Below the pieces are notes generated by a model, which worked only from the letters and a program-made list of their open reading frames with translations, ran no database searches and was not told the DNA's origin. Shown piece by piece: positions 1-64,000 of a DNA stretch of 64,000 nt (position 1 is its first letter; every line of letters starts with the position of its first letter). The stretch spans positions 124,001-188,000 of the forward strand of contig NZ_FOHI01000002.1 in NCBI RefSeq assembly GCF_900111585.1. The letters run 5' to 3'. Source of the DNA: Nitrosospira multiformis. Its GTDB lineage: Bacteria > Pseudomonadota > Gammaproteobacteria > Burkholderiales > Nitrosomonadaceae. The position numbers were made by a program, and so were the translations under genes.

Positions 1-117
1 ATAGTCAATACCGCAGCCAAACCTCGTTCCCGTAATTTTCCCGATACTGGAGATACGATATACAAAAAGGAAGGAGGTCTCCGCGGACATCTAATTTATA
101 ATGATTATTGCGTCTGA
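1..117 (+). CDS. possible 3' end of an upstream gene (partial, unrecognised)
   Basis: Frame 1 is open from the first base to a TGA at 115-117, giving 38 residues that end in LIYNDYCV. A stop-free run of this length is not rare by chance. I see no recognisable motif, and the start lies outside the window. It would sit upstream of the glycosyltransferase and could be the end of another polysaccharide gene. The call rests only on the open frame. Confidence 0.25.
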   Translation: MVNTAAKPRSRNFPDTGDTIYKKEGGLRGHLIYNDYCV

Positions 118-203
118 GTTGACTGCCAAAATCCGATTTTAGCGTTTAAAGATCGGGTGTCGAGGTTAAACCTCCCGGATATACTATTTTTTAAAATCTT
201 CCC

Positions 204-1145
204 ATGGCAGCGTCCAAGCCAACTGTTTCCATCATTATTCCGACCTATAATTGCGAAGCTTATATCGCGGAAACCCTTGACAGCGTTCTCAGCCAGACAT
301 TCACGGATCTGGAATTAATTGTGGTTGACGATGGCTCTACTGATCGTACACGGGAAATCGTCACTTCGTATGGGGCTCCTGTCCGGCTCCTGTCGCAGTC
401 CAATTCCGGGGTATGCGCGGCGCGCAACTACGGAATCCGGGAGGCAGCGGGAAGCTATATCTGCCTCATGGATCATGATGACTACTGGTTTCCCGAGAAG
501 CTGGCGCTACAGCTGGAGCAAATGTTTTCACATCCGGAGGTAGGTCTCGTCTACAGTACGTTTGTCTGGTGGCATCCCGACCGGGAGGGCGTATTTCCCG
601 ATCCGGAGAGCTTCAATATAGAAAAAATGCCTGGGGGGATAGACGAGGAATTTTCGGGATGGATATATCATCTGCTTTTACTCGATTGCTGGATTCTGAC
701 CAGTGCTGCATTGATACGCGCAGAGGTATTCGACAAATGCGGCACTTACGATGAGTCTCTTCCCTATAGCGAAGACTGGGACCTCTGGCTGCGCATTGCC
801 CGGGAATATCCGGTTATCAAGCTGAATAAAGGACTCACTCTATATCGCCAGCATCCTAAACAAGGAAATCGCCTCACCAGAGAGATCGACTATCGGACCG
901 TGCTGCTGCGAGATGCCGCTGCGAGATGGGGGTTATGCAGCCGCGATGGTCGATGCATTTCAAGACAGCAGTTCATGCAAAACATCGCCCGCTACCAGAT
1001 GGAATTTGGACTGAAACATCTTGCATCCAACAACTTGAGACCCGCCATGGACTCCTTATGGAAGGCTTGGCTGAGCCATCCCGCCAATCTGAAAATCCTT
1101 GCCTATGTCCCTGCGGGCCTCTTGGGATGGCGGCCGAAGTGGTGA
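204..1145 (+). CDS. family 2 glycosyltransferase
   Basis: A 313-residue cytoplasmic glycosyltransferase of the GT-A fold (GT2). It probably transfers a sugar from a nucleotide-sugar donor during surface polysaccharide synthesis. The N-terminus has the GT2 opening VSIIIPTYN (residues 8-16). The nucleotide-binding VVDDGSTD follows near residue 40, then the metal-binding DHDDYW near residue 90, and a C-terminal SEDWDLWLR motif near residue 190. These are the hallmarks of the family. No membrane segment is apparent. The ATG at 204 lacks a clear Shine-Dalgarno sequence, but the GT2 fold begins right after it. The gene is convergent with the sulfotransferase, with only 3 bases between them. The sugar specificity cannot be read from the sequence. 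Confidence 0.88.
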   Translation: MAASKPTVSIIIPTYNCEAYIAETLDSVLSQTFTDLELIVVDDGSTDRTREIVTSYGAPVRLLSQSNSGVCAARNYGIREAAGSYICLMDHDDYWFPEKLALQLEQMFSHPEVGLVYSTFVWWHPDREGVFPDPESFNIEKMPGGIDEEFSGWIYHLLLLDCWILTSAALIRAEVFDKCGTYDESLPYSEDWDLWLRIAREYPVIKLNKGLTLYRQHPKQGNRLTREIDYRTVLLRDAAARWGLCSRDGRCISRQQFMQNIARYQMEFGLKHLASNNLRPAMDSLWKAWLSHPANLKILAYVPAGLLGWRPKW

Positions 1146-1148
1146 GGG

Positions 1149-2147
1149 TCAGTACTTGCGTAATACTTTTTCGATCAGCCAGAAAGGTTTGACCAGTAAC
1201 CAGCTCAATGAGCGGTAAATGCGAAAAAATTTGATCCGGTAGTCGGCATGCTCCTGGTTGAGATAACGGATCTGCTCAATCAACTCCGGATTCCATTTTT
1301 TCTGATAGGAGGCAAAATCCGCCGCGACTCTGTCAATCCGCTCATCCAGATTCTCACTATGGAAGCCTCCGCTTTCAGCAGCTTTTTCACTGAGGGCGCT
1401 GTACAGTTCATAAGCCATCCCTTCAAGTCCCTGGTATCGTGTTGCTCCGGTATCTGTTTTATCGGCTTTATGATGACGGAGGTCAGGAGAAACAAACCTT
1501 CCGATTTTCTCGTTTGCCTGGTTTACCGAAATAGGGAAGACAATGTCAGCCTCCCGTTCTATTGTTTGCAGTACCCGGACCGGATCAGTCACCACCTGGT
1601 CGAAGTCGATGAAAATCCGGGATTGTCCCCTTGAATAGGATTCAGCGGATAGCGTATGACTCAACCACAAGACCAGGGCCTTTTCCCGTGAAAACCGATC
1701 GCGTTTTTGCAAGGATGCGATCACTTCGAAAGGGTTCCGGTTCATGGAAATAAAAATTGGCCTGATCTGCCGCGCTTCGAGTATGGGCATCCACAATGGC
1801 AGCAATCGGCACATTCGAGGATCCTTCAACGCCCACACAGGGGCTTCCGAAAAATCCCGTTTCACGAGGCTTTGGAGGCGGGCCGCATACGGCTGAACCG
1901 CCTCGTCTTTCCACCACTTGTCGTTCAAAGGCAACAAGTCATCCCATTGTGAATGCAGGTGCAGAAGCAGTTCGTCATGCGTATCGACGATATCCTCGTG
2001 CTCCCAGAAGCCTTTCTCGTTTACGCCTTTTTGAGGGGCGTATAGGCTGCGCCCCATCCTGACCCCGACCTGACCCAGGAGTCCCGTTAACAATGATGTG
2101 CCGCTACGGTGCATTCCCAGGATGATCAACGCAGCATTATCTTTCAC
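1149..2147 (-). CDS. sulfotransferase family protein
   Basis: A 332-residue PAPS-dependent sulfotransferase-like protein. Members move a sulfuryl group from PAPS to a sugar or other hydroxyl. The N-terminal loop GMHRSGTSLL (residues 11-20) is the 5'-phosphosulfate-binding loop. ALKDPRMCRLLP near residue 107 and the FISMNRNPFEVIASL segment near residue 133 match the 3'-phosphate-binding region (RxP/S context) of bacterial sulfotransferases. The C-terminus is basic and may lie along the membrane. Upstream, GGGAG about 13 bases before the ATG could serve as ribosome site. The neighbours are a glycosyltransferase (convergent) and an APS kinase (divergent), so sulfation of a surface polysaccharide is the likely job. 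The acceptor is unknown. Confidence 0.82.
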   Translation of the reverse strand: MKDNAALIILGMHRSGTSLLTGLLGQVGVRMGRSLYAPQKGVNEKGFWEHEDIVDTHDELLLHLHSQWDDLLPLNDKWWKDEAVQPYAARLQSLVKRDFSEAPVWALKDPRMCRLLPLWMPILEARQIRPIFISMNRNPFEVIASLQKRDRFSREKALVLWLSHTLSAESYSRGQSRIFIDFDQVVTDPVRVLQTIEREADIVFPISVNQANEKIGRFVSPDLRHHKADKTDTGATRYQGLEGMAYELYSALSEKAAESGGFHSENLDERIDRVAADFASYQKKWNPELIEQIRYLNQEHADYRIKFFRIYRSLSWLLVKPFWLIEKVLRKY

Positions 2148-2663
2148 TCAATCTCCCTTGTTTTCATCCCTGTTCTGTGAGGGTCCGGATATATTTGCGG
2201 TATGAAACGTTCGTTATTGAAACTATTTGAAACAGCAAATCCTTACCTGATGAACGACCAATGAACGTTAAACCTGGATTTTATGGGATTCTATGCCACG
2301 TTGTCGTTCTTCTTCGAAAGTCGGTCAGGACAAGGAAGCGGGCAGGTAATGAAAGGGTTGAAAGCAACTGATAATTCGAAGTTGTAGACCTAACGGCGTG
2401 CTGCCATAATTACTTGAACACACTCATGTCCGCTTCATTTTTTGTGCGGTTTCTGTCGTAATCAGTTCAGAATGCGAACGGAAAGCTCTAAAGACTTCCA
2501 TCAACAAAGGTTTCCTCTTATCCTGGATCTTGACAAACTGATCAGTGGGAAGTTACCGATTACGCTCCTGTTCTTCTGTATCTTGTACTTCGGTCCAGAT
2601 ATAAATCCGAATCGCTGCCGATATAATTCGGTTTATCCAAAAATCGGAATCTGAGATCGGAAT
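2148..2663. other. intergenic region between sulfotransferase and cysC
   Basis: 516 bases between divergent genes, so it should hold promoters for both. I found no convincing gene. The octamer ATCGGAAT occurs twice directly before the cysC start (2643-2650 and 2656-2663). A short inverted repeat, CCGAAT/ATTCGG, lies just upstream (about 2607-2631). Either could be a regulator site for sulfate assimilation, but nothing proves it. Confidence 0.4.
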
Positions 2664-3332
2664 ATGAATACCAATACTGTATGGCATAACGCCACCATTA
2701 CTCGGGCGCACCGGGAGAGGTTGAACGTGCACCGATCAGCGGTCCTTTGGTTTACAGGGCTTTCCGGTTCCGGCAAATCGACGTTGGCTCATGCGGTGGA
2801 GGAAAAGCTTTACCAGTTGGGCTGCCGCACGTTCGTACTTGACGGGGATAATGTGCGTCAAGGCTTATGCTCCGATCTGGGGTTTTCCGTGGAAGATCGT
2901 TCCGAGAATATTCGCCGCATAAGCGAGGCAGCGAGGCTTCTGGTCGAGTCGGGCGTGATTGCAATGACAGCTTTTATTTCACCTTTTCGGGCTGACCGGC
3001 AAAAGGCGCGCAGTATTTTTCCTCACGGGGATTTCATCGAGATTTTTTGCGAGGCCAGTCTCGCAGTATGTGAGCAGCGCGATGTGAAAGGACTTTATAA
3101 ACGCGCTCGGACGGGCGAGGTCAAGGAATTCACCGGGATATCGTCGCCCTACGAAGCGCCTGCCCATCCCGAGCTGATCGTGCGGACGGGCGAGCTGGAG
3201 CTGGAAGATTGTGTTGCCCAGGTAATCGAATTCATGGAGCAGCGGGACATTTTCAAGAGGAAGCCTCGGTTGCGAGAAAGTCTCAGTCACCATAATGCGA
3301 AGGACCTTTCCATCGATGTTGTCAAGGAATGA
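2664..3332 (+). CDS. cysC: adenylyl-sulfate (APS) kinase
   Basis: APS kinase phosphorylates adenylyl sulfate at the 3' position with ATP to give PAPS, the universal sulfuryl donor. The 222-residue protein has the Walker A loop GLSGSGKST near residue 32. It also has [10 protein letters not shown] (APS binding), the FISPFRADR segment and the C-terminal [18 protein letters not shown] lid motif of CysC. It is slightly longer than usual because of about 25 extra basic residues at the C-terminus. It is not fused to CysN. No cysD/cysN lies nearby. Next to a sulfotransferase and polysaccharide genes it more likely feeds PAPS to sulfation than to assimilation. The start ATG follows a weak GATCGGA ribosome site. 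Confidence 0.93.
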
Positions 3333-3427
3333 CAATGGCGCTGGATAAAGCGCGATTACCGCATTGCGGATAAAGGGATTTTTCGTGTCTTTATGACAAA
3401 ACAAAATTCAGAGGATGCGGTAAGAAC

Positions 3428-4768
3428 ATGAGGGATATCCTTGTTACCCTGATTGTCTTCGGATGGCTGCCTATCGTCTTTAAGAAGCCATACATGGGCG
3501 CATTGATGTGGGTGTGGATAAGCGTCATGAATCCGCATACCCAGGGATGGGGATTTGCTTCCACATTCCCCTTTGCGGCGATTATTGCCGGAGTTACGAT
3601 AACAGTCCTCCTGATTACAAAAGAGCCAAAAAGTCTCCCTCTAACCCCGGTTATCTGGACTTTCATAATCTTCGTGCTCTGGATGAATCTGAGCACGGTA
3701 TTTGCCCTTTATCCTGAGGAGACGTATCTGCAGTGGAACAAGGTCATGAAGATCATGTTGATGAGTTTTGTGGTCATCATGCTGATCAGGACACAAAAGC
3801 AGATTCAGCTCCTCATCTGGACAATAGTTATCTCGTTGGGATATTACGGGGTCAAGGGAGGCGTTTTTACGGTGATTGGGGGAGGGGTGGATATGGTCAT
3901 GGGACCGCAAAGCACTTTCATCGAGGGAAATAATGAGATTGCCCTGGCGCTCATCATGACCATTCCTCTCATGCACTATGTACAGACGACTTCCCGGAAG
4001 GTTTGGGTGAAGCACACCATGACAGTCGTCATACTACTATCCGCCCTTGCCGCACTGGGCTCCTATTCACGGGGCGCCCTGCTGGCCATTGCGGCAATGG
4101 GAGGGTTTCTCTGGCTCAAAAGCCAGCATAAAGTCCACATTGCCTTGCTGGTTATCCTCGCCATTCTCCCGGCTATTGCGTACATGCCGGAGCAGTGGAT
4201 GCAAAGAATGGACAGCATCAATACCTACGAAGAGGACGAGTCGGTACAAGGGCGTTTCAATGCCTGGTGGATGGCCTACAATCTGGCGAAGGAGCGGCCG
4301 CTCACCGGTGGAGGTTTCGAGGTTATCACTCCTGAACTATTTTGGGCTTACGCCCCCAATCCTGAGGACCTGCATGCTGCCCACAGCATTTATTTTCAGG
4401 CACTCGGCGAGCATGGTTTCGTGGGGCTGGGGCTTTACTTGCTGCTCGGATGGCTCACTTGGCGAACCGGTTCATGGATCATACGCAATACGAGAAAGCT
4501 CGAAGAGTACAGGTGGGCTTTCAATCTGGCGACGATGATTCAGGTATCGTTCATCGGTTTTGCTACGGGGGGTGCTTTCCTTAGTCTTCTTTATTTTGAC
4601 GTCCCCTACTATCTCATGGGGGCAATGGTTGCAACGCGTGTCCTGGTGGAAAAAGAACTCAAGCAAAAAACCGTGTCGGCAATCGCTGCAAAAACTTCCG
4701 GTTCTCCGCGCCAGCTTGGCCAGTTGAATCCATCACCGTCGCAGCCGATAGCCGGGGATTCGAGCTAG
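3428..4768 (+). CDS. exosortase-A-associated O-glycosylation ligase (Wzy/WaaL-like)
   Basis: A 446-residue inner-membrane protein with about ten hydrophobic segments. It matches the O-antigen ligase/polymerase family, and specifically the subgroup that co-occurs with exosortase A in PEP-CTERM exopolysaccharide loci. The opening MRDILVTLIVFGWLP, the early KPYMGALMWVWISVMNP segment and the later SYSRGALL and AHSIYFQALGEHG motifs are typical of that subgroup. The H and E of the last motif sit in the large periplasmic loop where ligases act. Known family role: joining or polymerising lipid-linked glycans in the periplasm. It lies 95 bases after cysC and 21 before the deacetylase, so the three may be co-transcribed. 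No exosortase gene is inside the window. Confidence 0.85.
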   Translation: MRDILVTLIVFGWLPIVFKKPYMGALMWVWISVMNPHTQGWGFASTFPFAAIIAGVTITVLLITKEPKSLPLTPVIWTFIIFVLWMNLSTVFALYPEETYLQWNKVMKIMLMSFVVIMLIRTQKQIQLLIWTIVISLGYYGVKGGVFTVIGGGVDMVMGPQSTFIEGNNEIALALIMTIPLMHYVQTTSRKVWVKHTMTVVILLSALAALGSYSRGALLAIAAMGGFLWLKSQHKVHIALLVILAILPAIAYMPEQWMQRMDSINTYEEDESVQGRFNAWWMAYNLAKERPLTGGGFEVITPELFWAYAPNPEDLHAAHSIYFQALGEHGFVGLGLYLLLGWLTWRTGSWIIRNTRKLEEYRWAFNLATMIQVSFIGFATGGAFLSLLYFDVPYYLMGAMVATRVLVEKELKQKTVSAIAAKTSGSPRQLGQLNPSPSQPIAGDSS

Positions 4769-4789
4769 GATATAGCGTCGAAGAGTTCA

Positions 4790-5839
4790 TTGCCTTATTT
4801 GCTTGCTGCTCGTGTCCGCTTTTTTCCTATGAGAACCTCTGAATATGATCACTTGGACAACCTGGTAAATCAGGGGCCACTTTGGTCGCGTGCAATGTTG
4901 CATCTGCTTTCCCCTGGGGGTCGGAGCGCTCGCCTGTCCATACTGATTTATCATCGGGTGTTGCCCTGCCAGGATTCACTTTTTCCGGAGGAGAGTCACG
5001 CCCGGTCCTTCGATCAGCAGATGGAGCAGCTTGCGGCATGTTTCAGGGTCATATCTCTCGGGGAGGCGATTCGTGGTCTCCATAATGGCACGCTGCCTCC
5101 ACGTGCTGCCTGTATCACTTTCGATGACGGTTATGCCGATAATGCGGAAATCGCTTTGCCGATTCTGAAAAAACGTGGCATTCCTGCCACTTTTTTCGTG
5201 GCAACCGGTTTTCTTGACGGGGGCCGGATGTTCAACGATACCGTGATAGAATTGATACGTCGTGCGCCGGGAAGCACCGTGGATCTTGACAGCCTGGGCT
5301 TGGGAAGATTTCCGATCGGAACTGTTTCCGAGCGTCGCCAAACTATTCACCAGTTATTGGGCAAGCTCAAGTATCTGCCATCCGAATCACGGCAATCGAC
5401 CGTGGAGGCGATGTCGGCGTTAATTCCAGTCATGCTGCCTGACAATCTCATGATGACCTCTGAGCAGGTTAGAATGATGCACAACGCAGGAATGGAAATA
5501 GGTGGACATACTGCCAGTCATCCCATCCTGGCACAAATGGAGAACAGCGCAGCTTATGCTGACATTGCTACCGGCAAAGAGATGCTGGAGGGCATTATTC
5601 GCGCTCCAGTACGATTTTTTGCCTACCCGAATGGGAAGCCGGGGAGAGACTATTTGCCCGATCACGTCCGGATGGTAAAGAAGCTGGGGTTTGACGCGGC
5701 AGTCTCAACTGCCCATGGAGCAGCAAGAAAAGGGGGCGACCTCCATCAGCTACCTCGGTTTACTCCCTGGGATAGACGCCCACTGCGATTCGCCCTTCTG
5801 ATGGCGCGAAATATGCTGAAAACTGGAGAAGCAGTTTAA
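4790..5839 (+). CDS. polysaccharide deacetylase (NodB fold)
   Basis: A member of carbohydrate esterase family 4, which removes N- or O-acetyl groups from polysaccharides with a divalent metal. ILIYHRVLP (near residue 51) starts the domain. CITFDDGYADN (near residue 107) carries the catalytic base and metal aspartate, and IGGHTASHPIL (near residue 237) carries the metal histidines. RFFAYPNGKPG near residue 277 is the later family motif. The longest frame starts with TTG at 4790 (349 aa). ATG at 4829 (336 aa) and ATG at 4895 are alternatives, and none has a strong ribosome site. No clear signal peptide is visible. Its place after the ligase suggests modification of the same exopolysaccharide. 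Confidence 0.86.
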   Translation: MPYLLAARVRFFPMRTSEYDHLDNLVNQGPLWSRAMLHLLSPGGRSARLSILIYHRVLPCQDSLFPEESHARSFDQQMEQLAACFRVISLGEAIRGLHNGTLPPRAACITFDDGYADNAEIALPILKKRGIPATFFVATGFLDGGRMFNDTVIELIRRAPGSTVDLDSLGLGRFPIGTVSERRQTIHQLLGKLKYLPSESRQSTVEAMSALIPVMLPDNLMMTSEQVRMMHNAGMEIGGHTASHPILAQMENSAAYADIATGKEMLEGIIRAPVRFFAYPNGKPGRDYLPDHVRMVKKLGFDAAVSTAHGAARKGGDLHQLPRFTPWDRRPLRFALLMARNMLKTGEAV

Positions 5840-5988
5840 CGCTTGATCATATAGGGACCCCTGGTTTTTTCTTTACCCTCGAAGTCGAAGTTAATGCCAG
5901 CTTCTGCGCAACAGAAGGAAAGCCTGGAAATTCTCTCTTCTTTGAGAAGTTCATATAAGTCAGTTTCCCATGACCATTTGCTCAATCT

Positions 5989-6459
5989 ATGGAAAGACCC
6001 ATTACAGGATTTGATACCGATAGTGAGGGAGATCCGATCGCAATTCTGACTTGCGGACACGCCCAACATGTGCGGCATGATCCGCCGTTCATCAATCGTC
6101 CCTGGGTCACTTCCGAGCAGGGGCGTGAAGGCATGATAGGAAAGACGCTTAACTGTGTCCGCTGCGAGCAGTTCGAGTTGCCCGACTACTTTGTTCCATA
6201 CAAGCGGACGTCCATCTTCACTGAGGAAACGGTACCGGCAGCGTTGAGAAAAGACCACTCGACCAAAACCGGCGTATGGGGGAAGATCATCGTGGAAGCG
6301 GGGAAGCTTCGCTATCGCGTCGATATGCTGAATGTGGATACGGAACTGTCGGCAGAAACGGTTGGAGTAGTTGTGCCTGAAGTTCTCCACAATGTAGAAC
6401 CTCAAGGCCCTGTCCGCTTTTTCGTCGAATTTTACCGGGCTCCGGATAAGGAGACCTAA
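5989..6459 (+). CDS. DUF3565 + DUF1971 (TehB/YeaR-like) fusion protein
   Basis: A 156-residue protein of two known small domains. Residues 1-60 match DUF3565: LTCGHAQHVRHDPP, then NRPWV, and two cysteines CVRC near residue 57. Together these His/Cys look metal-binding. Residues 62-152 match the TehB/YeaR-like cupin-type domain: YKRTSIF, PAALRKDHSTKTGVW, VVVPEVLHNV and RFFVEFYR. YeaR-type domains occur in nitrate/nitrite- and tellurite-responsive proteins, but the biochemical role of either domain is not established. The start at 5989 is supported by the family N-terminus although no Shine-Dalgarno is visible. The gene ends overlapping by 4 bases with the convergent secreted-protein gene. A minus-strand frame covering the same bases is a shadow. 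Confidence 0.8.
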   Translation: MERPITGFDTDSEGDPIAILTCGHAQHVRHDPPFINRPWVTSEQGREGMIGKTLNCVRCEQFELPDYFVPYKRTSIFTEETVPAALRKDHSTKTGVWGKIIVEAGKLRYRVDMLNVDTELSAETVGVVVPEVLHNVEPQGPVRFFVEFYRAPDKET

Positions 6460-7397
6460 CGAGCATCTTTGGTACCTTCGTTGCATTCTTTGCCCAGGTA
6501 TTCAGGGTAGAGCATCAGATATGACTCGGCTTCAGGGGCTGGCGGCAAAAAGATGGCGGCAATCGCAACGGCAGAGTCCGGCCTCAAACTCGAATCAATA
6601 ATAGGAGTGTAGCCGTCGATGGGACGAAAAGTTGCATGAAACGAATTCTTCCAGTTCGAGAGACCCTTGGAGGTGAGCCCGCAGTTCAGGGGATAGTCCG
6701 ACTGTTCAGAGTTGATGATGGGGGTTTGATCGGAACCGGAATAGTCAATACTTCCGTAGAGCTCGTCCCGCAGGAACGAATTTTCATGCGCCCACCAGAA
6801 TGATCCGGGGTGCTCTCCATCCAGAAATGAGACAATCCCAAGTCCGTTGCCGCTCCCTGCCCAGTTAACGGCATTAACCAAGTGACCCAAGGCGCCGTCC
6901 CAGCAGGCAGGCGAGGTTAATGCCGGAACGCAGCTGCCACCGTGATCCTGGTCTTCTGCGGTGTTCAATATGTTTCCTGTATCCCCGCGAATCGCGTGAA
7001 AGTCGGCATCCGAAGCAGTAACGAAGGTTCGATCTCCGCGCGCAGCTTCTATAGCAGCCCGGTTATCCAGAATGCCTGTGTAATCAGGAACTGCCGCCCG
7101 TCCCATTGGAGGCCCAGTGAGAAAAGCCTCGCCACTTTCAATCACAAGGACATCAAAGCTGGCTAAATCCGGTGCAGGATCAGAAGATCCCCAGTAGCGC
7201 AGATTCCACTCGATGCTATCAGCCTGTGGGAGCGTGTGAACGATTTCTGCCAGTTGCGAAATTTTCTGCCGGTATTCCGAGCGCTGATCGGCATACGTGT
7301 ACCACAACACATTGATTGATCCCTCATATGAGTGGGAAGTGAAAGCAAGTCCGGCAGCAAGCGCAAGCATGAAAATCCGGAAATAAATGTCTTTCAT
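6456..7397 (-). CDS. secreted protein with a PEP-CTERM-like but damaged C-terminus
   Basis: A 313-residue exported protein of unknown function. The ATG at 7397 is chosen because GGAGG lies five bases upstream and a classical signal peptide follows (basic MKDIYFR, hydrophobic core, AxS cleavage near residue 22). The mature part is acidic, Cys-poor and starts INVLWYTYADQ; FDVLVIESGEAF near residue 80 suggests an alpha/beta core. The end reads APEAESYLML, which matches the start of a PEP-CTERM sorting signal (VPEPESYAML). The hydrophobic helix and Arg cluster that should follow are replaced by a hydrophilic tail (PEYLGKECNEG...). It may therefore be released rather than sorted. An exosortase-associated ligase is 2 kb away. 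Confidence 0.65.
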   Translation of the reverse strand: MKDIYFRIFMLALAAGLAFTSHSYEGSINVLWYTYADQRSEYRQKISQLAEIVHTLPQADSIEWNLRYWGSSDPAPDLASFDVLVIESGEAFLTGPPMGRAAVPDYTGILDNRAAIEAARGDRTFVTASDADFHAIRGDTGNILNTAEDQDHGGSCVPALTSPACWDGALGHLVNAVNWAGSGNGLGIVSFLDGEHPGSFWWAHENSFLRDELYGSIDYSGSDQTPIINSEQSDYPLNCGLTSKGLSNWKNSFHATFRPIDGYTPIIDSSLRPDSAVAIAAIFLPPAPEAESYLMLYPEYLGKECNEGTKDAR

Positions 7398-7612
7398 TCC
7401 GCCTCCCTTCCTTGTCTGACCATGGGAAACTCTCGTTTCATGCATTCTCGTAATGAGTGTAGGAGGAAATGTAAATACCGATTGATGGTTCAACGGTGTT
7501 TCCACTTTTAACCGCATTCCACCTCTTGATGCTCGTATCCTGGTGTCCTGGTGAAGTCTTCACCATATTAAGTTTTTTGCAGAGTTTCCGTGAATGAAAA
7601 GAGGTCTTTCCA

Positions 7613-7641
7613 TTGACTGTTGGGCGCAAGCAGATTAGAAT
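7613..7641 (+). promoter_or_regulatory. sigma-70 promoter of the atp operon
   Basis: TTGACT (7613-7618) and TAGAAT (7636-7641) are separated by 17 bases, one mismatch each from consensus hexamers. This predicts a start near 7648 and a leader of about 175 bases before atpI. The rest of the 425-base gap between the secreted-protein gene and atpI shows no gene. Confidence 0.75.
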
Positions 7642-7822
7642 CCGCGTGTTTTAAATAGGTCAAGCCGGATTTAATTATTCAGGCGACCTGGAAGAAGGGA
7701 ACAAGCCGCGCTGGCCAAGGAATTGAATTAAAATCAGGTCTTCCACGAACACACGTTCAACGAGCTAAGGTCACTCTCAACATCTGTTTTTGTGACTGGC
7801 GCTTTCCGACGAAGCTCAGCAA

Positions 7823-8215
7823 ATGCCCTGGATACGAAACAAGCCGGTACGCGTTGTCATGCGTTGGCAACTGATTGTCACACTGGCGATGGTGCTAACG
7901 CTGGGTTTGTTATGGGGATTTCACGGCGCAGCCTCAGCTTTTCTGGGCGGTGTGATCAGCATTGTTTCTGCCGCGGCGTTTTCTGCAATTGTCTCCAGGT
8001 ATCGCGGCTCCACTGCGGGCGGCATATTGATCACGGCCCTGAAAGCAGAAGCGGTAAAAATAGTCATCACAGTTGCATTGCTCTGGCTCGTGATGACGCT
8101 CTACAAGGATGTTGTTGCGGTCGGCTTTATCGGGACCTTCATACTGACGGTTCTGATCTTCGGGCTGGCATTGTTCGTAACGGATGATGCGAAGGTTGCG
8201 CAAATAAAGCAATAA
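7823..8215 (+). CDS. atpI: ATP synthase protein I
   Basis: AtpI is a small inner-membrane assembly factor thought to help build the c-ring; it is not part of the finished enzyme. The 130-residue protein has four hydrophobic segments (about residues 15-32, 36-55, 70-90 and 98-118). It is rich in Gly/Ala in the second, the usual AtpI pattern. It is the first gene of the operon, 22 bases before atpB, and that position supports the call because the family diverges fast. An ATG at 7859 is a possible alternative start. Confidence 0.85.
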   Translation: MPWIRNKPVRVVMRWQLIVTLAMVLTLGLLWGFHGAASAFLGGVISIVSAAAFSAIVSRYRGSTAGGILITALKAEAVKIVITVALLWLVMTLYKDVVAVGFIGTFILTVLIFGLALFVTDDAKVAQIKQ

Positions 8216-8237
8216 ACAGTTGAGATAGGCAAAATAA

Positions 8238-9044
<807 letters not shown>

Positions 9045-9064
9045 TTCTGCGTTGCTGTTCTTAA

Positions 9065-9370
<306 letters not shown>

Positions 9371-9407
9371 TAGTGATTGCTCCCGGTATCATTCCCAGAG
9401 GCTAGCC

Positions 9408-9878
9408 ATGAACATAAACTTCACGCTTATTTCTCAGGCAATGGCGTTTGCCATCTTCATCTGGTTCACGGTCAGGTTTGTGTGGCCTCCGTTGATGCGC
9501 GCAATCGAGAATCGTCAGAAAACGATCGCCGAAGGTTTGGCTGCGGGCGAGCGTGGCAAGCGCGAACTCGAACTGGCAAGTCAACGCTCAGGCGACGTCG
9601 TCCGGGAGGCCAAGCAGCGGGCATCCGATATCATCGCGCAGGCGGAAAAGCGTGCCGCGGAGATCGTGGATGAAGCCAAGGTAGCCGCAAGAGAAGAGGG
9701 CGGCCGTATTCTTGTGGGTGCCAAGGCAGAGGTGGAGCAGGAAGTGTTTCGCGCAAAGGAAGTTTTGCGCCAGCAGGTGGCGGACCTGGCGCTGGCGGGG
9801 GCTGCAAAGATCCTCCGGCGCGAGGTGGATGAAAAAGCGCACGCCGAACTGCTTGCATCCCTCAAGGCGGAGCTCTAG
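9408..9878 (+). CDS. atpF: F1Fo ATP synthase subunit b
   Basis: Subunit b is the peripheral stalk linking F1 to Fo. The 156-residue protein has one N-terminal membrane helix (residues 5-25, [20 protein letters not shown]). A long charged coiled coil rich in Ala/Glu/Lys/Arg follows to the C-terminus, where it contacts delta. Conserved [19 protein letters not shown] follows the helix. It ends 3 bases before atpH, so the two are translationally linked. A single b gene implies a homodimer. Confidence 0.96.
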
Positions 9879-9881
9879 CCG

Positions 9882-10418
9882 ATGGCCGAAACTCGCACGA
9901 TTGCCCGGCCTTATGCGGAGGCTGTCTTCAAACTTGCAAAAAACCAAAACGATCTCGCCCGTTGGGCAGACACACTGCAGTTGGCGGCCACTGTCGCGGC
10001 TGACGAAAATATCCGTTCATTGATCGGCCACCCCAAGATATCTTCCCGAAAACTGGGCGAGCTTTTTTTGGGTGTTTGCGGGAACAGACTCAATGAAGAA
10101 GGTCGCAATTTCATCTTACTGCTGGCGGAAAACGGCAGGCTTGAAATTTTGCCGGAGGTGAATGAGTTGTATGAGCAACTCAAGACCCGTTATGAAGGCG
10201 TGCTGGATGCCAAAGTTATTTCTGCTTTTGCCATGAGTGATGCTCAATTGAAGGAACTGGTGACTGATCTCGAGGCCAAATTCAAGCGCAAGATAGAGGC
10301 AAAAGTGAGTGTCGACGCGGATTTGATAGGCGGCGTGATAGTCGAAATAGGCGATGAGGTGCTTGACGCCTCCGTGCGAGGAAAACTGGAAGCCATGGCT
10401 GTTGCACTTAAAAGCTAG
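9882..10418 (+). CDS. atpH: F1 ATP synthase subunit delta
   Basis: Delta (OSCP) caps the alpha3beta3 head and holds the b dimer. The 178-residue length is standard. The start TIARPYAEAVFKLA is the family N-terminal motif, and DADLIGGVIVEIGDEVLDASVRGKLEAM near the C-terminus is the family signature. It begins 3 bases after atpF and is followed 15 bases later by atpA. Confidence 0.96.
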   Translation: MAETRTIARPYAEAVFKLAKNQNDLARWADTLQLAATVAADENIRSLIGHPKISSRKLGELFLGVCGNRLNEEGRNFILLLAENGRLEILPEVNELYEQLKTRYEGVLDAKVISAFAMSDAQLKELVTDLEAKFKRKIEAKVSVDADLIGGVIVEIGDEVLDASVRGKLEAMAVALKS

Positions 10419-10433
10419 GAGTTAACTGAAAAA

Positions 10434-11975
10434 ATGCATTTAAATCCATCCGAGATCAGTGAACTGATCAAAAGCAGAATTGAAGGGCTTGAAGCAACCG
10501 CCGAAGTCCGGACGCAAGGCACGGTGGTTTCCGTGACCGACGGCATCGTGCGCATCCATGGACTGTCTGATGTGATGCAGGGCGAAATGCTTGAGTTCCC
10601 TGGTAATACCTTCGGTCTTGCGCTCAATCTGGAGCGCGACTCAGTGGGCGCGGTTGTTCTGGGTGAGTATGAGCACATTACCGAGGGCGACACCGTCAAG
10701 TGCACGGGTCGCATTCTTGAAGTTCCGGTAGGAGAGGAATTGATCGGCCGTGTGGTCAACGCGCTGGGTCAGCCGATCGATGGCAAGGGGCCGATAACTA
10801 CCAAGCACTCCGAGCCGATAGAAAAGATTGCACCAGGCGTGGTGTGGCGTCAATCGGTGAATCAGCCGGTACAAACCGGACTGAAAGCGATCGACGCAAT
10901 GGTTCCCATCGGGCGCGGACAGCGTGAACTGATCATTGGAGATCGTCAAACGGGAAAAACGGCAGTGGCCGTGGATGCAATCATCAATCAGAAGGGTGAG
11001 AACATGATTTGCATCTACGTTGCGATTGGTCAGAAAGCGTCGTCGATCAGTAACGTAGTGCGGAAGCTGGAAGAGCATGGGGCGATGGAATATACCATCG
11101 TCGTGGCTGCCACCGCTTCGGAGTCTGCTGCGATGCAGTTTATCGCCCCTTATTCCGGTTGCACGATGGGCGAGTATTTCCGCGATACCGGCAGGGACGC
11201 GCTAATTGTTTATGACGATTTGACCAAGCAAGCATGGGCTTATCGCCAGATTTCCCTGTTATTGCGCCGCCCTCCTGGTCGGGAGGCTTATCCTGGAGAT
11301 GTGTTTTATTTGCACTCGCGGCTGCTGGAACGCGCCGCCCGCGTCAGCGCGGCCTATGTGGAAAAAGAGACGAATGGCGCAGTCAAAGGCAAGACAGGTT
11401 CGCTGACAGCCCTGCCTGTGATCGAAACCCAGGCGGGTGACGTGACTGCATTCGTTCCCACCAACGTTATCTCCATTACTGACGGCCAGATTTTTCTGGA
11501 GTCCGATCTGTTCAATGCAGGTATCCGGCCAGCTATCAACGCCGGAATCTCTGTCTCTCGCGTAGGAGGCGCCGCGCAGACCAAGGTAATCAAGAAGCTG
11601 GGTGGCGGCGTGCGTCTCGCATTGGCGCAATATCGGGAACTCGCCGCATTTGCCCAGTTCGCTTCCGATCTGGATGAAGCGACGCGTAAGCAGCTGGAGC
11701 GTGGCAAGATGGTGACGGAACTGATGAAGCAGCCTCAGTACTCAACCCTGAGCGTGTCCGAAATGGCGCTTACCCTGTTTGCTGTCAACAAAGGGTACCT
11801 GGATGATGTAGAGGTGAGCCGCGCATTGGCCTTTGAGTCTGCGGTGAGAGGCTTCGTCCGTAGCAAGTATGGGGCCATTCTGGACAAGATAGAGACCACC
11901 AAGGATCTGGATGCGGAAACCGAGAAGGAACTCGAGGCGGCAATCCAGGATTTCAAGAAGAACGGAACATACTGA
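10434..11975 (+). CDS. atpA: F1 ATP synthase subunit alpha
   Basis: Alpha is the non-catalytic nucleotide-binding subunit of the F1 head. The 513-residue protein has the Walker A loop GDRQTGKTA near residue 170. [11 protein letters not shown] marks Walker B near residue 265, and the [13 protein letters not shown] signature near residue 365 includes the arginine finger (SR). The N-terminal beta-barrel starts [14 protein letters not shown]. Length and motifs are normal, and atpG starts 3 bases after its stop. Confidence 0.98.
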
Positions 11976-11978
11976 CCG

Positions 11979-12860
11979 ATGGCAGGCAGCAGGGAAATAC
12001 GCAACAAGATCAAAAGCGTGAAGAACACGCAGAAGATCACGCGCGCGATGGAAATGGTGGCTGCATCCAAGATGCGCCGGGCACAGGAACGCATGAAAAA
12101 AGCCCGGCCATACGGCGAGAAGATTCGCAACGTCGCAGCCCACATGAGCCGTGCTTACACTGAATACCGCCATCCGTTCCTGATAGAACGCGATACGGTA
12201 AAGCGCATCGGCATCATTGTGGTTACCTCTGATAAAGGTTTGTGCGGTGGACTTAACACAAACGTGTTGCGCATGGCGGTAAGCAAGATGAAAGCCTGGG
12301 AAGCGGAAGGCGAACAGATCGAGGTGTGCTGCATCGGCAACAAGGGATTGGGGTTCATGAACCGTATGGGCGCCAATGTCATCTCGCATGTCGTGAGCCT
12401 CGGGGATGCGCCGGATCTGGAGCGGTTGATCGGAGCAATAAAAATATTGCTGGATGGTTATAACCAGGATCGTTTCGACCGCGTATATCTTTTTTATACC
12501 CGCTTCATCAACACGATGAAACAGGAACCGGTGATGGAGCAATTGCTCCCGCTTTCCGATGAACGTCTCAGAGCCAGTGATGGACCGACTGGACAGCGCG
12601 GCGTGTGGGATTACATTTATGAACCCGAAGCCAAACCCGTCATCGATGACATCATGGTGCGATACGTCGAGGCGCTGATTTACCAGGCATTGACGGAAAA
12701 TATTGCGTCCGAGCAATCTGCGCGCATGGTGGCAATGAAGGCCGCTTCGGACAATGCCGGCAACGTCATCAACGAACTGACGCTGATTTACAATAAATCG
12801 CGGCAGGCTGCCATTACCAAGGAACTGTCCGAAATTGTCGGTGGGGCGGCAGCCGTTTGA
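11979..12860 (+). CDS. atpG: F1 ATP synthase subunit gamma
   Basis: Gamma is the rotating central shaft. The 293-residue protein begins with [20 protein letters not shown], the usual N-terminal helix, and continues [13 protein letters not shown]. The C-terminal helix contains [21 protein letters not shown], the family signature. [10 protein letters not shown] near residue 86 is also conserved. A 324-residue frame on the opposite strand is a shadow. Nothing unusual. Confidence 0.97.
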
Positions 12861-12869
12861 ATAATTTGA

Positions 12870-14270
<1,401 letters not shown>

Positions 14271-14336
14271 TCGAGTTGATGAATCGGGTGGCCGGATAAA
14301 ACAGTCATCCCGATTCAATGATGAATGGGAACTAAA

Positions 14337-14756
14337 ATGGGCGTGTTTCACGTTGATATCGTCAGCGCGGAGGAATCTATTTACTCCGGTCCGGCTGAAT
14401 TTCTGGTTGCGCCCGCAGAAGGAGGTGAGGTGGGCATTTATCCCCAGCACACTCCCATGCTGACGCGCATCAAACCTGGATCAGTACGTATCAAGGCACC
14501 GCTGAAAGAAGAGGAATTGGTCTATGTTTCCGGCGGTATGCTTGAAATCCAGCCAGATGTCGTCACTATCCTTGCTGACACTGCGATACGCGGTGCCGAC
14601 CTCGATGAAGTAAAGGCCATCGAGGCCAAGAAGCAGGCGGAAGAAGCGGTGAGGGATCGAGCTTCCACTCTGGATTACGCGCGGGCACAGGCAGAATTGA
14701 GCGAAGCGATCGCGCAACTGGCCGCTATTCAGAAACTACGGAAACGCGGACACTGA
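14337..14756 (+). CDS. atpC: F1 ATP synthase subunit epsilon
   Basis: Epsilon links gamma to the c-ring and inhibits ATP hydrolysis. I choose ATG at 14337 (139 aa) because GGGA lies six bases upstream and the family starts at [10 protein letters not shown]. The ATG at 14325 would add four residues with no ribosome site. The N-terminal beta sandwich contains YPQHTPMLT and [16 protein letters not shown]. The C-terminal two-helix arm (residues 90-139) is rich in Ala/Glu. It is the last gene before the terminator. Confidence 0.95.
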
Positions 14757-14767
14757 TATTCGAACCA

Positions 14768-14806
14768 GAACTGAAAAAGGGCGGTATTTCCGCCCTTTTT
14801 CAGTTC
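14768..14806 (+). terminator. intrinsic terminator of the atp operon
   Basis: A perfect 17-base inverted repeat (arms 14768-14784 and 14790-14806) encloses a 5-base loop. The stem has a GGGCGG/CCGCCC core and a run of five T in the 3' arm, 11 bases after the atpC stop. The remaining sequence up to glmU (14807-15062) shows no clear gene. Confidence 0.9.
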
Positions 14807-15062
14807 TGCGCGAATCAATCCTGAAGTCAAACTCACAAATAGTCAGTAGCTTACGCTCAATTGAACCGTCTGTCCTCTTGGAGAGGCATCAGTATCTCTG
14901 TTTCGAAGAACAGCCGGTTTAGACACTTCATTTGGATTTGTGCCAGCTATATGATAAATTAATCCGGTTTCCATTCGTAAATCCGCTTCAACCTTAACTT
15001 CCTGCAGTTGATCTACCTTTGCGGATCGAATATTACACGTTCCCGCATGCCCTGATATCTTC

Positions 15063-16451
15063 ATGAATGTGTCCAAACTGAACATCGTCGTTCTTGCTGC
15101 CGGTCTCGGAAAACGCATGTACTCTGTGCTGCCAAAAGTGTTGCATCCCCTGGCAGGCAAGCCTCTCCTGATGCACGTGCTCGATACCGCCCGCGCATTA
15201 TCGCCCCACACAACTTGTGTCATTTATGGACATGGGGGTGAGACAGTCCCGCAAACGATAGCGGATGAAAGCCTTATCTGGGCGCAACAGGTCCCACAAC
15301 TCGGAACGGGTCACGCAGTGATGCAGGCGCTGCCTCATATCGAGAAAGAGGGCATTACACTTATTCTGTATGGCGACGTGCCTCTGACCAGCATCGAAAC
15401 ATTAAAAAAGCTGATCGCGACGGCGGGAAAGCAAACATTAGGTTTGCTGACGGTAGAACTTCCTGATCCAGCCGGCTACGGTAGAATCGTTCGGCATAGC
15501 GAAACGGGTGAAGTTGCCGCCATTATCGAGGAGAAAGACGCCAGCGAATCCCAACGCAGCATCGGTGAAATCAATACGGGCATCATGGCGGTTCCGAATC
15601 GCTATCTTCACAGCTGGTTATACAAGCTTGAAAACAACAACGCGCAAGGTGAGTATTATCTGACGGATATTGTCGCGATGGCGGTGAAGGATGGGGTAAA
15701 GGTAGAAACAGTCAATCCCGCTTATGTATGGGAAACCACCGGAGTCAACAGCAAGGTTCAGCTCGCCGGACTGGAACGCATCTATCAGACAGCGCAGGCC
15801 AATAAATTACTGGAGCAGGGTGTAGCGCTGGCTGATCCGTCGCGCATCGATATCCGCGGTAAACTTTCTTGCGGCAGAGACGTTATGATCGATATCAACT
15901 GCATATTTGAAGGGGACGTTCAACTGGATGATGGTGTAAAAGTGGGTGCTCACACCATACTGAAAGACGTTCGGGTAGCCGCGGATTCGGTAATCGCGCC
16001 ATTCAGCTTGATAGAGGCTGCAGAAATTGGTCGAAATTGCCGTATCGGTCCTTATGCCCGTATTCGTCCGGGCACGCGGCTGGAGGACGAAGTTCACATC
16101 GGGAATTTCGTTGAAGTCAAGAACAGCGCCCTTGCAGCTGGCAGCAAGGCAAATCACCTGAGTTACATCGGGGATGCCGTAGTGGGCAGGAGCGTCAACA
16201 TCGGCGCAGGGACGATTACCTGCAATTATGACGGCGCCAACAAATACCAGACCATCATCGAGGATGATGTCTTTGTCGGCTCCGATACCCAGTTGATAGC
16301 ACCCGTCAGAGTTGCCCGCGGTTCCACGATCGGTGCGGGTTCGACCATTACCAGGGATACGCCACCTGATATGTTGACGCTTTCGCGAGCGAAGCAGTTG
16401 AGTATCGATGGGTGGAAACGTCCGGTGAAAAAACCGAAGCCCAAAAATTGA
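15063..16451 (+). CDS. glmU: bifunctional GlcN-1-P acetyltransferase / GlcNAc-1-P uridylyltransferase
   Basis: GlmU makes UDP-GlcNAc, the precursor of peptidoglycan, LPS and many exopolysaccharides. The N-terminal uridylyltransferase domain (about 1-230) has LAAGLGKRMYS and PKVLHPLAGKPLL. It also has YGDVPL (metal Asp) and GEINTGIMA. The C-terminal half (about 250-450) is a left-handed beta-helix of hexapeptide repeats with the acetyltransferase segment HLSYIGDAVVG...GAGTITCNYDG (the catalytic His is the first residue). At 462 residues the length is normal. The ATG at 15063 lacks a clear ribosome site. It precedes glmS, the enzyme that makes its substrate pathway's first sugar. Confidence 0.97.
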   Translation: MNVSKLNIVVLAAGLGKRMYSVLPKVLHPLAGKPLLMHVLDTARALSPHTTCVIYGHGGETVPQTIADESLIWAQQVPQLGTGHAVMQALPHIEKEGITLILYGDVPLTSIETLKKLIATAGKQTLGLLTVELPDPAGYGRIVRHSETGEVAAIIEEKDASESQRSIGEINTGIMAVPNRYLHSWLYKLENNNAQGEYYLTDIVAMAVKDGVKVETVNPAYVWETTGVNSKVQLAGLERIYQTAQANKLLEQGVALADPSRIDIRGKLSCGRDVMIDINCIFEGDVQLDDGVKVGAHTILKDVRVAADSVIAPFSLIEAAEIGRNCRIGPYARIRPGTRLEDEVHIGNFVEVKNSALAAGSKANHLSYIGDAVVGRSVNIGAGTITCNYDGANKYQTIIEDDVFVGSDTQLIAPVRVARGSTIGAGSTITRDTPPDMLTLSRAKQLSIDGWKRPVKKPKPKN

Positions 16452-16522
16452 GCATAGCCTTCCATCTTTTTCCATCCTTGAATCGCGCCAATTGCTGGTA
16501 CCTGTAAGAAAGGAGTCTTTTG

Positions 16523-18370
16523 ATGTGTGGAATCGTCGGTGCAGTCGCAAAAACCAATATCGTCCCCACTCTGATTGAAGGCCTGCGTCGACTGGAATAC
16601 CGCGGATATGATTCAGCCGGCATTGCCCTGAACAATGGTCGTCTGCACCGGTTACGCACCACCGGGCGAGTCGCCGAGCTCAGCAAGCTTGCGGATGAGC
16701 AGCACTTCAGCGGGGACGTGGGTATTGCCCATACCCGCTGGGCTACGCACGGTGCTCCATCCGAGCGCAACGCACATCCTCATTTTTCCGGAGAGACACC
16801 CAAGGTGGCGGTGGTGCATAACGGCATCATCGAAAATCATGAGGTGCTGCGTCAGCGTTTGCAGAAGGCAGGGTTCGAGTTCAGTTCCGATACCGATACG
16901 GAAGTCATCGCTCATCTTATTTCGTCTCATCTCAGGGAAAACCCGGATTTATTCGAAGCGGTATGCCGCTCAGTGGGCGAATTGCGGGGCGCCTATGCAA
17001 TTGCAGTAATGGAGGAAGCAAGGCCGGAGCGCCTCATCGTTTGTCGCAATGGAGCGCCACTGCTGCTTGGCTTGGGTGAAAATGGGATCTACGCTGCCTC
17101 GGATGCTTCCGCCTTGCTGCAGGTTACCCGGCGCATGATCTACCTGGAAGAGGGCGATGTCGCCGAATTGCGCCAGGATGGCTACCGCATCGTCAATTGC
17201 CGTTACGATGGCGCACGCGCAGAGGTCGCACGCGCGGTACAGGAAAGTGAGCTGACAAACGAGGCGGTGGAGATGGGCCCGTATGCCCACTTCATGCAGA
17301 AGGAAATATTCGAGCAACCCGGTGTCGTGGCGAACACCCTGGAAATGGTGCTCAATGCACAATCCATCTCTCCGCGCCTGTTTGGCACCGAGGCGGAGAA
17401 CATCTTTAAAAATACCAGAAGTATCCTCATCCTGGCGTGTGGCACCAGCTATCACGCTGGCGTCGTCGCCCGCTACTGGCTTGAAACCGTGGCGGGAATT
17501 CCCTGCAATGTCGAAATCGCGAGCGAATATCGCTACCGTAATCCGGCGGTTGGAGCCGACACCCTGATCGTGGGCATCTCTCAATCCGGAGAAACAGCGG
17601 ATACCCTGGCCGCCCTGGGTTATGCAAGATCACTCGGGCATCGTCACAGTCTGGCGATCTGCAATGTGGCCGAAAGCGCGCTCGTGCGCCAGACTGACTT
17701 ACGTTTTCTCACTCGGGCAGGCCCGGAAATCGGTGTGGCCTCGACCAAGGCGTTCACCACACAGCTTGCTGCGCTGATGTTGCTCACCATGACGCTGGCG
17801 AAATTGAACGGCAAACTGTCGGGTGAGAGTGAGCGGCAGATGATTACTGCGCTGCGCCACCTGCCCGTCGCGCTTCAGCACAGTCTCCAAGTGGAACCGC
17901 AGGTGAAAGCTTGGGCGGAAAGGTTTGCCGAGAAACGCCACGCCCTGTTTCTTGGCCGAGGCATGCATTATCCCATTGCGCTGGAAGGTGCGCTCAAGCT
18001 CAAGGAAATCTCCTATATCCATGCTGAAGCTTATGCTGCCGGAGAATTGAAGCACGGTCCGCTTGCGCTGGTGGATAAGGATATGCCCGTCGTCGCCATA
18101 GCCCCCAATGACGCCCTGCTGGAAAAACTCAAGTCAAACCTGCAGGAAGTACGCGCCCGTGGGGGGGAGCTCTACGTTTTCGCCGATGCTGATTCCCACA
18201 TTCAGGAAAGCGAAGGCGTGCACATCATTCGTCTGGCGGAACACGCGGGACTGCTCAGCCCCATCCTCCACACCATCCCCCTGCAGCTTCTCGCCTACCA
18301 CGTCGCACTGCAAAAAGGTACGGATGTGGATAAGCCGAGAAACCTGGCGAAATCGGTGACGGTGGAGTAA
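16523..18370 (+). CDS. glmS: glucosamine-fructose-6-phosphate aminotransferase (isomerizing)
   Basis: GlmS converts fructose-6-P and glutamine to glucosamine-6-P and glutamate. I place the start at ATG 16523 (615 aa). Removal of Met then exposes the catalytic Cys of CGIVGAV, and AAAGGAG lies about 9 bases upstream; the in-frame TTG at 16520 would bury that Cys. The glutaminase domain (1-230) has [13 protein letters not shown] and [13 protein letters not shown]. Two SIS sugar-isomerase domains follow (about 290-430 and 460-600) with [23 protein letters not shown] and the C-terminal [12 protein letters not shown]. No glmS ribozyme is expected in this group, and none is seen. Confidence 0.97.
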
Positions 18371-18454
18371 GAAGTATCTATTGAACTGCGTGTGGGCTAA
18401 AGCCGGTTTTCAGCCATATAGTTGCCATCCCCGGCGGCAGTGCATGGCGAACGC

Positions 18455-19411
18455 TCAGGTTGTCTCACGTGTTTGTTCCAGGAGGGTATAGAGATAGTGT
18501 ACAGCCTCATCCCCGGTGTGGCTGTACCGAACCTTCGCGTCATAATACAGGGCTATAACAGCGGACACGCTGTCCTGATAGATTTCGAACCCATCCACAT
18601 CTGCCTCGCGAAAGAAAAATCTTCCATCCATCGCGATGACATCTTCGGCCACCGCGCCGCGCTCTCCCGGATTATCTTTTTCAAATTCCTGCACGAGTTC
18701 GTTGTGCATTACAAAGTCATCCGAAACAGTGAAACAACTGTTTTCCTCGATTCCATGGATCAGGCACGACAGCAGCAGGACAAGCCTTCTTCTGTCAAGT
18801 CCGGATACTTGCTCCCGGGCTTGCTGGCGAACATAATCATCCGGGTACATCAAACGGTCCACGACCGCGTCGATCATGGCATCTTCCATGGCAAAAAAAG
18901 ACCACGCATAGCGTGGTACAACAGTAACAATGGTGGTATCTGCCTTCAGCGCCTCGATAATGGATTCAATTTTTTCCTGCTGTTTTTCATCGTCAGTACA
19001 AAGCAGCAGGAAATACCTTTCCAGCAGTGCGTCGTAATCTTTCTGCAATTCGCGAATCTGAGCGCCTATTTTTGTTGCCTGATTATCACCTGCTGCCAAT
19101 TCATCGCTGGAGATCAGGCGCATCCCGATAAACCGGTCCGTACCTCCTGAAAGAAATTCGCTCGAATATCTCATCGCTATGTCCGTTGCGCTCTCACCTG
19201 CGCGCCAGAGGTACCAGGTCAGAGGAATATACTTATCGAAGGAGGCGAAGATACGTTCGGCTTTGGCATGAAACCTGCCATATAGATCCTGACAATTTAC
19301 GTGACAGAAGCCCTGAGTATCCGCAGGCTGCGCCCGTGCATGACTGACTAGTTCTGCAAGAATTGTTGCCGGCGTAACCTGATCCCTGATCTGCATTTTG
19401 TCCGCCCTCAT
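18455..19411 (-). CDS. uncharacterised protein
   Basis: A 318-residue soluble protein that I do not recognise. ATG at 19411 is chosen; ATG at 19396 has a closer GAGGGCGG upstream and would give 313 residues, and the longer frame uses TTG. No signal peptide or membrane segment is seen. The sequence is acidic and mostly helical in character, with a charged stretch near residues 115-165. Several cysteines are scattered (FCHVNCQDLY near residue 34, FLLLCTDD near residue 140). The reading frame is long and clean with normal base use. It stands alone between glmS (convergent) and rlpA, about 180 bases away on the same strand, so it may be the tail of the mre-rlpA transcript. No function is assigned. 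Confidence 0.7.
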   Translation of the reverse strand: MRADKMQIRDQVTPATILAELVSHARAQPADTQGFCHVNCQDLYGRFHAKAERIFASFDKYIPLTWYLWRAGESATDIAMRYSSEFLSGGTDRFIGMRLISSDELAAGDNQATKIGAQIRELQKDYDALLERYFLLLCTDDEKQQEKIESIIEALKADTTIVTVVPRYAWSFFAMEDAMIDAVVDRLMYPDDYVRQQAREQVSGLDRRRLVLLLSCLIHGIEENSCFTVSDDFVMHNELVQEFEKDNPGERGAVAEDVIAMDGRFFFREADVDGFEIYQDSVSAVIALYYDAKVRYSHTGDEAVHYLYTLLEQTRETT

Positions 19412-19590
19412 AACCGTGAATAGGAATTGCCCGAGCAAAACACCCGCTTACATATCATTCTGCCCCCCTGAAGCGGAAAATTAAAGCGGAAAGTTCAAAT
19501 CGGGAACCCTTCTGCCGCTGCTGGACTGCCAGCAACCGCCGGACAGGGAGCAGGTTTTGTGTCGCTTCGCAATGAAGAGGGCGTGCGGCC

Positions 19591-20796
19591 CTAGCGTGTC
19601 AGCAGCACCGGCCTGATTGACAGCGCCTCGGCGATTTTGTCCGCAGCCTTTCTGGCCAGGGCGCGGTCAGGATAAGGACCTGCATGGACCTTGAACAGAC
19701 CATCCTTTGCAATGATATCCAGGCTGGTCATCAGCGATGGTAATTCATTTCGCATGCGGACGACAAAATTATCTGCATTGTCATACGCATTGAAGGCCCC
19801 CAACTGCAGGTAGATCCCCGCAGGAACGGCAGCAGGTGTTTCGGGAGATGGAGCAGGGGCGCCATCGCCGGTAGGGCTGGCGCCGGGCATATCGGCTACT
19901 GCCGGGGCAAAGGCAGTCTGGAACAGACCCGGCTGCGCTTCAGTGGAGTCCGGCTCGGTAGTGGTAGTGACCGCCACCGATTGGTCGGCTATGGCTCCTG
20001 CCTGCCCATTTGGGGTAGCGGGAGAGCCGGAGAGAGACCTGGAGGTGCCGGATGTTGAACCTGGACGCTGGGCAGGGGCAGCCGCGGCAAGCCGCGTGAA
20101 ACTACCCGTTCCGGGCACAATGGATTCCACTTCGACCAGGCTGCTGCCCCCACCCAGTACATCCAGTTTATATGCGGCCGTATAGGAAAGATCAATAAGG
20201 CGACTGGAAAGGAAAGGCCCTCTGTCATTGACACGGACCACCACGGATTTCCCGCTCGCCACGCTTGTCACGCGTACGTAGCTCGGAATAGGGAGGGTGG
20301 GATGTGCGGCCGTCATGGCATACATATCGTAAATCTCCCCCGATGCGGTCTTCTGCCCGTGATAGCGGCGCCCATACCAGGATGCCATTCCCCGCGTTTT
20401 ATAGCGGTCGTGACGCGTCATCGGTTTATACCGTTTTCCGAGGGCTGAATAAGGCCGCATGGTGGAGGCGCGCAAGGGTTCTTCCCGGGGAACGGCATCA
20501 GGGATCAGATGGAGATCGGCAGGTGGATTGTCGCCGGGACCATCATCCAGGTAATAACCGCCTCCTTTTTTCTTGCCTCCTAACAGAGTGGAGACCGATG
20601 AAGGCTTCGCATTCTTCTCCTCGCTTTTCTCCAGCTTGAAAAAGGTGCCGCACCCGCTAAGGAAAACGGGGATGGTCAGGGCAACCATCCAGGCGGCGCA
20701 TCGCCCGGCAATCGACTGGGCTGTTGACTGCGTCGTTGGTTGCGCAGTTGACTGCAAGAGGGGTAGGCAGGCAGGATGTGTATCCATAAGTATCAC
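19591..20796 (-). CDS. rlpA: septal ring lytic transglycosylase RlpA (lipoprotein)
   Basis: RlpA is an outer-membrane lipoprotein that cleaves denuded peptidoglycan strands. The N-terminus has a signal peptide with the lipobox LSGC near residue 49. It is preceded by an odd repetitive Gln/Ser/Thr stretch (QSTAQ, TTQSTAQ). The double-psi beta-barrel (about 130-225) has MASWYGRRYHG with the catalytic acid region GEIYDMYAMTAAH and RVNDRGPF. A Pro/Ala-rich linker leads to a SPOR domain (about 325-400). Translation probably starts at GTG 20796, which overlaps the rodA stop as GTGA, or at ATG 20787. It is the last gene of the rod-shape operon. Confidence 0.93.
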   Translation of the reverse strand: MILMDTHPACLPLLQSTAQPTTQSTAQSIAGRCAAWMVALTIPVFLSGCGTFFKLEKSEEKNAKPSSVSTLLGGKKKGGGYYLDDGPGDNPPADLHLIPDAVPREEPLRASTMRPYSALGKRYKPMTRHDRYKTRGMASWYGRRYHGQKTASGEIYDMYAMTAAHPTLPIPSYVRVTSVASGKSVVVRVNDRGPFLSSRLIDLSYTAAYKLDVLGGGSSLVEVESIVPGTGSFTRLAAAAPAQRPGSTSGTSRSLSGSPATPNGQAGAIADQSVAVTTTTEPDSTEAQPGLFQTAFAPAVADMPGASPTGDGAPAPSPETPAAVPAGIYLQLGAFNAYDNADNFVVRMRNELPSLMTSLDIIAKDGLFKVHAGPYPDRALARKAADKIAEALSIRPVLLTR

Positions 20797-21893
20797 GTCT
20801 TAACAAGCTTCGGATGAGTCTGGATACTCATCAAAATACCAAATCCTAGCAACATTGTCACCATTGATGTGCCGCCATAGCTGATCAGGGGCAAAGGCAC
20901 CCCTACTACGGGCAGAATGCCGATGACCATCCCGATGTTGACGAAGATGTAGGTGAAGAAAGTCAGCGTGATGGAAGCCGCGATGAGGCGGGTAAACTGG
21001 GTGGAAGCGTTGGCGGCAATCACCATCCCGCGGGCGATGAGAGCCAGATACAACAGCAGCAGCAGCAAATTGCCGAGCAGACCGAATTCTTCGGAGAATA
21101 CCGCGAAGATGAAATCAGTGCTTCTCTCCGGGAGGAATGCAAGATGGGTCTGAGTGCCTTGCTGCCAGCCCTTGCCCAGCACGCCCCCGGAGCCGATGGC
21201 AATAGTGGATTGAATGGTATGGTAGCCTGCGCCAAGCGCGTCCTGCGTCGGGTCAAGAAGCGTCATGACACGCTTGCGCTGATAATCATGCATCATGGAC
21301 CAGAGCAGCGGAAGGCTTGCTCCCCCCGCAATCGCCACCGTCGCCATGATGCGCCAGGATAACCCGGAGAAAAACAGGACATAAAAACCGCTCGAGGCAA
21401 TGAGCAGCGCGGTTCCAAGATCAGGCTGGCGAAGGATCAACAGTACCGGAGCCAGCAGCAGCAGGGTGGCTACGCCGTAATCCCGCAGCCGCAAGGTTGT
21501 CTCGTGCTTGTCGAAGTACCAGGCCATCATCAGCGGCACGGCAATCTTCATCAGTTCGGAAGGCTGGATGCGGGTTACACCCAGGTTCAGCCAGCGCCTC
21601 GCGCCATTGTTGACCTCTCCGAACAGCGCGACGCAGAGCAGCAGGAAAAGGCCCGCCGCGTATAACGGTAAGGCGATCCGCATGATATGCTCCAACGGAA
21701 TGTTGGCGACCAGCCACATCACGCTGAGCGCGACCAGCATATTGATCGCCTGACTCGTGACGCGCGCGCTATTGGCATCCGTTGCGCTGAAAAGCGTGAT
21801 AAGTCCAGTTGCCATGAGCAGGAGAATTCCACAAAGCAGAAGACCATCGATGTAGCGCGTAAAGTAGTGCCCTGCGTGCGGGAGTCTAGCCAT
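20793..21893 (-). CDS. rodA: rod-shape peptidoglycan glycosyltransferase RodA
   Basis: RodA is the SEDS-family polymerase that extends glycan strands in the elongasome. I choose ATG at 21893 (366 aa), which has GGGAGG seven bases upstream and overlaps the mrdA stop by 8 bases. An ATG at 21926 would add 11 unlikely residues. About ten membrane segments are visible. WLNLGVTRIQPSELMKIA (near residue 105), LPERSTDFIFAVFSEEFG (near residue 260) and GVPLPLISYGGTSM near the C-terminus are SEDS signatures. It pairs with PBP2 (mrdA) immediately upstream. Confidence 0.96.
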   Translation of the reverse strand: MARLPHAGHYFTRYIDGLLLCGILLLMATGLITLFSATDANSARVTSQAINMLVALSVMWLVANIPLEHIMRIALPLYAAGLFLLLCVALFGEVNNGARRWLNLGVTRIQPSELMKIAVPLMMAWYFDKHETTLRLRDYGVATLLLLAPVLLILRQPDLGTALLIASSGFYVLFFSGLSWRIMATVAIAGGASLPLLWSMMHDYQRKRVMTLLDPTQDALGAGYHTIQSTIAIGSGGVLGKGWQQGTQTHLAFLPERSTDFIFAVFSEEFGLLGNLLLLLLYLALIARGMVIAANASTQFTRLIAASITLTFFTYIFVNIGMVIGILPVVGVPLPLISYGGTSMVTMLLGFGILMSIQTHPKLVKT

Positions 21894-23826
21894 GCCCGTC
21901 CTCCCGGTTCTGCTGGTGCTCTTCATCCTCCTCTTCGTCCACCTGATCGACAGGCTGTGCAGCTGCTTCTTTAGGCAGTTTGCCCAGCAGATAGTAATCC
22001 ATCACCACGCGGGCAATCGGTGCCGCTGCCGCACCGCCATGCCCGCCATTTTCCACCAGTACGGACAGCGCAATTTTGGGGTTTTCAGCGGGAGCGTAGC
22101 TTATAAAAAGTGCATGATCACGATGCCGTTCATCGAGCTTGCTTTCCTCATACTTTTCCCCCTGTTTTACTCCCACCACCTGCGCAGTCCCCGTTTTTCC
22201 GGCAAAAGTATAAGCGGCCCCTGCACCGGCGACCGCGGCTGTGCCGCCCGGACGGGTTACATCGACCAGCGCATTATGTACCGCCTTCAAATTGGCAGGA
22301 TCGAGTTTGAGCCGGTACAGCGGACTTGTGCCGAATTCACGTACGATCCGGTTGTTACTGTCCAGGACCTGCTTGACGAGATGAGGACGGAACGCAGCGC
22401 CGTTGCCGGCGAGAACAGCAGTTGCAAATGCCAGTTGCAGCGGCGTGGTCAGATTATAACCCTGGCCAATCCCCACAGAAATCGTATCGCCGGCAAACCA
22501 GTTCTGTTTATGTCGTTGCATTTTCCATGCCTGAGAGGGCAGCAGGCCGGCGGCTTCGCCTTCGATATCGATCCCAGTCTTTTTCCCCAGCCCGAACTGA
22601 CTGGTAAAATTGTAGATATTATCGATCCCGAGGTCATGAGCCAGCGAATAGTAATAAGTGTCGCAGGAGATCACCAGCGATTTGTGCAGGTCCACGAGGC
22701 CGTGACCCCCGGCTTTCCAGTCACGAAAACGGTGGGTGCTTCCGGGCAGGCTGAAGTAGCCGGGATCGCTGATTTCGCTTTCCGGCCAACGCTTCTTGAG
22801 TTCCAGACCAGCCAGAGCCATGAAGGGTTTGAACGTCGAGCCCGGCGGGTACAAGCCACGCAAAGCACGATTGTTCAGCGGCCGATCTATGGAATTGTTC
22901 AGCAATTCCCAATTCTCGGTGTCAATCCCGTCTACAAAAAGATTCGGATCGAACCCCGGTCTGCTCACGAACGCGAGCACGTCTCCCGTTGCCGGTTCTA
23001 TGGCGACAAGTGCGCCACGCCGGTCGCCAAACGCCTTTTCCGCGACTTCCTGCAATTTGAAATCGAGCGATAGCTTGAGATTCCTGCCCGCAATCGGCGG
23101 CGTGCGGGATATGACGCGAATTGCACGGCCGGCTGCATCGGTTTCCATCTCCTCGATTCCGGTGATGCCATGCAATTCTCTCTCGTAGCTCTGTTCGATG
23201 CCGATTTTTCCCATGTGCTGGGAACCGCGGTAATTGGCGAGCTCGCTGTCAGCCTCCAGCCGTTCCAGATCCTTGTCATTGATGCGCCCTATGTAACCCA
23301 CCACGTGAGAGGCGAACTCGCCTTTGGGATACTGGCGGAACGGTCGCGCCTTGATTTCCACTCCCGGAAAGCGATAGCGGTTGGCGGCGAAGCGGGCAAC
23401 CTCCACGTCCGATAATCGCGTGCGAATAGGCAAGCTTTCGATTCTTCTGTTCTCTTCCATCAATTTCTTGAACCGCTTGCGGTCACGCGCGGAGATCTCC
23501 ACTACCGTCGTCAGCTCATTGATGAGGCGCTCGAGATTTCCGATCCTGCTCGGAACGATTTCGAGTGTATAGGCAGAATAATTATGAGCGAGCACGACGC
23601 CATTGCGGTCAAAAATCAGGCCGCGGTTGGGAACGATCGGCGCAATGGAAATGCGATTGGCTTCCGCCAGCGTGTGATAGTGTTCACGCTGAGAAACCTG
23701 CAGGTAAAAGAAGCGTACGAACAGCAGCAGGAAGAGCAGCAGCATGAAGCCGGCGCTTATCGCCAGCCGCAGGCGGAAATTGTGTAACTCACGCGAGTAG
23801 CTTCGAAGCTCGATTCTGTGATTCAT
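21886..23826 (-). CDS. mrdA: penicillin-binding protein 2 (peptidoglycan transpeptidase)
   Basis: PBP2 cross-links peptidoglycan during elongation, working with RodA. The start ATG at 23826 (646 aa) overlaps the mreD stop as ATGA, and the longer frame upstream is inside mreD. One N-terminal membrane helix (about 20-42) is followed by the pedestal domain with RNRGLIFDRNG-like NRGLIFDRNGVVLA. The transpeptidase domain has SxxK in GSTFKPFM (near residue 325), the SxN-equivalent SCD in VISCDTYYYS, and AGKTGTAQV (near residue 545). The C-terminus ends in an unusually acidic tail (DEEEDEE). A 393-residue opposite-strand frame here is a shadow. Confidence 0.96.
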   Translation of the reverse strand: MNHRIELRSYSRELHNFRLRLAISAGFMLLLFLLLFVRFFYLQVSQREHYHTLAEANRISIAPIVPNRGLIFDRNGVVLAHNYSAYTLEIVPSRIGNLERLINELTTVVEISARDRKRFKKLMEENRRIESLPIRTRLSDVEVARFAANRYRFPGVEIKARPFRQYPKGEFASHVVGYIGRINDKDLERLEADSELANYRGSQHMGKIGIEQSYERELHGITGIEEMETDAAGRAIRVISRTPPIAGRNLKLSLDFKLQEVAEKAFGDRRGALVAIEPATGDVLAFVSRPGFDPNLFVDGIDTENWELLNNSIDRPLNNRALRGLYPPGSTFKPFMALAGLELKKRWPESEISDPGYFSLPGSTHRFRDWKAGGHGLVDLHKSLVISCDTYYYSLAHDLGIDNIYNFTSQFGLGKKTGIDIEGEAAGLLPSQAWKMQRHKQNWFAGDTISVGIGQGYNLTTPLQLAFATAVLAGNGAAFRPHLVKQVLDSNNRIVREFGTSPLYRLKLDPANLKAVHNALVDVTRPGGTAAVAGAGAAYTFAGKTGTAQVVGVKQGEKYEESKLDERHRDHALFISYAPAENPKIALSVLVENGGHGGAAAAPIARVVMDYYLLGKLPKEAAAQPVDQVDEEEDEEHQQNREDGHG

Positions 23827-24344
23827 CTTGCATCGGAAGCAGACCAGGGTTTCTGCGGCACCCTCAATATGGCTGAGAGAAGCGGCCACAGTAACATGCC
23901 GACAATGCTGCCAAGAAAGAAGTTCCAGCCGGGGAAAGGGGAACCGGCAAACAGGCCGGCAAGAAGTGTGACGATCTGTCCTGAAAGCAGAACCAGTCCT
24001 ATCTGGGGAGCTTGTTTATACCCTTCGAAGATACCCATGCGCCGGTTGAAGACCAGTGCCATGAACGCCATTACGCTGTACCCGAGCGCGTGTTGCCCGA
24101 AAGTGCTGGCATTGCTGAGATCCATGAGCAGACCCATCCAGAATGCCATGCCGATGCCGACCCGCTGGGGTTCGTTGACATACCAGTAAAGCATCACCAA
24201 CGCGACAAAATCGGGCTGCAGCGTCCGAACGGTGCCGGTCAGCGGTATGAGATTCAGGAGGAGCGCCACGATCAGGCTGAGCATGATGAACCAGCCTTTG
24301 GCTGGCATCAGAATTTCGTGTCTGGATGAATTAGCGAGCGTCAC
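23823..24344 (-). CDS. mreD: rod shape-determining membrane protein MreD
   Basis: MreD is a 173-residue inner-membrane part of the elongasome linked to MreC. Five to six hydrophobic segments are visible, with LQPDFVALVMLYW and GIGMAFWMGLLMDL in the middle, which are the family motifs. Its start overlaps the mreC stop by 4 bases, and its stop overlaps the mrdA start by 4 bases. This indicates translational coupling. Confidence 0.94.
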   Translation of the reverse strand: MTLANSSRHEILMPAKGWFIMLSLIVALLLNLIPLTGTVRTLQPDFVALVMLYWYVNEPQRVGIGMAFWMGLLMDLSNASTFGQHALGYSVMAFMALVFNRRMGIFEGYKQAPQIGLVLLSGQIVTLLAGLFAGSPFPGWNFFLGSIVGMLLWPLLSAILRVPQKPWSASDAR

Positions 24345-25237
24345 TGTCTTCTCGCTTCCTGGGGGCGGGGCTTCATTTTGGTCGCTTCTGCCGGTGTTCC
24401 GGCACGAGGCGCCCGCGCGGAAAGGATTAACAGTTGCCGATTCTGATTCACACCGGAAGCAGGCGTGCAGGTGATGCGCGCAAAGATATAGTTGGGATTA
24501 CGCTCGATCTGGGATACTGCAGCAACGGGAAGCCCCGGGGGATAGATGCCATCTATCCCGGATGTAACCAGCACGTCCCCTTCCTGAATGTCAGTGTTGA
24601 TTGCCATATACCTCAACTCCAGCACTCCTTCCCTGCCGGTGCCTGATACGACCGAGCGCAGGCCGTTGCGTACCACCTGCACGGGAACGGAATGGTCCCT
24701 GTCCGTGAGGAGAGTCACTTCCGAGGCCAGCGGATAATTGCGGGTAACCTGTCCCACCACGCCAATATCATCCACGACGACCTGGCCCGACTCGACTCCG
24801 GCCATGCTGCCCTTGTCAAGCAATACCTTGCGATTGAACGGATCATGCGGCACGCGCAGGATTTCCGCCACTGTTGCCTTGTTTTCAATACGTTGCGTCG
24901 CATTCAGGAGCTTGCGCAGTTGGGTATTCTCGGCTTCCAGCGCACGCAGCCGGAGGAGCTGGCCTTTGTCAACGAGATGCTGCTGCTTGAGACGTGCATT
25001 TTCCTCCGCTATCTCGCCATGCTGGAAGAGTTCGCTTGTGGCATCGTACATTGACATGGGCACATGAGCCAGTTTCTGCAGCGGATAAACTATCATGGAG
25101 AAAATTTCCCGCACGCCGCCGAGATATTTGGATCGGCTATCCAGTGCCATCAGAAGCAATGACAGCATGACAAAAAAAGCCGTCCGAGCCAGTAAACTGG
25201 GACTGTGCCTGAAAAACCGGGGGGAGATTTCTATCAT
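24341..25237 (-). CDS. mreC: rod shape-determining protein MreC
   Basis: MreC is a bitopic periplasmic scaffold of the elongasome that activates PBP2. The 298-residue protein has one N-terminal membrane helix (about 13-35). A coiled-coil region with the family pattern ARLKQQHLVDKGQLLRLRALEAEN comes next. Two small beta domains follow (GVVGQVTRNYPLASEVTLLTD, VTSGIDGIYPPGLPV). The basic C-terminus (KMKPRPQEARRQ) is common in betaproteobacteria. A 95-base gap separates it from mreB. Confidence 0.95.
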   Translation of the reverse strand: MIEISPRFFRHSPSLLARTAFFVMLSLLLMALDSRSKYLGGVREIFSMIVYPLQKLAHVPMSMYDATSELFQHGEIAEENARLKQQHLVDKGQLLRLRALEAENTQLRKLLNATQRIENKATVAEILRVPHDPFNRKVLLDKGSMAGVESGQVVVDDIGVVGQVTRNYPLASEVTLLTDRDHSVPVQVVRNGLRSVVSGTGREGVLELRYMAINTDIQEGDVLVTSGIDGIYPPGLPVAAVSQIERNPNYIFARITCTPASGVNQNRQLLILSARAPRAGTPAEATKMKPRPQEARRQ

Positions 25238-25332
25238 GTGCGAAGTTTTATGTTCCCGATTTTCAGGTACTGGAAGGTATGGTGCATTGAAGGCGGTAGT
25301 GAAAGCTGGCAGTAGCGCAGTTATAAAGGTTA

Positions 25333-26394
<1,062 letters not shown>

Positions 26395-26504
26395 TTACGG
26401 AGTCCGTCGCGGAGGATAGTGATTAAAAAGCAGGTGAAAAGAATCGGGCTATGATACTCTATTAGCTATTTGAATATAAGGGTTATAAAGGATTTAGGCC
26501 GGAA

Positions 26505-26792
26505 ATGTCTCTGTCTCTGGATGATGTAAAACGTGTTGCAAATCTGGCGCGCCTCGAGATCAGCGAAGATGAGGCGCGCAAGGCATTGATCCAGTTATCA
26601 GGCATATTTGATCTCATCGAGCAGATGCAGGCAGTGGATACATCGGCGATAACCCCGATGTCGCATGCGCAGGATGTAATGCAGCGTCTGCGAACAGATG
26701 CCGTCACGGAAATCGATCAGCGTGAGCTGTTCCAGTCGGTAGCTCCCCAGGTAGAAGCAGGGCTTTATCTGGTGCCTAAAGTCATCGAGTAA
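26505..26792 (+). CDS. gatC: Asp-tRNA(Asn)/Glu-tRNA(Gln) amidotransferase subunit C
   Basis: GatC stabilises the GatCAB complex, which amidates mischarged Glu-tRNA(Gln) and Asp-tRNA(Asn). The 95-residue protein begins [19 protein letters not shown], the family motif, and continues [18 protein letters not shown] and [18 protein letters not shown]. Ribosome site AGGCCGGA is close to the ATG. It is followed by gatA after about 106 bases. Confidence 0.96.
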
Positions 26793-26898
26793 CCCCACGC
26801 AGGCTCCCTGCGTGACCGCTCCCCTGTAATTTCTATTCTCCTTCCAGGAGCCTTTTCACGTTTTGCTTCATTTTGCTTCATCCAGCGAAAACCAGCCC

Positions 26899-28350
26899 AT
26901 GTTGAACGCCAGCCTCAAGCAACTTTCCGCGATGCTTGCCGCAAGGAAAATTTCCAGCGTTGAGTTGACCAGTGAATTTCTCAAGCGTTCCCGAGCGCTT
27001 AATCCCGAATACAACGCCTTCATCACTCTCGATGAAAGGACGAGCCTCGCGCAGGCGCAGGCTGCGGACATCTTGATCGCATCCGGGCGCGGGCAACCCC
27101 TGACCGGTATTCCCATTGCACAAAAGGATATCTTCTGTACCAAGGGCTGGCTCACTACCTGCGGATCGAAAATGCTGTCGAATTTCATCTCGCCCTATGA
27201 CGCCCACGTGATCGGGCGCTTCAATGCCGTGGCCGCAGTCAATATTGGTAAAACCAATATGGACGAATTCGCCATGGGTTCCAGCAATGAAACCTCCTTT
27301 TACGGGCCGGTAAAAAATCCCTGGGATACCGCAGCCGTGCCAGGGGGAAGCTCCGGCGGTTCCGCCTGCGCGGTGGCAGCACGCATGGCGCCTGCCGCGA
27401 CCGGGACGGACACGGGTGGGTCAATCCGGCAACCGGCGGCGTTATGCGGCATTTCGGGCCTCAAGCCGACATACGGGCTGGTATCGCGCTACGGCATGAT
27501 CGCCTTCGCATCCAGCCTCGATCAGGGTGGGCCGATGGCTAAATCAGCGGAAGACCTGGCACTGATGCTCAACGTCATGGCAGGGTTCGATGCCCGCGAT
27601 TCAACCAGTCTCGAGCGCCAACCGGAAGATTACACGCGCGACTTGGAAAAGCCGCTCGACGGTCTGTGCATTGGCCTGCCAAAGGAGTATTTCGTCAAGG
27701 AAATAGACGAGGATGTGGCGCGCGCGGTAGAAGCCGCCATCGGCCAGTATCGCAAGCTGGGAGCCGAAACGGTGGAGGTGTCGCTGCCCAATACGAAGCT
27801 TTCGGTTCCGGTTTATTACGTGCTTGCTCCCGCCGAAGCTTCGAGCAACCTGTCGCGCTTTGATGGCGTACGCTACGGCTATCGTGCTCCCGATTACGTG
27901 GATCTCAACGACATGTATCGGAAAACCCGTGCGCAGGGCTTTGGTTCAGAGGTGAAACGCCGCATCCTGATCGGCACTTATGTGCTGTCGCATGGGTATT
28001 ATGACGCATACTACATCCAGGCGCAGAAGCTGCGCCGCCTGATGGCCCAGGATTTCGCCGAGGCATTCAAGCAATGCGACGTCATCATGGGGCCGACTTC
28101 TCCTACGGTTGCATTCGACCTCGGAGAGAGAAGCAGCGCCCCGGTTCAGATGTACTTATCCGATGCCTACACCATTGCAGTCAACCTCGCGGGTTTGCCC
28201 GCCATGTCCATTCCGGTTGGTTTCGGTCATAAAAACAGACCGGTTGGATTGCACATCATCGGCAATTATTTTGCCGAGGCACAAATGTTGAACGTGGCCC
28301 ATCAATATCAGCTTGAATCGGATTGGCACACACGGATGCCAAAGGAGTAG
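26899..28350 (+). CDS. gatA: Asp-tRNA(Asn)/Glu-tRNA(Gln) amidotransferase subunit A
   Basis: GatA is the amidase that frees ammonia from glutamine or asparagine for the transamidation. ATG at 26899 (483 aa) gives the family start [14 protein letters not shown]; a TTG at 26863 would add 12 residues and sits after CCAGGAG. The amidase signature [15 protein letters not shown] (near residue 150) holds the catalytic Ser-cisSer. The Lys is in [14 protein letters not shown] near residue 77, with [15 protein letters not shown] following. Length is normal. Confidence 0.96.
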
Positions 28351-28438
28351 GAGAGTAGTGGTCAGTTGTGGCGAGCGGCTCAGGTCAAGCCGCTACTCGC
28401 CCCTCATAAAGCATCCGTATCAGAAAAAGGTATTCTAA

Positions 28439-29929
28439 ATGCAATGGGAAACCGTTATCGGTCTTGAGGTTCATGCCCAGCTCTCGACCGAGTCCAAAAT
28501 ATTCTCCGGCGCTTCGACTGCTTTTGGCGCCGCGCCCAACGCCGAAGCCTGCGCTGTCGATCTCGCACTGCCCGGTGTGCTGCCGGTATTGAACCGTGGC
28601 GCGGTGGAGCGTGCAATCAGGTTTGGCCTGGCAGTGGGAGCAAAAATCAATTCGCCTTCCATTTTTGCCCGCAAGAATTATTTTTACCCAGACCTGCCCA
28701 AAGGTTATCAGATCAGCCAATACGAATTGCCGGTGGTCGAGGGGGGACACATCCAGCTTCAGATCGTCCAGGATGGAAAAGAGCAGGAAAAAACCGTGCG
28801 TCTCGTGCGGGCACATCTGGAGGAGGATGCCGGCAAGTCGCTGCACGAGGATTTTCACGGCATGAGCGGCATCGATCTCAATCGCGCCGGCACACCTCTG
28901 CTTGAGATCGTTTCCGAACCGGACATGCGCAGCAGCGCCGAAGCCGTGGCGTATGCAAAGACACTGCATACGCTCGTCCGCTGGATCGGCATCTGCGATG
29001 GCAACATGCAGGAGGGTTCCTTTCGCTGTGATGCCAACGTGTCTGTGCGTCTCCGGGGGTCGGACAAGCTCGGTACCCGCTGTGAAATAAAGAACCTCAA
29101 CTCGTTTCGTTTTCTCGAGAAAGCGATCGATTACGAGGCAAGACGGCAGATCGAAATCCTCGAAGACGGGGGAACTATACAGCAACAGACGCGCCTCTTT
29201 GATCCGGAAAAGGGTGAAACACGTGCGATGCGAAGCAAGGAAGACGCGCAGGATTACCGCTATTTTCCCGATCCGGATCTGCTGCCGCTCGAGATATCCG
29301 GGAACTGGATCGAGGAAGTGAAGAAAGGGCTGCCTGAACTGCCGCAGCAAATGCGAACGCGACTCGAGCATGACTATGGGCTTTCCATGTACGACGCGCT
29401 CTTGCTCACCGGAGACCGTGACATCTCGGAATATTATGAGGCAGTCGTAGGAAAACTTCCTTCCGACCCTAAACTGTGCGCAAACTGGGTAATGGGAGAG
29501 GTATCGGCTTATCTCAATAATGAAGGAAAGCCGTTCGATGTCTGTCCGTTATCTCCTGCACAGCTTGCGCAACTTCTTCTGCGCATCAAGGATGGAACCA
29601 TCTCTGGAAAGATCGCCAAGGATGTGTTCAGACAGATGTGGGCGCAGGCAGGTGCGGCGAGCATCTCATGGAAGAATCGCGAGGGAGTTGATGAGGCCCT
29701 TGGAGACCGGATTATCGATTCACAGGGACTAAGACAAATATCCGATTCAAGCGCATTGGAGAATCTGGTATATGAAGTACTGGCCGCCAACCCGAAATCG
29801 GTAGAGGAATTCAAGGCAGGCAAGGAAAAGGCCTTCAACGCCCTGGTGGGCCAGGTGATGAAGGCCGCCAGAGGCAAGGCGAATCCAGCGCAGGTGAATG
29901 AGATATTGAGGAAGAAGCTGACGGAATAG
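28439..29929 (+). CDS. gatB: Asp-tRNA(Asn)/Glu-tRNA(Gln) amidotransferase subunit B
   Basis: GatB binds the mischarged tRNA, activates the carboxylate with ATP and accepts ammonia from GatA. The 496-residue protein opens [20 protein letters not shown]. It includes [19 protein letters not shown] (near residue 78), the PROSITE-type signature region, and [13 protein letters not shown] (near residue 270). The C-terminal YqeY-like tail binds tRNA. An opposite-strand 328-residue frame is a shadow. It closes the gatCAB operon. Confidence 0.97.
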
Positions 29930-30527
29930 GTCAATGACCGGACGGGATGAACCGGGAACGAGCGGGAATGCTTTATCTTTGTCCTGATAGAAGCCCTTGC
30001 CCCAATCCCATAGTCTCCATGGAAAAAGGATATACAACATGGAATCTGGAACCGGGCTTGAGGCATTGCCCTGCCTCGATGACTACAAGCAGCGGTTATA
30101 AGCGATTACGGCATCTGGGTCAGCAAGGCGTCAATAGAACAAGGATAGCAGGTAGCAAGCCGGTTTTGCCAATATAGTATTTGTCCCACCCCGAAGTTGA
30201 AGTTGCGAAGTTGAACTATTCCGCTTGTCCTGTTTTCTACAAGTATCATGTCATAGAGGAGAGGAAGGCGAGACATGTGCATTAACGGTTTTCCCTGCTG
30301 CCTGCTATTGCCGTATTACCATACCATTACGCAGCGACCGTCACTCTAGCGAACATCGTTCGCCGTCTCAAGCTTCGTCAGCCATTCTTTCCGAATCTCG
30401 GAAGAAATTCTTTGAAGGGAACCTGGCTGATCAATAAGTGTCCTACACAGTAGTATCACAAAAAAATAACAAATTCTTAACAATACAGCTATGATAGACG
30501 TGTCTTTCACCATAAGGAGAAAGGGCG
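29930..30527. other. gene-poor region after gatB
   Basis: About 600 bases without a supported gene. Short frames of 60-76 codons lack ribosome sites and family signal. A short direct repeat GAAGTTGAAGTTGCGAAGTTGAA occurs near 30195. AT-rich sequence and a TATGAT hexamer at 30490-30495 may form part of the promoter for the small peptide that follows, though no good -35 box is seen. Confidence 0.35.
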
Positions 30528-30605
30528 ATGAAAATGGGAAAACTTCTTACCGTTTCCTATTTGATGGGTATGACGGTAGCACTGGTGGCGGCAGCGTTCC
30601 TCTGA
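30528..30605 (+). CDS. 25-residue hydrophobic small protein
   Basis: ATG at 30528 is preceded by AAGGAGA with a 7-base spacer, a near-ideal ribosome site in an otherwise non-coding stretch. The peptide starts MKMGKLL and continues as one hydrophobic helix to the stop at 30603-30605, with two N-terminal lysines. This is the look of a single-pass inner-membrane small protein. A hairpin followed by T residues lies 80-110 bases downstream, so the unit may be a short self-contained transcript. Function unknown. It could also be a leader peptide for the next gene. Confidence 0.5.
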   Translation: MKMGKLLTVSYLMGMTVALVAAAFL

Positions 30606-30680
30606 TCTTGAGACCGCTAAGGGGAATGGGTCCTCCTCCTGTAACCCCTGAGTGGTCCAGATTGTAACGGCTGGCGGTAC

Positions 30681-30712
30681 ACCCCATTCGCTTTCATAGG
30701 GATGGGGTTTTT
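30681..30712 (+). terminator. probable intrinsic terminator
   Basis: ACCCCAT (30681-30687) pairs with ATGGGGT (30702-30708) around a 14-base loop and runs into TTTTT. The stem is short at 7 pairs, but it is GC-rich and placed after the small peptide frame. Confidence 0.5.
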
Positions 30713-30805
30713 GTTGTAAAGCCGGCAGCCAATGAGTAGCCGGATGACTACCGTTTGAAGGTTTACCAGCCCATCGCTCTACTTCGCCAGAAGAAAATTT
30801 ATTTA

Positions 30806-31126
30806 ATGAAACTAGCCGTTATCACTACTGCTGTTGCGATATCGAGTACCGTGATTGCCGCATGGGTACTGGCCGCAGCCCTGCGTCACAGCGTCTTTTT
30901 CTACACAGCGGACGGGTATATGTCACCCAGAACTGCTGTACGCGTGGGACTCATGAAAGATGAAGAAGCTTCATTCTCCGGCGGATTGGCGTTCAGAAAG
31001 ACCGGGGGCGGTGGTTATGATTACCGGGAAGAAATGGCAATTGCCTTCATTGATCAAACAGGCCACACTGATATTGACCTGCTCGCCGTATGCGAACGTC
31101 TGGGGGATTGCGAATTACGAAAGTGA
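30806..31126 (+). CDS. small membrane-anchored protein, unknown
   Basis: A 106-residue frame from ATG 30806 (a TTG at 30755 would add 17 residues). The N-terminus is a single hydrophobic helix (residues 4-25, VITTAVAISSTVIAAWVLAA). A polar part follows that could lie in the periplasm, with a Gly-rich TGGGGYDY segment near residue 77. Two cysteines near the end (VCERLGDCELRK) could form a disulfide. I do not recognise the family. It may belong with the small peptide upstream, but a terminator lies between them. Confidence 0.45.
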   Translation: MKLAVITTAVAISSTVIAAWVLAAALRHSVFFYTADGYMSPRTAVRVGLMKDEEASFSGGLAFRKTGGGGYDYREEMAIAFIDQTGHTDIDLLAVCERLGDCELRK

Positions 31127-31845
31127 ATGCGTCTCCTATCTCCTATGAGACGACAGACAGGCTGCTTCAAATCTGATGGACGCCTGATGAATGGATAAGG
31201 CTCTGTCCAGCAAGGACTCCCACAGGGTTATTCCTGGATTCAGGGAGTTCCCGTGCTTTACAATAGAAGCATAAACCTTCCTGACTCCCGTTTGGCCTTG
31301 GGCTGATCTTCAGGAAATCTTCTTTCAAAACCCTTTACTGGCACTGTACTTGTGACCAGCGCCGCCCACCTCCTCTGTTCACAGAAAAGCAGTCCCAATG
31401 TTGCCCACAACACAATAATACCTGAGCTTGACTTACCGAACAGGTGAGATGAGTCGAGCCAAAGCAAGAGTAGAGGCGATGGGTAGAGAGCTGGGAGAAG
31501 CCTGGGAAGAAATCAAATTAAAGAAAAGCCGGGACAGGGAGAACAGGGGCGAGGAGCGGGAGGCCTTGAGTCGGGCAGGGCATCAAATACGTTTTCCGCC
31601 TACACTCTGATCCCCTGAGCTTTGTCTCTCGGGTTTTCCGGTGATGCACTACACTATCATCAGGATATCAAATACATTATTCAGGAATATGCGCTGCGTT
31701 TTTTCAATAAGTAAAAGTAAAAAAATCAGTCAATTTATAAGCTATCCATCGCGCGAACATTCTTAATTTTTTTAATATATATAGCTCCTGAAAATCATGA
31801 AATGGGGCCAGGGGAAATCACGATTGCCGGACAAGGAAAGGACAA
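31127..31845. other. AT-rich gene-poor region before the toxin-antitoxin pair
   Basis: About 720 bases without a recognised gene. A plus-strand frame from ATG 31449 (53 residues, highly charged, ends RFPPTL) and a minus-strand frame 31258-31467 (69 residues) are open, but neither shows a family motif or a convincing ribosome site. 31660-31800 is markedly AT-rich. Such a patch next to a toxin-antitoxin pair is typical of accessory DNA, and a decayed mobile element is possible but not shown. Confidence 0.35.
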
Positions 31846-32235
31846 ATGACAGCTCAATATAAAAGGGTGGATAAAATGAAAGAAGAACTCGACGCGTTGC
31901 GCAAATATCGGGACACGCTCCCGGCCGTTTTCAAATTCAACCGCCAGGACGCGGCGACACGAAATGGAGAAGACCGCATGAGTACCCGGCCTGAATCCGA
32001 AGCAATCAACGAGATCACCGTCCGTCTCGGCCCGGATATCGACGAGCGGCTAACCCGTCTCGTGGAGGAATACGGTCATAACAAGCAATATTATCTGATC
32101 GAACTTGCGCGGAACGGCATCGAGGCGCTGGAAGATGCGCTTGAAGCCGACCGGGTAGTCATGCTTTCCCGTCTCAAAGGCGAAAAGATGATTCCGCTTG
32201 AGGACATCATGAGGAAGTATGACATACAGGATTAG
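31846..32235 (+). CDS. RHH-type antitoxin (RelB-like) with N-terminal extension
   Basis: Antitoxin of a type II pair. Residues 50-129 look like a ribbon-helix-helix/RelB-like protein: ITVRLGPDIDERLTRLVEE, then YYLIELARNGIEALEDALEAD and the toxin-binding end LEDIMRKYDIQD. The first 44 residues (MKEELDALRKYRDTLP...) are not part of that fold. They resemble the short N-terminal lead of Fic proteins, which is weak evidence. The 31846 start has a strong AAGGAAAGGACAA ribosome site; ATG 31978 would give the bare antitoxin of 85 residues. The gene overlaps the toxin by 17 bases, as usual for such pairs. It likely binds its own promoter and represses the operon. Confidence 0.75.
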   Translation: MTAQYKRVDKMKEELDALRKYRDTLPAVFKFNRQDAATRNGEDRMSTRPESEAINEITVRLGPDIDERLTRLVEEYGHNKQYYLIELARNGIEALEDALEADRVVMLSRLKGEKMIPLEDIMRKYDIQD

Positions 32236-32491
32236 TTTCAATCCGGCGGGGCAACGGGACCTGGATAAGATGGAGCCCCAAGCGCGCCAGCGCCTTCTGA
32301 GATACCTGAGCGAGCGCATCGTATTCCTGGAAGATGCGCGCTGTCTCGGCGAACCCTTGCTTGCTTCTCAATTTTTCGGCTACTGGCGCTACCATGTCGG
32401 AGATTACCGAATTACCTGCGACATCCAGGACGAAGAGTTGCACATTCTCGTCGTGAAAGGGGGCAATCGGCGGGTGTGTGGGGTTGGCTAA
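32219..32491 (+). CDS. RelE/ParE-family toxin
   Basis: The partner toxin (90 aa). RelE-family proteins cut mRNA in the ribosome. The start MTYRISFNPAGQRDLDKM and the core YWRYHVGDYRITCDI...LHILVV match the family closely. The end is unusual. Where relatives have GHRR(E/D)VY, this one reads GNRRVCGVG and stops, so the conserved C-terminal Tyr is missing. The active site may be weakened. The start overlaps the antitoxin 3' end and has GAGGAAG just upstream. Confidence 0.8.
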   Translation: MTYRISFNPAGQRDLDKMEPQARQRLLRYLSERIVFLEDARCLGEPLLASQFFGYWRYHVGDYRITCDIQDEELHILVVKGGNRRVCGVG

Positions 32492-32504
32492 GTTCCGTTC
32501 GGAT

Positions 32505-33842
32505 TCATCGGTCCGCGACGAATTTCAGGACGTTTCCGTTGATGCAATAGCGCTTGTGGCTGGGGGGCGGCCCGTCATGAAATAGATGGCCGAGATGAAT
32601 GCCCGAGCTTGCGCTCCGTACTTCAATCCGTTTCATGCCGTGAGAGTTGTCTTCGTGCAGAGTAACGGCACCTTCCACCGGTTCAAAGAAACTTGGCCAC
32701 CCCGTTCCACTTTCAAATTTGGTATTGCTGTAAAAGAGGGTTGCGCCTGTGACAGGGTCGACAAATCTTCCCGGACGCTTTTCATCCAGATTGGACGCGG
32801 TAAAAGGAGGCTCGGTACCTTGCTTGAAGGCGATTTTCTGCTGCTCGGGCGACAGCAGTTGAAAACCCAGCCATTTCCAGAAATTGGATTTCTCGCCGTT
32901 GTATCCCGTGTAGCGAGCAACCTCCTTACCGTTCTTGAACAGCACGATGGTGGGGGCCGCGAACAAGGGTTTTTCCAGAGTCCAACCGCTGGGCGGATTC
33001 GAGTTCAACGTCCTGGCAATCGGCACTTCCGCTTGCCAATGGCTCATTATGTCTTTTTCGAAGCGTTCGCAAAATTCGCAATGCTCGGCCTCGAACGCCA
33101 CCAACTGCCGGGCAGGATTCAGATCGTCGCTCCTCAGGGCCTCCAAGCCCATTTTGGATGGTATCGAGGCCACAGAAGTGCCGGAAGAGATGGAAGACGT
33201 ATGCGTTTGCGCAACTTTCCTGACTGACCCGGGGTATTTCACTCCGATACCACCCAAGCCGCAATACCCATCGGGATTCTTTTTCAGATAGTTCTGGTGA
33301 TATTCCTCAGCGGTGATGTAATTCTTGAGTGGCAGGATCTCAGTAGTGATTCTGCCGTAACCCGCAGCATCGAGTGCTTTTTGATAAGCAGTCCGGGTTG
33401 CCAGTCCCACAGCTTTCTGGTTCGCGTCATGGTAATAGATGGCACTTCGATAATTACTGCCGATATCGTTCCCCTGGCGATTGCCCTGAGTGGGGTCATG
33501 GCTCTCCCAGAATTTGGCCAGCACTGTTTCCAGCGTTACCTTGTCTGGATCGAAAACCACCTTGACCACTTCCGCATGATTGCGCACTGTAGTTTTACCG
33601 GTACGAAGCGCTCTTTCATGATTCAAAATGTCCTGATAACCAGCGCCGGGAAGGTCACCCCCTGCATACCCGCTTTCCACATCGACGACCCCGGGAATTT
33701 CTCCCATGCGCTTCTCCGCACCCCAGAAGCAGCCCATCCCTAGAACGACGTAATCCGTTGTCTGCCCAGGTGTGATTTTCTCCACTGCATATGCACCCAT
33801 AATAATGCCCAAGGCCGCTGCCATAGCTACAACCCTTTTCAT
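32505..33842 (-). CDS. msrAB: exported fused methionine sulfoxide reductase MsrA-thioredoxin-MsrB
   Basis: A 445-residue protein repairing both diastereomers of methionine sulfoxide in exported proteins. An N-terminal signal peptide (residues 1-19, cleavage near AYA) is followed by MsrA (about 28-205). MsrA has GCFWG (Cys38 catalytic) and the resolving Cys in PDGYCGLGG. A thioredoxin-like linker (about 240-340) carries CEFCERFE, a CxxC. MsrB (about 345-445) has SGTGWPSF, HLGHLFHDGP and the catalytic Cys433 in KRYCING. The MsrB part lacks all four zinc-binding cysteines (it reads VDPVTG and RSASSG at those places), so it is a zinc-free form. The order differs from PilB of Neisseria, where thioredoxin is first. 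Confidence 0.9.
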   Translation of the reverse strand: MKRVVAMAAALGIIMGAYAVEKITPGQTTDYVVLGMGCFWGAEKRMGEIPGVVDVESGYAGGDLPGAGYQDILNHERALRTGKTTVRNHAEVVKVVFDPDKVTLETVLAKFWESHDPTQGNRQGNDIGSNYRSAIYYHDANQKAVGLATRTAYQKALDAAGYGRITTEILPLKNYITAEEYHQNYLKKNPDGYCGLGGIGVKYPGSVRKVAQTHTSSISSGTSVASIPSKMGLEALRSDDLNPARQLVAFEAEHCEFCERFEKDIMSHWQAEVPIARTLNSNPPSGWTLEKPLFAAPTIVLFKNGKEVARYTGYNGEKSNFWKWLGFQLLSPEQQKIAFKQGTEPPFTASNLDEKRPGRFVDPVTGATLFYSNTKFESGTGWPSFFEPVEGAVTLHEDNSHGMKRIEVRSASSGIHLGHLFHDGPPPSHKRYCINGNVLKFVADR

Positions 33843-34132
33843 TTCAAGATGCCCCTATATAAATCCTGGTCACGAGATCTCGATCTCGTTTTTTGATACT
33901 CCAGTGCAATTTGAAATCTGAAATGAAAATAAATTCCCCTGAGTACAACGATCGGGAGAGAGGAGGGGAACGTCTCATGCATTCTTTTCCTTTCCGGGCC
34001 TGCGGTGGCTGCCAGAGTATCTCAAGGCGGCAGAAGCTCGGAAGCAATAACAGAGAATTTAATAAGGGGCCCATTTAGGACCTGTAGCGTTGGAACTCTA
34101 CCCGACTGGGGCACGGTGTTTGAGGGGAAGAG

Positions 34133-36985
34133 TCAATGACAAAGCGTTATGGGGCGCGGCTCTTCAATCGCATACCCTTGGGCATAGTCAACACCTATCT
34201 TTCGCAGCGCCTCAAGAAAAGACTCTTCCTCTACCCATTCCGCTATCGTTTGGATTTTCATTACATGGCCTATATGATTAATCGCCTCAACCATAGCATG
34301 GTCAATAGGATCACTGAGCATGCCCTTGATGAATGCTCCATCGATTTTTAAATAGTCTACAAGCAAGTGCTTGAGGTAAGTAAAGGAGGACATTCCGCTG
34401 CCAAAATCGTCAAGGGAGAAGCGACAGCCGAGTTCCTTTAGCTTGCGGATCAATGCGGCAGCCTGAGTAAGGTTTGCGATTGCCACAGTTTCCGTAATCT
34501 CGAAACAGATCCCGGCAGGATCAACCTGAGATTGCTTCAATTGGTCCACCACGAAATCGTATAAATGCTCATCGCAAATAGATGCGCCTGAGAGATTGAT
34601 AGTGCAGGTGTCTTTTGTGCCTTGTGAGCGATATGAAGCGTATTGGGCAAAGGCATTGGTGATTACCCATCTGTCGAGTTGAGGCATGAGGCCGTAGCGC
34701 TCCGCCGCGGGGATGAAGGCCATGGGAGGTACTAGCTCGCCATTTTCTCCTTTCATTCGCAGCAGTATCTCGTAGTGGTTAGCGCTTGAAGGTGCGGAAA
34801 GGGGCAATATTTTCTGTGAATACAGTACGAACCGCTGCTTGTCGAGAGCTTTGTGCAGGCGCTCCACCCATCCCATCTCGCCACGGCGTTTCTCGAGGTT
34901 CTTGTCATCGGAAGCATAGAGTTGAACACGGTTACGCCCCTTATCCTTGGCAAGAAAGCAAGCCGTGTCTGCCATACGTAAAACGTCCGAGAAAGTTTGC
35001 TCGCCACTGGAGAAAGTAGCCAGCCCGATGCTTATCCCAAGCGAGAACACCCGCTCTTCCCAGACGAAACGGAACTCCTGCACGGTTTGCCGCAGCACTT
35101 CAGCCACGCGAAATGCCGATCCCCTTGGACATCTTTCAAGCAATAAGCCGAATTCATCTCCTCCCAGGCGCGCCAAAGTATCATCCTTTCGCAACTTTGC
35201 TTGCAGGAGGCTGGTGAGTTGTTTCAGCAACTCATCCCCTGCAAGGTGACCACAAGTGTCGTTTACGATCTTGAATTGATCGAGATCAAGATAAAGCAAA
35301 GTATGCTCGTCAGCTCCTTTATCGTGCTCCAGGACCTGTTTCAGACGCCGCTCGAATTCATGCCTGTTGATCAGCCCCGTCAAGGCGTCATGCGTCGCCT
35401 GATAGCGCATTTCCATCGCCATCTTCTGTGCATGGCTGACATCGCGGAATACCAGCACGACACCGATAATTGAACCATTTTGGTCTCGAATGGGCGCGGC
35501 CGAGTCTTCGATCGGAAAGGTTTGACCGTCTCGCCGTATGAGCAGCGCATGTGAATTAAGACTTACGGTCTCCTTATTCCTTAAAACCCTTTCGGCTGGA
35601 CTAGATGCCAGCTCGTTGGTTTCTGCATGGATGATTTGAAATACGTCTTGAAGAGGCAAACCCTTTGCGTCATCGGAACTACACCCAGCCATGGCTTCCG
35701 CGACCGGATTCAGATAGGTAACGCTTCCTTCGGTATCCGTTGTGATAACGGCGTCACCAATACAGCTCAAGGTAACGCGCAGGAGTTCCTTTTCTTCAAA
35801 AAGCGCCTTTTCCGCTATTTCACGCTCAGTGAGATCCCGTCTGAGTTGAGTTTGGATTTCCTTAGTACGCTTGCGCTCGGTGATATCGCGGATGGCACTG
35901 GATACCAGGATTCCTTCTTCGGTTTCAATGGGACTAAGACTGATTTCAACAGGAAATTCAGTGCCATCGCGGCGGAGGCCGTAGAGCTCGAGTCCGATGC
36001 CCATTGGACGCGTGCGGGGTGCACGGAAAAAATCTTCCCGAAACCCGGGATGTTTTGAGCGGTAACGGGGTGGAATAAGCATCTCCATCTTTTTACCGAG
36101 CAACTGTTCTCGCTGGTAGTCAAACAATTTTTCGGTTTGGGAATTCACCAGCACGATTTCGCCATTGCGATTCACAATGACGATCGCATCGGGTGCCGCT
36201 TCCAGCAGTCCGCGAAATTTCTGCTCGGCTTTTTTTCGATCGCTGATATCGCGGATTGCACTTATGCTAAACCTGCCTTCATCCGTTTCAATGGGACTCA
36301 AGCTGATTTCCACTGGAAATTCGGGGCCGTCCTTGCGAAACCCGTATAGCTCCCAGTCGGCGGCGACCATTCGGATATGCGGATGGGTAAAGTAAGCTGT
36401 GCGTTCTCCCGAATGGAGGCCGCGCTTGCGAGGGGGCAGCAGCATTTCCACGGGCTGGCCGCGAAGTTCGTCTGCGCTATATCCGAACAGTTTCTCCGTT
36501 TGCGTGTTGATCAGGACTATCCGTCCTGTCGAGTTCACTATGACTATTCCATCTGGTATTGAATCGAGCAAATTGCCGAATTTGGTATTGATCAACTTGG
36601 CATCGCGCAACGCTTTGATATGCGTGATATCTGTACTTGTAATCAGGACGTAGCCGTCCTGGCGCTGATCCTGCGACAGGACTTTGAATGACATGTTTAC
36701 ATAGACCAGCAAGCCGTCTTTTTTGCGACATAAGATCTCATCCACTGAAGCCCTTGCCTCGTGCGTATTTCTCAGGCTCTGGTTGATCTTGGATCGATGA
36801 TCAGGAGCACCGACGAGTTCAGTAAGCCTCCTTTGCAAGGCTTCCGCCACCGTATGGCCAAATATCGATTGCGCGCCCTTGTTCCAATAAACGACAACGC
36901 CCTCGGCAGTGGTAACAATTGCGCCGCCGGGCATTTCATCAAGAACAAGTTTGCCAAAATCTGTTGCTATTACCTTCGGTTCCAT
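34133..36985 (-). CDS. PAS(x4)-GGDEF-EAL c-di-GMP enzyme
   Basis: A 950-residue cytoplasmic sensor with no membrane segment. Four PAS domains lie at about 8-125, 135-250, 258-375 and 395-515; the second and third are near-duplicates (both carry [12 protein letters not shown]). The diguanylate cyclase domain has an intact GGDEF at 608-612 ([13 protein letters not shown]). The EAL domain has EILLRM (Glu739), EITET, DDFGSG, KIDGAFI and AEWVEEE, so most catalytic acids are kept. The protein could make or break c-di-GMP. It points away from the chemosensory operon, with 554 bases between them that hold a strong dyad. PAS ligands cannot be told; redox, oxygen or NO sensing are all possible. Confidence 0.93.
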
Positions 36986-37539
36986 TCAGATTTACGAAAA
37001 ATAGGAAAGACTTTAAAAGGGAGAAGTCAATAGCTGCAAAAGATTATAGATGGCACGGAAATGGCTATTGTGCTGTTAATCATTCGCTGGCTTTCTATGC
37101 CAGCAGATTGGCTGACACTTACATCATGGCTTTGGCGTTAAAAGAGGTAAAGCTATTTGTACCTGTAAGATTTTACAGGTGCAAAAGTACTCATTCTGTA
37201 GTCTCATATGTTTATTAACTCACCGGAATACAGCAAGTATTTCTTTAAAAAAGCTGGCAGTGATAACTAGACATGCTGTTTCCAGCAATGCAGAGCCGAT
37301 AGTGAAAGCGGAATAATTCAATGTAACCTGGTTTTCGAGTTTTCTCGGCTTGTCACCCAGGTACCCGCGATAGAAGGGCGGGCAATACCGAAAATTCAAC
37401 TAACTCTTAGTGCGGGCTATGACTGCCCAGAAGAGCTAACCTGGTCTTGTCTGTCTTGGCATCTTATTCCTTTACTCCCACTCGGTGAGAAGATGGTGCT
37501 CGCTGAGGCGCTCCATCACTATAACAATTTATATCAATC
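36986..37539. other. divergent regulatory region of the signalling island
   Basis: 554 bases between the PAS-GGDEF-EAL gene and the first cheW, with no supported gene. It should contain both promoters. The notable element is the dyad at 37157-37184. I could not pick out a good -35/-10 pair for either side. Confidence 0.45.
37157..37184. promoter_or_regulatory. dyad-symmetric possible operator
   Basis: ACCTGTAA (37161-37168) and TTACAGGT (37173-37180) form a perfect 8-base inverted repeat around GATT. The symmetry extends to TTG/CAA with one mismatch, so 11 of 12 positions pair. It is a plausible dimer-binding site between divergent c-di-GMP genes. It has no T run, so a terminator is unlikely. 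Confidence 0.45.
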
Positions 37540-38016
37540 ATGAAGTTTGATACCACAGTAAGGGCCGGAAATCATTATTTGATTTTTTTCCTGGATGATC
37601 AGCGCTACTCCTTGCATTTGCCTGCGGTGGAGAGTGTCGCACGCATGGTTTATATAACACCGCTACCCGGAGCGCCGGAAATTGTGCTCGGTGTAGTTAA
37701 TCTTCGCGGCAAAGTTGTCCCTATCGTGAACATCCGGCAACGGTTTGATCTCCCAAAGCGCGAAATTTTGCTGACTGACTGGCTGATTTTCGCTCATACG
37801 ACGACCCGTCTTGTGGGGCTGGCGGTAAATTCAGTGATGGGAGTTGAGGAATGTCTGGAACAATGTGTGGTTCCAACAGCTGAATTCTTTCCTCCCCTCA
37901 AGTACTTAAAGGGAGTCATCAAATTTCAGGATGGATTGATCCTTATCCAGAATCTTGGCGAATTCCTTTCATTAGAAGAAGAAAAGTCCTTGGATTTGGC
38001 GCTTAGTACCTCATAG
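37540..38016 (+). CDS. cheW: CheW-type coupling protein (WspB-like)
   Basis: CheW proteins join receptors to the CheA kinase. The 158-residue protein is one CheW domain: FFLDDQRYSLHLPAVESV, ITPLPGAPEIVLGVVNLRGKVVPIVNI (the classical core) and LIFAHTTTRLVGLAVNSVMGV. It is the first gene of the chemosensory operon, with cheR starting 3 bases after its stop. In Wsp systems this place is taken by WspB. No other domain is present. Confidence 0.92.
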   Translation: MKFDTTVRAGNHYLIFFLDDQRYSLHLPAVESVARMVYITPLPGAPEIVLGVVNLRGKVVPIVNIRQRFDLPKREILLTDWLIFAHTTTRLVGLAVNSVMGVEECLEQCVVPTAEFFPPLKYLKGVIKFQDGLILIQNLGEFLSLEEEKSLDLALSTS

Positions 38017-38019
38017 GGC

Positions 38020-39525
38020 ATGCAAATCACCCTTCCTCATATGCTGGTCTCGCAGCTAAGTGATTTAATAGCGATGAAGATGGGCTTGTATTATCCGCAA
38101 AAGCGCTGGGGTGACCTCGAGCGCGCAATTGCGGCTGCCGCACCCGAGCTTGACATGCCGGACACCGAAACAGCTGCCCGTCACCTCCTTTCCACTTCCC
38201 TGACCCGCAGACAGATCGAAATACTTGCTTGCCACCTTACTGTCGGGGAGACCTACTTCTTCCGGGAGCAGAAATGCCTGGACGTACTTGAACAAAGTAT
38301 TCTTCCGGAACTGATACGGAAATGCAAAGAAAACAATCGCCAACTGCGGATTTGGAGTGCGGGCTGTTGCACGGGCGAAGAACCCTATTCGATTGCCATA
38401 CTCCTTGATCGATTGTTCAAGAAGCATGGGGGGGAATGGAATGCGACAATCCTTGCAACAGACATCAATCCGGTATTCCTGGATCGAGCAGCCGAAGGTT
38501 TATATAGAGAGTGGGCTTTTCGGGGGACCCCGGGTTGGATTAAAGAGCGTTACTTTAAACGGAAAAAAAACGGCCTATTCGAGATAGTGCCGCATATCCG
38601 TAAAAGAGTAACGTTCTCCAATCTAAATCTGGCCGAGGATGTGTATGCATCGCAGGCCAATGGCACCCGCGTCGTGGACATCATCTTCTGTCGAAATGTG
38701 CTGATGTATTTCAACCCCCAGGCAGTTAAAAGGATTGGACAGGGCTTTCATCGATCTCTAGTCGACTACGGATGGCTCATTGTGAGTCCCGTGGAAATGT
38801 CTAGCGACTCGTTTCCTCAGTTCCGACTTCATACCGTTTCCGGAACCGGCCTCTATCAGAAGATTGACAGTCACGACGTGCATGGAAATGGCAATTACTT
38901 CTCCTTTGGTCCGTCATCGGATGCCTTATACGAGGTAACTTCAGCTTCACCCTCCAGTCTGCAGGCCTGGGAAACGGCCCATTCGCTCGAAAGTATGCAA
39001 CCGCAAATATTGCCGGTGGCATCAAGCTCTTTCACTCAGCTAACAAGCGTGCAAGACGTTGCAAGCCAACCAGCGAATCAAGAGTGGTCCAATACGCTTT
39101 ATCACGAAGCCCGTCGCTATGCCGATCGAGGCGACCTCACCAAGGCTGTAAAGCAGTGCGAGGAAGCAATTGCCGCTAACAAACTGAACCCTGCGGCTTA
39201 CTATCTCCTGGCAACGATTCACCAGGAGCTGGGGCAGGCCAAGGAAGCAATGCGGTACCTGATGAATACGCTATATCTTGATCCTGATCTTGTGCTTGCC
39301 CATTTTGCTTTGGGTAACCTCTGCCTGACGCAGGGCAAAAGCCGGGAAGCAGAACGTCATTTTGACAATGCACTATCGCTGTTGAATGGATATTCATCCA
39401 ACGACATTCTCCCGGACTCAGGCGGCCTGACCGCCGGAGATCTCGCTCATTTCATTACCTCTATAAGAATATGTGATTCACTCAATCATCAGGAAATAAA
39501 GAGTAGAGCATCACATGACAACTAG
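38020..39525 (+). CDS. cheR: CheR methyltransferase with C-terminal TPR repeats (WspC-like)
   Basis: CheR methylates glutamates on the receptor using SAM. The 501-residue protein has the CheR domain at about 10-275: TVGETYFFRE, RIWSAGCCTGEEPYSIAILL (SAM site), ILATDINPVFLDRA and IIFCRNVLMYF. A linker of about 80 residues leads to TPR repeats (about 355-455, AAYYLLATIHQELGQAKEAM and following). CheR-TPR fusions are typical of Wsp/Frz-like arrays rather than flagellar chemotaxis, and the TPR may control docking. It overlaps the next cheW by 11 bases. Confidence 0.94.
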   Translation: MQITLPHMLVSQLSDLIAMKMGLYYPQKRWGDLERAIAAAAPELDMPDTETAARHLLSTSLTRRQIEILACHLTVGETYFFREQKCLDVLEQSILPELIRKCKENNRQLRIWSAGCCTGEEPYSIAILLDRLFKKHGGEWNATILATDINPVFLDRAAEGLYREWAFRGTPGWIKERYFKRKKNGLFEIVPHIRKRVTFSNLNLAEDVYASQANGTRVVDIIFCRNVLMYFNPQAVKRIGQGFHRSLVDYGWLIVSPVEMSSDSFPQFRLHTVSGTGLYQKIDSHDVHGNGNYFSFGPSSDALYEVTSASPSSLQAWETAHSLESMQPQILPVASSSFTQLTSVQDVASQPANQEWSNTLYHEARRYADRGDLTKAVKQCEEAIAANKLNPAAYYLLATIHQELGQAKEAMRYLMNTLYLDPDLVLAHFALGNLCLTQGKSREAERHFDNALSLLNGYSSNDILPDSGGLTAGDLAHFITSIRICDSLNHQEIKSRASHDN

Positions 39526-40153
39526 AACCTTAGGGTTTCAAAAAAGGAAAGTGGCTTCCAGAAATTCTCTCGAGCTCGAGCAGAACCAGAATTCTCCTCG
39601 TGCAACAGTGGAGAGCACTTGGATGCCTTCCAATGAAAAAATTCAGCAGATCTTGCAATTGAGGGCATTGGCCCTGGCTCAGGAGTTACCGGCTCAAGAG
39701 GTACGGAATGAAGACATTGAAATCGTGGAATTTATTCTTGGTTGTGAACGTTACGCCCTCGAATCGTGCTATGTCACTCAGGTCGCCGAGGTTGAGGACA
39801 TCACATCGCTGCCCTGCACCCCTGATTTTATTCGCGGCATTGTTACCCTGCGCGGGGAGATCCTGCCGGTCATTGACCTGAAGAAGTTTTTCGAAGTGCC
39901 GGAGAAGGAGTTGCGTGGACGCAACAAAGTTATCGTACTGCAGTCGGGAAAAATGACTTTCAGCATTCTGGTGGACGAAGTCCTTGGAGCCCGGTCTATC
40001 CCGGCAACCGACATTCAGTCATCTTTACCCACTCTTATGGGCATTCGTAAGAAATACCTCAAGGGAATAACCTCGGAGCGACTAGTGGTTCTTGATGCGG
40101 AAAATCTTCTCATGGATGAGAGCATCGTTGTAGATGAGCAAGTAGCCGAGTAG
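39515..40153 (+). CDS. cheW: second CheW-type coupling protein with N-terminal extension (WspD-like)
   Basis: A 212-residue CheW protein with about 70 residues ahead of the CheW fold, as in WspD. The domain (about 72-205) has EFILGCERYALESCYVTQV, FIRGIVTLRGEILPVIDLKKFF and FSILVDEVLGARSI. The N-terminal stretch is charged and probably flexible or helical (LQLRALALAQEL). Two CheWs in one array allow two coupling roles. The MCP gene begins 64 bases later with its own AAAGGA ribosome site. Confidence 0.92.
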   Translation: MTTRTLGFQKRKVASRNSLELEQNQNSPRATVESTWMPSNEKIQQILQLRALALAQELPAQEVRNEDIEIVEFILGCERYALESCYVTQVAEVEDITSLPCTPDFIRGIVTLRGEILPVIDLKKFFEVPEKELRGRNKVIVLQSGKMTFSILVDEVLGARSIPATDIQSSLPTLMGIRKKYLKGITSERLVVLDAENLLMDESIVVDEQVAE

Positions 40154-40217
40154 AGAAGTATCGAAATGGGTGAAGACACTGAATTTAAATGACGAAACGA
40201 AGTTTTGAAAGGACAGC

Positions 40218-41711
40218 ATGACCATCAGTGAAAAGATAATTGGAGGGTATTCCGTCATACTGGCGCTTCTTGCACTCTCTACCGCTGTGGCATTCTATGC
40301 ACTTAGCCAGACACAGGCGGCCTACGATCATTTCCTTCGCGTAGACGAGCGGCTGATGGAAAGTGCGAATGAATTGCGGATTGCGGGGTTTGCGCAACAA
40401 ACCTACGTTCGGGGTATTCTGCTTTATCCAGACCTGCAGAAGACCAACCAGGTGCTCCTCCAAGACAATGATCGCCAGTTCAAGCAAATCCTCGAAAAAA
40501 TTCGACAGCTAATGAGTGGAAACAAGGGGGATAGTCTACTCAACGAGCTCGAATCCCTGCACCAGCAATTGGACGGGGCCCAGCAACAAGCCGTCCGGCT
40601 CTCGTTTGATCAAAAACCCGAGGAAGCGCTCGCCTTCGTGACTAACACATTCCGCCCGCTCAGCCTTGCATTTATAGATAAGGCCAAGCGTTTCTATGAA
40701 CAACAATCTGCAATTCTGGAAAGTAGAAAAATTGAAGCCGCGGATAAAGTGAGCTCTTATGCCACTACATTGGTGTCCGTTTCTTTATTTACTGTTTTAG
40801 TTGGACTAACAATCGGCATTCGCCTGAGCAGGGCGATTACCCGACAACTCCGGGAGAACATCGTCCAACTTGCGTCGTCTTCAGCAGAGATTCTTTCCAC
40901 CACTTCCCAGGTTGCCGCTGGCGCAGCCGAAACCGCAGCCGCAGTAAGCGAGACAACCGCCACCGTGGAAGAGGTCAAGCAAACCGCATTGACTACGAGC
41001 CAGAAAGCTAAATATGTATCAGACAATGCGCAGAAAGTTTCCAATATCTCCGAGGCTGGACGCAAATCGGTGGGGGAGGTTATTAGTGGAATGAATCGGA
41101 TCCAGGAGCAGATGGAATCCATAGCTGAGAGCATTATGCAGCTCTCCAAGCAGGGGCATGCCATCGGCGAGATCATTGCCACAGTCAACGACTTGGCTGA
41201 ACAATCCAATTTGTTGGCCGTAAATGCCGCTATTGAGGCGACGCGGGCTGGGGAACAAGGTAAGAGTTTTGGCGTAGTTGCTCGGGAGATAAGAAGTCTG
41301 GCGGATCAATCCAGACAAGCCACTGCCCAGGTGCGAAACATTCTGGGTGATATTCAGAAAGCGACTAATGCTGCGGTACTCGCCACTGAGCAAGGCAATA
41401 AAGCGGTGGAGGCGGGGGTCAGGCAATCCACCGAGACGGGTGAAGCAATCCGCCTACTATCCACCAGCATCAGTGAGGCAGCGCAAGCAGCTACCCAAAT
41501 TGCGGCATCAAGCAAGCAACAAATGGTCGGCATGGACCAGGTGGCGATGGCCATGACTAACATCCAGCAGGCGAGCGAACAGAACGTGGCAGGTACCAGG
41601 CAGGCAGAATCAGCGGCACAAGGCTTGTATGAGATGGGGAATAAATTGAGTGTCCTCGTAGGCAGCAAGAAAGACTATTTCGTAAAAGAAGTGGAAAAAG
41701 CCCATGCCTGA
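40218..41711 (+). CDS. methyl-accepting chemotaxis protein without HAMP (WspA-like)
   Basis: The 497-residue receptor of the array. Membrane helices lie at about 7-28 and 188-208. Between them is a helical periplasmic region of the four-helix-bundle sensor type (about 30-185). Right after the second helix come TRQLRENIVQLASSSAEIL and methylation-helix heptads (AETAAAVSETTATVEEV), so I see no room for a HAMP domain. The hairpin tip that touches CheA/CheW is EQSNLLAVNAAIEATRAGEQG (near residue 335). The gene overlaps cheA by 8 bases. The ligand is unknown; the Wsp model suggests a surface-contact or envelope cue. Confidence 0.93.
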   Translation: MTISEKIIGGYSVILALLALSTAVAFYALSQTQAAYDHFLRVDERLMESANELRIAGFAQQTYVRGILLYPDLQKTNQVLLQDNDRQFKQILEKIRQLMSGNKGDSLLNELESLHQQLDGAQQQAVRLSFDQKPEEALAFVTNTFRPLSLAFIDKAKRFYEQQSAILESRKIEAADKVSSYATTLVSVSLFTVLVGLTIGIRLSRAITRQLRENIVQLASSSAEILSTTSQVAAGAAETAAAVSETTATVEEVKQTALTTSQKAKYVSDNAQKVSNISEAGRKSVGEVISGMNRIQEQMESIAESIMQLSKQGHAIGEIIATVNDLAEQSNLLAVNAAIEATRAGEQGKSFGVVAREIRSLADQSRQATAQVRNILGDIQKATNAAVLATEQGNKAVEAGVRQSTETGEAIRLLSTSISEAAQAATQIAASSKQQMVGMDQVAMAMTNIQQASEQNVAGTRQAESAAQGLYEMGNKLSVLVGSKKDYFVKEVEKAHA

Positions 41712-44058
41712 CAAAAGGGATGTACTTCTGCAAAGGCTCCTTGCAATGTTTCGCATCGAGGCAGAGGCCCACCTGAAGGATATATCGTCGGGACTGCTCG
41801 CCCTGGAGGGAAAACCTGTAGATACCCCGGCGTTCGATATCATTGAGAACATGTTGCGGTGCGCACACAGTCTCAAAGGTGCAGCACGAGCAGTCAATTT
41901 TGCCCAAGTCGAGGAGACCTGCCGTTCTCTGGAAAATGTATTCTCCGCACTGAAAGATAAAAGCCTTGCCGTATCGTCATCGCTCATTGATCGCCTGCTT
42001 GGGACGGTCGATGCTCTAGGGACGCTCGTTTCAGGAGAGGGCAGCATGGCTGAGCGGCAAAAGCCGTTGTTGACTACAATAACCCGACAGCTCGATGAAA
42101 CGCTGAAAAGTCCCATAAAAGAAGGGCGTACGGGCTCCTCCTTATCGCAGGCCGCATCACCTTTATCTTTGCTTCCCCCCGACGAATCATCCGTAGCCCG
42201 TGCCGATGTAAGTACACATTTGCGAACCTCTACTTCGAGCCATGCATCTGCAACAATCAGAGTGCCTACCGTAAAACTTGAAAAGGTTCTGCGTCAGGTT
42301 GAGGAATTGTTGCTGCCGTGCCTGACAGCGCGACAACGGGCCAAGGAGCTAGGCGAAATCACCGCGACACTTGCCACATGGAAGAAGCAGCGCCTGCAAA
42401 TCCAGTCGGCGGTCCGCATTATTGATCGCGAGTTGACATCCAGCCTCAAGGATAGCCCCTTCCGGGGGCAACATGGGCTCCCCAAACTGCTCAAATACCT
42501 GGATGGGGAGCCGCTTCAAATGAAAGCGCTTGAGGAGCGGCTAGTGAGATTGCAGCGGACTATCGAACAAGACCAACGCGCACTTGCTGGGATGACCGAT
42601 TGCCTGATTCAGGACGTCAAAGAAATGCAATTACTGCCTTTCTCGACGCTGCTGGATATTCTGCCCCGATTCTCCCGCGAGCTGGCCCGCGAACAGGGCA
42701 AGAGCCTGGAGCTGGTGGTCAGTGGCGGCGAGGTGGAAATTGATCGGCATATTTTGGAAGAGATGAAAGACCCTCTGATCCATCTGGTACGTAATTGCAT
42801 CGACCACGGTATTGAGCAGCCCGCCGCCCGGTTAGCTAAAGGTAAGCCTTCGTCGGGAAGAATCACCTTCGCATGCTCGCAAAGCGATAGCGGTAAGGCT
42901 GAGATACGTGTAGCCGATGATGGGGGCGGAATCAATATCGGTAAATTGAAAGCTGCCGCACGCAAGCTTGGCGTAATGTCTGAGGAGGAGATGGAGCAAC
43001 TGGGTGAGTCGGAATTGCTTGCGCTTATTTTTAGATCTGGTGTAACCACCAGTCCCCTCATCACCGATATCTCTGGACGCGGGCTGGGACTCGCGATTGT
43101 ACGTGAAAAGGTTGAAGCTTTGGGCGGCAGCATCAAGGTCAAATCAAGTACTGATACCGGAACTGCTTTCCATATCTTACTGCCGTTAACGCTAACAAAT
43201 ACCCGGGGAGTTCTGGTTCATGCCGGAGGACAGCTTTTTGTTATTCCTTCAAGCAGCGTTGAGCGAGTAGTCCGAATCGCCAAAAACGAAATTCAGACAG
43301 TGAAAAATCGAGAAACCATTCTGGTAGATGAACAACCTGTTTCTCTGGTCAGGTTAAATGACATACTGGAACTAGCTCGCAATTCGGCAGAAATGGAACC
43401 CACGCACTATTTGCGAGGGATCGTTCTCAGTTCAGGCCTTGGTCGTGTTGTATTTCTCGTGGAAGAGGTTCTCGGGGAGCAAGAGGTGGTAATAAAAGCA
43501 CTCCTCCGGCCATTGAAGCGGGTAAGAAACGTCGCAGGTGTATGCATGCTGGGAACCGGGCGAGTGGTCCCGGTGCTTAACGTACCTGACCTGTTGAAAT
43601 CGGCTGTGAAAGCATCCTCGGCTACATTCATCTCTACTCAGGACTCATCGGCTGAGAAGCAGGGAACATCAAGCAAGCACTCTATTTTAGTGGTGGACGA
43701 TTCCATCACTGCTCGGACGCTGCTCAAACATATCCTGGAATCGGCAGGTTATAGTGTGACTACAGCTGTGGATGGAGTGGAGGGTTATACCGCCCTTAAA
43801 ACGGGCGCCTACAGCCTGGTAGTCTCTGATGTTGAAATGCCGCGAATGGACGGCTTTGCCCTGACAGCCAAGATACGTGCTGACAAGCAGTTGGCGGCGC
43901 TGCCGGTGGTATTGGTAACGGCATTGGATTCGCGTGATCACCGGGAGCGAGGCATCGATGTGGGAGCGAATGCATATATCGTGAAGAGCCGCTTTGACCA
44001 AAGCAATTTGCTGGAAGCGACGCGACGCCTGATCAGCATCAGCAGCATTAAGGCGTGA
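41704..44058 (+). CDS. cheA: hybrid CheA histidine kinase with C-terminal receiver (WspE-like)
   Basis: A 784-residue CheA that phosphorylates the receiver of the output protein and CheB. The Hpt domain (about 10-110) has the phosphorylated His55 in CAHSLKGAARA. After a linker, the kinase ATPase domain has the N-box HLVRNCIDHGIE, DDGGGI (G1) and SGRGLGLAIV (G2). A CheW-like domain follows (about 500-640), then a receiver domain (about 660-782) with Asp709 in SDVEMPRMDG. Hybrid CheA-REC is the WspE architecture, where the receiver acts as a phosphate sink or brake. No separate cheY lies in the operon. Confidence 0.95.
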   Translation: MPDKRDVLLQRLLAMFRIEAEAHLKDISSGLLALEGKPVDTPAFDIIENMLRCAHSLKGAARAVNFAQVEETCRSLENVFSALKDKSLAVSSSLIDRLLGTVDALGTLVSGEGSMAERQKPLLTTITRQLDETLKSPIKEGRTGSSLSQAASPLSLLPPDESSVARADVSTHLRTSTSSHASATIRVPTVKLEKVLRQVEELLLPCLTARQRAKELGEITATLATWKKQRLQIQSAVRIIDRELTSSLKDSPFRGQHGLPKLLKYLDGEPLQMKALEERLVRLQRTIEQDQRALAGMTDCLIQDVKEMQLLPFSTLLDILPRFSRELAREQGKSLELVVSGGEVEIDRHILEEMKDPLIHLVRNCIDHGIEQPAARLAKGKPSSGRITFACSQSDSGKAEIRVADDGGGINIGKLKAAARKLGVMSEEEMEQLGESELLALIFRSGVTTSPLITDISGRGLGLAIVREKVEALGGSIKVKSSTDTGTAFHILLPLTLTNTRGVLVHAGGQLFVIPSSSVERVVRIAKNEIQTVKNRETILVDEQPVSLVRLNDILELARNSAEMEPTHYLRGIVLSSGLGRVVFLVEEVLGEQEVVIKALLRPLKRVRNVAGVCMLGTGRVVPVLNVPDLLKSAVKASSATFISTQDSSAEKQGTSSKHSILVVDDSITARTLLKHILESAGYSVTTAVDGVEGYTALKTGAYSLVVSDVEMPRMDGFALTAKIRADKQLAALPVVLVTALDSRDHRERGIDVGANAYIVKSRFDQSNLLEATRRLISISSIKA

Positions 44059-44068
44059 ATTCCCTCCC

Positions 44069-45136
44069 ATGATAAACGTCCTGGTAGTGGAAGATTCACC
44101 GGTAGTGCGAGAGTTCCTCATTTACATACTCAATTCCGATCCTGATATCACTGTTATTGCGACCGCCGGTGACGGAGAAGAAGCAATCGATGCCTTGCGC
44201 AGCCATCGGCCTGACGTAATCACAATGGATATTCACATGCCGAAGCTGAATGGGGTGAAGGCCACACAGCTGATCATGGAGACACAGCCGACTCCCATTG
44301 TCATCGTGAGCGGCAGTACGGATCCGGCAGAGGTTGGGACAACATTTGATGCGATCGATGCAGGGGCACTGGCAGTGCTCCCGCGGCCGGCAGGCATCGG
44401 CCATCCGGATCACGAGGCGACCGCTCGGAAGATGATAGAGGTCGTAAAACTGATGTCAGAAGTAAAGGTGGTTCGTCGCTGGGCGCGCATGCGAGAAGCT
44501 TCTCCGGCCTCACTTTCTGTACGCGCCCCTCTGCTTAACCGTGTGGCGCAAACAAGAATTGTCGTTGTGGGTGCTTCAACGGGTGGCCCGCCTGCACTCG
44601 AGGCGATTCTTTCGTCACTCCCAAAGCATTTTCCTGTGCCTATTCTAATCGTTCAGCATATGACTGCGGGATTCATGGAAGGATTTGTCCAATGGCTAAA
44701 GAACTCGTCCAATCTTCCCATTCATATTGCAAGGCAGGGTGAGTTGCCCCTGCCGGGGCATGTTTATATAGCACCCGATGAATGCCAGATGAAGGTAGAG
44801 AATCGAGGGGAGATCGTTTTGACCAAGGACGAGCCAGAGTATGGATCAAAACCCTCAATTTCATATCTTTTTAGGTCGGTTGCCAGAGTCTACGGTCATG
44901 ATGCCGTTGCTGGCCTATTGACGGGGATGGGCCGTGATGGGGCTGACGAGTTACGTCTTCTGAAGGAGAAAGGCGCGATTACTTTCGCACAAGACAAGGA
45001 AAGTTCGGTCGTCCACGGTATGGCGGGCGAGGCGATCAGGTTAGGTGCGGCGACCATGGTTTTGCCTCTGGAAAAGATTGCCGCAGCACTAACGAATCTG
45101 GTGGCCGAACGAGGAGAAACTAAGCTTGGCGCATGA
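44069..45136 (+). CDS. cheB: CheB methylesterase response regulator (WspF-like)
   Basis: CheB removes receptor methyl groups and resets the array. The 355-residue protein has a receiver domain (1-125, Asp54 in MDIHMPKLNG). A methylesterase domain (about 160-350) follows with Ser170 in VVGASTGGPP, the His of LIVQHM and the Asp of GMGRDGADEL. All three catalytic residues are present. Loss of the equivalent WspF in Pseudomonas locks the pathway on. It overlaps the output gene by 11 bases. Confidence 0.95.
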   Translation: MINVLVVEDSPVVREFLIYILNSDPDITVIATAGDGEEAIDALRSHRPDVITMDIHMPKLNGVKATQLIMETQPTPIVIVSGSTDPAEVGTTFDAIDAGALAVLPRPAGIGHPDHEATARKMIEVVKLMSEVKVVRRWARMREASPASLSVRAPLLNRVAQTRIVVVGASTGGPPALEAILSSLPKHFPVPILIVQHMTAGFMEGFVQWLKNSSNLPIHIARQGELPLPGHVYIAPDECQMKVENRGEIVLTKDEPEYGSKPSISYLFRSVARVYGHDAVAGLLTGMGRDGADELRLLKEKGAITFAQDKESSVVHGMAGEAIRLGAATMVLPLEKIAAALTNLVAERGETKLGA

Positions 45137-48068
45137 TATTTCAACCCACAATGCCCGGAAAGTCGAGATTCTCATCGCAGAGGACAGTCCCACGCAAGCG
45201 GAAAAACTGAAGTATCTGCTGGAGGAAAACGGCTACAAAGTTACCACTGCAGGTGATGGCAAGCAGGCCCTCTCGAGGGCGCGGCAGTGCAATCCGACAT
45301 TGATTATCAGTGATGTGATGATGCCGGAGATGAATGGGTTTGCGCTATGCAGTGAAATCAAGCGGGACGCACAACTCAAGAAGATTCCAGTGATCCTGCT
45401 TACCTCGCTGGCGGATGTCAAGGATATCATCCAGGGATTGGAATCGGGGGCCGACAATTTTATCCGCAAGCCATATGACGACAGATATCTTCTTGATCGT
45501 ATTGACTATCTGCTGATGAGCCATGAGCTGCGCAAGAGTCAGAAGATGCAAATGGGAATGCAGATTTATCTGGGCGGGCAAAAACATTTCATCACCAGTG
45601 AGCGGCAGCAGATCGTGGATTTATTGATTTCAGTTTATGAGGATGCGGTTCGCCTCAACGCTGAACTGAATACGCGACAACTTGAGCTGACGCACTCGAA
45701 TCGCTTGCTCAATGGACTGTATCGAATGGCGGAAGGCTTGAACCAGGCAGCAACCGAGTGCGAGGTCAGCGAAAAAGCGCTGGAGTACGCCATGATGTTG
45801 CCTGGAGTCCAGGCGGGATGGCTTTATTTATGGAATACCGATGGTCTGAGTTTAGCAGGCTCACGAAACGTACCCGCATCAGTAAGTGCTGATGGCTTGA
45901 ACATATCATGCAATTGCCTGCGCCTTTTGCTCGCCGGGGAACTCGGCAATACCCCTAAAATTTTAAACTGCGAGCGCCTCTTCTCAAGCGGAGGCAAGGG
46001 TTCTTGCCACCATATCACCATACCGATGTGGAGTGGCAGCAAGAACCAGGGCGTGATGAATCTCCTGAACTTGGAACAGGATGAGTTCAGGGAGAATGAG
46101 TTGGACACATTCTACGGGATTGGGCAGCAGGTAAGCGTTGCGCTGGAGCGTGCCCGATTGCATGAACATATGGAAAAGTTGGTGGGGGAGCGTACTGCGG
46201 CGTTAACAGCGGAGATCGCTCAGCGCAAGGAATATGAAGCGAGAGTAGTCCGGCTCAACCGCTTATATAGCGTGTTAAGTGGTATCAATACAGCCATTGT
46301 GCGTGTCCGTGAAATACAGGAGCTTTTCAATGAGGCATGCCGTATTGCAGTCGTTCACGGTGGATTCGCTTTCGCTTGGATCGGAATGCTGGGGGGAAAT
46401 ACGAGAATAATTGCACCAGTGGCTAAGATGGGGCAAGGAAATGATGAGCTGTTCCAACTCAACCTATCTCTGATGAGTGCGCCGGAAGGAGCTCCGCTGG
46501 TAGAGGATTTAATCACACATTTCAAGCCGTTCATTTGCAATGATCTCATTGCCGATAAGCGCATGGAGGGTTTGCATAACGCAGCGCTGGCTCACGATTA
46601 TCTTTCCATGGCGATCTTGCCCCTGGTTCTCGATGGGCAACTCGTCGGCACTCTGACTCTCTATACTCCCGAGACAGGGTTTTTCGACGAGGAGGAAATT
46701 GCTTTGCTAGTAGAAATGGCAGGCGATATTTCGTTTGCAATGGATCACCTGAAAAAAGAGGAGCGCATCAATTATCTGGCTTTCTTCGACGCTGTGACCG
46801 AGCTCCCGAACCGGGCGTTATTTCTAGACCGGGTTAATCAGCGGATCAAGATGGTTTCTTCCGGTCACGAGATGCTTTCCGTAATTGTCCTGGACATCGA
46901 ACGGTTCAGCAGTATTAATGAATCGTTCGGCCATGGGGCGGGCGACAGTCTACTCCGCCAACTTGCAAAGCGGCTGAAGCAACTGCTTTCAGAAGCAGAC
47001 ATTCTGGCCCATCTTTCCGCCGATTATTTCGCTATCGCCAGAAAACATGAAGAGGAAAGCATCGACATCGTCCATATGCTAGAAAAGCTTCTGTTCGAGG
47101 TTCAGAACGAGCCCTTTTTAATTAATGGGCAGGAACTGTGGGTTTCCGCCAGGGCGGGAGCTTCGTTCTTTCCTAGCGACGGCCTGGATACTGATACGCT
47201 CTTGAGAAATGCTGAAACAGCGCTAAAGAAGGCCAAGCATTCTTCCGACAAGCATTTGTTTTATGCTCCCGAATTTCATGCACGGGTTAAAGAAAAACTG
47301 AAACTCGAGATCAAGCTGCGTCAGGCGTTGGAGCAGGAACAATTGGTGCTGTACTACCAACCCAAAGTTGATTTGAAGAGTGGGCAAATAAGCGGACTCG
47401 AGGCACTGATGCGCTGGCACGATCCGGAAAGCGCCATGGTACTTTCACCGCTGCACTTCATTCCCTTACTTGAAGAAACGGGAATGATTCTTGACGCGGG
47501 CCGGTGGGCGCTGCGCAAAGCGATATCGGATGCAAATAAATGGAAAGCCATGAGTTTAAATCCACCGAGAATTGCTATCAATGTTTCTCCCGTTCAGTTA
47601 CGGCAGAAGGATTTTGTCGATATGGTGGCAAATGTGGTAAGTGACGCGGGAGATCAAGCTGCGTTCCAGCTTGAGATCACGGAAAGTGTAATCATGCACG
47701 ATATCAAAGCCAATATCGAGAAGCTCAATCTCATCCAGGATATGGGTATCGAGCTTGCGATAGACGATTTCGGTACTGGTTATTCTTCGCTCAGTTATAT
47801 CGCCAAATTGCCCGTCAATGTCTTGAAAATTGATCGCGCTTTCATCAGCGATATGAATATCAATCCAGACAATCTCACCATTGTTTCTGGAATCATATCC
47901 CTGGCACATTCGTTGCATTTGCGTGTTGTTGCCGAGGGGGTGGAAACGGTTGAGCAAGCCGAGCTTTTGCGAAGCCTCGAATGTGAGGAGATGCAGGGCT
48001 ATCTCTTTAGTCCCGCCGTCACAGCGACCAAGATAATAGAGTTTCTACACCAGAAGAAATCTCTTTAA
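45126..48068 (+). CDS. REC-GAF-GAF-GGDEF(degenerate)-EAL output response regulator
   Basis: A 980-residue response regulator in the WspR position, but with a different output. Translation starts at TTG 45126 with GAGGAG upstream. The receiver (about 14-130) has Asp63 in SDVMMPEMNG. Two GAF-like domains follow (about 195-345 and 375-540). The GGDEF domain has SADYF at 631-635 where the active sequence should be, so cyclase activity is unlikely; it may still bind GTP. The EAL domain is complete: EALMRW (759-761 EAL), EITESV, DDFGTGYSS, KIDRAFI and AEGVETVEQ. The predicted output is therefore phospho-controlled c-di-GMP hydrolysis. No membrane helix is seen. Confidence 0.93.
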   Translation: MAHDISTHNARKVEILIAEDSPTQAEKLKYLLEENGYKVTTAGDGKQALSRARQCNPTLIISDVMMPEMNGFALCSEIKRDAQLKKIPVILLTSLADVKDIIQGLESGADNFIRKPYDDRYLLDRIDYLLMSHELRKSQKMQMGMQIYLGGQKHFITSERQQIVDLLISVYEDAVRLNAELNTRQLELTHSNRLLNGLYRMAEGLNQAATECEVSEKALEYAMMLPGVQAGWLYLWNTDGLSLAGSRNVPASVSADGLNISCNCLRLLLAGELGNTPKILNCERLFSSGGKGSCHHITIPMWSGSKNQGVMNLLNLEQDEFRENELDTFYGIGQQVSVALERARLHEHMEKLVGERTAALTAEIAQRKEYEARVVRLNRLYSVLSGINTAIVRVREIQELFNEACRIAVVHGGFAFAWIGMLGGNTRIIAPVAKMGQGNDELFQLNLSLMSAPEGAPLVEDLITHFKPFICNDLIADKRMEGLHNAALAHDYLSMAILPLVLDGQLVGTLTLYTPETGFFDEEEIALLVEMAGDISFAMDHLKKEERINYLAFFDAVTELPNRALFLDRVNQRIKMVSSGHEMLSVIVLDIERFSSINESFGHGAGDSLLRQLAKRLKQLLSEADILAHLSADYFAIARKHEEESIDIVHMLEKLLFEVQNEPFLINGQELWVSARAGASFFPSDGLDTDTLLRNAETALKKAKHSSDKHLFYAPEFHARVKEKLKLEIKLRQALEQEQLVLYYQPKVDLKSGQISGLEALMRWHDPESAMVLSPLHFIPLLEETGMILDAGRWALRKAISDANKWKAMSLNPPRIAINVSPVQLRQKDFVDMVANVVSDAGDQAAFQLEITESVIMHDIKANIEKLNLIQDMGIELAIDDFGTGYSSLSYIAKLPVNVLKIDRAFISDMNINPDNLTIVSGIISLAHSLHLRVVAEGVETVEQAELLRSLECEEMQGYLFSPAVTATKIIEFLHQKKSL

Positions 48069-48169
48069 ATGGATGATGACAGCGGGTCTTTGTATTTGCA
48101 CCCGCTCTAACCCTTCCAGCAGCAGTAGGAGATGGAGTTGTTTCCGTCTGGAATAATCCCAGCATAACC

Positions 48170-48399
48170 TTGATGAGAGCCAGGACGTCTTCCTCATTAT
48201 CCAGATTTATGCAAAAGCTGGAGAGAAACGAATTTGTTCTCTACTATCAGCCGCAGATGGATAGCGCGGGATTATGGGAGCCGAAGCGCCTGTGCGATGG
48301 CAACATCCTCGGCGCGGCCTTTTGCTTCCCACCGAGTTCATTCCCCAAGCCGAGGAAACTGGGCAGATTCTTCCTTTAGGGAATTCTGACGTCCAATGA
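48170..48399 (+). pseudogene. frameshifted fragment of an EAL-domain gene
   Basis: One frame reads [14 protein letters not shown], the start of an EAL domain. From about 48274 a second frame continues [14 protein letters not shown], then [19 protein letters not shown]. Joined, they make the first 60 residues of an EAL domain with EAL changed to EAP and a frameshift near 48270. It is not a recent copy of the intact EAL gene just upstream, because the residues differ throughout. The rest of the gene is gone. Upstream, 48069-48169 shows only a 7-base hairpin at 48078-48103 without a T run. Confidence 0.8.
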
Positions 48400-48413
48400 T
48401 TTTTGCAACCCCG

Positions 48414-49154
48414 CTATAGATTCACACTTCGTCCCCCATCCACGGCAATGATCTGGCCAGTGATGTAAGGCGCATCTGCAATCAGGAAAGCAACGGTCCG
48501 GGCAATATCATCCGGCTCACCCGTCCGTTTCAGCAGCGTCCTGTCAATGATGCGCTGACGCGATGCTTCATCCGCCCATTCGCCCGCTTCTGGCCACAGG
48601 ATGGGGCCGGGTGAGATGCCATTTACCCGGACTTCCGGCGCAAGTTCCTGCGCCAGCGATCGGGTCAGCGAGGCAAGCCCCCCCTTGGCGGCGTTGTATA
48701 CCACGTAATTCTTGAGCGGCCATTCCGAATGAATGTCCACGATATTGACGATGCAGCCGTGCTGTTTTCTTAATTGGGAGACCGCCGCCTGGGATAGAAA
48801 CAGGGGGGCTTTCAGGTTGCTTCCCATCAGATCGTCCCACATGTCAGCAGTGATTTCGCCTAATGGAGTTGGAAAAAAGCTGGAGGCATTGTTGACCAGC
48901 GCATCCAGCTTCCCGAACTGTTCTACAGTTTCAGCTACCAGTTGCGGCAGGCGTGCAATATCCAGCAGGTCGGCTTGTACGAGGGCGACTGAACCGGGCC
49001 GCGTCTGGTTCAGTTCGGCCTGCAATGTCTGCGCCTCCCCGATCGAGCTTCTGTAATGCACGGCCAGATTTGCTCCTTGTGAGTGCAGGCGGCGGCAGGT
49101 GGCGGCGCCCACGCGCCTTGCTCCCCCTGTGACGAGTATCACTTTCCCTTGCAT
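48414..49154 (-). CDS. short-chain dehydrogenase, pteridine reductase-like
   Basis: A 246-residue NADPH-dependent SDR. Family members reduce dihydropteridines or dihydrofolate. The cofactor loop is VTGGARRVGAATCRRLH with HYRSS, which suits NADPH. LVNNASSFFPTPLGE and the catalytic YNAAKGGL (YxxxK) follow; Asp in NIVDIHSEWPL replaces the usual Ser, as in pteridine reductases. PGPILWPE also fits that subgroup. The C-terminus ITGQIIAVDGGRSVNL is standard. It is divergent from the MidA-type gene. Bacteria often use such an enzyme as a backup for folate or pterin recycling. Confidence 0.82.
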   Translation of the reverse strand: MQGKVILVTGGARRVGAATCRRLHSQGANLAVHYRSSIGEAQTLQAELNQTRPGSVALVQADLLDIARLPQLVAETVEQFGKLDALVNNASSFFPTPLGEITADMWDDLMGSNLKAPLFLSQAAVSQLRKQHGCIVNIVDIHSEWPLKNYVVYNAAKGGLASLTRSLAQELAPEVRVNGISPGPILWPEAGEWADEASRQRIIDRTLLKRTGEPDDIARTVAFLIADAPYITGQIIAVDGGRSVNL

Positions 49155-49308
49155 CGCTATCTCCTCTACACTTGCGGATTGATTCGATTTTTTATAACGG
49201 GAAACCGGCCGCCAGGAGCAGGTTACGAGAGTGTCTGCCTCAAAAGAGGGACTCAGATACCGCTGCTATCTGCTGGCCGAATCAACAGTAAAGCGTAGCA
49301 TAGCGCCA

Positions 49309-50505
49309 ATGCAGCCACAGCCGCCATTTCCTTTACCGAGTGAAGCAGCGATCGAGCATAGCCGCGCACTGATAGAACTCATTCATGAGGAAATCAGTGC
49401 CGCTGGTGGCTGGATTTCATTCGAGCATTACATGAGGCTGGTGTTGTACGCGCCGGGCATGGGTTATTACAGCGCTGGTCCCGCCAAATTCGGCCAGGAA
49501 GGCGATTTCGTCACTGCACCCGAAATTTCTCCGCTGTTTGGCAGGACTGTGGCGCGACAGGCCAGGCAGATACTCGAGTTGACGGATGATGGCAGCGGTA
49601 TTCTCGAATTTGGTGCCGGGACAGGTAAGCTGGCGCTCGATCTGTTGGTTGAACTGGAAAAACTCGGGCGTCTGCCACAGCAGTATTTCATTCTCGAAGT
49701 CAGCGCGGAACTCCAGCAGCGTCAACGGCAGTTGCTTGAACAGTTCGCGCCGCATCTCGCCTCACGCGTCTTTTGGCTGAAGCATTTGCCGGAGCAGTTC
49801 AACGGTCTGATACTGGCGAATGAGGTGCTCGACGCCATGCCGGTGCACCTGATCGCGTGGCGTGGCACCACAGTGTACGAGCGCGGTGTTTCCTCCGGCG
49901 GCAATGAGTTTATCTGGAGTGAACGCCTTCTTGCAGAAGGATTGCTTTTCGAAGCGGCGCGGGAACTGGCGGATCGAATTCGTTCCGGGGGTAAGGAAGG
50001 TGAATATGTCAGTGAAATCTGCCTGGAGGCACGCAGACTCACTGCAAGTCTCGGCAAGATGCTGCAACGAGGGGCGATCCTGCTGATCGATTACGGATTC
50101 GGCCGGGATGAGTATTATCATCCTCAGCGCAGGCAGGGAACATTAATGTGTCATTACCGTCACCACGCCCATGACAATCCGTTTTACCTACCAGGTCTGC
50201 AGGATATAACCAGCCATGTCGATTTCAGCTCCGTTGCCAGTTCGGGCATCGAAGCGGGCCTGCAGTTACTGGGCTATACGACGCAGGCACACTTTCTCAT
50301 CAATTGCGGAATAACGGAAATTCTGGGGGAGACACCTGCCGCGCACGCAAAGGACTATTTGCCGCTGGCAAACCAAGTGCAGAAACTGGTGAGCCCGGCT
50401 GAGATGGGGGAGTTGTTCAAGGTTATGCTCCTGGGTAAAGGGATAGGCAATAATCATCCACCTCCTGTCGGCTTTACGGGCGGTGACAAGAGCCGCCTGC
50501 TATAG
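49309..50505 (+). CDS. SAM-dependent methyltransferase, MidA/DUF185 family
   Basis: A 398-residue protein (ATG 49309, matching the usual MQP...PP start; a GTG at 49231 would add 26 residues). The family includes mitochondrial NDUFAF7, which methylates an arginine of complex I; the bacterial substrate is not known. Motifs are MRLVLYAPGMGYYSAG, KFGQEGDFVTAPEISPLFG, LEFGAGTGKLALDLL (SAM site near residue 100) and LANEVLDAMPVHL. IDYGFGRDEYYHPQR and TLMCHYRHHAHDNP near residue 280 complete the set. The gene stands alone, divergent from the SDR. Confidence 0.88.
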   Translation: MQPQPPFPLPSEAAIEHSRALIELIHEEISAAGGWISFEHYMRLVLYAPGMGYYSAGPAKFGQEGDFVTAPEISPLFGRTVARQARQILELTDDGSGILEFGAGTGKLALDLLVELEKLGRLPQQYFILEVSAELQQRQRQLLEQFAPHLASRVFWLKHLPEQFNGLILANEVLDAMPVHLIAWRGTTVYERGVSSGGNEFIWSERLLAEGLLFEAARELADRIRSGGKEGEYVSEICLEARRLTASLGKMLQRGAILLIDYGFGRDEYYHPQRRQGTLMCHYRHHAHDNPFYLPGLQDITSHVDFSSVASSGIEAGLQLLGYTTQAHFLINCGITEILGETPAAHAKDYLPLANQVQKLVSPAEMGELFKVMLLGKGIGNNHPPPVGFTGGDKSRLL

Positions 50506-50567
50506 AAGGTTCTAACATAGTGGACCAGCTTCACATCGCTCTCGGCTTTTCTTTTCATATGGCATGC

Positions 50568-50573
50568 TATGAT
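50568..50573 (+). promoter_or_regulatory. possible extended -10 element before the CBS gene
   Basis: TGCTATGAT places an extended -10 hexamer TATGAT at 50568-50573, 59 bases before the CBS-protein start. The -35 region is weak, so this is tentative. Confidence 0.3.
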
Positions 50574-50631
50574 TGGATGAGTCCGATAAAGAAATTGCAT
50601 GCTTTGAAAACCGAGGTGGGAGGGTTGATCC

Positions 50632-51075
50632 ATGACGACTGTAAAGGAATTACTGGAAGGCAAAGGATACCAAGTCGCAAGTATCGAGCCGGATAAATCG
50701 GTATATGAGGCCATGCACTTGATGGCGGCGAAAAATATCGGCGCGTTGCTGGTGCTGCACCAGGGAAAACTGGTGGGCATTTTTACCGAGAGAGATTATT
50801 CCCGCAAGGCATACAGCCTGGATCGGCTCGCGAAAGATATCCAGGTGAAAGAACTCATGACCGCGCAGGTGGCGTATGTGAGCCCGGATTATTCCACCGA
50901 GGATTGCATGGCATTGGTGACTAAAACGCGAGTTCGCCACTTGCCCGTGCTGGAGGATGGTAAAGTCATGGGCATCATCTCCATCGGCGACCTGGTCAAG
51001 GATGCGATCTCGGGCCGTGAATTTATCATCGACCAGCTCGAGCGTTATATATACGGGACACGCGGCCCGGAATAA
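50632..51075 (+). CDS. two-CBS-domain protein
   Basis: A 147-residue protein of two CBS domains (about 8-65 and 75-135). Such pairs bind adenine nucleotides or other ligands and usually regulate a partner. The motifs IGALLVLHQGKLVGIFTERDY and VRHLPVLEDGKVMGIISIGDLVK are diagnostic. No enzymatic domain is fused. The ribosome site GGGAGGG is about 10 bases before the ATG. It is followed by a 266-base gap before glcF with no supported gene. Confidence 0.92.
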   Translation: MTTVKELLEGKGYQVASIEPDKSVYEAMHLMAAKNIGALLVLHQGKLVGIFTERDYSRKAYSLDRLAKDIQVKELMTAQVAYVSPDYSTEDCMALVTKTRVRHLPVLEDGKVMGIISIGDLVKDAISGREFIIDQLERYIYGTRGPE

Positions 51076-51341
51076 GCCATATTGTACTACTCCTTGATAT
51101 TACCCCTCTGCGACTTCGATCCAGGATCCAGTGACTACTCCGCCTCGATGAAACGCTGTTCCCCATTCGATCGACAAGTACGATTTCGAGAGTATGCGTC
51201 CTGCTCTCCTGAAGATTTTGCCTTGATCTGCGTCCTGCCATGGGAGTGGGCGTGTGAATATTGGCACGAATCTTCTTTTCGTCCTCCCAGGTAAAATTTT
51301 TTTGAATTTGAACGGCTCTGACAAAAGCAGGTCTACTGTCC

Positions 51342-52706
51342 ATGAAGCCGGATGACCTTCCTTCCGATTTTTCTTCGGATCCATTACTGCGATTGCGACG
51401 CGAAATAAGCGACGAAGCTAGCCAGTGTGTCGCGTGCGGCCTCTGCGTGCCGCATTGTCCCAGTTATCGTGTCACGTTGTCCGAGGCTGACTCGCCGCGT
51501 GGGCGCATTGCATTGATGAGTGGCGTGGCCGCAGGACGCATTCCAATGAATGCACGTTTCGCATTGCACCTGGATCGTTGCCTTACTTGCCGTGCCTGCG
51601 AAGCTGTCTGCCCCAATCACGTACGCTTTGGTCAGTTGATAGACGACGCGCGGGAGATGATTTCATCACCACTCGAGGTCCGGGGGAACAATCCGGGAGT
51701 CCGGGTATCCAGGTTTCGGAAATGGGTGGAGCGTGAACTGATCGCCCAGCCCTCGCGTATCGATGCATTGCGGCCACTTCTGCGTTTCTATCAGCGAAGC
51801 GGTTTGCAGAAGTGGGTGCGCAAATCCGGTTTGCTGGGCAAGACGAATCTCGCCTTGCTGGAAGCCCAGGTGCCGTTTATTGACCAACCCCGTTCTTCGT
51901 CATGGTCGGTTGTTTATCCTGCTGTCGGCGAGCCGCGAGGAGAGGTGGGGCTGTTCCTGGGTTGCGTAGCGCGCGTGGCGGATGCAACCACCTTGGACGC
52001 GGCCCTGTTCGTACTCAACCAACTGGGCTATGTCGTGCATGTACCCCCCGCGCAGACCTGCTGCGGGGCGCTTCACCAGCACAGGGGCGACATGGATGCG
52101 GCAGCGCAACTAGAACGTCAGAACGTGCAGGCATTCGCTGGATTGGATTTAAGCGCGATTATCACTACGGCATCCGGTTGCGGTGCGCAGTTATCCGAAT
52201 ATTCCTCTTTTTCCGGCTGGCAGCGCGAGACAAGGGGGGAAGCGACAGGCCCGAAAGCAGGAGGCGAGACCACCAGGCGATCGCCGCCGAAGGTCCTGGA
52301 TATCAGTGAATTCCTGGCGGAGGCGGAAGGATGGGAAGATACCCGGCTCCAGCCCTTGCCACACAAAATCCTGGTACATGAGCCTTGCACCTTGCGCAAT
52401 GTATTACGCGCGTCGGCATACGCCTATAAACTGCTGGAGCGCATCCCGCAAGCGCAAGTAGTATCTCTTGCGGGGAATGATCAATGCTGCGGTGCTGCCG
52501 GAACCTATTTCCTGGATCAACCGGAGATATCGGCGACACTGCTTGAGGACAAAGTGACAGCCTTGAAAGCAGGGCAGGCATGTTACCTTGCAACATCCAA
52601 TGTGGGCTGCGCGTTGCATATCGCTGCCGGCTTGCGCCAGGCAGGGCTGGGGATCGAAGTCATTCACCCGGTCACATTAATAGCAAGGCAAATGGGTATG
52701 TACTGA
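51342..52706 (+). CDS. glcF: glycolate oxidase iron-sulfur subunit (orphan)
   Basis: GlcF passes electrons from the glycolate-oxidising flavoproteins to the quinone pool. The 454-residue protein has two [4Fe-4S] motifs, CVACGLCVPHCP (near residue 29) and CLTCRACEAVCP (near residue 80). Two cysteine-rich CCG repeats follow (TCCGALHQH near residue 240 and QCCGAAGTYF near residue 385). A 25-residue insert rich in Arg/Gly (near 315-335) lengthens it beyond typical GlcF. No glcD or glcE lies in the window, so the partners must be elsewhere or different; LutA-like or other dehydrogenase modules are alternatives. Its last codons overlap a kdpE relic, and a decayed copy of its 3' end lies at 55538. 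Confidence 0.87.
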   Translation: MKPDDLPSDFSSDPLLRLRREISDEASQCVACGLCVPHCPSYRVTLSEADSPRGRIALMSGVAAGRIPMNARFALHLDRCLTCRACEAVCPNHVRFGQLIDDAREMISSPLEVRGNNPGVRVSRFRKWVERELIAQPSRIDALRPLLRFYQRSGLQKWVRKSGLLGKTNLALLEAQVPFIDQPRSSSWSVVYPAVGEPRGEVGLFLGCVARVADATTLDAALFVLNQLGYVVHVPPAQTCCGALHQHRGDMDAAAQLERQNVQAFAGLDLSAIITTASGCGAQLSEYSSFSGWQRETRGEATGPKAGGETTRRSPPKVLDISEFLAEAEGWEDTRLQPLPHKILVHEPCTLRNVLRASAYAYKLLERIPQAQVVSLAGNDQCCGAAGTYFLDQPEISATLLEDKVTALKAGQACYLATSNVGCALHIAAGLRQAGLGIEVIHPVTLIARQMGMY

Positions 52707-52891
52707 TTCGTAATTCAGGTCGCGTAGTAGTAACCCAGCGGTAATTACTGAAAGAGGTGTGGGGGCCTGCCTATCTTGAGAGCAATCATTATCTCCGCAT
52801 CTATATGGGCCACCTGAGACAAAAACTCGAAGTCGATCCGGCTTAGCCAAACCATCTCATTACCGAAACCGGTGTTGGATACAGGCTGTTT
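52703..52891 (+). pseudogene. relic of the kdpE DNA-binding domain
   Basis: One frame reads NSGRVVVTQR, stop, LLKEVWGPAYLESNHYLRIY, then MGHLRQKLEVDPA, stop, and PNHLITETGVGYRLF. This is the C-terminal winged-helix domain of the potassium response regulator KdpE, broken by TAA (52742) and TAG (52844). It begins exactly at the glcF stop. No kdp transporter genes are nearby. The rest of 52892-53232 shows no gene. Confidence 0.85.
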
Positions 52892-53232
52892 TGGAATAAA
52901 TTCCTGATCCTGGATTCACAAACTCCAGCAGCGATCGCAGTCCCTAAACTCCTAGCTTGATAGCTCCAATTTTGCTCCCCATCGCTTTGTTCCTCCGGGA
53001 TGCGAAGCGATCCTGAATTTCTCTCATTTCTCCACGATTCCAGGTACTTCAAGGAAATAGCAGGCCGATTGAACCTGTTTTCATTTCTACAGTGTCTTTA
53101 TAAATCTGCATCAAGACACTGCGACTTCTTTACTTCTTGATCTGTAATCTACCGAAATAGCGAATCCCATTAGAACACTGTAGATCTCCCGGATATTTTT
53201 TCGCATATCAAGCCCCCAAAAATGAATCAATA

Positions 53233-54357
53233 ATGTCGAGAAACTTCTTCGAGCATTTATCAGCACTGCTTATCGTCTCTAGTGTCTGCATGCTGTGGAG
53301 TACAAGAGTCAATGCGCTGGACAACACTCTGGCTGTCAAGGACTATTTCTTACCGCTTGCCTTCAGTGGTTATGTCGAAACCTATTACGGTGTCGATTTC
53401 AATAAACCCCTTGGCGGCAGGAGGCCTCCTTTTCTTTACAACTTTACAGAAGATAAGGAAGTCGCGGTAAATCTGGCACTTCTAAAGGGTGCGTACATTA
53501 CAAACAATATCCGTGCCAACCTCGCATTGGCAGCTGGCAGCTATATGAATGCCAACTATGCGGCTGAACCGGGAATATTAGGACATCTATACGAAAGCAA
53601 CGTTGGAATAAAACTGTCGGGCAACCATGATCTGTGGCTGGACATTGGTGTCTTCCCTTCGCATATCGGTTTTGAGAGTGCGGTAGGTACGGACAATTGG
53701 ACGTTGACCAGAAGTTTGGTAGCGGAAAACACGCCATATTTTGAATCCGGGGTCAAACTTGGTTACAGAACCGATAATGACAAATGGTTCTTCAGTGCGT
53801 TAATACTGAATGGCTGGCAGCGCATTAAACCATTGAAAGGGAACACGCTGCCTGCTTTTGGGACACAGATTACTTATACACCTTCTCCCGCAATAACCTT
53901 GAACAGCAGCTCATTTTTCGGCAGCGACAAGCCCGACCATGCCAGGCATATGCGTTATTTTCATAATTTCTATGGTATTTTCAGGCTAAATGATGTGCTT
54001 GCCGCTACGATCGGTTTTGATATCGGTATTGAACAGAGAAACGAGCATTCTTCCAGCATGGATATGTGGTTCAATCCGACAGTTCTCTTGAGATATACAC
54101 CTTCACCCAAAACAGCAGTGGCGGTCAGGGCTGAATATTACGACGATCGGCATGGTGTAATCGTCGCCTCGGACACACCGCATGGGTTTAAAACTTGGGG
54201 GTTTTCGGCGAACTTTGATTATCACGTTACGACTAGCATTATTTGGCGTGTCGAAGCAAGAACGCTGGAAAGTAAAGATCAAATTTTTACTCAAAAAGAT
54301 GGTAGCAAGTCCAATGGTAATACTTTCCTTACGACATCATTAGCCATCAGCTTTTGA
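53233..54357 (+). CDS. outer-membrane beta-barrel porin (OmpL-like, BBP2 family)
   Basis: A 374-residue exported barrel protein. A signal peptide (about 1-28, cleavage after VNA) precedes alternating polar/aromatic strands. SGYVETYYGVDFNKP starts the barrel, and ISF at the C-terminus gives the terminal Phe needed for Bam assembly. VGTDNWTLTRSLVAENTPYFESG is the conserved central motif of OmpL-like porins. Substrate unknown; family members are general or small-solute porins. It stands alone, in the segment bracketed by the two glcF ends. Confidence 0.82.
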   Translation: MSRNFFEHLSALLIVSSVCMLWSTRVNALDNTLAVKDYFLPLAFSGYVETYYGVDFNKPLGGRRPPFLYNFTEDKEVAVNLALLKGAYITNNIRANLALAAGSYMNANYAAEPGILGHLYESNVGIKLSGNHDLWLDIGVFPSHIGFESAVGTDNWTLTRSLVAENTPYFESGVKLGYRTDNDKWFFSALILNGWQRIKPLKGNTLPAFGTQITYTPSPAITLNSSSFFGSDKPDHARHMRYFHNFYGIFRLNDVLAATIGFDIGIEQRNEHSSSMDMWFNPTVLLRYTPSPKTAVAVRAEYYDDRHGVIVASDTPHGFKTWGFSANFDYHVTTSIIWRVEARTLESKDQIFTQKDGSKSNGNTFLTTSLAISF

Positions 54358-54471
54358 AATCACGTATCCTATCGCAGGACTGGAGAATGCTCCTGAATGG
54401 ATAGCATTATGCGTAGTAGAATAAAATATCTCATCTTCCTGATACATTGAGCCTTTCCTCATCCAGATTCC

Positions 54472-55392
54472 TTATTGCATCACGGCAGACCATTCCTGTA
54501 ACTGGTCAACCGTAGTGCTGACACCGCCACACACGATAATCAATACTTTTTTGTATCCGGACAAAGCTGGAACCCTTTCATAGACCGTTGCCAGCGCTAC
54601 GCCACAAGCGGGCTCAACCACCGTATGATGATCGTGCAGGAATTGCATGCATGCAGAGACGGCGAGCTTGTCCGGTAATACGATGCTCTCAATGCGATGT
54701 TTTCTCGAATATTCCCAGGCCTGCCGGCAAACCGCACTTGCCCCTAATGTCGTCGCAATACTTGATATCCTGGGCAGCTCCACCAGCGCTCCTGCGCTGA
54801 GTGCCTGAGCAAATGAGTCCGCGCCTTTGGTTTCGACGGCGATTATGGGCACATCCTGCCACTCATTCCGATTCAGTCCCTCTATAACCCCGCACAGAAG
54901 GCCGCCTCCGCCGACGGACAGGACGATCACGTCGGGTTTTGGCCCTGTATCAACTACTTCATCAATTATGCTGGCATGACCCGTCCAAATGAGCGGATCA
55001 TCAAAGGGGTGCAGAAAAGCGTCCTCAGGCTGCACGAGCGATAGCGCAAAAGCATTCGCCTCACTGAGAGATTTTCCCTGGATTATCACTTCTGCGCCCT
55101 CTCGCGCCATCAGTTCCCTGGCGCGCTTCGATGCGGTTTCCGGCACAACGATAATCACGGGCACGGACAGATTACGCCCGGCAAAGGCAACCGCAAGGCC
55201 CGCATTCCCGCCAGATGATGAAATGAAGCGTTTTGCGCCGCGTCCGAAATATTCTTCACACGCATACCCGATTCCCCGGGTTTTAAAAGAACCGGAGGGC
55301 TGAGCAGTTTCCATTTTCAGCCAGACTGAATGTCCGATTCTATCGCTTAAAGGGCGCGATTCAATTAATGGTGTCTGGATATGTAGAGGCAT
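54472..55392 (-). CDS. PLP-dependent serine/threonine dehydratase
   Basis: A 306-residue fold-type II PLP enzyme resembling mammalian-type L-serine dehydratase, which turns serine to pyruvate and ammonia. The PLP lysine is in PSGSFKTRG (Lys37). SSSGGNAGLAVAF binds the substrate carboxylate, and VLSVGGGGLLCG is the phosphate-binding Gly loop. The late Cys in IIVCGGVSTT matches the SDS branch that uses Cys rather than Ser near PLP. It has no regulatory ACT domain. The gene sits on the strand opposite to its neighbours, inside the rearranged segment. Confidence 0.86.
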   Translation of the reverse strand: MPLHIQTPLIESRPLSDRIGHSVWLKMETAQPSGSFKTRGIGYACEEYFGRGAKRFISSSGGNAGLAVAFAGRNLSVPVIIVVPETASKRARELMAREGAEVIIQGKSLSEANAFALSLVQPEDAFLHPFDDPLIWTGHASIIDEVVDTGPKPDVIVLSVGGGGLLCGVIEGLNRNEWQDVPIIAVETKGADSFAQALSAGALVELPRISSIATTLGASAVCRQAWEYSRKHRIESIVLPDKLAVSACMQFLHDHHTVVEPACGVALATVYERVPALSGYKKVLIIVCGGVSTTVDQLQEWSAVMQ

Positions 55393-55537
55393 TTATACGA
55401 TCTCGATCGAGCTGAGCCATGAGAATACATCATAAACGGTCTTTCAAGCCAAAGCTGAAGACTTCGTTGATTGGAGAATTGGCGTTAGTGAACATGAGAA
55501 AAGCATTGACGGGGGGAACCGGGGGTTGAGAATATCC

Positions 55538-55584
55538 GAAGTCACTCACCCTGTCACATTAGCAACAGGGCGAATGGGTATACA
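55538..55584 (+). repeat. decayed copy of the glcF 3' end
   Basis: These 47 bases align without gaps to 52656-52702, the last codons of glcF, with 38 matches by eye (about 81 percent). The peptide would be [15 protein letters not shown] against EVIHPVTLIARQMGM. It has no open gene around it. It lies 64 bases before coq7. Confidence 0.75.
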
Positions 55585-55647
55585 ATTGCGGAAATGGCGG
55601 GATTATCATTCTTACCGTTTTCATTGTTTTCTTTCTCAGAGAATCTT

Positions 55648-56274
55648 ATGCCCAATCTAGACAAGCTCATCATTGGTTTCGACCACGCGCTGCGCACCTT
55701 GTTGACTCCGGCGCAGACACTGCGGCCAGTACCCGGAACCCAGCTGCCGGAGGCGCAACTGAATGATCTGGAGAAAAGCGAGTCGGCGGCACTGATGCGT
55801 GTTAACCACGTAGGCGAGATCTGTGCGCAGGCTCTTTATCAGGGCCAGGCGCTGACAGCGCGGAATGCCGAGGTCCAGCAGACACTTGCTCAGGCGGCGC
55901 GCGAGGAAACCGAGCATCTTGCCTGGACGGAACGGCGCATTAGCGAATTGAGCGGACGCAAAAGTCTATTGAACCCATTATGGTATGGCGGTTCATTTGC
56001 CATTGGCGCTTTCGCCGGATTGCTGGGCGACAAGTGGAACCTGGGATTTCTTGCGGAAACCGAACGTCAGGTGTCCGCTCATCTCGGGGGGCACCTGAGC
56101 CGTTTGCCGTACGCTGACGAGAAGAGCCGCGCCATTGTGACCCAGATGCAGATCGATGAGGCCGGACACGCCACCACCGCCGTGGCATATGGCGGCGCCG
56201 AACTGCCGATGCCGGTGAAACTGGTGATGAGGATGGCGTCATCGGTGATGACCCGGACCGCCTACTGGGTCTAA
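55648..56274 (+). CDS. coq7: 2-polyprenyl-3-methyl-6-methoxy-benzoquinol hydroxylase
   Basis: Coq7 is a di-iron monooxygenase that performs the last hydroxylation of ubiquinone synthesis. ATG 55648 (208 aa) gives the family start MPNLDKLI; an upstream ATG at 55594 adds 18 hydrophobic residues. The iron-binding Glu/His motifs are [25 protein letters not shown] (EExH) and [13 protein letters not shown]. The hydrophobic [12 protein letters not shown] near residue 110 contacts the membrane. It is the aerobic ubiquinone route, as expected of an obligate aerobe. Confidence 0.94.
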
Positions 56275-56318
56275 CGAATATAGCAGGTCTAAAACCAATA
56301 CTGAGGGGCGAATGCTTG

Positions 56319-56735
56319 TCACGCTTCCACGATTTCAAAATCGTGGGTCAGTTCGGCTGTTTTTGCCAGCATGATCGATGCGGAACAGTATTTCTCAGCG
56401 GACAAGCTGATTGCGCGTTCGACCTGTTGCGGATTCAGCTTTTTTCCGGTCACGATGAAATGGAAGTGAATATGGGTAAACACTTTCGGCTCGCGTTCGG
56501 CCCGTTCCGCTTCAATGCGCACCTCACAATCGCAGATCTCCTGACGGCCTTTTTTCAGGATCAGCACAACATCAAAAGCTGCGCAGCCCCCGGTTCCCAT
56601 CAACAGCATCTCCATCGGGCGGGGTCCGCGGTTCCTGCCTCCTGATTCCGGCGGTCCATCCATCAGTACTGTATGACCGCTGCCTGATTCACCCAGGAAA
56701 CTTGCTTCGCTCTGCCATTTGACGCATGCTTTCAT
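56319..56735 (-). CDS. OsmC/YhfA-type redox protein
   Basis: A 138-residue OsmC-family protein. The family reduces organic hydroperoxides with two cysteines, and the YhfA branch is uncharacterised. The cysteines are in MGTGGCAAFDVV (near residue 51) and SAEKYCSASIML (near residue 118). RPMEMLLMGTGG matches the YhfA branch. Length is normal. It is convergent with coq7 over a 44-base gap without a clear terminator. Confidence 0.88.
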   Translation of the reverse strand: MKACVKWQSEASFLGESGSGHTVLMDGPPESGGRNRGPRPMEMLLMGTGGCAAFDVVLILKKGRQEICDCEVRIEAERAEREPKVFTHIHFHFIVTGKKLNPQQVERAISLSAEKYCSASIMLAKTAELTHDFEIVEA

Positions 56736-56803
56736 GCCGCTCTTCTCCAGAAATTCGATTACGCTATTTTAGCGACTTCCAGCCCTGCCGAGTGTAATGC
56801 CCC

Positions 56804-57556
56804 TCAATCCGGCACAGGCGTCAGGCGGTACCACAACATGCCAATGACCTCGTGGAAGAACAGGCTGCTTTTGAGAAGCGCACCGGCGTCTGGAAGGAAT
56901 GTGAGCAGCTCGGTCTTGTAACGCCGCGTGTATCCTGTAGCAGCAGGCGTAACCTCGAATCCGGCCTGTTCGAATTCGCGCGCCGCTCTCGGCATGTGCC
57001 ATGCGTGAGTGACAAGCGCGATCTGGCGGATACCTTGTTTTTGCAGGATGGCAAAGCTTTTGTAGGCATTTTCCCGCGTATTGCTCGATGTCTCCTCTAC
57101 CCACTCGACTGGAACGAGAAACTCCTCTTCCAGCACCGCCTTCATTTGCATGGCTTCGGACGAGCGATTACCGAGAGGAGCGCCCCCTGCGGTCAGCATC
57201 GGCTTGCCGGTCAGGCGATACATTTTCGCCGCATAGCGGACACGTTCCAACGTGTATCTGCCAACCGTATGATCGCCATATTCGGGTGCGTAATAGTAGG
57301 TTCCTCCGCCCAGCACGATGATGGCTTGCATGTCGCCAAGGGGATTCTTTTTGGGGGGGGCTTCCAGTACCTGCAACAGGGCGTCCGCGACGATCGGAGT
57401 GGAAAGAAGGTAAAGCAGAGCAAGTGCAGCAGCTACCAATGTCATACCTATTCCCTGTCGGCGTTTCAGGAGCAGGATGCCTGCGGTGCCCAGTAAAATG
57501 AGGTTAAACGGAGGGAGAAGAAATGCGCTTGCGAAGTTGGTTGCAAACCAGTTCAT
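56804..57556 (-). CDS. YdcF/ElyC-like DUF218 membrane protein
   Basis: A 250-residue protein with two N-terminal membrane helices (about 8-25 and 33-55). A DUF218 domain (about 78-230) follows: IIVLGGGTYYYAPEYGDHTVGRY, LTAGGAPLGNRSSEA, EETSSNTRENAYKSF and VTHAWHMPRAAREFE. ElyC, the best-studied relative, affects peptidoglycan and lipid-carrier metabolism in E. coli. The N-terminal Phe/Leu-rich helices resemble it. Its promoter should lie in the terminator-containing gap before it. Confidence 0.87.
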   Translation of the reverse strand: MNWFATNFASAFLLPPFNLILLGTAGILLLKRRQGIGMTLVAAALALLYLLSTPIVADALLQVLEAPPKKNPLGDMQAIIVLGGGTYYYAPEYGDHTVGRYTLERVRYAAKMYRLTGKPMLTAGGAPLGNRSSEAMQMKAVLEEEFLVPVEWVEETSSNTRENAYKSFAILQKQGIRQIALVTHAWHMPRAAREFEQAGFEVTPAATGYTRRYKTELLTFLPDAGALLKSSLFFHEVIGMLWYRLTPVPD

Positions 57557-57582
57557 GTACTTTTGGCAGGGGCAGCCAAAAT

Positions 57583-57610
57583 AAAAAAGCCGGCACTTGC
57601 CGGCTTTTTT
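57583..57610 (-). terminator. intrinsic terminator after the cytochrome gene
   Basis: A 12-base perfect stem (arms 57583-57594 and 57599-57610) with GCCGGC core and A6/T6 ends surrounds a 4-base loop. It lies 13 bases past the cytochrome stop, and works on the minus strand with a T run. The symmetric A/T ends would let it act in both directions. Confidence 0.9.
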
Positions 57611-57623
57611 AGCGGACCCGGGC

Positions 57624-57932
57624 TTATTGGGTCAGAATCCACTTTGCAAGAGTCTTGGCATCTGCCTCGTTAACCTTTGCGTTGGGCGGCATGGGAACCG
57701 GGCCCCAAACTCCCTGACTTCCTTTCTGGATTTTTCCTGCCAGATAGTCCGCGGCTTTCGGGTCAGCCTTATACTTGGCCGCTATATCCTTCAACGCAGG
57801 GCCGACCAGTTTCTTGTCCACCATATGACAATTCAGGCAACCGCTGCTTTTCGCCAGCTCGGGGCTCGCCTGCGCGGTACCGACAACCAACAAGGCTGAT
57901 GCCGCAACCATTCCCATCCAGACAGCTTTCAT
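57624..57932 (-). CDS. class I c-type cytochrome (c-551/c-552-like)
   Basis: A 102-residue periplasmic electron carrier. ATG 57932 is chosen for its AAAGGAG ribosome site and the signal peptide that follows (MKAVWMGMVAASALLVVGTAQA). Mature residues begin near SPELAKSSGCLNCHMVD with the CxxCH haem site. KLVGPALKDIAAKY and VPMPPNAKV, with the axial Met, follow. This is the small cytochrome c-552 type found in nitrifiers, which feeds terminal oxidases. It is last in an operon with ilvD and the DUF255 gene. Confidence 0.92.
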   Translation of the reverse strand: MKAVWMGMVAASALLVVGTAQASPELAKSSGCLNCHMVDKKLVGPALKDIAAKYKADPKAADYLAGKIQKGSQGVWGPVPMPPNAKVNEADAKTLAKWILTQ

Positions 57933-57953
57933 TACACACACTCCTTTTATCCG

Positions 57954-60056
<2,103 letters not shown>

Positions 60057-60079
60057 AGCTTTTGGCGAGAAAGAACGGA

Positions 60080-61753
60080 CTAATCGGTGATCGCGCCGCG
60101 GCTGGCACTCGAGACGAGCTTCGAATATTTAGCGAGCACTCCCCGGGTGTAGCGCGGATGGGGCGGTTGCCATTCAGCCCGGCGCCGAGCCAGTTCATCT
60201 CCAGGAACGTTGAGTTGCAGCAGCCGTTGCTCGGCGTCTATGGTAATCGAATCGCCTTCCCGCACCAGCGCAATGGTACCGCCTACAAATGCCTCCGGCG
60301 CCACGTGTCCAACCACCATTCCATAGGTGCCCCCGGAGAATCGTCCATCGGTGATCAGGCCCACCGAATCTCCGAGTCCCTCGCCAATAAGCGCGGAAGT
60401 GGGAGACAGCATTTCCCGCATGCCGGGGCCGCCCTTGGGTCCTTCATAGCGTATCACTACCACGTCGCCGGGCTGGATCTCGCGTGCAAGGATGGCTGCC
60501 ATGCAGGCTTCTTCCGAATCGAATACTCGTGCCGGCCCGGTAATTTTTGGGGATTTCACTCCGGTGATTTTCGCCACGCACCCTTCTGTGGCGAGATTGC
60601 CCTTGAGTATGGCGAGGTGGCCCTGAGCATACAACGGGTTGTTCCACTGACGAATGACATCCTGATCTTCGCGCGGCTCTGACGGCACATCCTTCAATAT
60701 CTCGGCAATGGTCTGTCCGCTGATGGTGATGCAATCGCCATGCAACAGGCCGTGGTCGAGCAGCATTTTCATTACCTGGGGAATGCCCCCTGCCTTGTGC
60801 AGGTCGGTGGCGACGTACCGTCCCGAAGGTTTGAGATCGCACAGTACCGGCACTTTGCCGCGCATGCGTTCAAAATCATCGATCGTGAGCGTCACTTCGG
60901 CCGCATGGGCAATGGCGAGGAAGTGCAAAACAGCATTGGTGGAACCACCCACGGCCATAATCACCGCGATCGCGTTTTCAATGGACTTGCGGGTAATGAT
61001 GTCGCGCGGACGAATCTGTTTCCTGATGGCGTCCACGAGCACTTCCGCGGAGCGCGCCGCGCTGGTGCGCTTCTCGCCATCCTCCGCAGCCATCGTGGAA
61101 GAATAGGGAAGACTCATGCCCATCGCTTCGAAAGCGGACGACATCGTATTGGCAGTGAACATGCCTCCGCATGAGCCCGCTCCCGGACAGGCGTGGCGCT
61201 CCACTTCGAGCAGTTCTTTCGCGTCTATCTTATGGGAGGTATATTGCCCGACGGCTTCGAAAGCACTGACAATAGTGAGATCCTTTCCTTTATAGTGACC
61301 CGGTTTGATCGTTCCGCCATAAACAAAAATTGCGGGAACATTCATGCGCGCAATGGCGATCATTGCTCCCGGCATGTTCTTGTCACAGCCCCCGATGGCG
61401 ATCACGCCGTCCATGCTTTCGGCCTGCACCGCCGTTTCGATCGAGTCGGCAATGACTTCGCGGGATACCAGTGAATACTTCATGCCTTCCGTTCCCATGG
61501 AGATGCCATCGGAAACGGTGATGGTACCGAACATCTGGGGCATCGCAGCCGCCTGTTTCAATGCATGCTCGGCATCCAGCGCCAGTTCGTTCAATCCCTT
61601 GTTGCAGGGTGTGATGGTGGAAAAGCCATTGGCCACGCCGACGATGGGTTTGTCGAAATCGCTGTCGCTGAAACCTACGGCCCGCAGCATCGCGCGGTTG
61701 GGGGTACGTTCCGCCCCCTGGGTGATTGCCCGGCTGCGCTGGTTATCTGACAT
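60080..61753 (-). CDS. ilvD: dihydroxy-acid dehydratase
   Basis: IlvD removes water from dihydroxy-acids in valine, leucine and isoleucine synthesis, using an iron-sulfur cluster. The 557-residue protein has Cys in [24 protein letters not shown] (near residue 123) and [17 protein letters not shown] (near residue 195). These three ligands mark the [2Fe-2S] form. GGSTNAVLH and [13 protein letters not shown] further confirm it. Ribosome site AAGGAG lies six bases before the ATG. No other ilv gene is near. Confidence 0.96.
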
Positions 61754-62070
61754 GAGTTACTCCTTGGATTGAAAAAACGGGAATGCAGGCAAATTCTGGC
61801 GAATTCCGGGAGTCAGGGGAAGAAGCGGCCGAGGCGCCTGCGAAGCTGTGAGAAAAGAAAAAGCAGTTCAACGTCGCTCTTTTGCGTGTTCTCCGCGGTG
61901 GATAATCGTCGCCGTATGTATAATGAGGGGAAAATGGGATTGCTTATTCCATTCCTGCCCAACCCTCCGTCAGGAAGGGCTTCCGCTTTCCCTGCCGGTT
62001 TTCGCCGGTATGATGTTTTAATGCTGCGCTCGATAAACAAGCTATTTTACCTCAAAAAAAATGCAAGCCC
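61754..62070. other. divergent gap between ilvD and lgt
   Basis: 317 bases holding the promoters of ilvD (minus) and lgt (plus). No gene is supported. TATGAT at 62009-62014 is a possible lgt -10 element, but its -35 partner is poor. Confidence 0.4.
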
Positions 62071-62940
62071 ATGCTCGTTCATCCTCAGATTGATCCCATT
62101 GCCATCCAGCTCGGCCCGCTCGCGGTTCGATGGTACGGGCTCATGTATCTCATCGGCTTCGCTTGCTTCATTCTGCTAGGGCGCTACCGCATCAAACGAA
62201 ATCCCGAGGGGGCGTTCACCACCAGCATGCTGGACGATATGCTATTTTACGGTGTGCTTGGCGTGATCGTGGGCGGCCGCCTGGGTCACATATTTTTTTA
62301 TCAGTTCGGCTATTATCTGGAGCATCCTCTGGAAATCTTTGCCGTCTGGCAAGGGGGGATGTCATTTCACGGCGGTTTTCTCGGAGTGATAGCCGCCATG
62401 GCCCTGTTGGCGCGCAAATATCACCTGCGGTGGCTTGTCGTGACGGATTTCATCGCCCCATTGGTACCGCTGGGGCTGGGGGCGGGGCGTATCGGCAATT
62501 TTATCAATGCCGAGTTATGGGGGCGGCCAACCGATATGCCTTGGGGTATGATTTTTCCCTATGTCGACAACATTCCCCGCCATCCTTCTCAACTGTACGA
62601 ATTCGCCCTAGAAGGGTTGGCGTTTTTTACATTGATGTGGATTTATTCCGCGAGGCCGAGACCGGTTGGAGCGGTTTCCGGAGTGTTTTTGATCGGTTAT
62701 GGCGTATTCCGCTCGTTTGCAGAGTTTTTCCGCGAGCCGGACGAGGGTTTCATGGGGGTGATGACGCTTGGTATCAGCATGGGTCAGTGGCTGTCGCTAC
62801 CCATGATCCTGGCCGGGATAATCATGCTGGCCTGGGCTTATCGTACCCAAACCCCTGTGTCCGCGCGGAGGAAAGCCGGCAAAGCTGGCAAAGCCGCCAA
62901 CGCTGTCATCGCGGGGAAGCGCGGCAGCAAAGAGCGATAA
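62071..62940 (+). CDS. lgt: prolipoprotein diacylglyceryl transferase
   Basis: Lgt adds diacylglycerol to the lipobox Cys of prolipoproteins, for example RlpA here. The 289-residue inner-membrane protein has seven hydrophobic segments. The Lgt signature [16 protein letters not shown] (near residue 139) follows [10 protein letters not shown] (near residue 96, with the essential His). [11 protein letters not shown] is near residue 24, and [12 protein letters not shown] near residue 171. The C-terminal Lys/Ala-rich tail ([10 protein letters not shown]) is longer than usual. A methyltransferase gene follows after 10 bases. Confidence 0.96.
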
Positions 62941-62950
62941 ACAGCTTTAC

Positions 62951-63550
62951 ATGTCTTTGCGCCGTTCCTACAGTCTGATCGCTCCGCTTTACGATGCCTT
63001 GCTCGCCGGGGCAGGTACGGGACTGCGGGCGGTCAGCCTTGAGCAACTGCCCCGGCAGGAGAATCTCGACATTCTCATCAGCGGCATTGGTACCGGACTC
63101 GACCTCCCGCATGTTCCAGCGTGTCATCATTATGTAGGGCTGGACCTTACCGCGGCCATGCTGAAGCGGGCCAGACCCAGGGTAGGCAATCTGCATGTAG
63201 ACCTCGTCCAGGGAGACAGCATGTCTCTGCCGTTTGTGGACGCATGCTTCGATCACGTGGTGCTGCACCTCATTCTGGCGATCGTACCGGATGCGCGCGC
63301 ATGCCTGAAAGAAACAGCGCGGGTACTGAAACCGGGCGGCAGCGTGCTGATACTTGATAAATTTCTGAAGCCAGGGGAACACGCAGTGCTCCGGCGAATG
63401 GTGAACCTGCTGTCTCAGCATATCGTGACGCGTCTGGATGTGGTTTTCGAAGAGGTGCTTGCAAGTGTTCCGCAACTGAAAGTGGAGTCAGACCAGCCGC
63501 TTCTGGCAGGAGGCTGGCTCCGGAGCATTCGACTCGTTAAAGCCGGTTAG
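62951..63550 (+). CDS. class I SAM-dependent methyltransferase
   Basis: A 199-residue Rossmann-fold methyltransferase of the UbiE/phospholipid-methyltransferase style. The SAM loop is ILISGIGTGLDLPHV (near residue 40), and LDLTAAMLKRARPRV and VQGDSMSLPFVDACFDHVV carry the later motifs. The substrate cannot be told. It may be a small quinone or phospholipid enzyme. It is probably translated with lgt. No membrane helix is apparent. Confidence 0.82.
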   Translation: MSLRRSYSLIAPLYDALLAGAGTGLRAVSLEQLPRQENLDILISGIGTGLDLPHVPACHHYVGLDLTAAMLKRARPRVGNLHVDLVQGDSMSLPFVDACFDHVVLHLILAIVPDARACLKETARVLKPGGSVLILDKFLKPGEHAVLRRMVNLLSQHIVTRLDVVFEEVLASVPQLKVESDQPLLAGGWLRSIRLVKAG

Positions 63551-63553
63551 GGC

Positions 63554-63582
63554 GTGACCGGGATATGCGACAAGGGTAGAAT
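63554..63582 (+). promoter_or_regulatory. probable promoter of the START-domain gene
   Basis: GTGACC (63554-63559) and TAGAAT (63577-63582) are separated by 17 bases, upstream of the ATG at 63628. The -10 box is near consensus and the -35 box is moderate. Confidence 0.4.
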
Positions 63583-63627
63583 TTTTACGGGAGGCGAAAT
63601 CGTCATCCCATCTTCAGCCGGAATACC

Positions 63628-64000
63628 ATGCGCTCTAGTGCCGCTTTCACCGTCATCCTTACCATCATTGCCGGGGTCGCAAGCGGAGCGGCCGGATTGG
63701 TATCGGCGGACCCAGTAGAGGGGACAGGCAGTGTGAACAGCCCGGGACCGGATTGGACAGAGGCCTATCACAAAAACGGCCTTGTCATTTTTACGAAGGA
63801 CATAACGGAGGGACGCCGGGTAATCGCGGTTTCCGAAGTGGAAGTTCCGCCCGAAGCCGTTTTCAATGTTCTCGTCGACTTCGAACATTACCGGGAATTC
63901 ATGCCGTACGTGAAGGAATCGGAAGTCCTCAGCCGCACCGGCGATAACGAGGTGGTGACCTATGCGCGCATCGCACCGCCGTTTATCAGCGAGCGCGACT
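63628..64000 (+). CDS. exported START/SRPBCC-domain protein (3' end cut by window)
   Basis: An open frame from ATG 63628 runs to the window end (124 residues visible). A signal peptide (about 1-28: basic start, hydrophobic core ILTIIAGVASGAAGL, then SADP) precedes the start of a START/SRPBCC lipid-binding fold. WTEAYHKNGLVIFTKDI, VSEVEVPPEAVFNVLVDFEHYREFMPYVKESEVL and YARIAPPFISERD are typical of that fold. Proteins of this kind bind hydrophobic ligands in the periplasm. The ligand is unknown. Confidence 0.75.
   Translation, partial: MRSSAAFTVILTIIAGVASGAAGLVSADPVEGTGSVNSPGPDWTEAYHKNGLVIFTKDITEGRRVIAVSEVEVPPEAVFNVLVDFEHYREFMPYVKESEVLSRTGDNEVVTYARIAPPFISERD

Follow-up and report, generated by a model that had tools for sequence, protein, structure and literature searches.

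What does a chemosensory array control when its operon holds no cheY and ends in a gene for a predicted c-di-GMP phosphodiesterase (PDE)? Such an operon lies at 37540-48068 of the 64,000-nucleotide stretch of Nitrosospira multiformis DNA that we analyzed (the window). A Pfam profile search bore out the seven packed genes and domain list that an earlier note had read from the letters: CheW, CheR-TPR, CheW, MCP, CheA-REC, CheB and a REC-GAF-GAF-GGDEF-EAL output protein, in this order, all on the + strand, with spacings of 3, -11, 64, -8, 10 and -11 bp. The same search found no cheY, cheD or flagellar gene inside the operon, as that note had said.

The first CheW (37540-38016; PF01584, 2.3e-23), in the position of WspB, is followed by a CheR methyltransferase with C-terminal TPR repeats (38020-39525; PF01739, 2.4e-47, and TPR families) and the second CheW (39515-40153; PF01584, 6.6e-28). 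The MCP (40218-41711; PF00015, 8e-34; PF12729, 7.9e-9) has a four-helix-bundle sensor, judging from its structure model and nearest folds. CheA (41704-44058), assigned by Pfam, residues and phylogeny, is an Hpt-HATPase-CheW-REC protein, and CheB (44069-45136; PF01339, 2.9e-59; PF00072, 2.1e-20) is a methylesterase with a receiver. Across the genus, 18 of 23 Nitrosospira genomes carry this CheA at 55% identity or more. Since all seven genes keep one order and one strand in 18/18 carriers, the arrangement is not chance. All 18 also retain Hpt His55, the checked kinase motifs and REC Asp709 of CheA, and CheB residues S170, H197 and D290; in one genome (G107), CheB is broken into two frames. Quantitation over 17 of the 18 carriers revealed that CheA and output distances rise together (r = 0.93), while FliM distances follow those of CheA and the output less closely (r only 0.74 and 0.70, 17 carriers).

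Allowing up to 3 mismatches, we obtained 60 sigma-28 matches in the window against a shuffle mean of 43.7. The highest count in 100 shuffles was 59, and the number thus exceeds the level of shuffled sequence. Nevertheless, the matches are scattered across the window with at least 2 mismatches each, and the sole one between the operon and the preceding gene (37014) has 3, so we claim no sigma-28 link to the flagellar regulon. Sigma-70 matches (7 versus 10.5) and terminators (11 versus 12.2) were not above shuffles. The scans gave no promoter evidence for a tie between the operon and the flagellar genes.

The output gene (45126-48068), assigned by Pfam and translation, begins at TTG 45126, the earliest start codon past the previous stop of its frame, with AGGAG 9 bases upstream. 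Its receiver (45168-45503) has D20, D63, T93 and K115 intact. GAF1 (45651-46181), identified by a GAF fold model and fold search, contains C262-x-C264, C282 and H296; GAF2 (46308-46745; PF13185, 1.3e-26) follows. The GGDEF domain (46779-47246; PF00990, 3.1e-32) carries SADYF at its A-site (47016-47030, residues 631-635). In the predicted EAL phosphodiesterase domain (47316-48014; PF00563, 1.4e-70), the checked catalytic and metal-binding residues are all present (E759, L761, N819, E850, E853, D880, D881, K901, E937 and Q957), in agreement with the degenerate GGDEF and EAL of the earlier description. These residues are invariant in 29/29 distinct REC-GAF-GAF-GGDEF-EAL relatives, none of which has a GG[DE]EF A-site (the nearest is GGDQF in L244). 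As this A-site is absent from the relatives in other families too, we rejected a recent loss of cyclase activity within Nitrosospira. Two Pseudomonas-type loci (L279 and L295) retain GGDEF in their GGDEF-EAL outputs. Solved structures that match this GGDEF-EAL part include GGDEF-EAL proteins such as DosP (1.6e-66); speaking against a PDE, 5m3c, among the best solved matches (1.2e-90), is labeled a diguanylate cyclase. DosP-type phosphodiesterases share the GGDEF-EAL tandem, but DosP has its own haem sensor and neither a receiver nor an array. Going by these residues, the output should act as a PDE, its GGDEF half having lost c-di-GMP synthesis.

The reading that best explains the whole, to which we assign a probability of about 60%, is an alternative-cellular-function (ACF) array with a PDE output, in which kinase activity lowers c-di-GMP and controls swimming versus settling. 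The MCP, both CheW proteins and CheA would form the array, with its adaptation set by CheR-TPR and CheB. Phosphorylated CheA would serve three targets: CheB, the output receiver and the receiver at the C terminus of CheA itself, which may be a phosphate sink. Phosphorylation there would most likely turn the EAL domain on, and kinase-active arrays would therefore lower c-di-GMP, with the GAF domains as an added cytoplasmic input. Sequence directly shows the parts, their conservation, the intact residues, the single array and the lineage, and it gives good support to coupling and PDE activity; phosphotransfer, the sign, the phosphate sink and the link to YcgR and the motor are inferences. The earlier note held that c-di-GMP falls on signal; this needs two signs, of ligand on CheA and of phosphate on EAL, which lie beyond sequence, and phosphate on the output receiver could inhibit rather than activate.

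It is unlikely, but worth weighing, that GAF ligands are the main control of the output, with phosphate tuning it, localizing it or turning it off, so that the kinase would raise c-di-GMP. The presence of two GAF domains fits this idea, as does conservation of the GAF1 CxC...C motif in 27/29 relatives (C262, C264 and C282 in 27 each, H296 in 28). However, receiver residues E19, D20, D63, T or S93 and K115 are intact in 26/26 outputs found near a CheA. They are changed only in the other three relatives, all of genus g4, whose fetched stretches (one on a contig of merely 5.3 kb) show no che gene; as these three form one clade, they represent one event. A fold search with GAF1 returned generic GAF domains, and a literature search for an iron-sulphur or haem sensor role gave no match.

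The main reading also draws on the rest of the genome. Genome-wide, we found three CheW domains and one MCP (the sole PF00015 match), all in the operon. Outside it, the genome has a flagellar cluster and genes for flagellin and FliM. A single PilZ protein was found, of the YcgR type (PilZN plus PilZ), and more c-di-GMP hydrolysis would release YcgR. The only array found appears wired to an enzyme predicted to destroy c-di-GMP rather than to CheY, although flagellar genes are present. With these genes and a YcgR-type brake at hand but no orthologue of CheY found, the most probable outcome for the cell would be control of swimming versus settling via c-di-GMP, rather than of turning. With 17 EAL matches in the genome, fragments counted, one PDE may have merely a local effect.

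Alternatively, the array could steer the flagellum through an unrecognized CheY-like protein, with the PDE a secondary branch. FliM retains the N-terminal motif FLSREEVDALL, which resembles the CheY-binding motif, and the genome has 40 receiver matches, eight receivers lying in open frames shorter than 175 amino acids; such a target is therefore conceivable. Yet none of the single-domain receivers exceeds 30% identity to the CheY proteins from the three genomes used for comparison (G094, G109 and G110), the only receivers at the operon are those of CheA, CheB and the output, and a LuxR-type regulator is the only receiver match in the flagellar stretch read. We consider a hidden CheY improbable and keep to the PDE as the principal output.

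To which class does this array belong? In a CheA tree of 51 hand-picked rows, whose root is uncertain, the CheA of the window falls inside a 30-row ACF clade (100/97), apart from the flagellar-class (F) rows (100/100), the ChpA rows (100/100) and six Wsp-order rows (100/100). CheR-TPR and a CheA with a C-terminal receiver, ACF features according to portions of two papers (PMC3447774, PMC10782961), are usual for the class but not exclusive to it, and a multidomain response-regulator output is called distinctive for it in part of PMC3447774. With CheA outside the flagellar and Tfp classes and an output of this kind, assignment as an ACF-class array is supported. The marks of the F class (a CheA in the F clade, H-kinase_dim, a cheY within the operon) were not seen. 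The earlier note would have counted as a refutation a flagellar-class CheA with a cheY target elsewhere; this refutation does not apply, as CheA is outside the F clade and a search of the genome turned up no F-type CheA.

That note had placed the operon in a combined Wsp/ACF class; the ACF part is supported, with an EAL output, while Wsp itself is not. In Wsp, as two papers describe it (PMC8846402, PMC8552884), WspR is a cyclase and the MCP comes first. A true Wsp system in which WspR was exchanged for a PDE, the sign thereby reversed, would explain the parts shared with Pseudomonas Wsp (a four-helix-bundle MCP, two CheW, CheR-TPR, CheA-REC, CheB and a receiver-fused c-di-GMP enzyme), but it is very unlikely, as the MCP is fourth, published sets keep wspA-F synteny with WspR or WspH in the part of PMC8552884 available, whereas here we found neither that synteny nor a WspR (REC-GGDEF cyclase) or WspH output, and CheA lies outside the Wsp-order clade, so that a sign-reversed Wsp ancestor is not supported. 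What marks that clade as Wsp, in a tree with no named WspE, is the WspR-like output of L226, the one such row tested (best match to WspR structures, 2.6e-108). The gene order that the note considered shuffled is a usual ACF order: since the MCP is also fourth in Azospirillum lipoferum and many ACF loci, we rejected it as a novelty.

EAL-type regulators in CheR-TPR clusters are likewise already known: a survey of ACF clusters alike in class and parts lists some 20 GGDEF, 1 EAL and 2 GGDEF+EAL receiver regulators in the part available (PMC3447774). "Nitroso" is absent from its main text, and the part available does not mention single arrays in flagellated genomes. What is new is that no other array was found although the genome has flagellar genes, and that a YcgR-type brake turned up in it but neither a flagellar-class CheA nor an orthologue of CheY; in agreement with the earlier note, the literature searched (titles and partial text) yielded no nitrifier example. 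Other betaproteobacterial ACF operons also have REC-GAF-GAF-GGDEF-EAL after CheB (L235, L236, L238, G455 and G354), with outputs 60% identical over full length in G455 and G354; G455 differs in that a kinase version stands in tandem with it and another MCP is present. L235, L236 and L238 are Rugosibacter, Burkholderiales and Hydrogenophilales MAGs.

For the 80 named CheA proteins closest to this one, the gene that follows CheB was visible in 49 cases and most often encodes a histidine kinase (24 cases). Sister operons in the same CheA clade (Polaromonas MAG, Dongia, Bacteroidota and Chloroflexota MAGs), of similar order where visible, encode REC(-GAF)-histidine kinases, with a kinase head where GGDEF-EAL sits here. 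Receiver plus linker are 42-57% identical to many kinase outputs. Because seven kinases share the REC-GAF1 front at 49-57% identity (six of them with CxC...C), the PDE output looks like a head swap on a conserved REC-GAF front.

A tentative extension, possible but not probable, is that in most Nitrosospira the ACF array replaced a CheY-based one and steers the same flagellum via c-di-GMP: CheA would activate the PDE, the c-di-GMP level would drop and the YcgR brake would be released, a conserved REC-GAF regulator having exchanged its kinase head for a phosphodiesterase. If so, taxis or kinesis would proceed with no need of CheY. Wsp, the best-known array with c-di-GMP output, makes the messenger, while the Nitrosospira array would be wired to destroy it. 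With a single receptor and a single kinase, one linked output and one PilZ protein found, this simple setting makes testable whether a chemosensory array can control a flagellum without CheY and how one receiver module serves interchangeable catalytic heads, and it bears on how ammonia oxidizers choose between swimming and surface growth.

The two arrays, ACF and flagellar-class, occur together in 1/23 Nitrosospira genomes (Fisher p = 0.021 over the 23 genomes, with tree-aware pairs too few for significance), a pattern of exclusion rather than a proof. The interval from fliC to a LuxR-type regulator holds the F-type che genes in G109 and G110 (gaps of 12,055 and 10,888 bp). The comparison covered these two, G094 and 13 of the 19 non-F genomes; in those 13, the same gap measures 469-3,803 bp, and no F che gene was found in the stretches at 50% identity or more. 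Excision of the che operon from one fixed flagellar site holds only partly, as in G094 the F operon lies elsewhere nearby and the gap is 498 bp.

Seven genes occupy 37540-48068 (+), as the earlier note had proposed, and Pfam domains could be assigned in the order CheW, CheR with TPR, CheW, MCP with a 4HB_MCP_1 sensor, CheA (Hpt, HATPase, CheW, and REC), CheB, and REC-GAF_2-GAF_2-GGDEF-EAL. The genes are spaced by no more than 64 bp, with three overlaps. In the last protein (45126..48068), the output and predicted c-di-GMP phosphodiesterase (PDE), the EAL residues checked form a complete set, the GGDEF site reads SADYF, and a serine (SEAD) occupies the place of the I-site arginine.

To place the operon, we built a tree of CheA kinase cores from 51 hand-chosen rows, including 18 of 80 named loci. 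The window's CheA fell in a 30-row clade of the alternative-cellular-function (ACF) class (100/97), while six Wsp-order rows formed a separate group (100/100). Rows of the flagellar (F) class, E. coli included, grouped at 100/100, as did the ChpA rows. For one Wsp-order row the output was compared with solved structures: it matched WspR-labelled entries (8.1e-50 and 5.8e-47), and its best solved match was 3bre (2.6e-108), which we take to be P. aeruginosa WspR. The earlier description of the operon as Wsp-like held only in part: the tree argues strongly that the array is not Wsp itself, though not finally, given that it has no named WspE row, an uncertain root, and some long branches. L242, a locus titled as a Klebsiella pneumoniae MAG, grouped with betaproteobacterial operons and is probably mislabelled.

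The operon's CheA is present in 18 of 23 Nitrosospira genomes, with order and strand of all seven genes kept in every carrier (18/18). In a scan of named genomes, CheA identity to the window was 96% in N. multiformis Nl12, 73% in Nitrosospira sp. Nsp11, and 62% in Nsp14. The flanking genes vary between species, so the seven genes act as one unit. In 17 carrier genomes, the distances of CheA, CheR, CheB, MCP, and output intercorrelate at 0.885-0.977, compared to only 0.70-0.78 against FliM.

We found no second array in the window's genome. The operon holds all three CheW domains and the only MCP, and the F-type marker H-kinase_dim has no match in this genome. The genome does contain two Flagellin_N matches, FliM, and a long flagellar cluster, whose other flagellar genes were named by eye and in which inspection by eye revealed no che gene. 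We detected no CheY orthologue, as the genome's eight receivers in open frames below 175 aa shared no more than 30% identity with CheY from F-type relatives. A single PilZ protein was found, of the YcgR type (PilZN 7.6e-32).

Among the 23 genomes, strong H-kinase_dim matches (<1e-18) were restricted to G094, G108, G109, and G110; weak matches (at least 1.7e-5) fell within the ACF array's own CheA. Seventeen genomes have the ACF array only, three the F array only, one (G109) both, and two (G095 and G101) neither. FliM is present in 22 of the 23, G095 and G101 included. Exclusion between the two arrays gave a Fisher p of 0.021, with too few independent pairs on the FliM tree for a significant test. 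Array content differs between close relatives (G113 versus G094, G114 versus G110, and G100 versus G101). The F operon lies between fliC and a LuxR-type regulator in G109 and G110, whereas G094 has it elsewhere nearby; in the window's genome these two genes are separated by 495 bp. Within the flagellar cluster of the window's genome, flagellin stands next to a LuxR-type regulator and a PAS-HisKA_3 kinase (C15:297812-299664), and both were also found near fliC in most relatives with a readable stretch. Reference Nitrosospira genomes have a mean of 52 motility genes, according to the available text of PMC9239080. A published statement on Nitrosospira sp. APG3, in the portion available, does not distinguish array classes and fits the single-array picture poorly.

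We compared 29 distinct REC-GAF-GAF-GGDEF-EAL proteins (32 found, three identical removed). The checked EAL residues were invariant, and GG[DE]EF occurred in none (0/29). Conservation was highest in EAL (mean pairwise identity 0.73, 77/233 columns invariant), followed by REC (0.67), GGDEF (0.62), GAF2 (0.57), and GAF1 (0.53). Receiver residues were intact in all 26 outputs found near CheA. In three proteins from g4, another genus of the family (L143, L144, and L145), the receiver has G-S in place of E-D and R in place of K, and no che gene was seen in the fetched stretches around them, one of only 5.3 kb. The intact receiver therefore appears tied to the array, with the three changed receivers counting as one clade. 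Two of these three g4 genomes have an F-like CheA elsewhere. At all three loci, the downstream EAL gene has its own DD motif changed to CG.

Which outputs accompany related CheA proteins? The gene after CheB was visible in 49 of the 80 named relatives: 24 histidine kinases, 10 EAL proteins (three from Nitrosospira), one GGDEF, eight receiver-only, and six unassigned. The remaining 31 either lacked a recognized CheB downstream (15), had no later gene within the stretch (10), or yielded no CheA frame (six). This census used home-made profiles, such that unassigned rows may hide domains, and the tree includes only part of the 80. Across ~360-370 residues of REC-GAF1, seven kinases share 49-57% identity with the window's output, and six of these carry a CxC...C pattern; many more share the receiver and linker at 42-57%. 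In G455 (L212), a PDE version and a REC-GAF-GAF-kinase version stand in tandem after CheB. The most parsimonious explanation is a single receiver module, matched to its CheA, that has borne a kinase head in some cases and a GGDEF-EAL head in others. L212 also contains two MCP genes.

A more distant ACF operon (CheA 33-35% identical to the window's) is present in six genomes of g3, a genus of the same family and probably Nitrosomonas; the three g3 CheA rows placed in the tree lie outside the window's clade. In five of the six, a REC-HisKA-HATPase-REC-Hpt kinase (three assigned by Pfam) comes after CheB, either immediately or beyond a single small frame; in G052 this kinase is succeeded by a REC-EAL.

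We also modelled the putative sensors. For receptor residues 1-211 the model is a four-helix bundle with a mean pLDDT of 88, for which the nearest solved fold is the malate/citrate receptor MCP2201; NarQ, Vc1313, and Tsr rank lower, among unrelated helical proteins, and no match fell below 1e-3. The GAF1 model has a GAF fold (pLDDT 84.7) and matches many GAF domains, pointing to no particular ligand. Within it (45909-45971), C-x-C-x17-C and a conserved His occur in 27-28 of the 29 relatives and recur in six of the sister kinases; they may form a metal or redox site.

PDE-like outputs of ACF arrays are already on record as annotation, since the accessible part of one survey of CheR-TPR clusters counts some 20 GGDEF, one EAL, and two GGDEF+EAL regulators (PMC3447774). 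The accessible parts of two other papers assign c-di-GMP-modulating arrays to class ACF or Tfp, naming no PDE output (PMC8846402), and report 794 Wsp clusters, every one with WspR or WspH (PMC8552884). A search of partly accessible literature, with most subscription papers outside it, returned no experimentally studied PDE-output array and no description of this operon in any nitrifier. As for the reversed sign in the earlier note, the sign of the c-di-GMP response hinges on how ligand acts on CheA and how phosphate acts on EAL, and sequence gives neither. Together, our data support well a novel ACF-class variant built from ordinary parts. Two things about it are unusual: no other array was found in this genome, which has flagellar genes, and its output is of the PDE type.

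Two neighbouring features also relate to c-di-GMP enzymes. A PAS-GGDEF-EAL gene with four PAS matches (34133-36985, -) diverges from the operon; its GGDEF site is intact (RLGGDEF) and its EAL motif is EIL. This protein, possibly an opposing enzyme, is encoded beside the operon in only three of the 18 carriers (the window's genome, G098, and G097). Between the operon and an SDR gene, a 69-codon frame contains an EAL fragment of 38 positions that scores under the Pfam cut-off (48268-48381, +), probably the remnant of another EAL gene.
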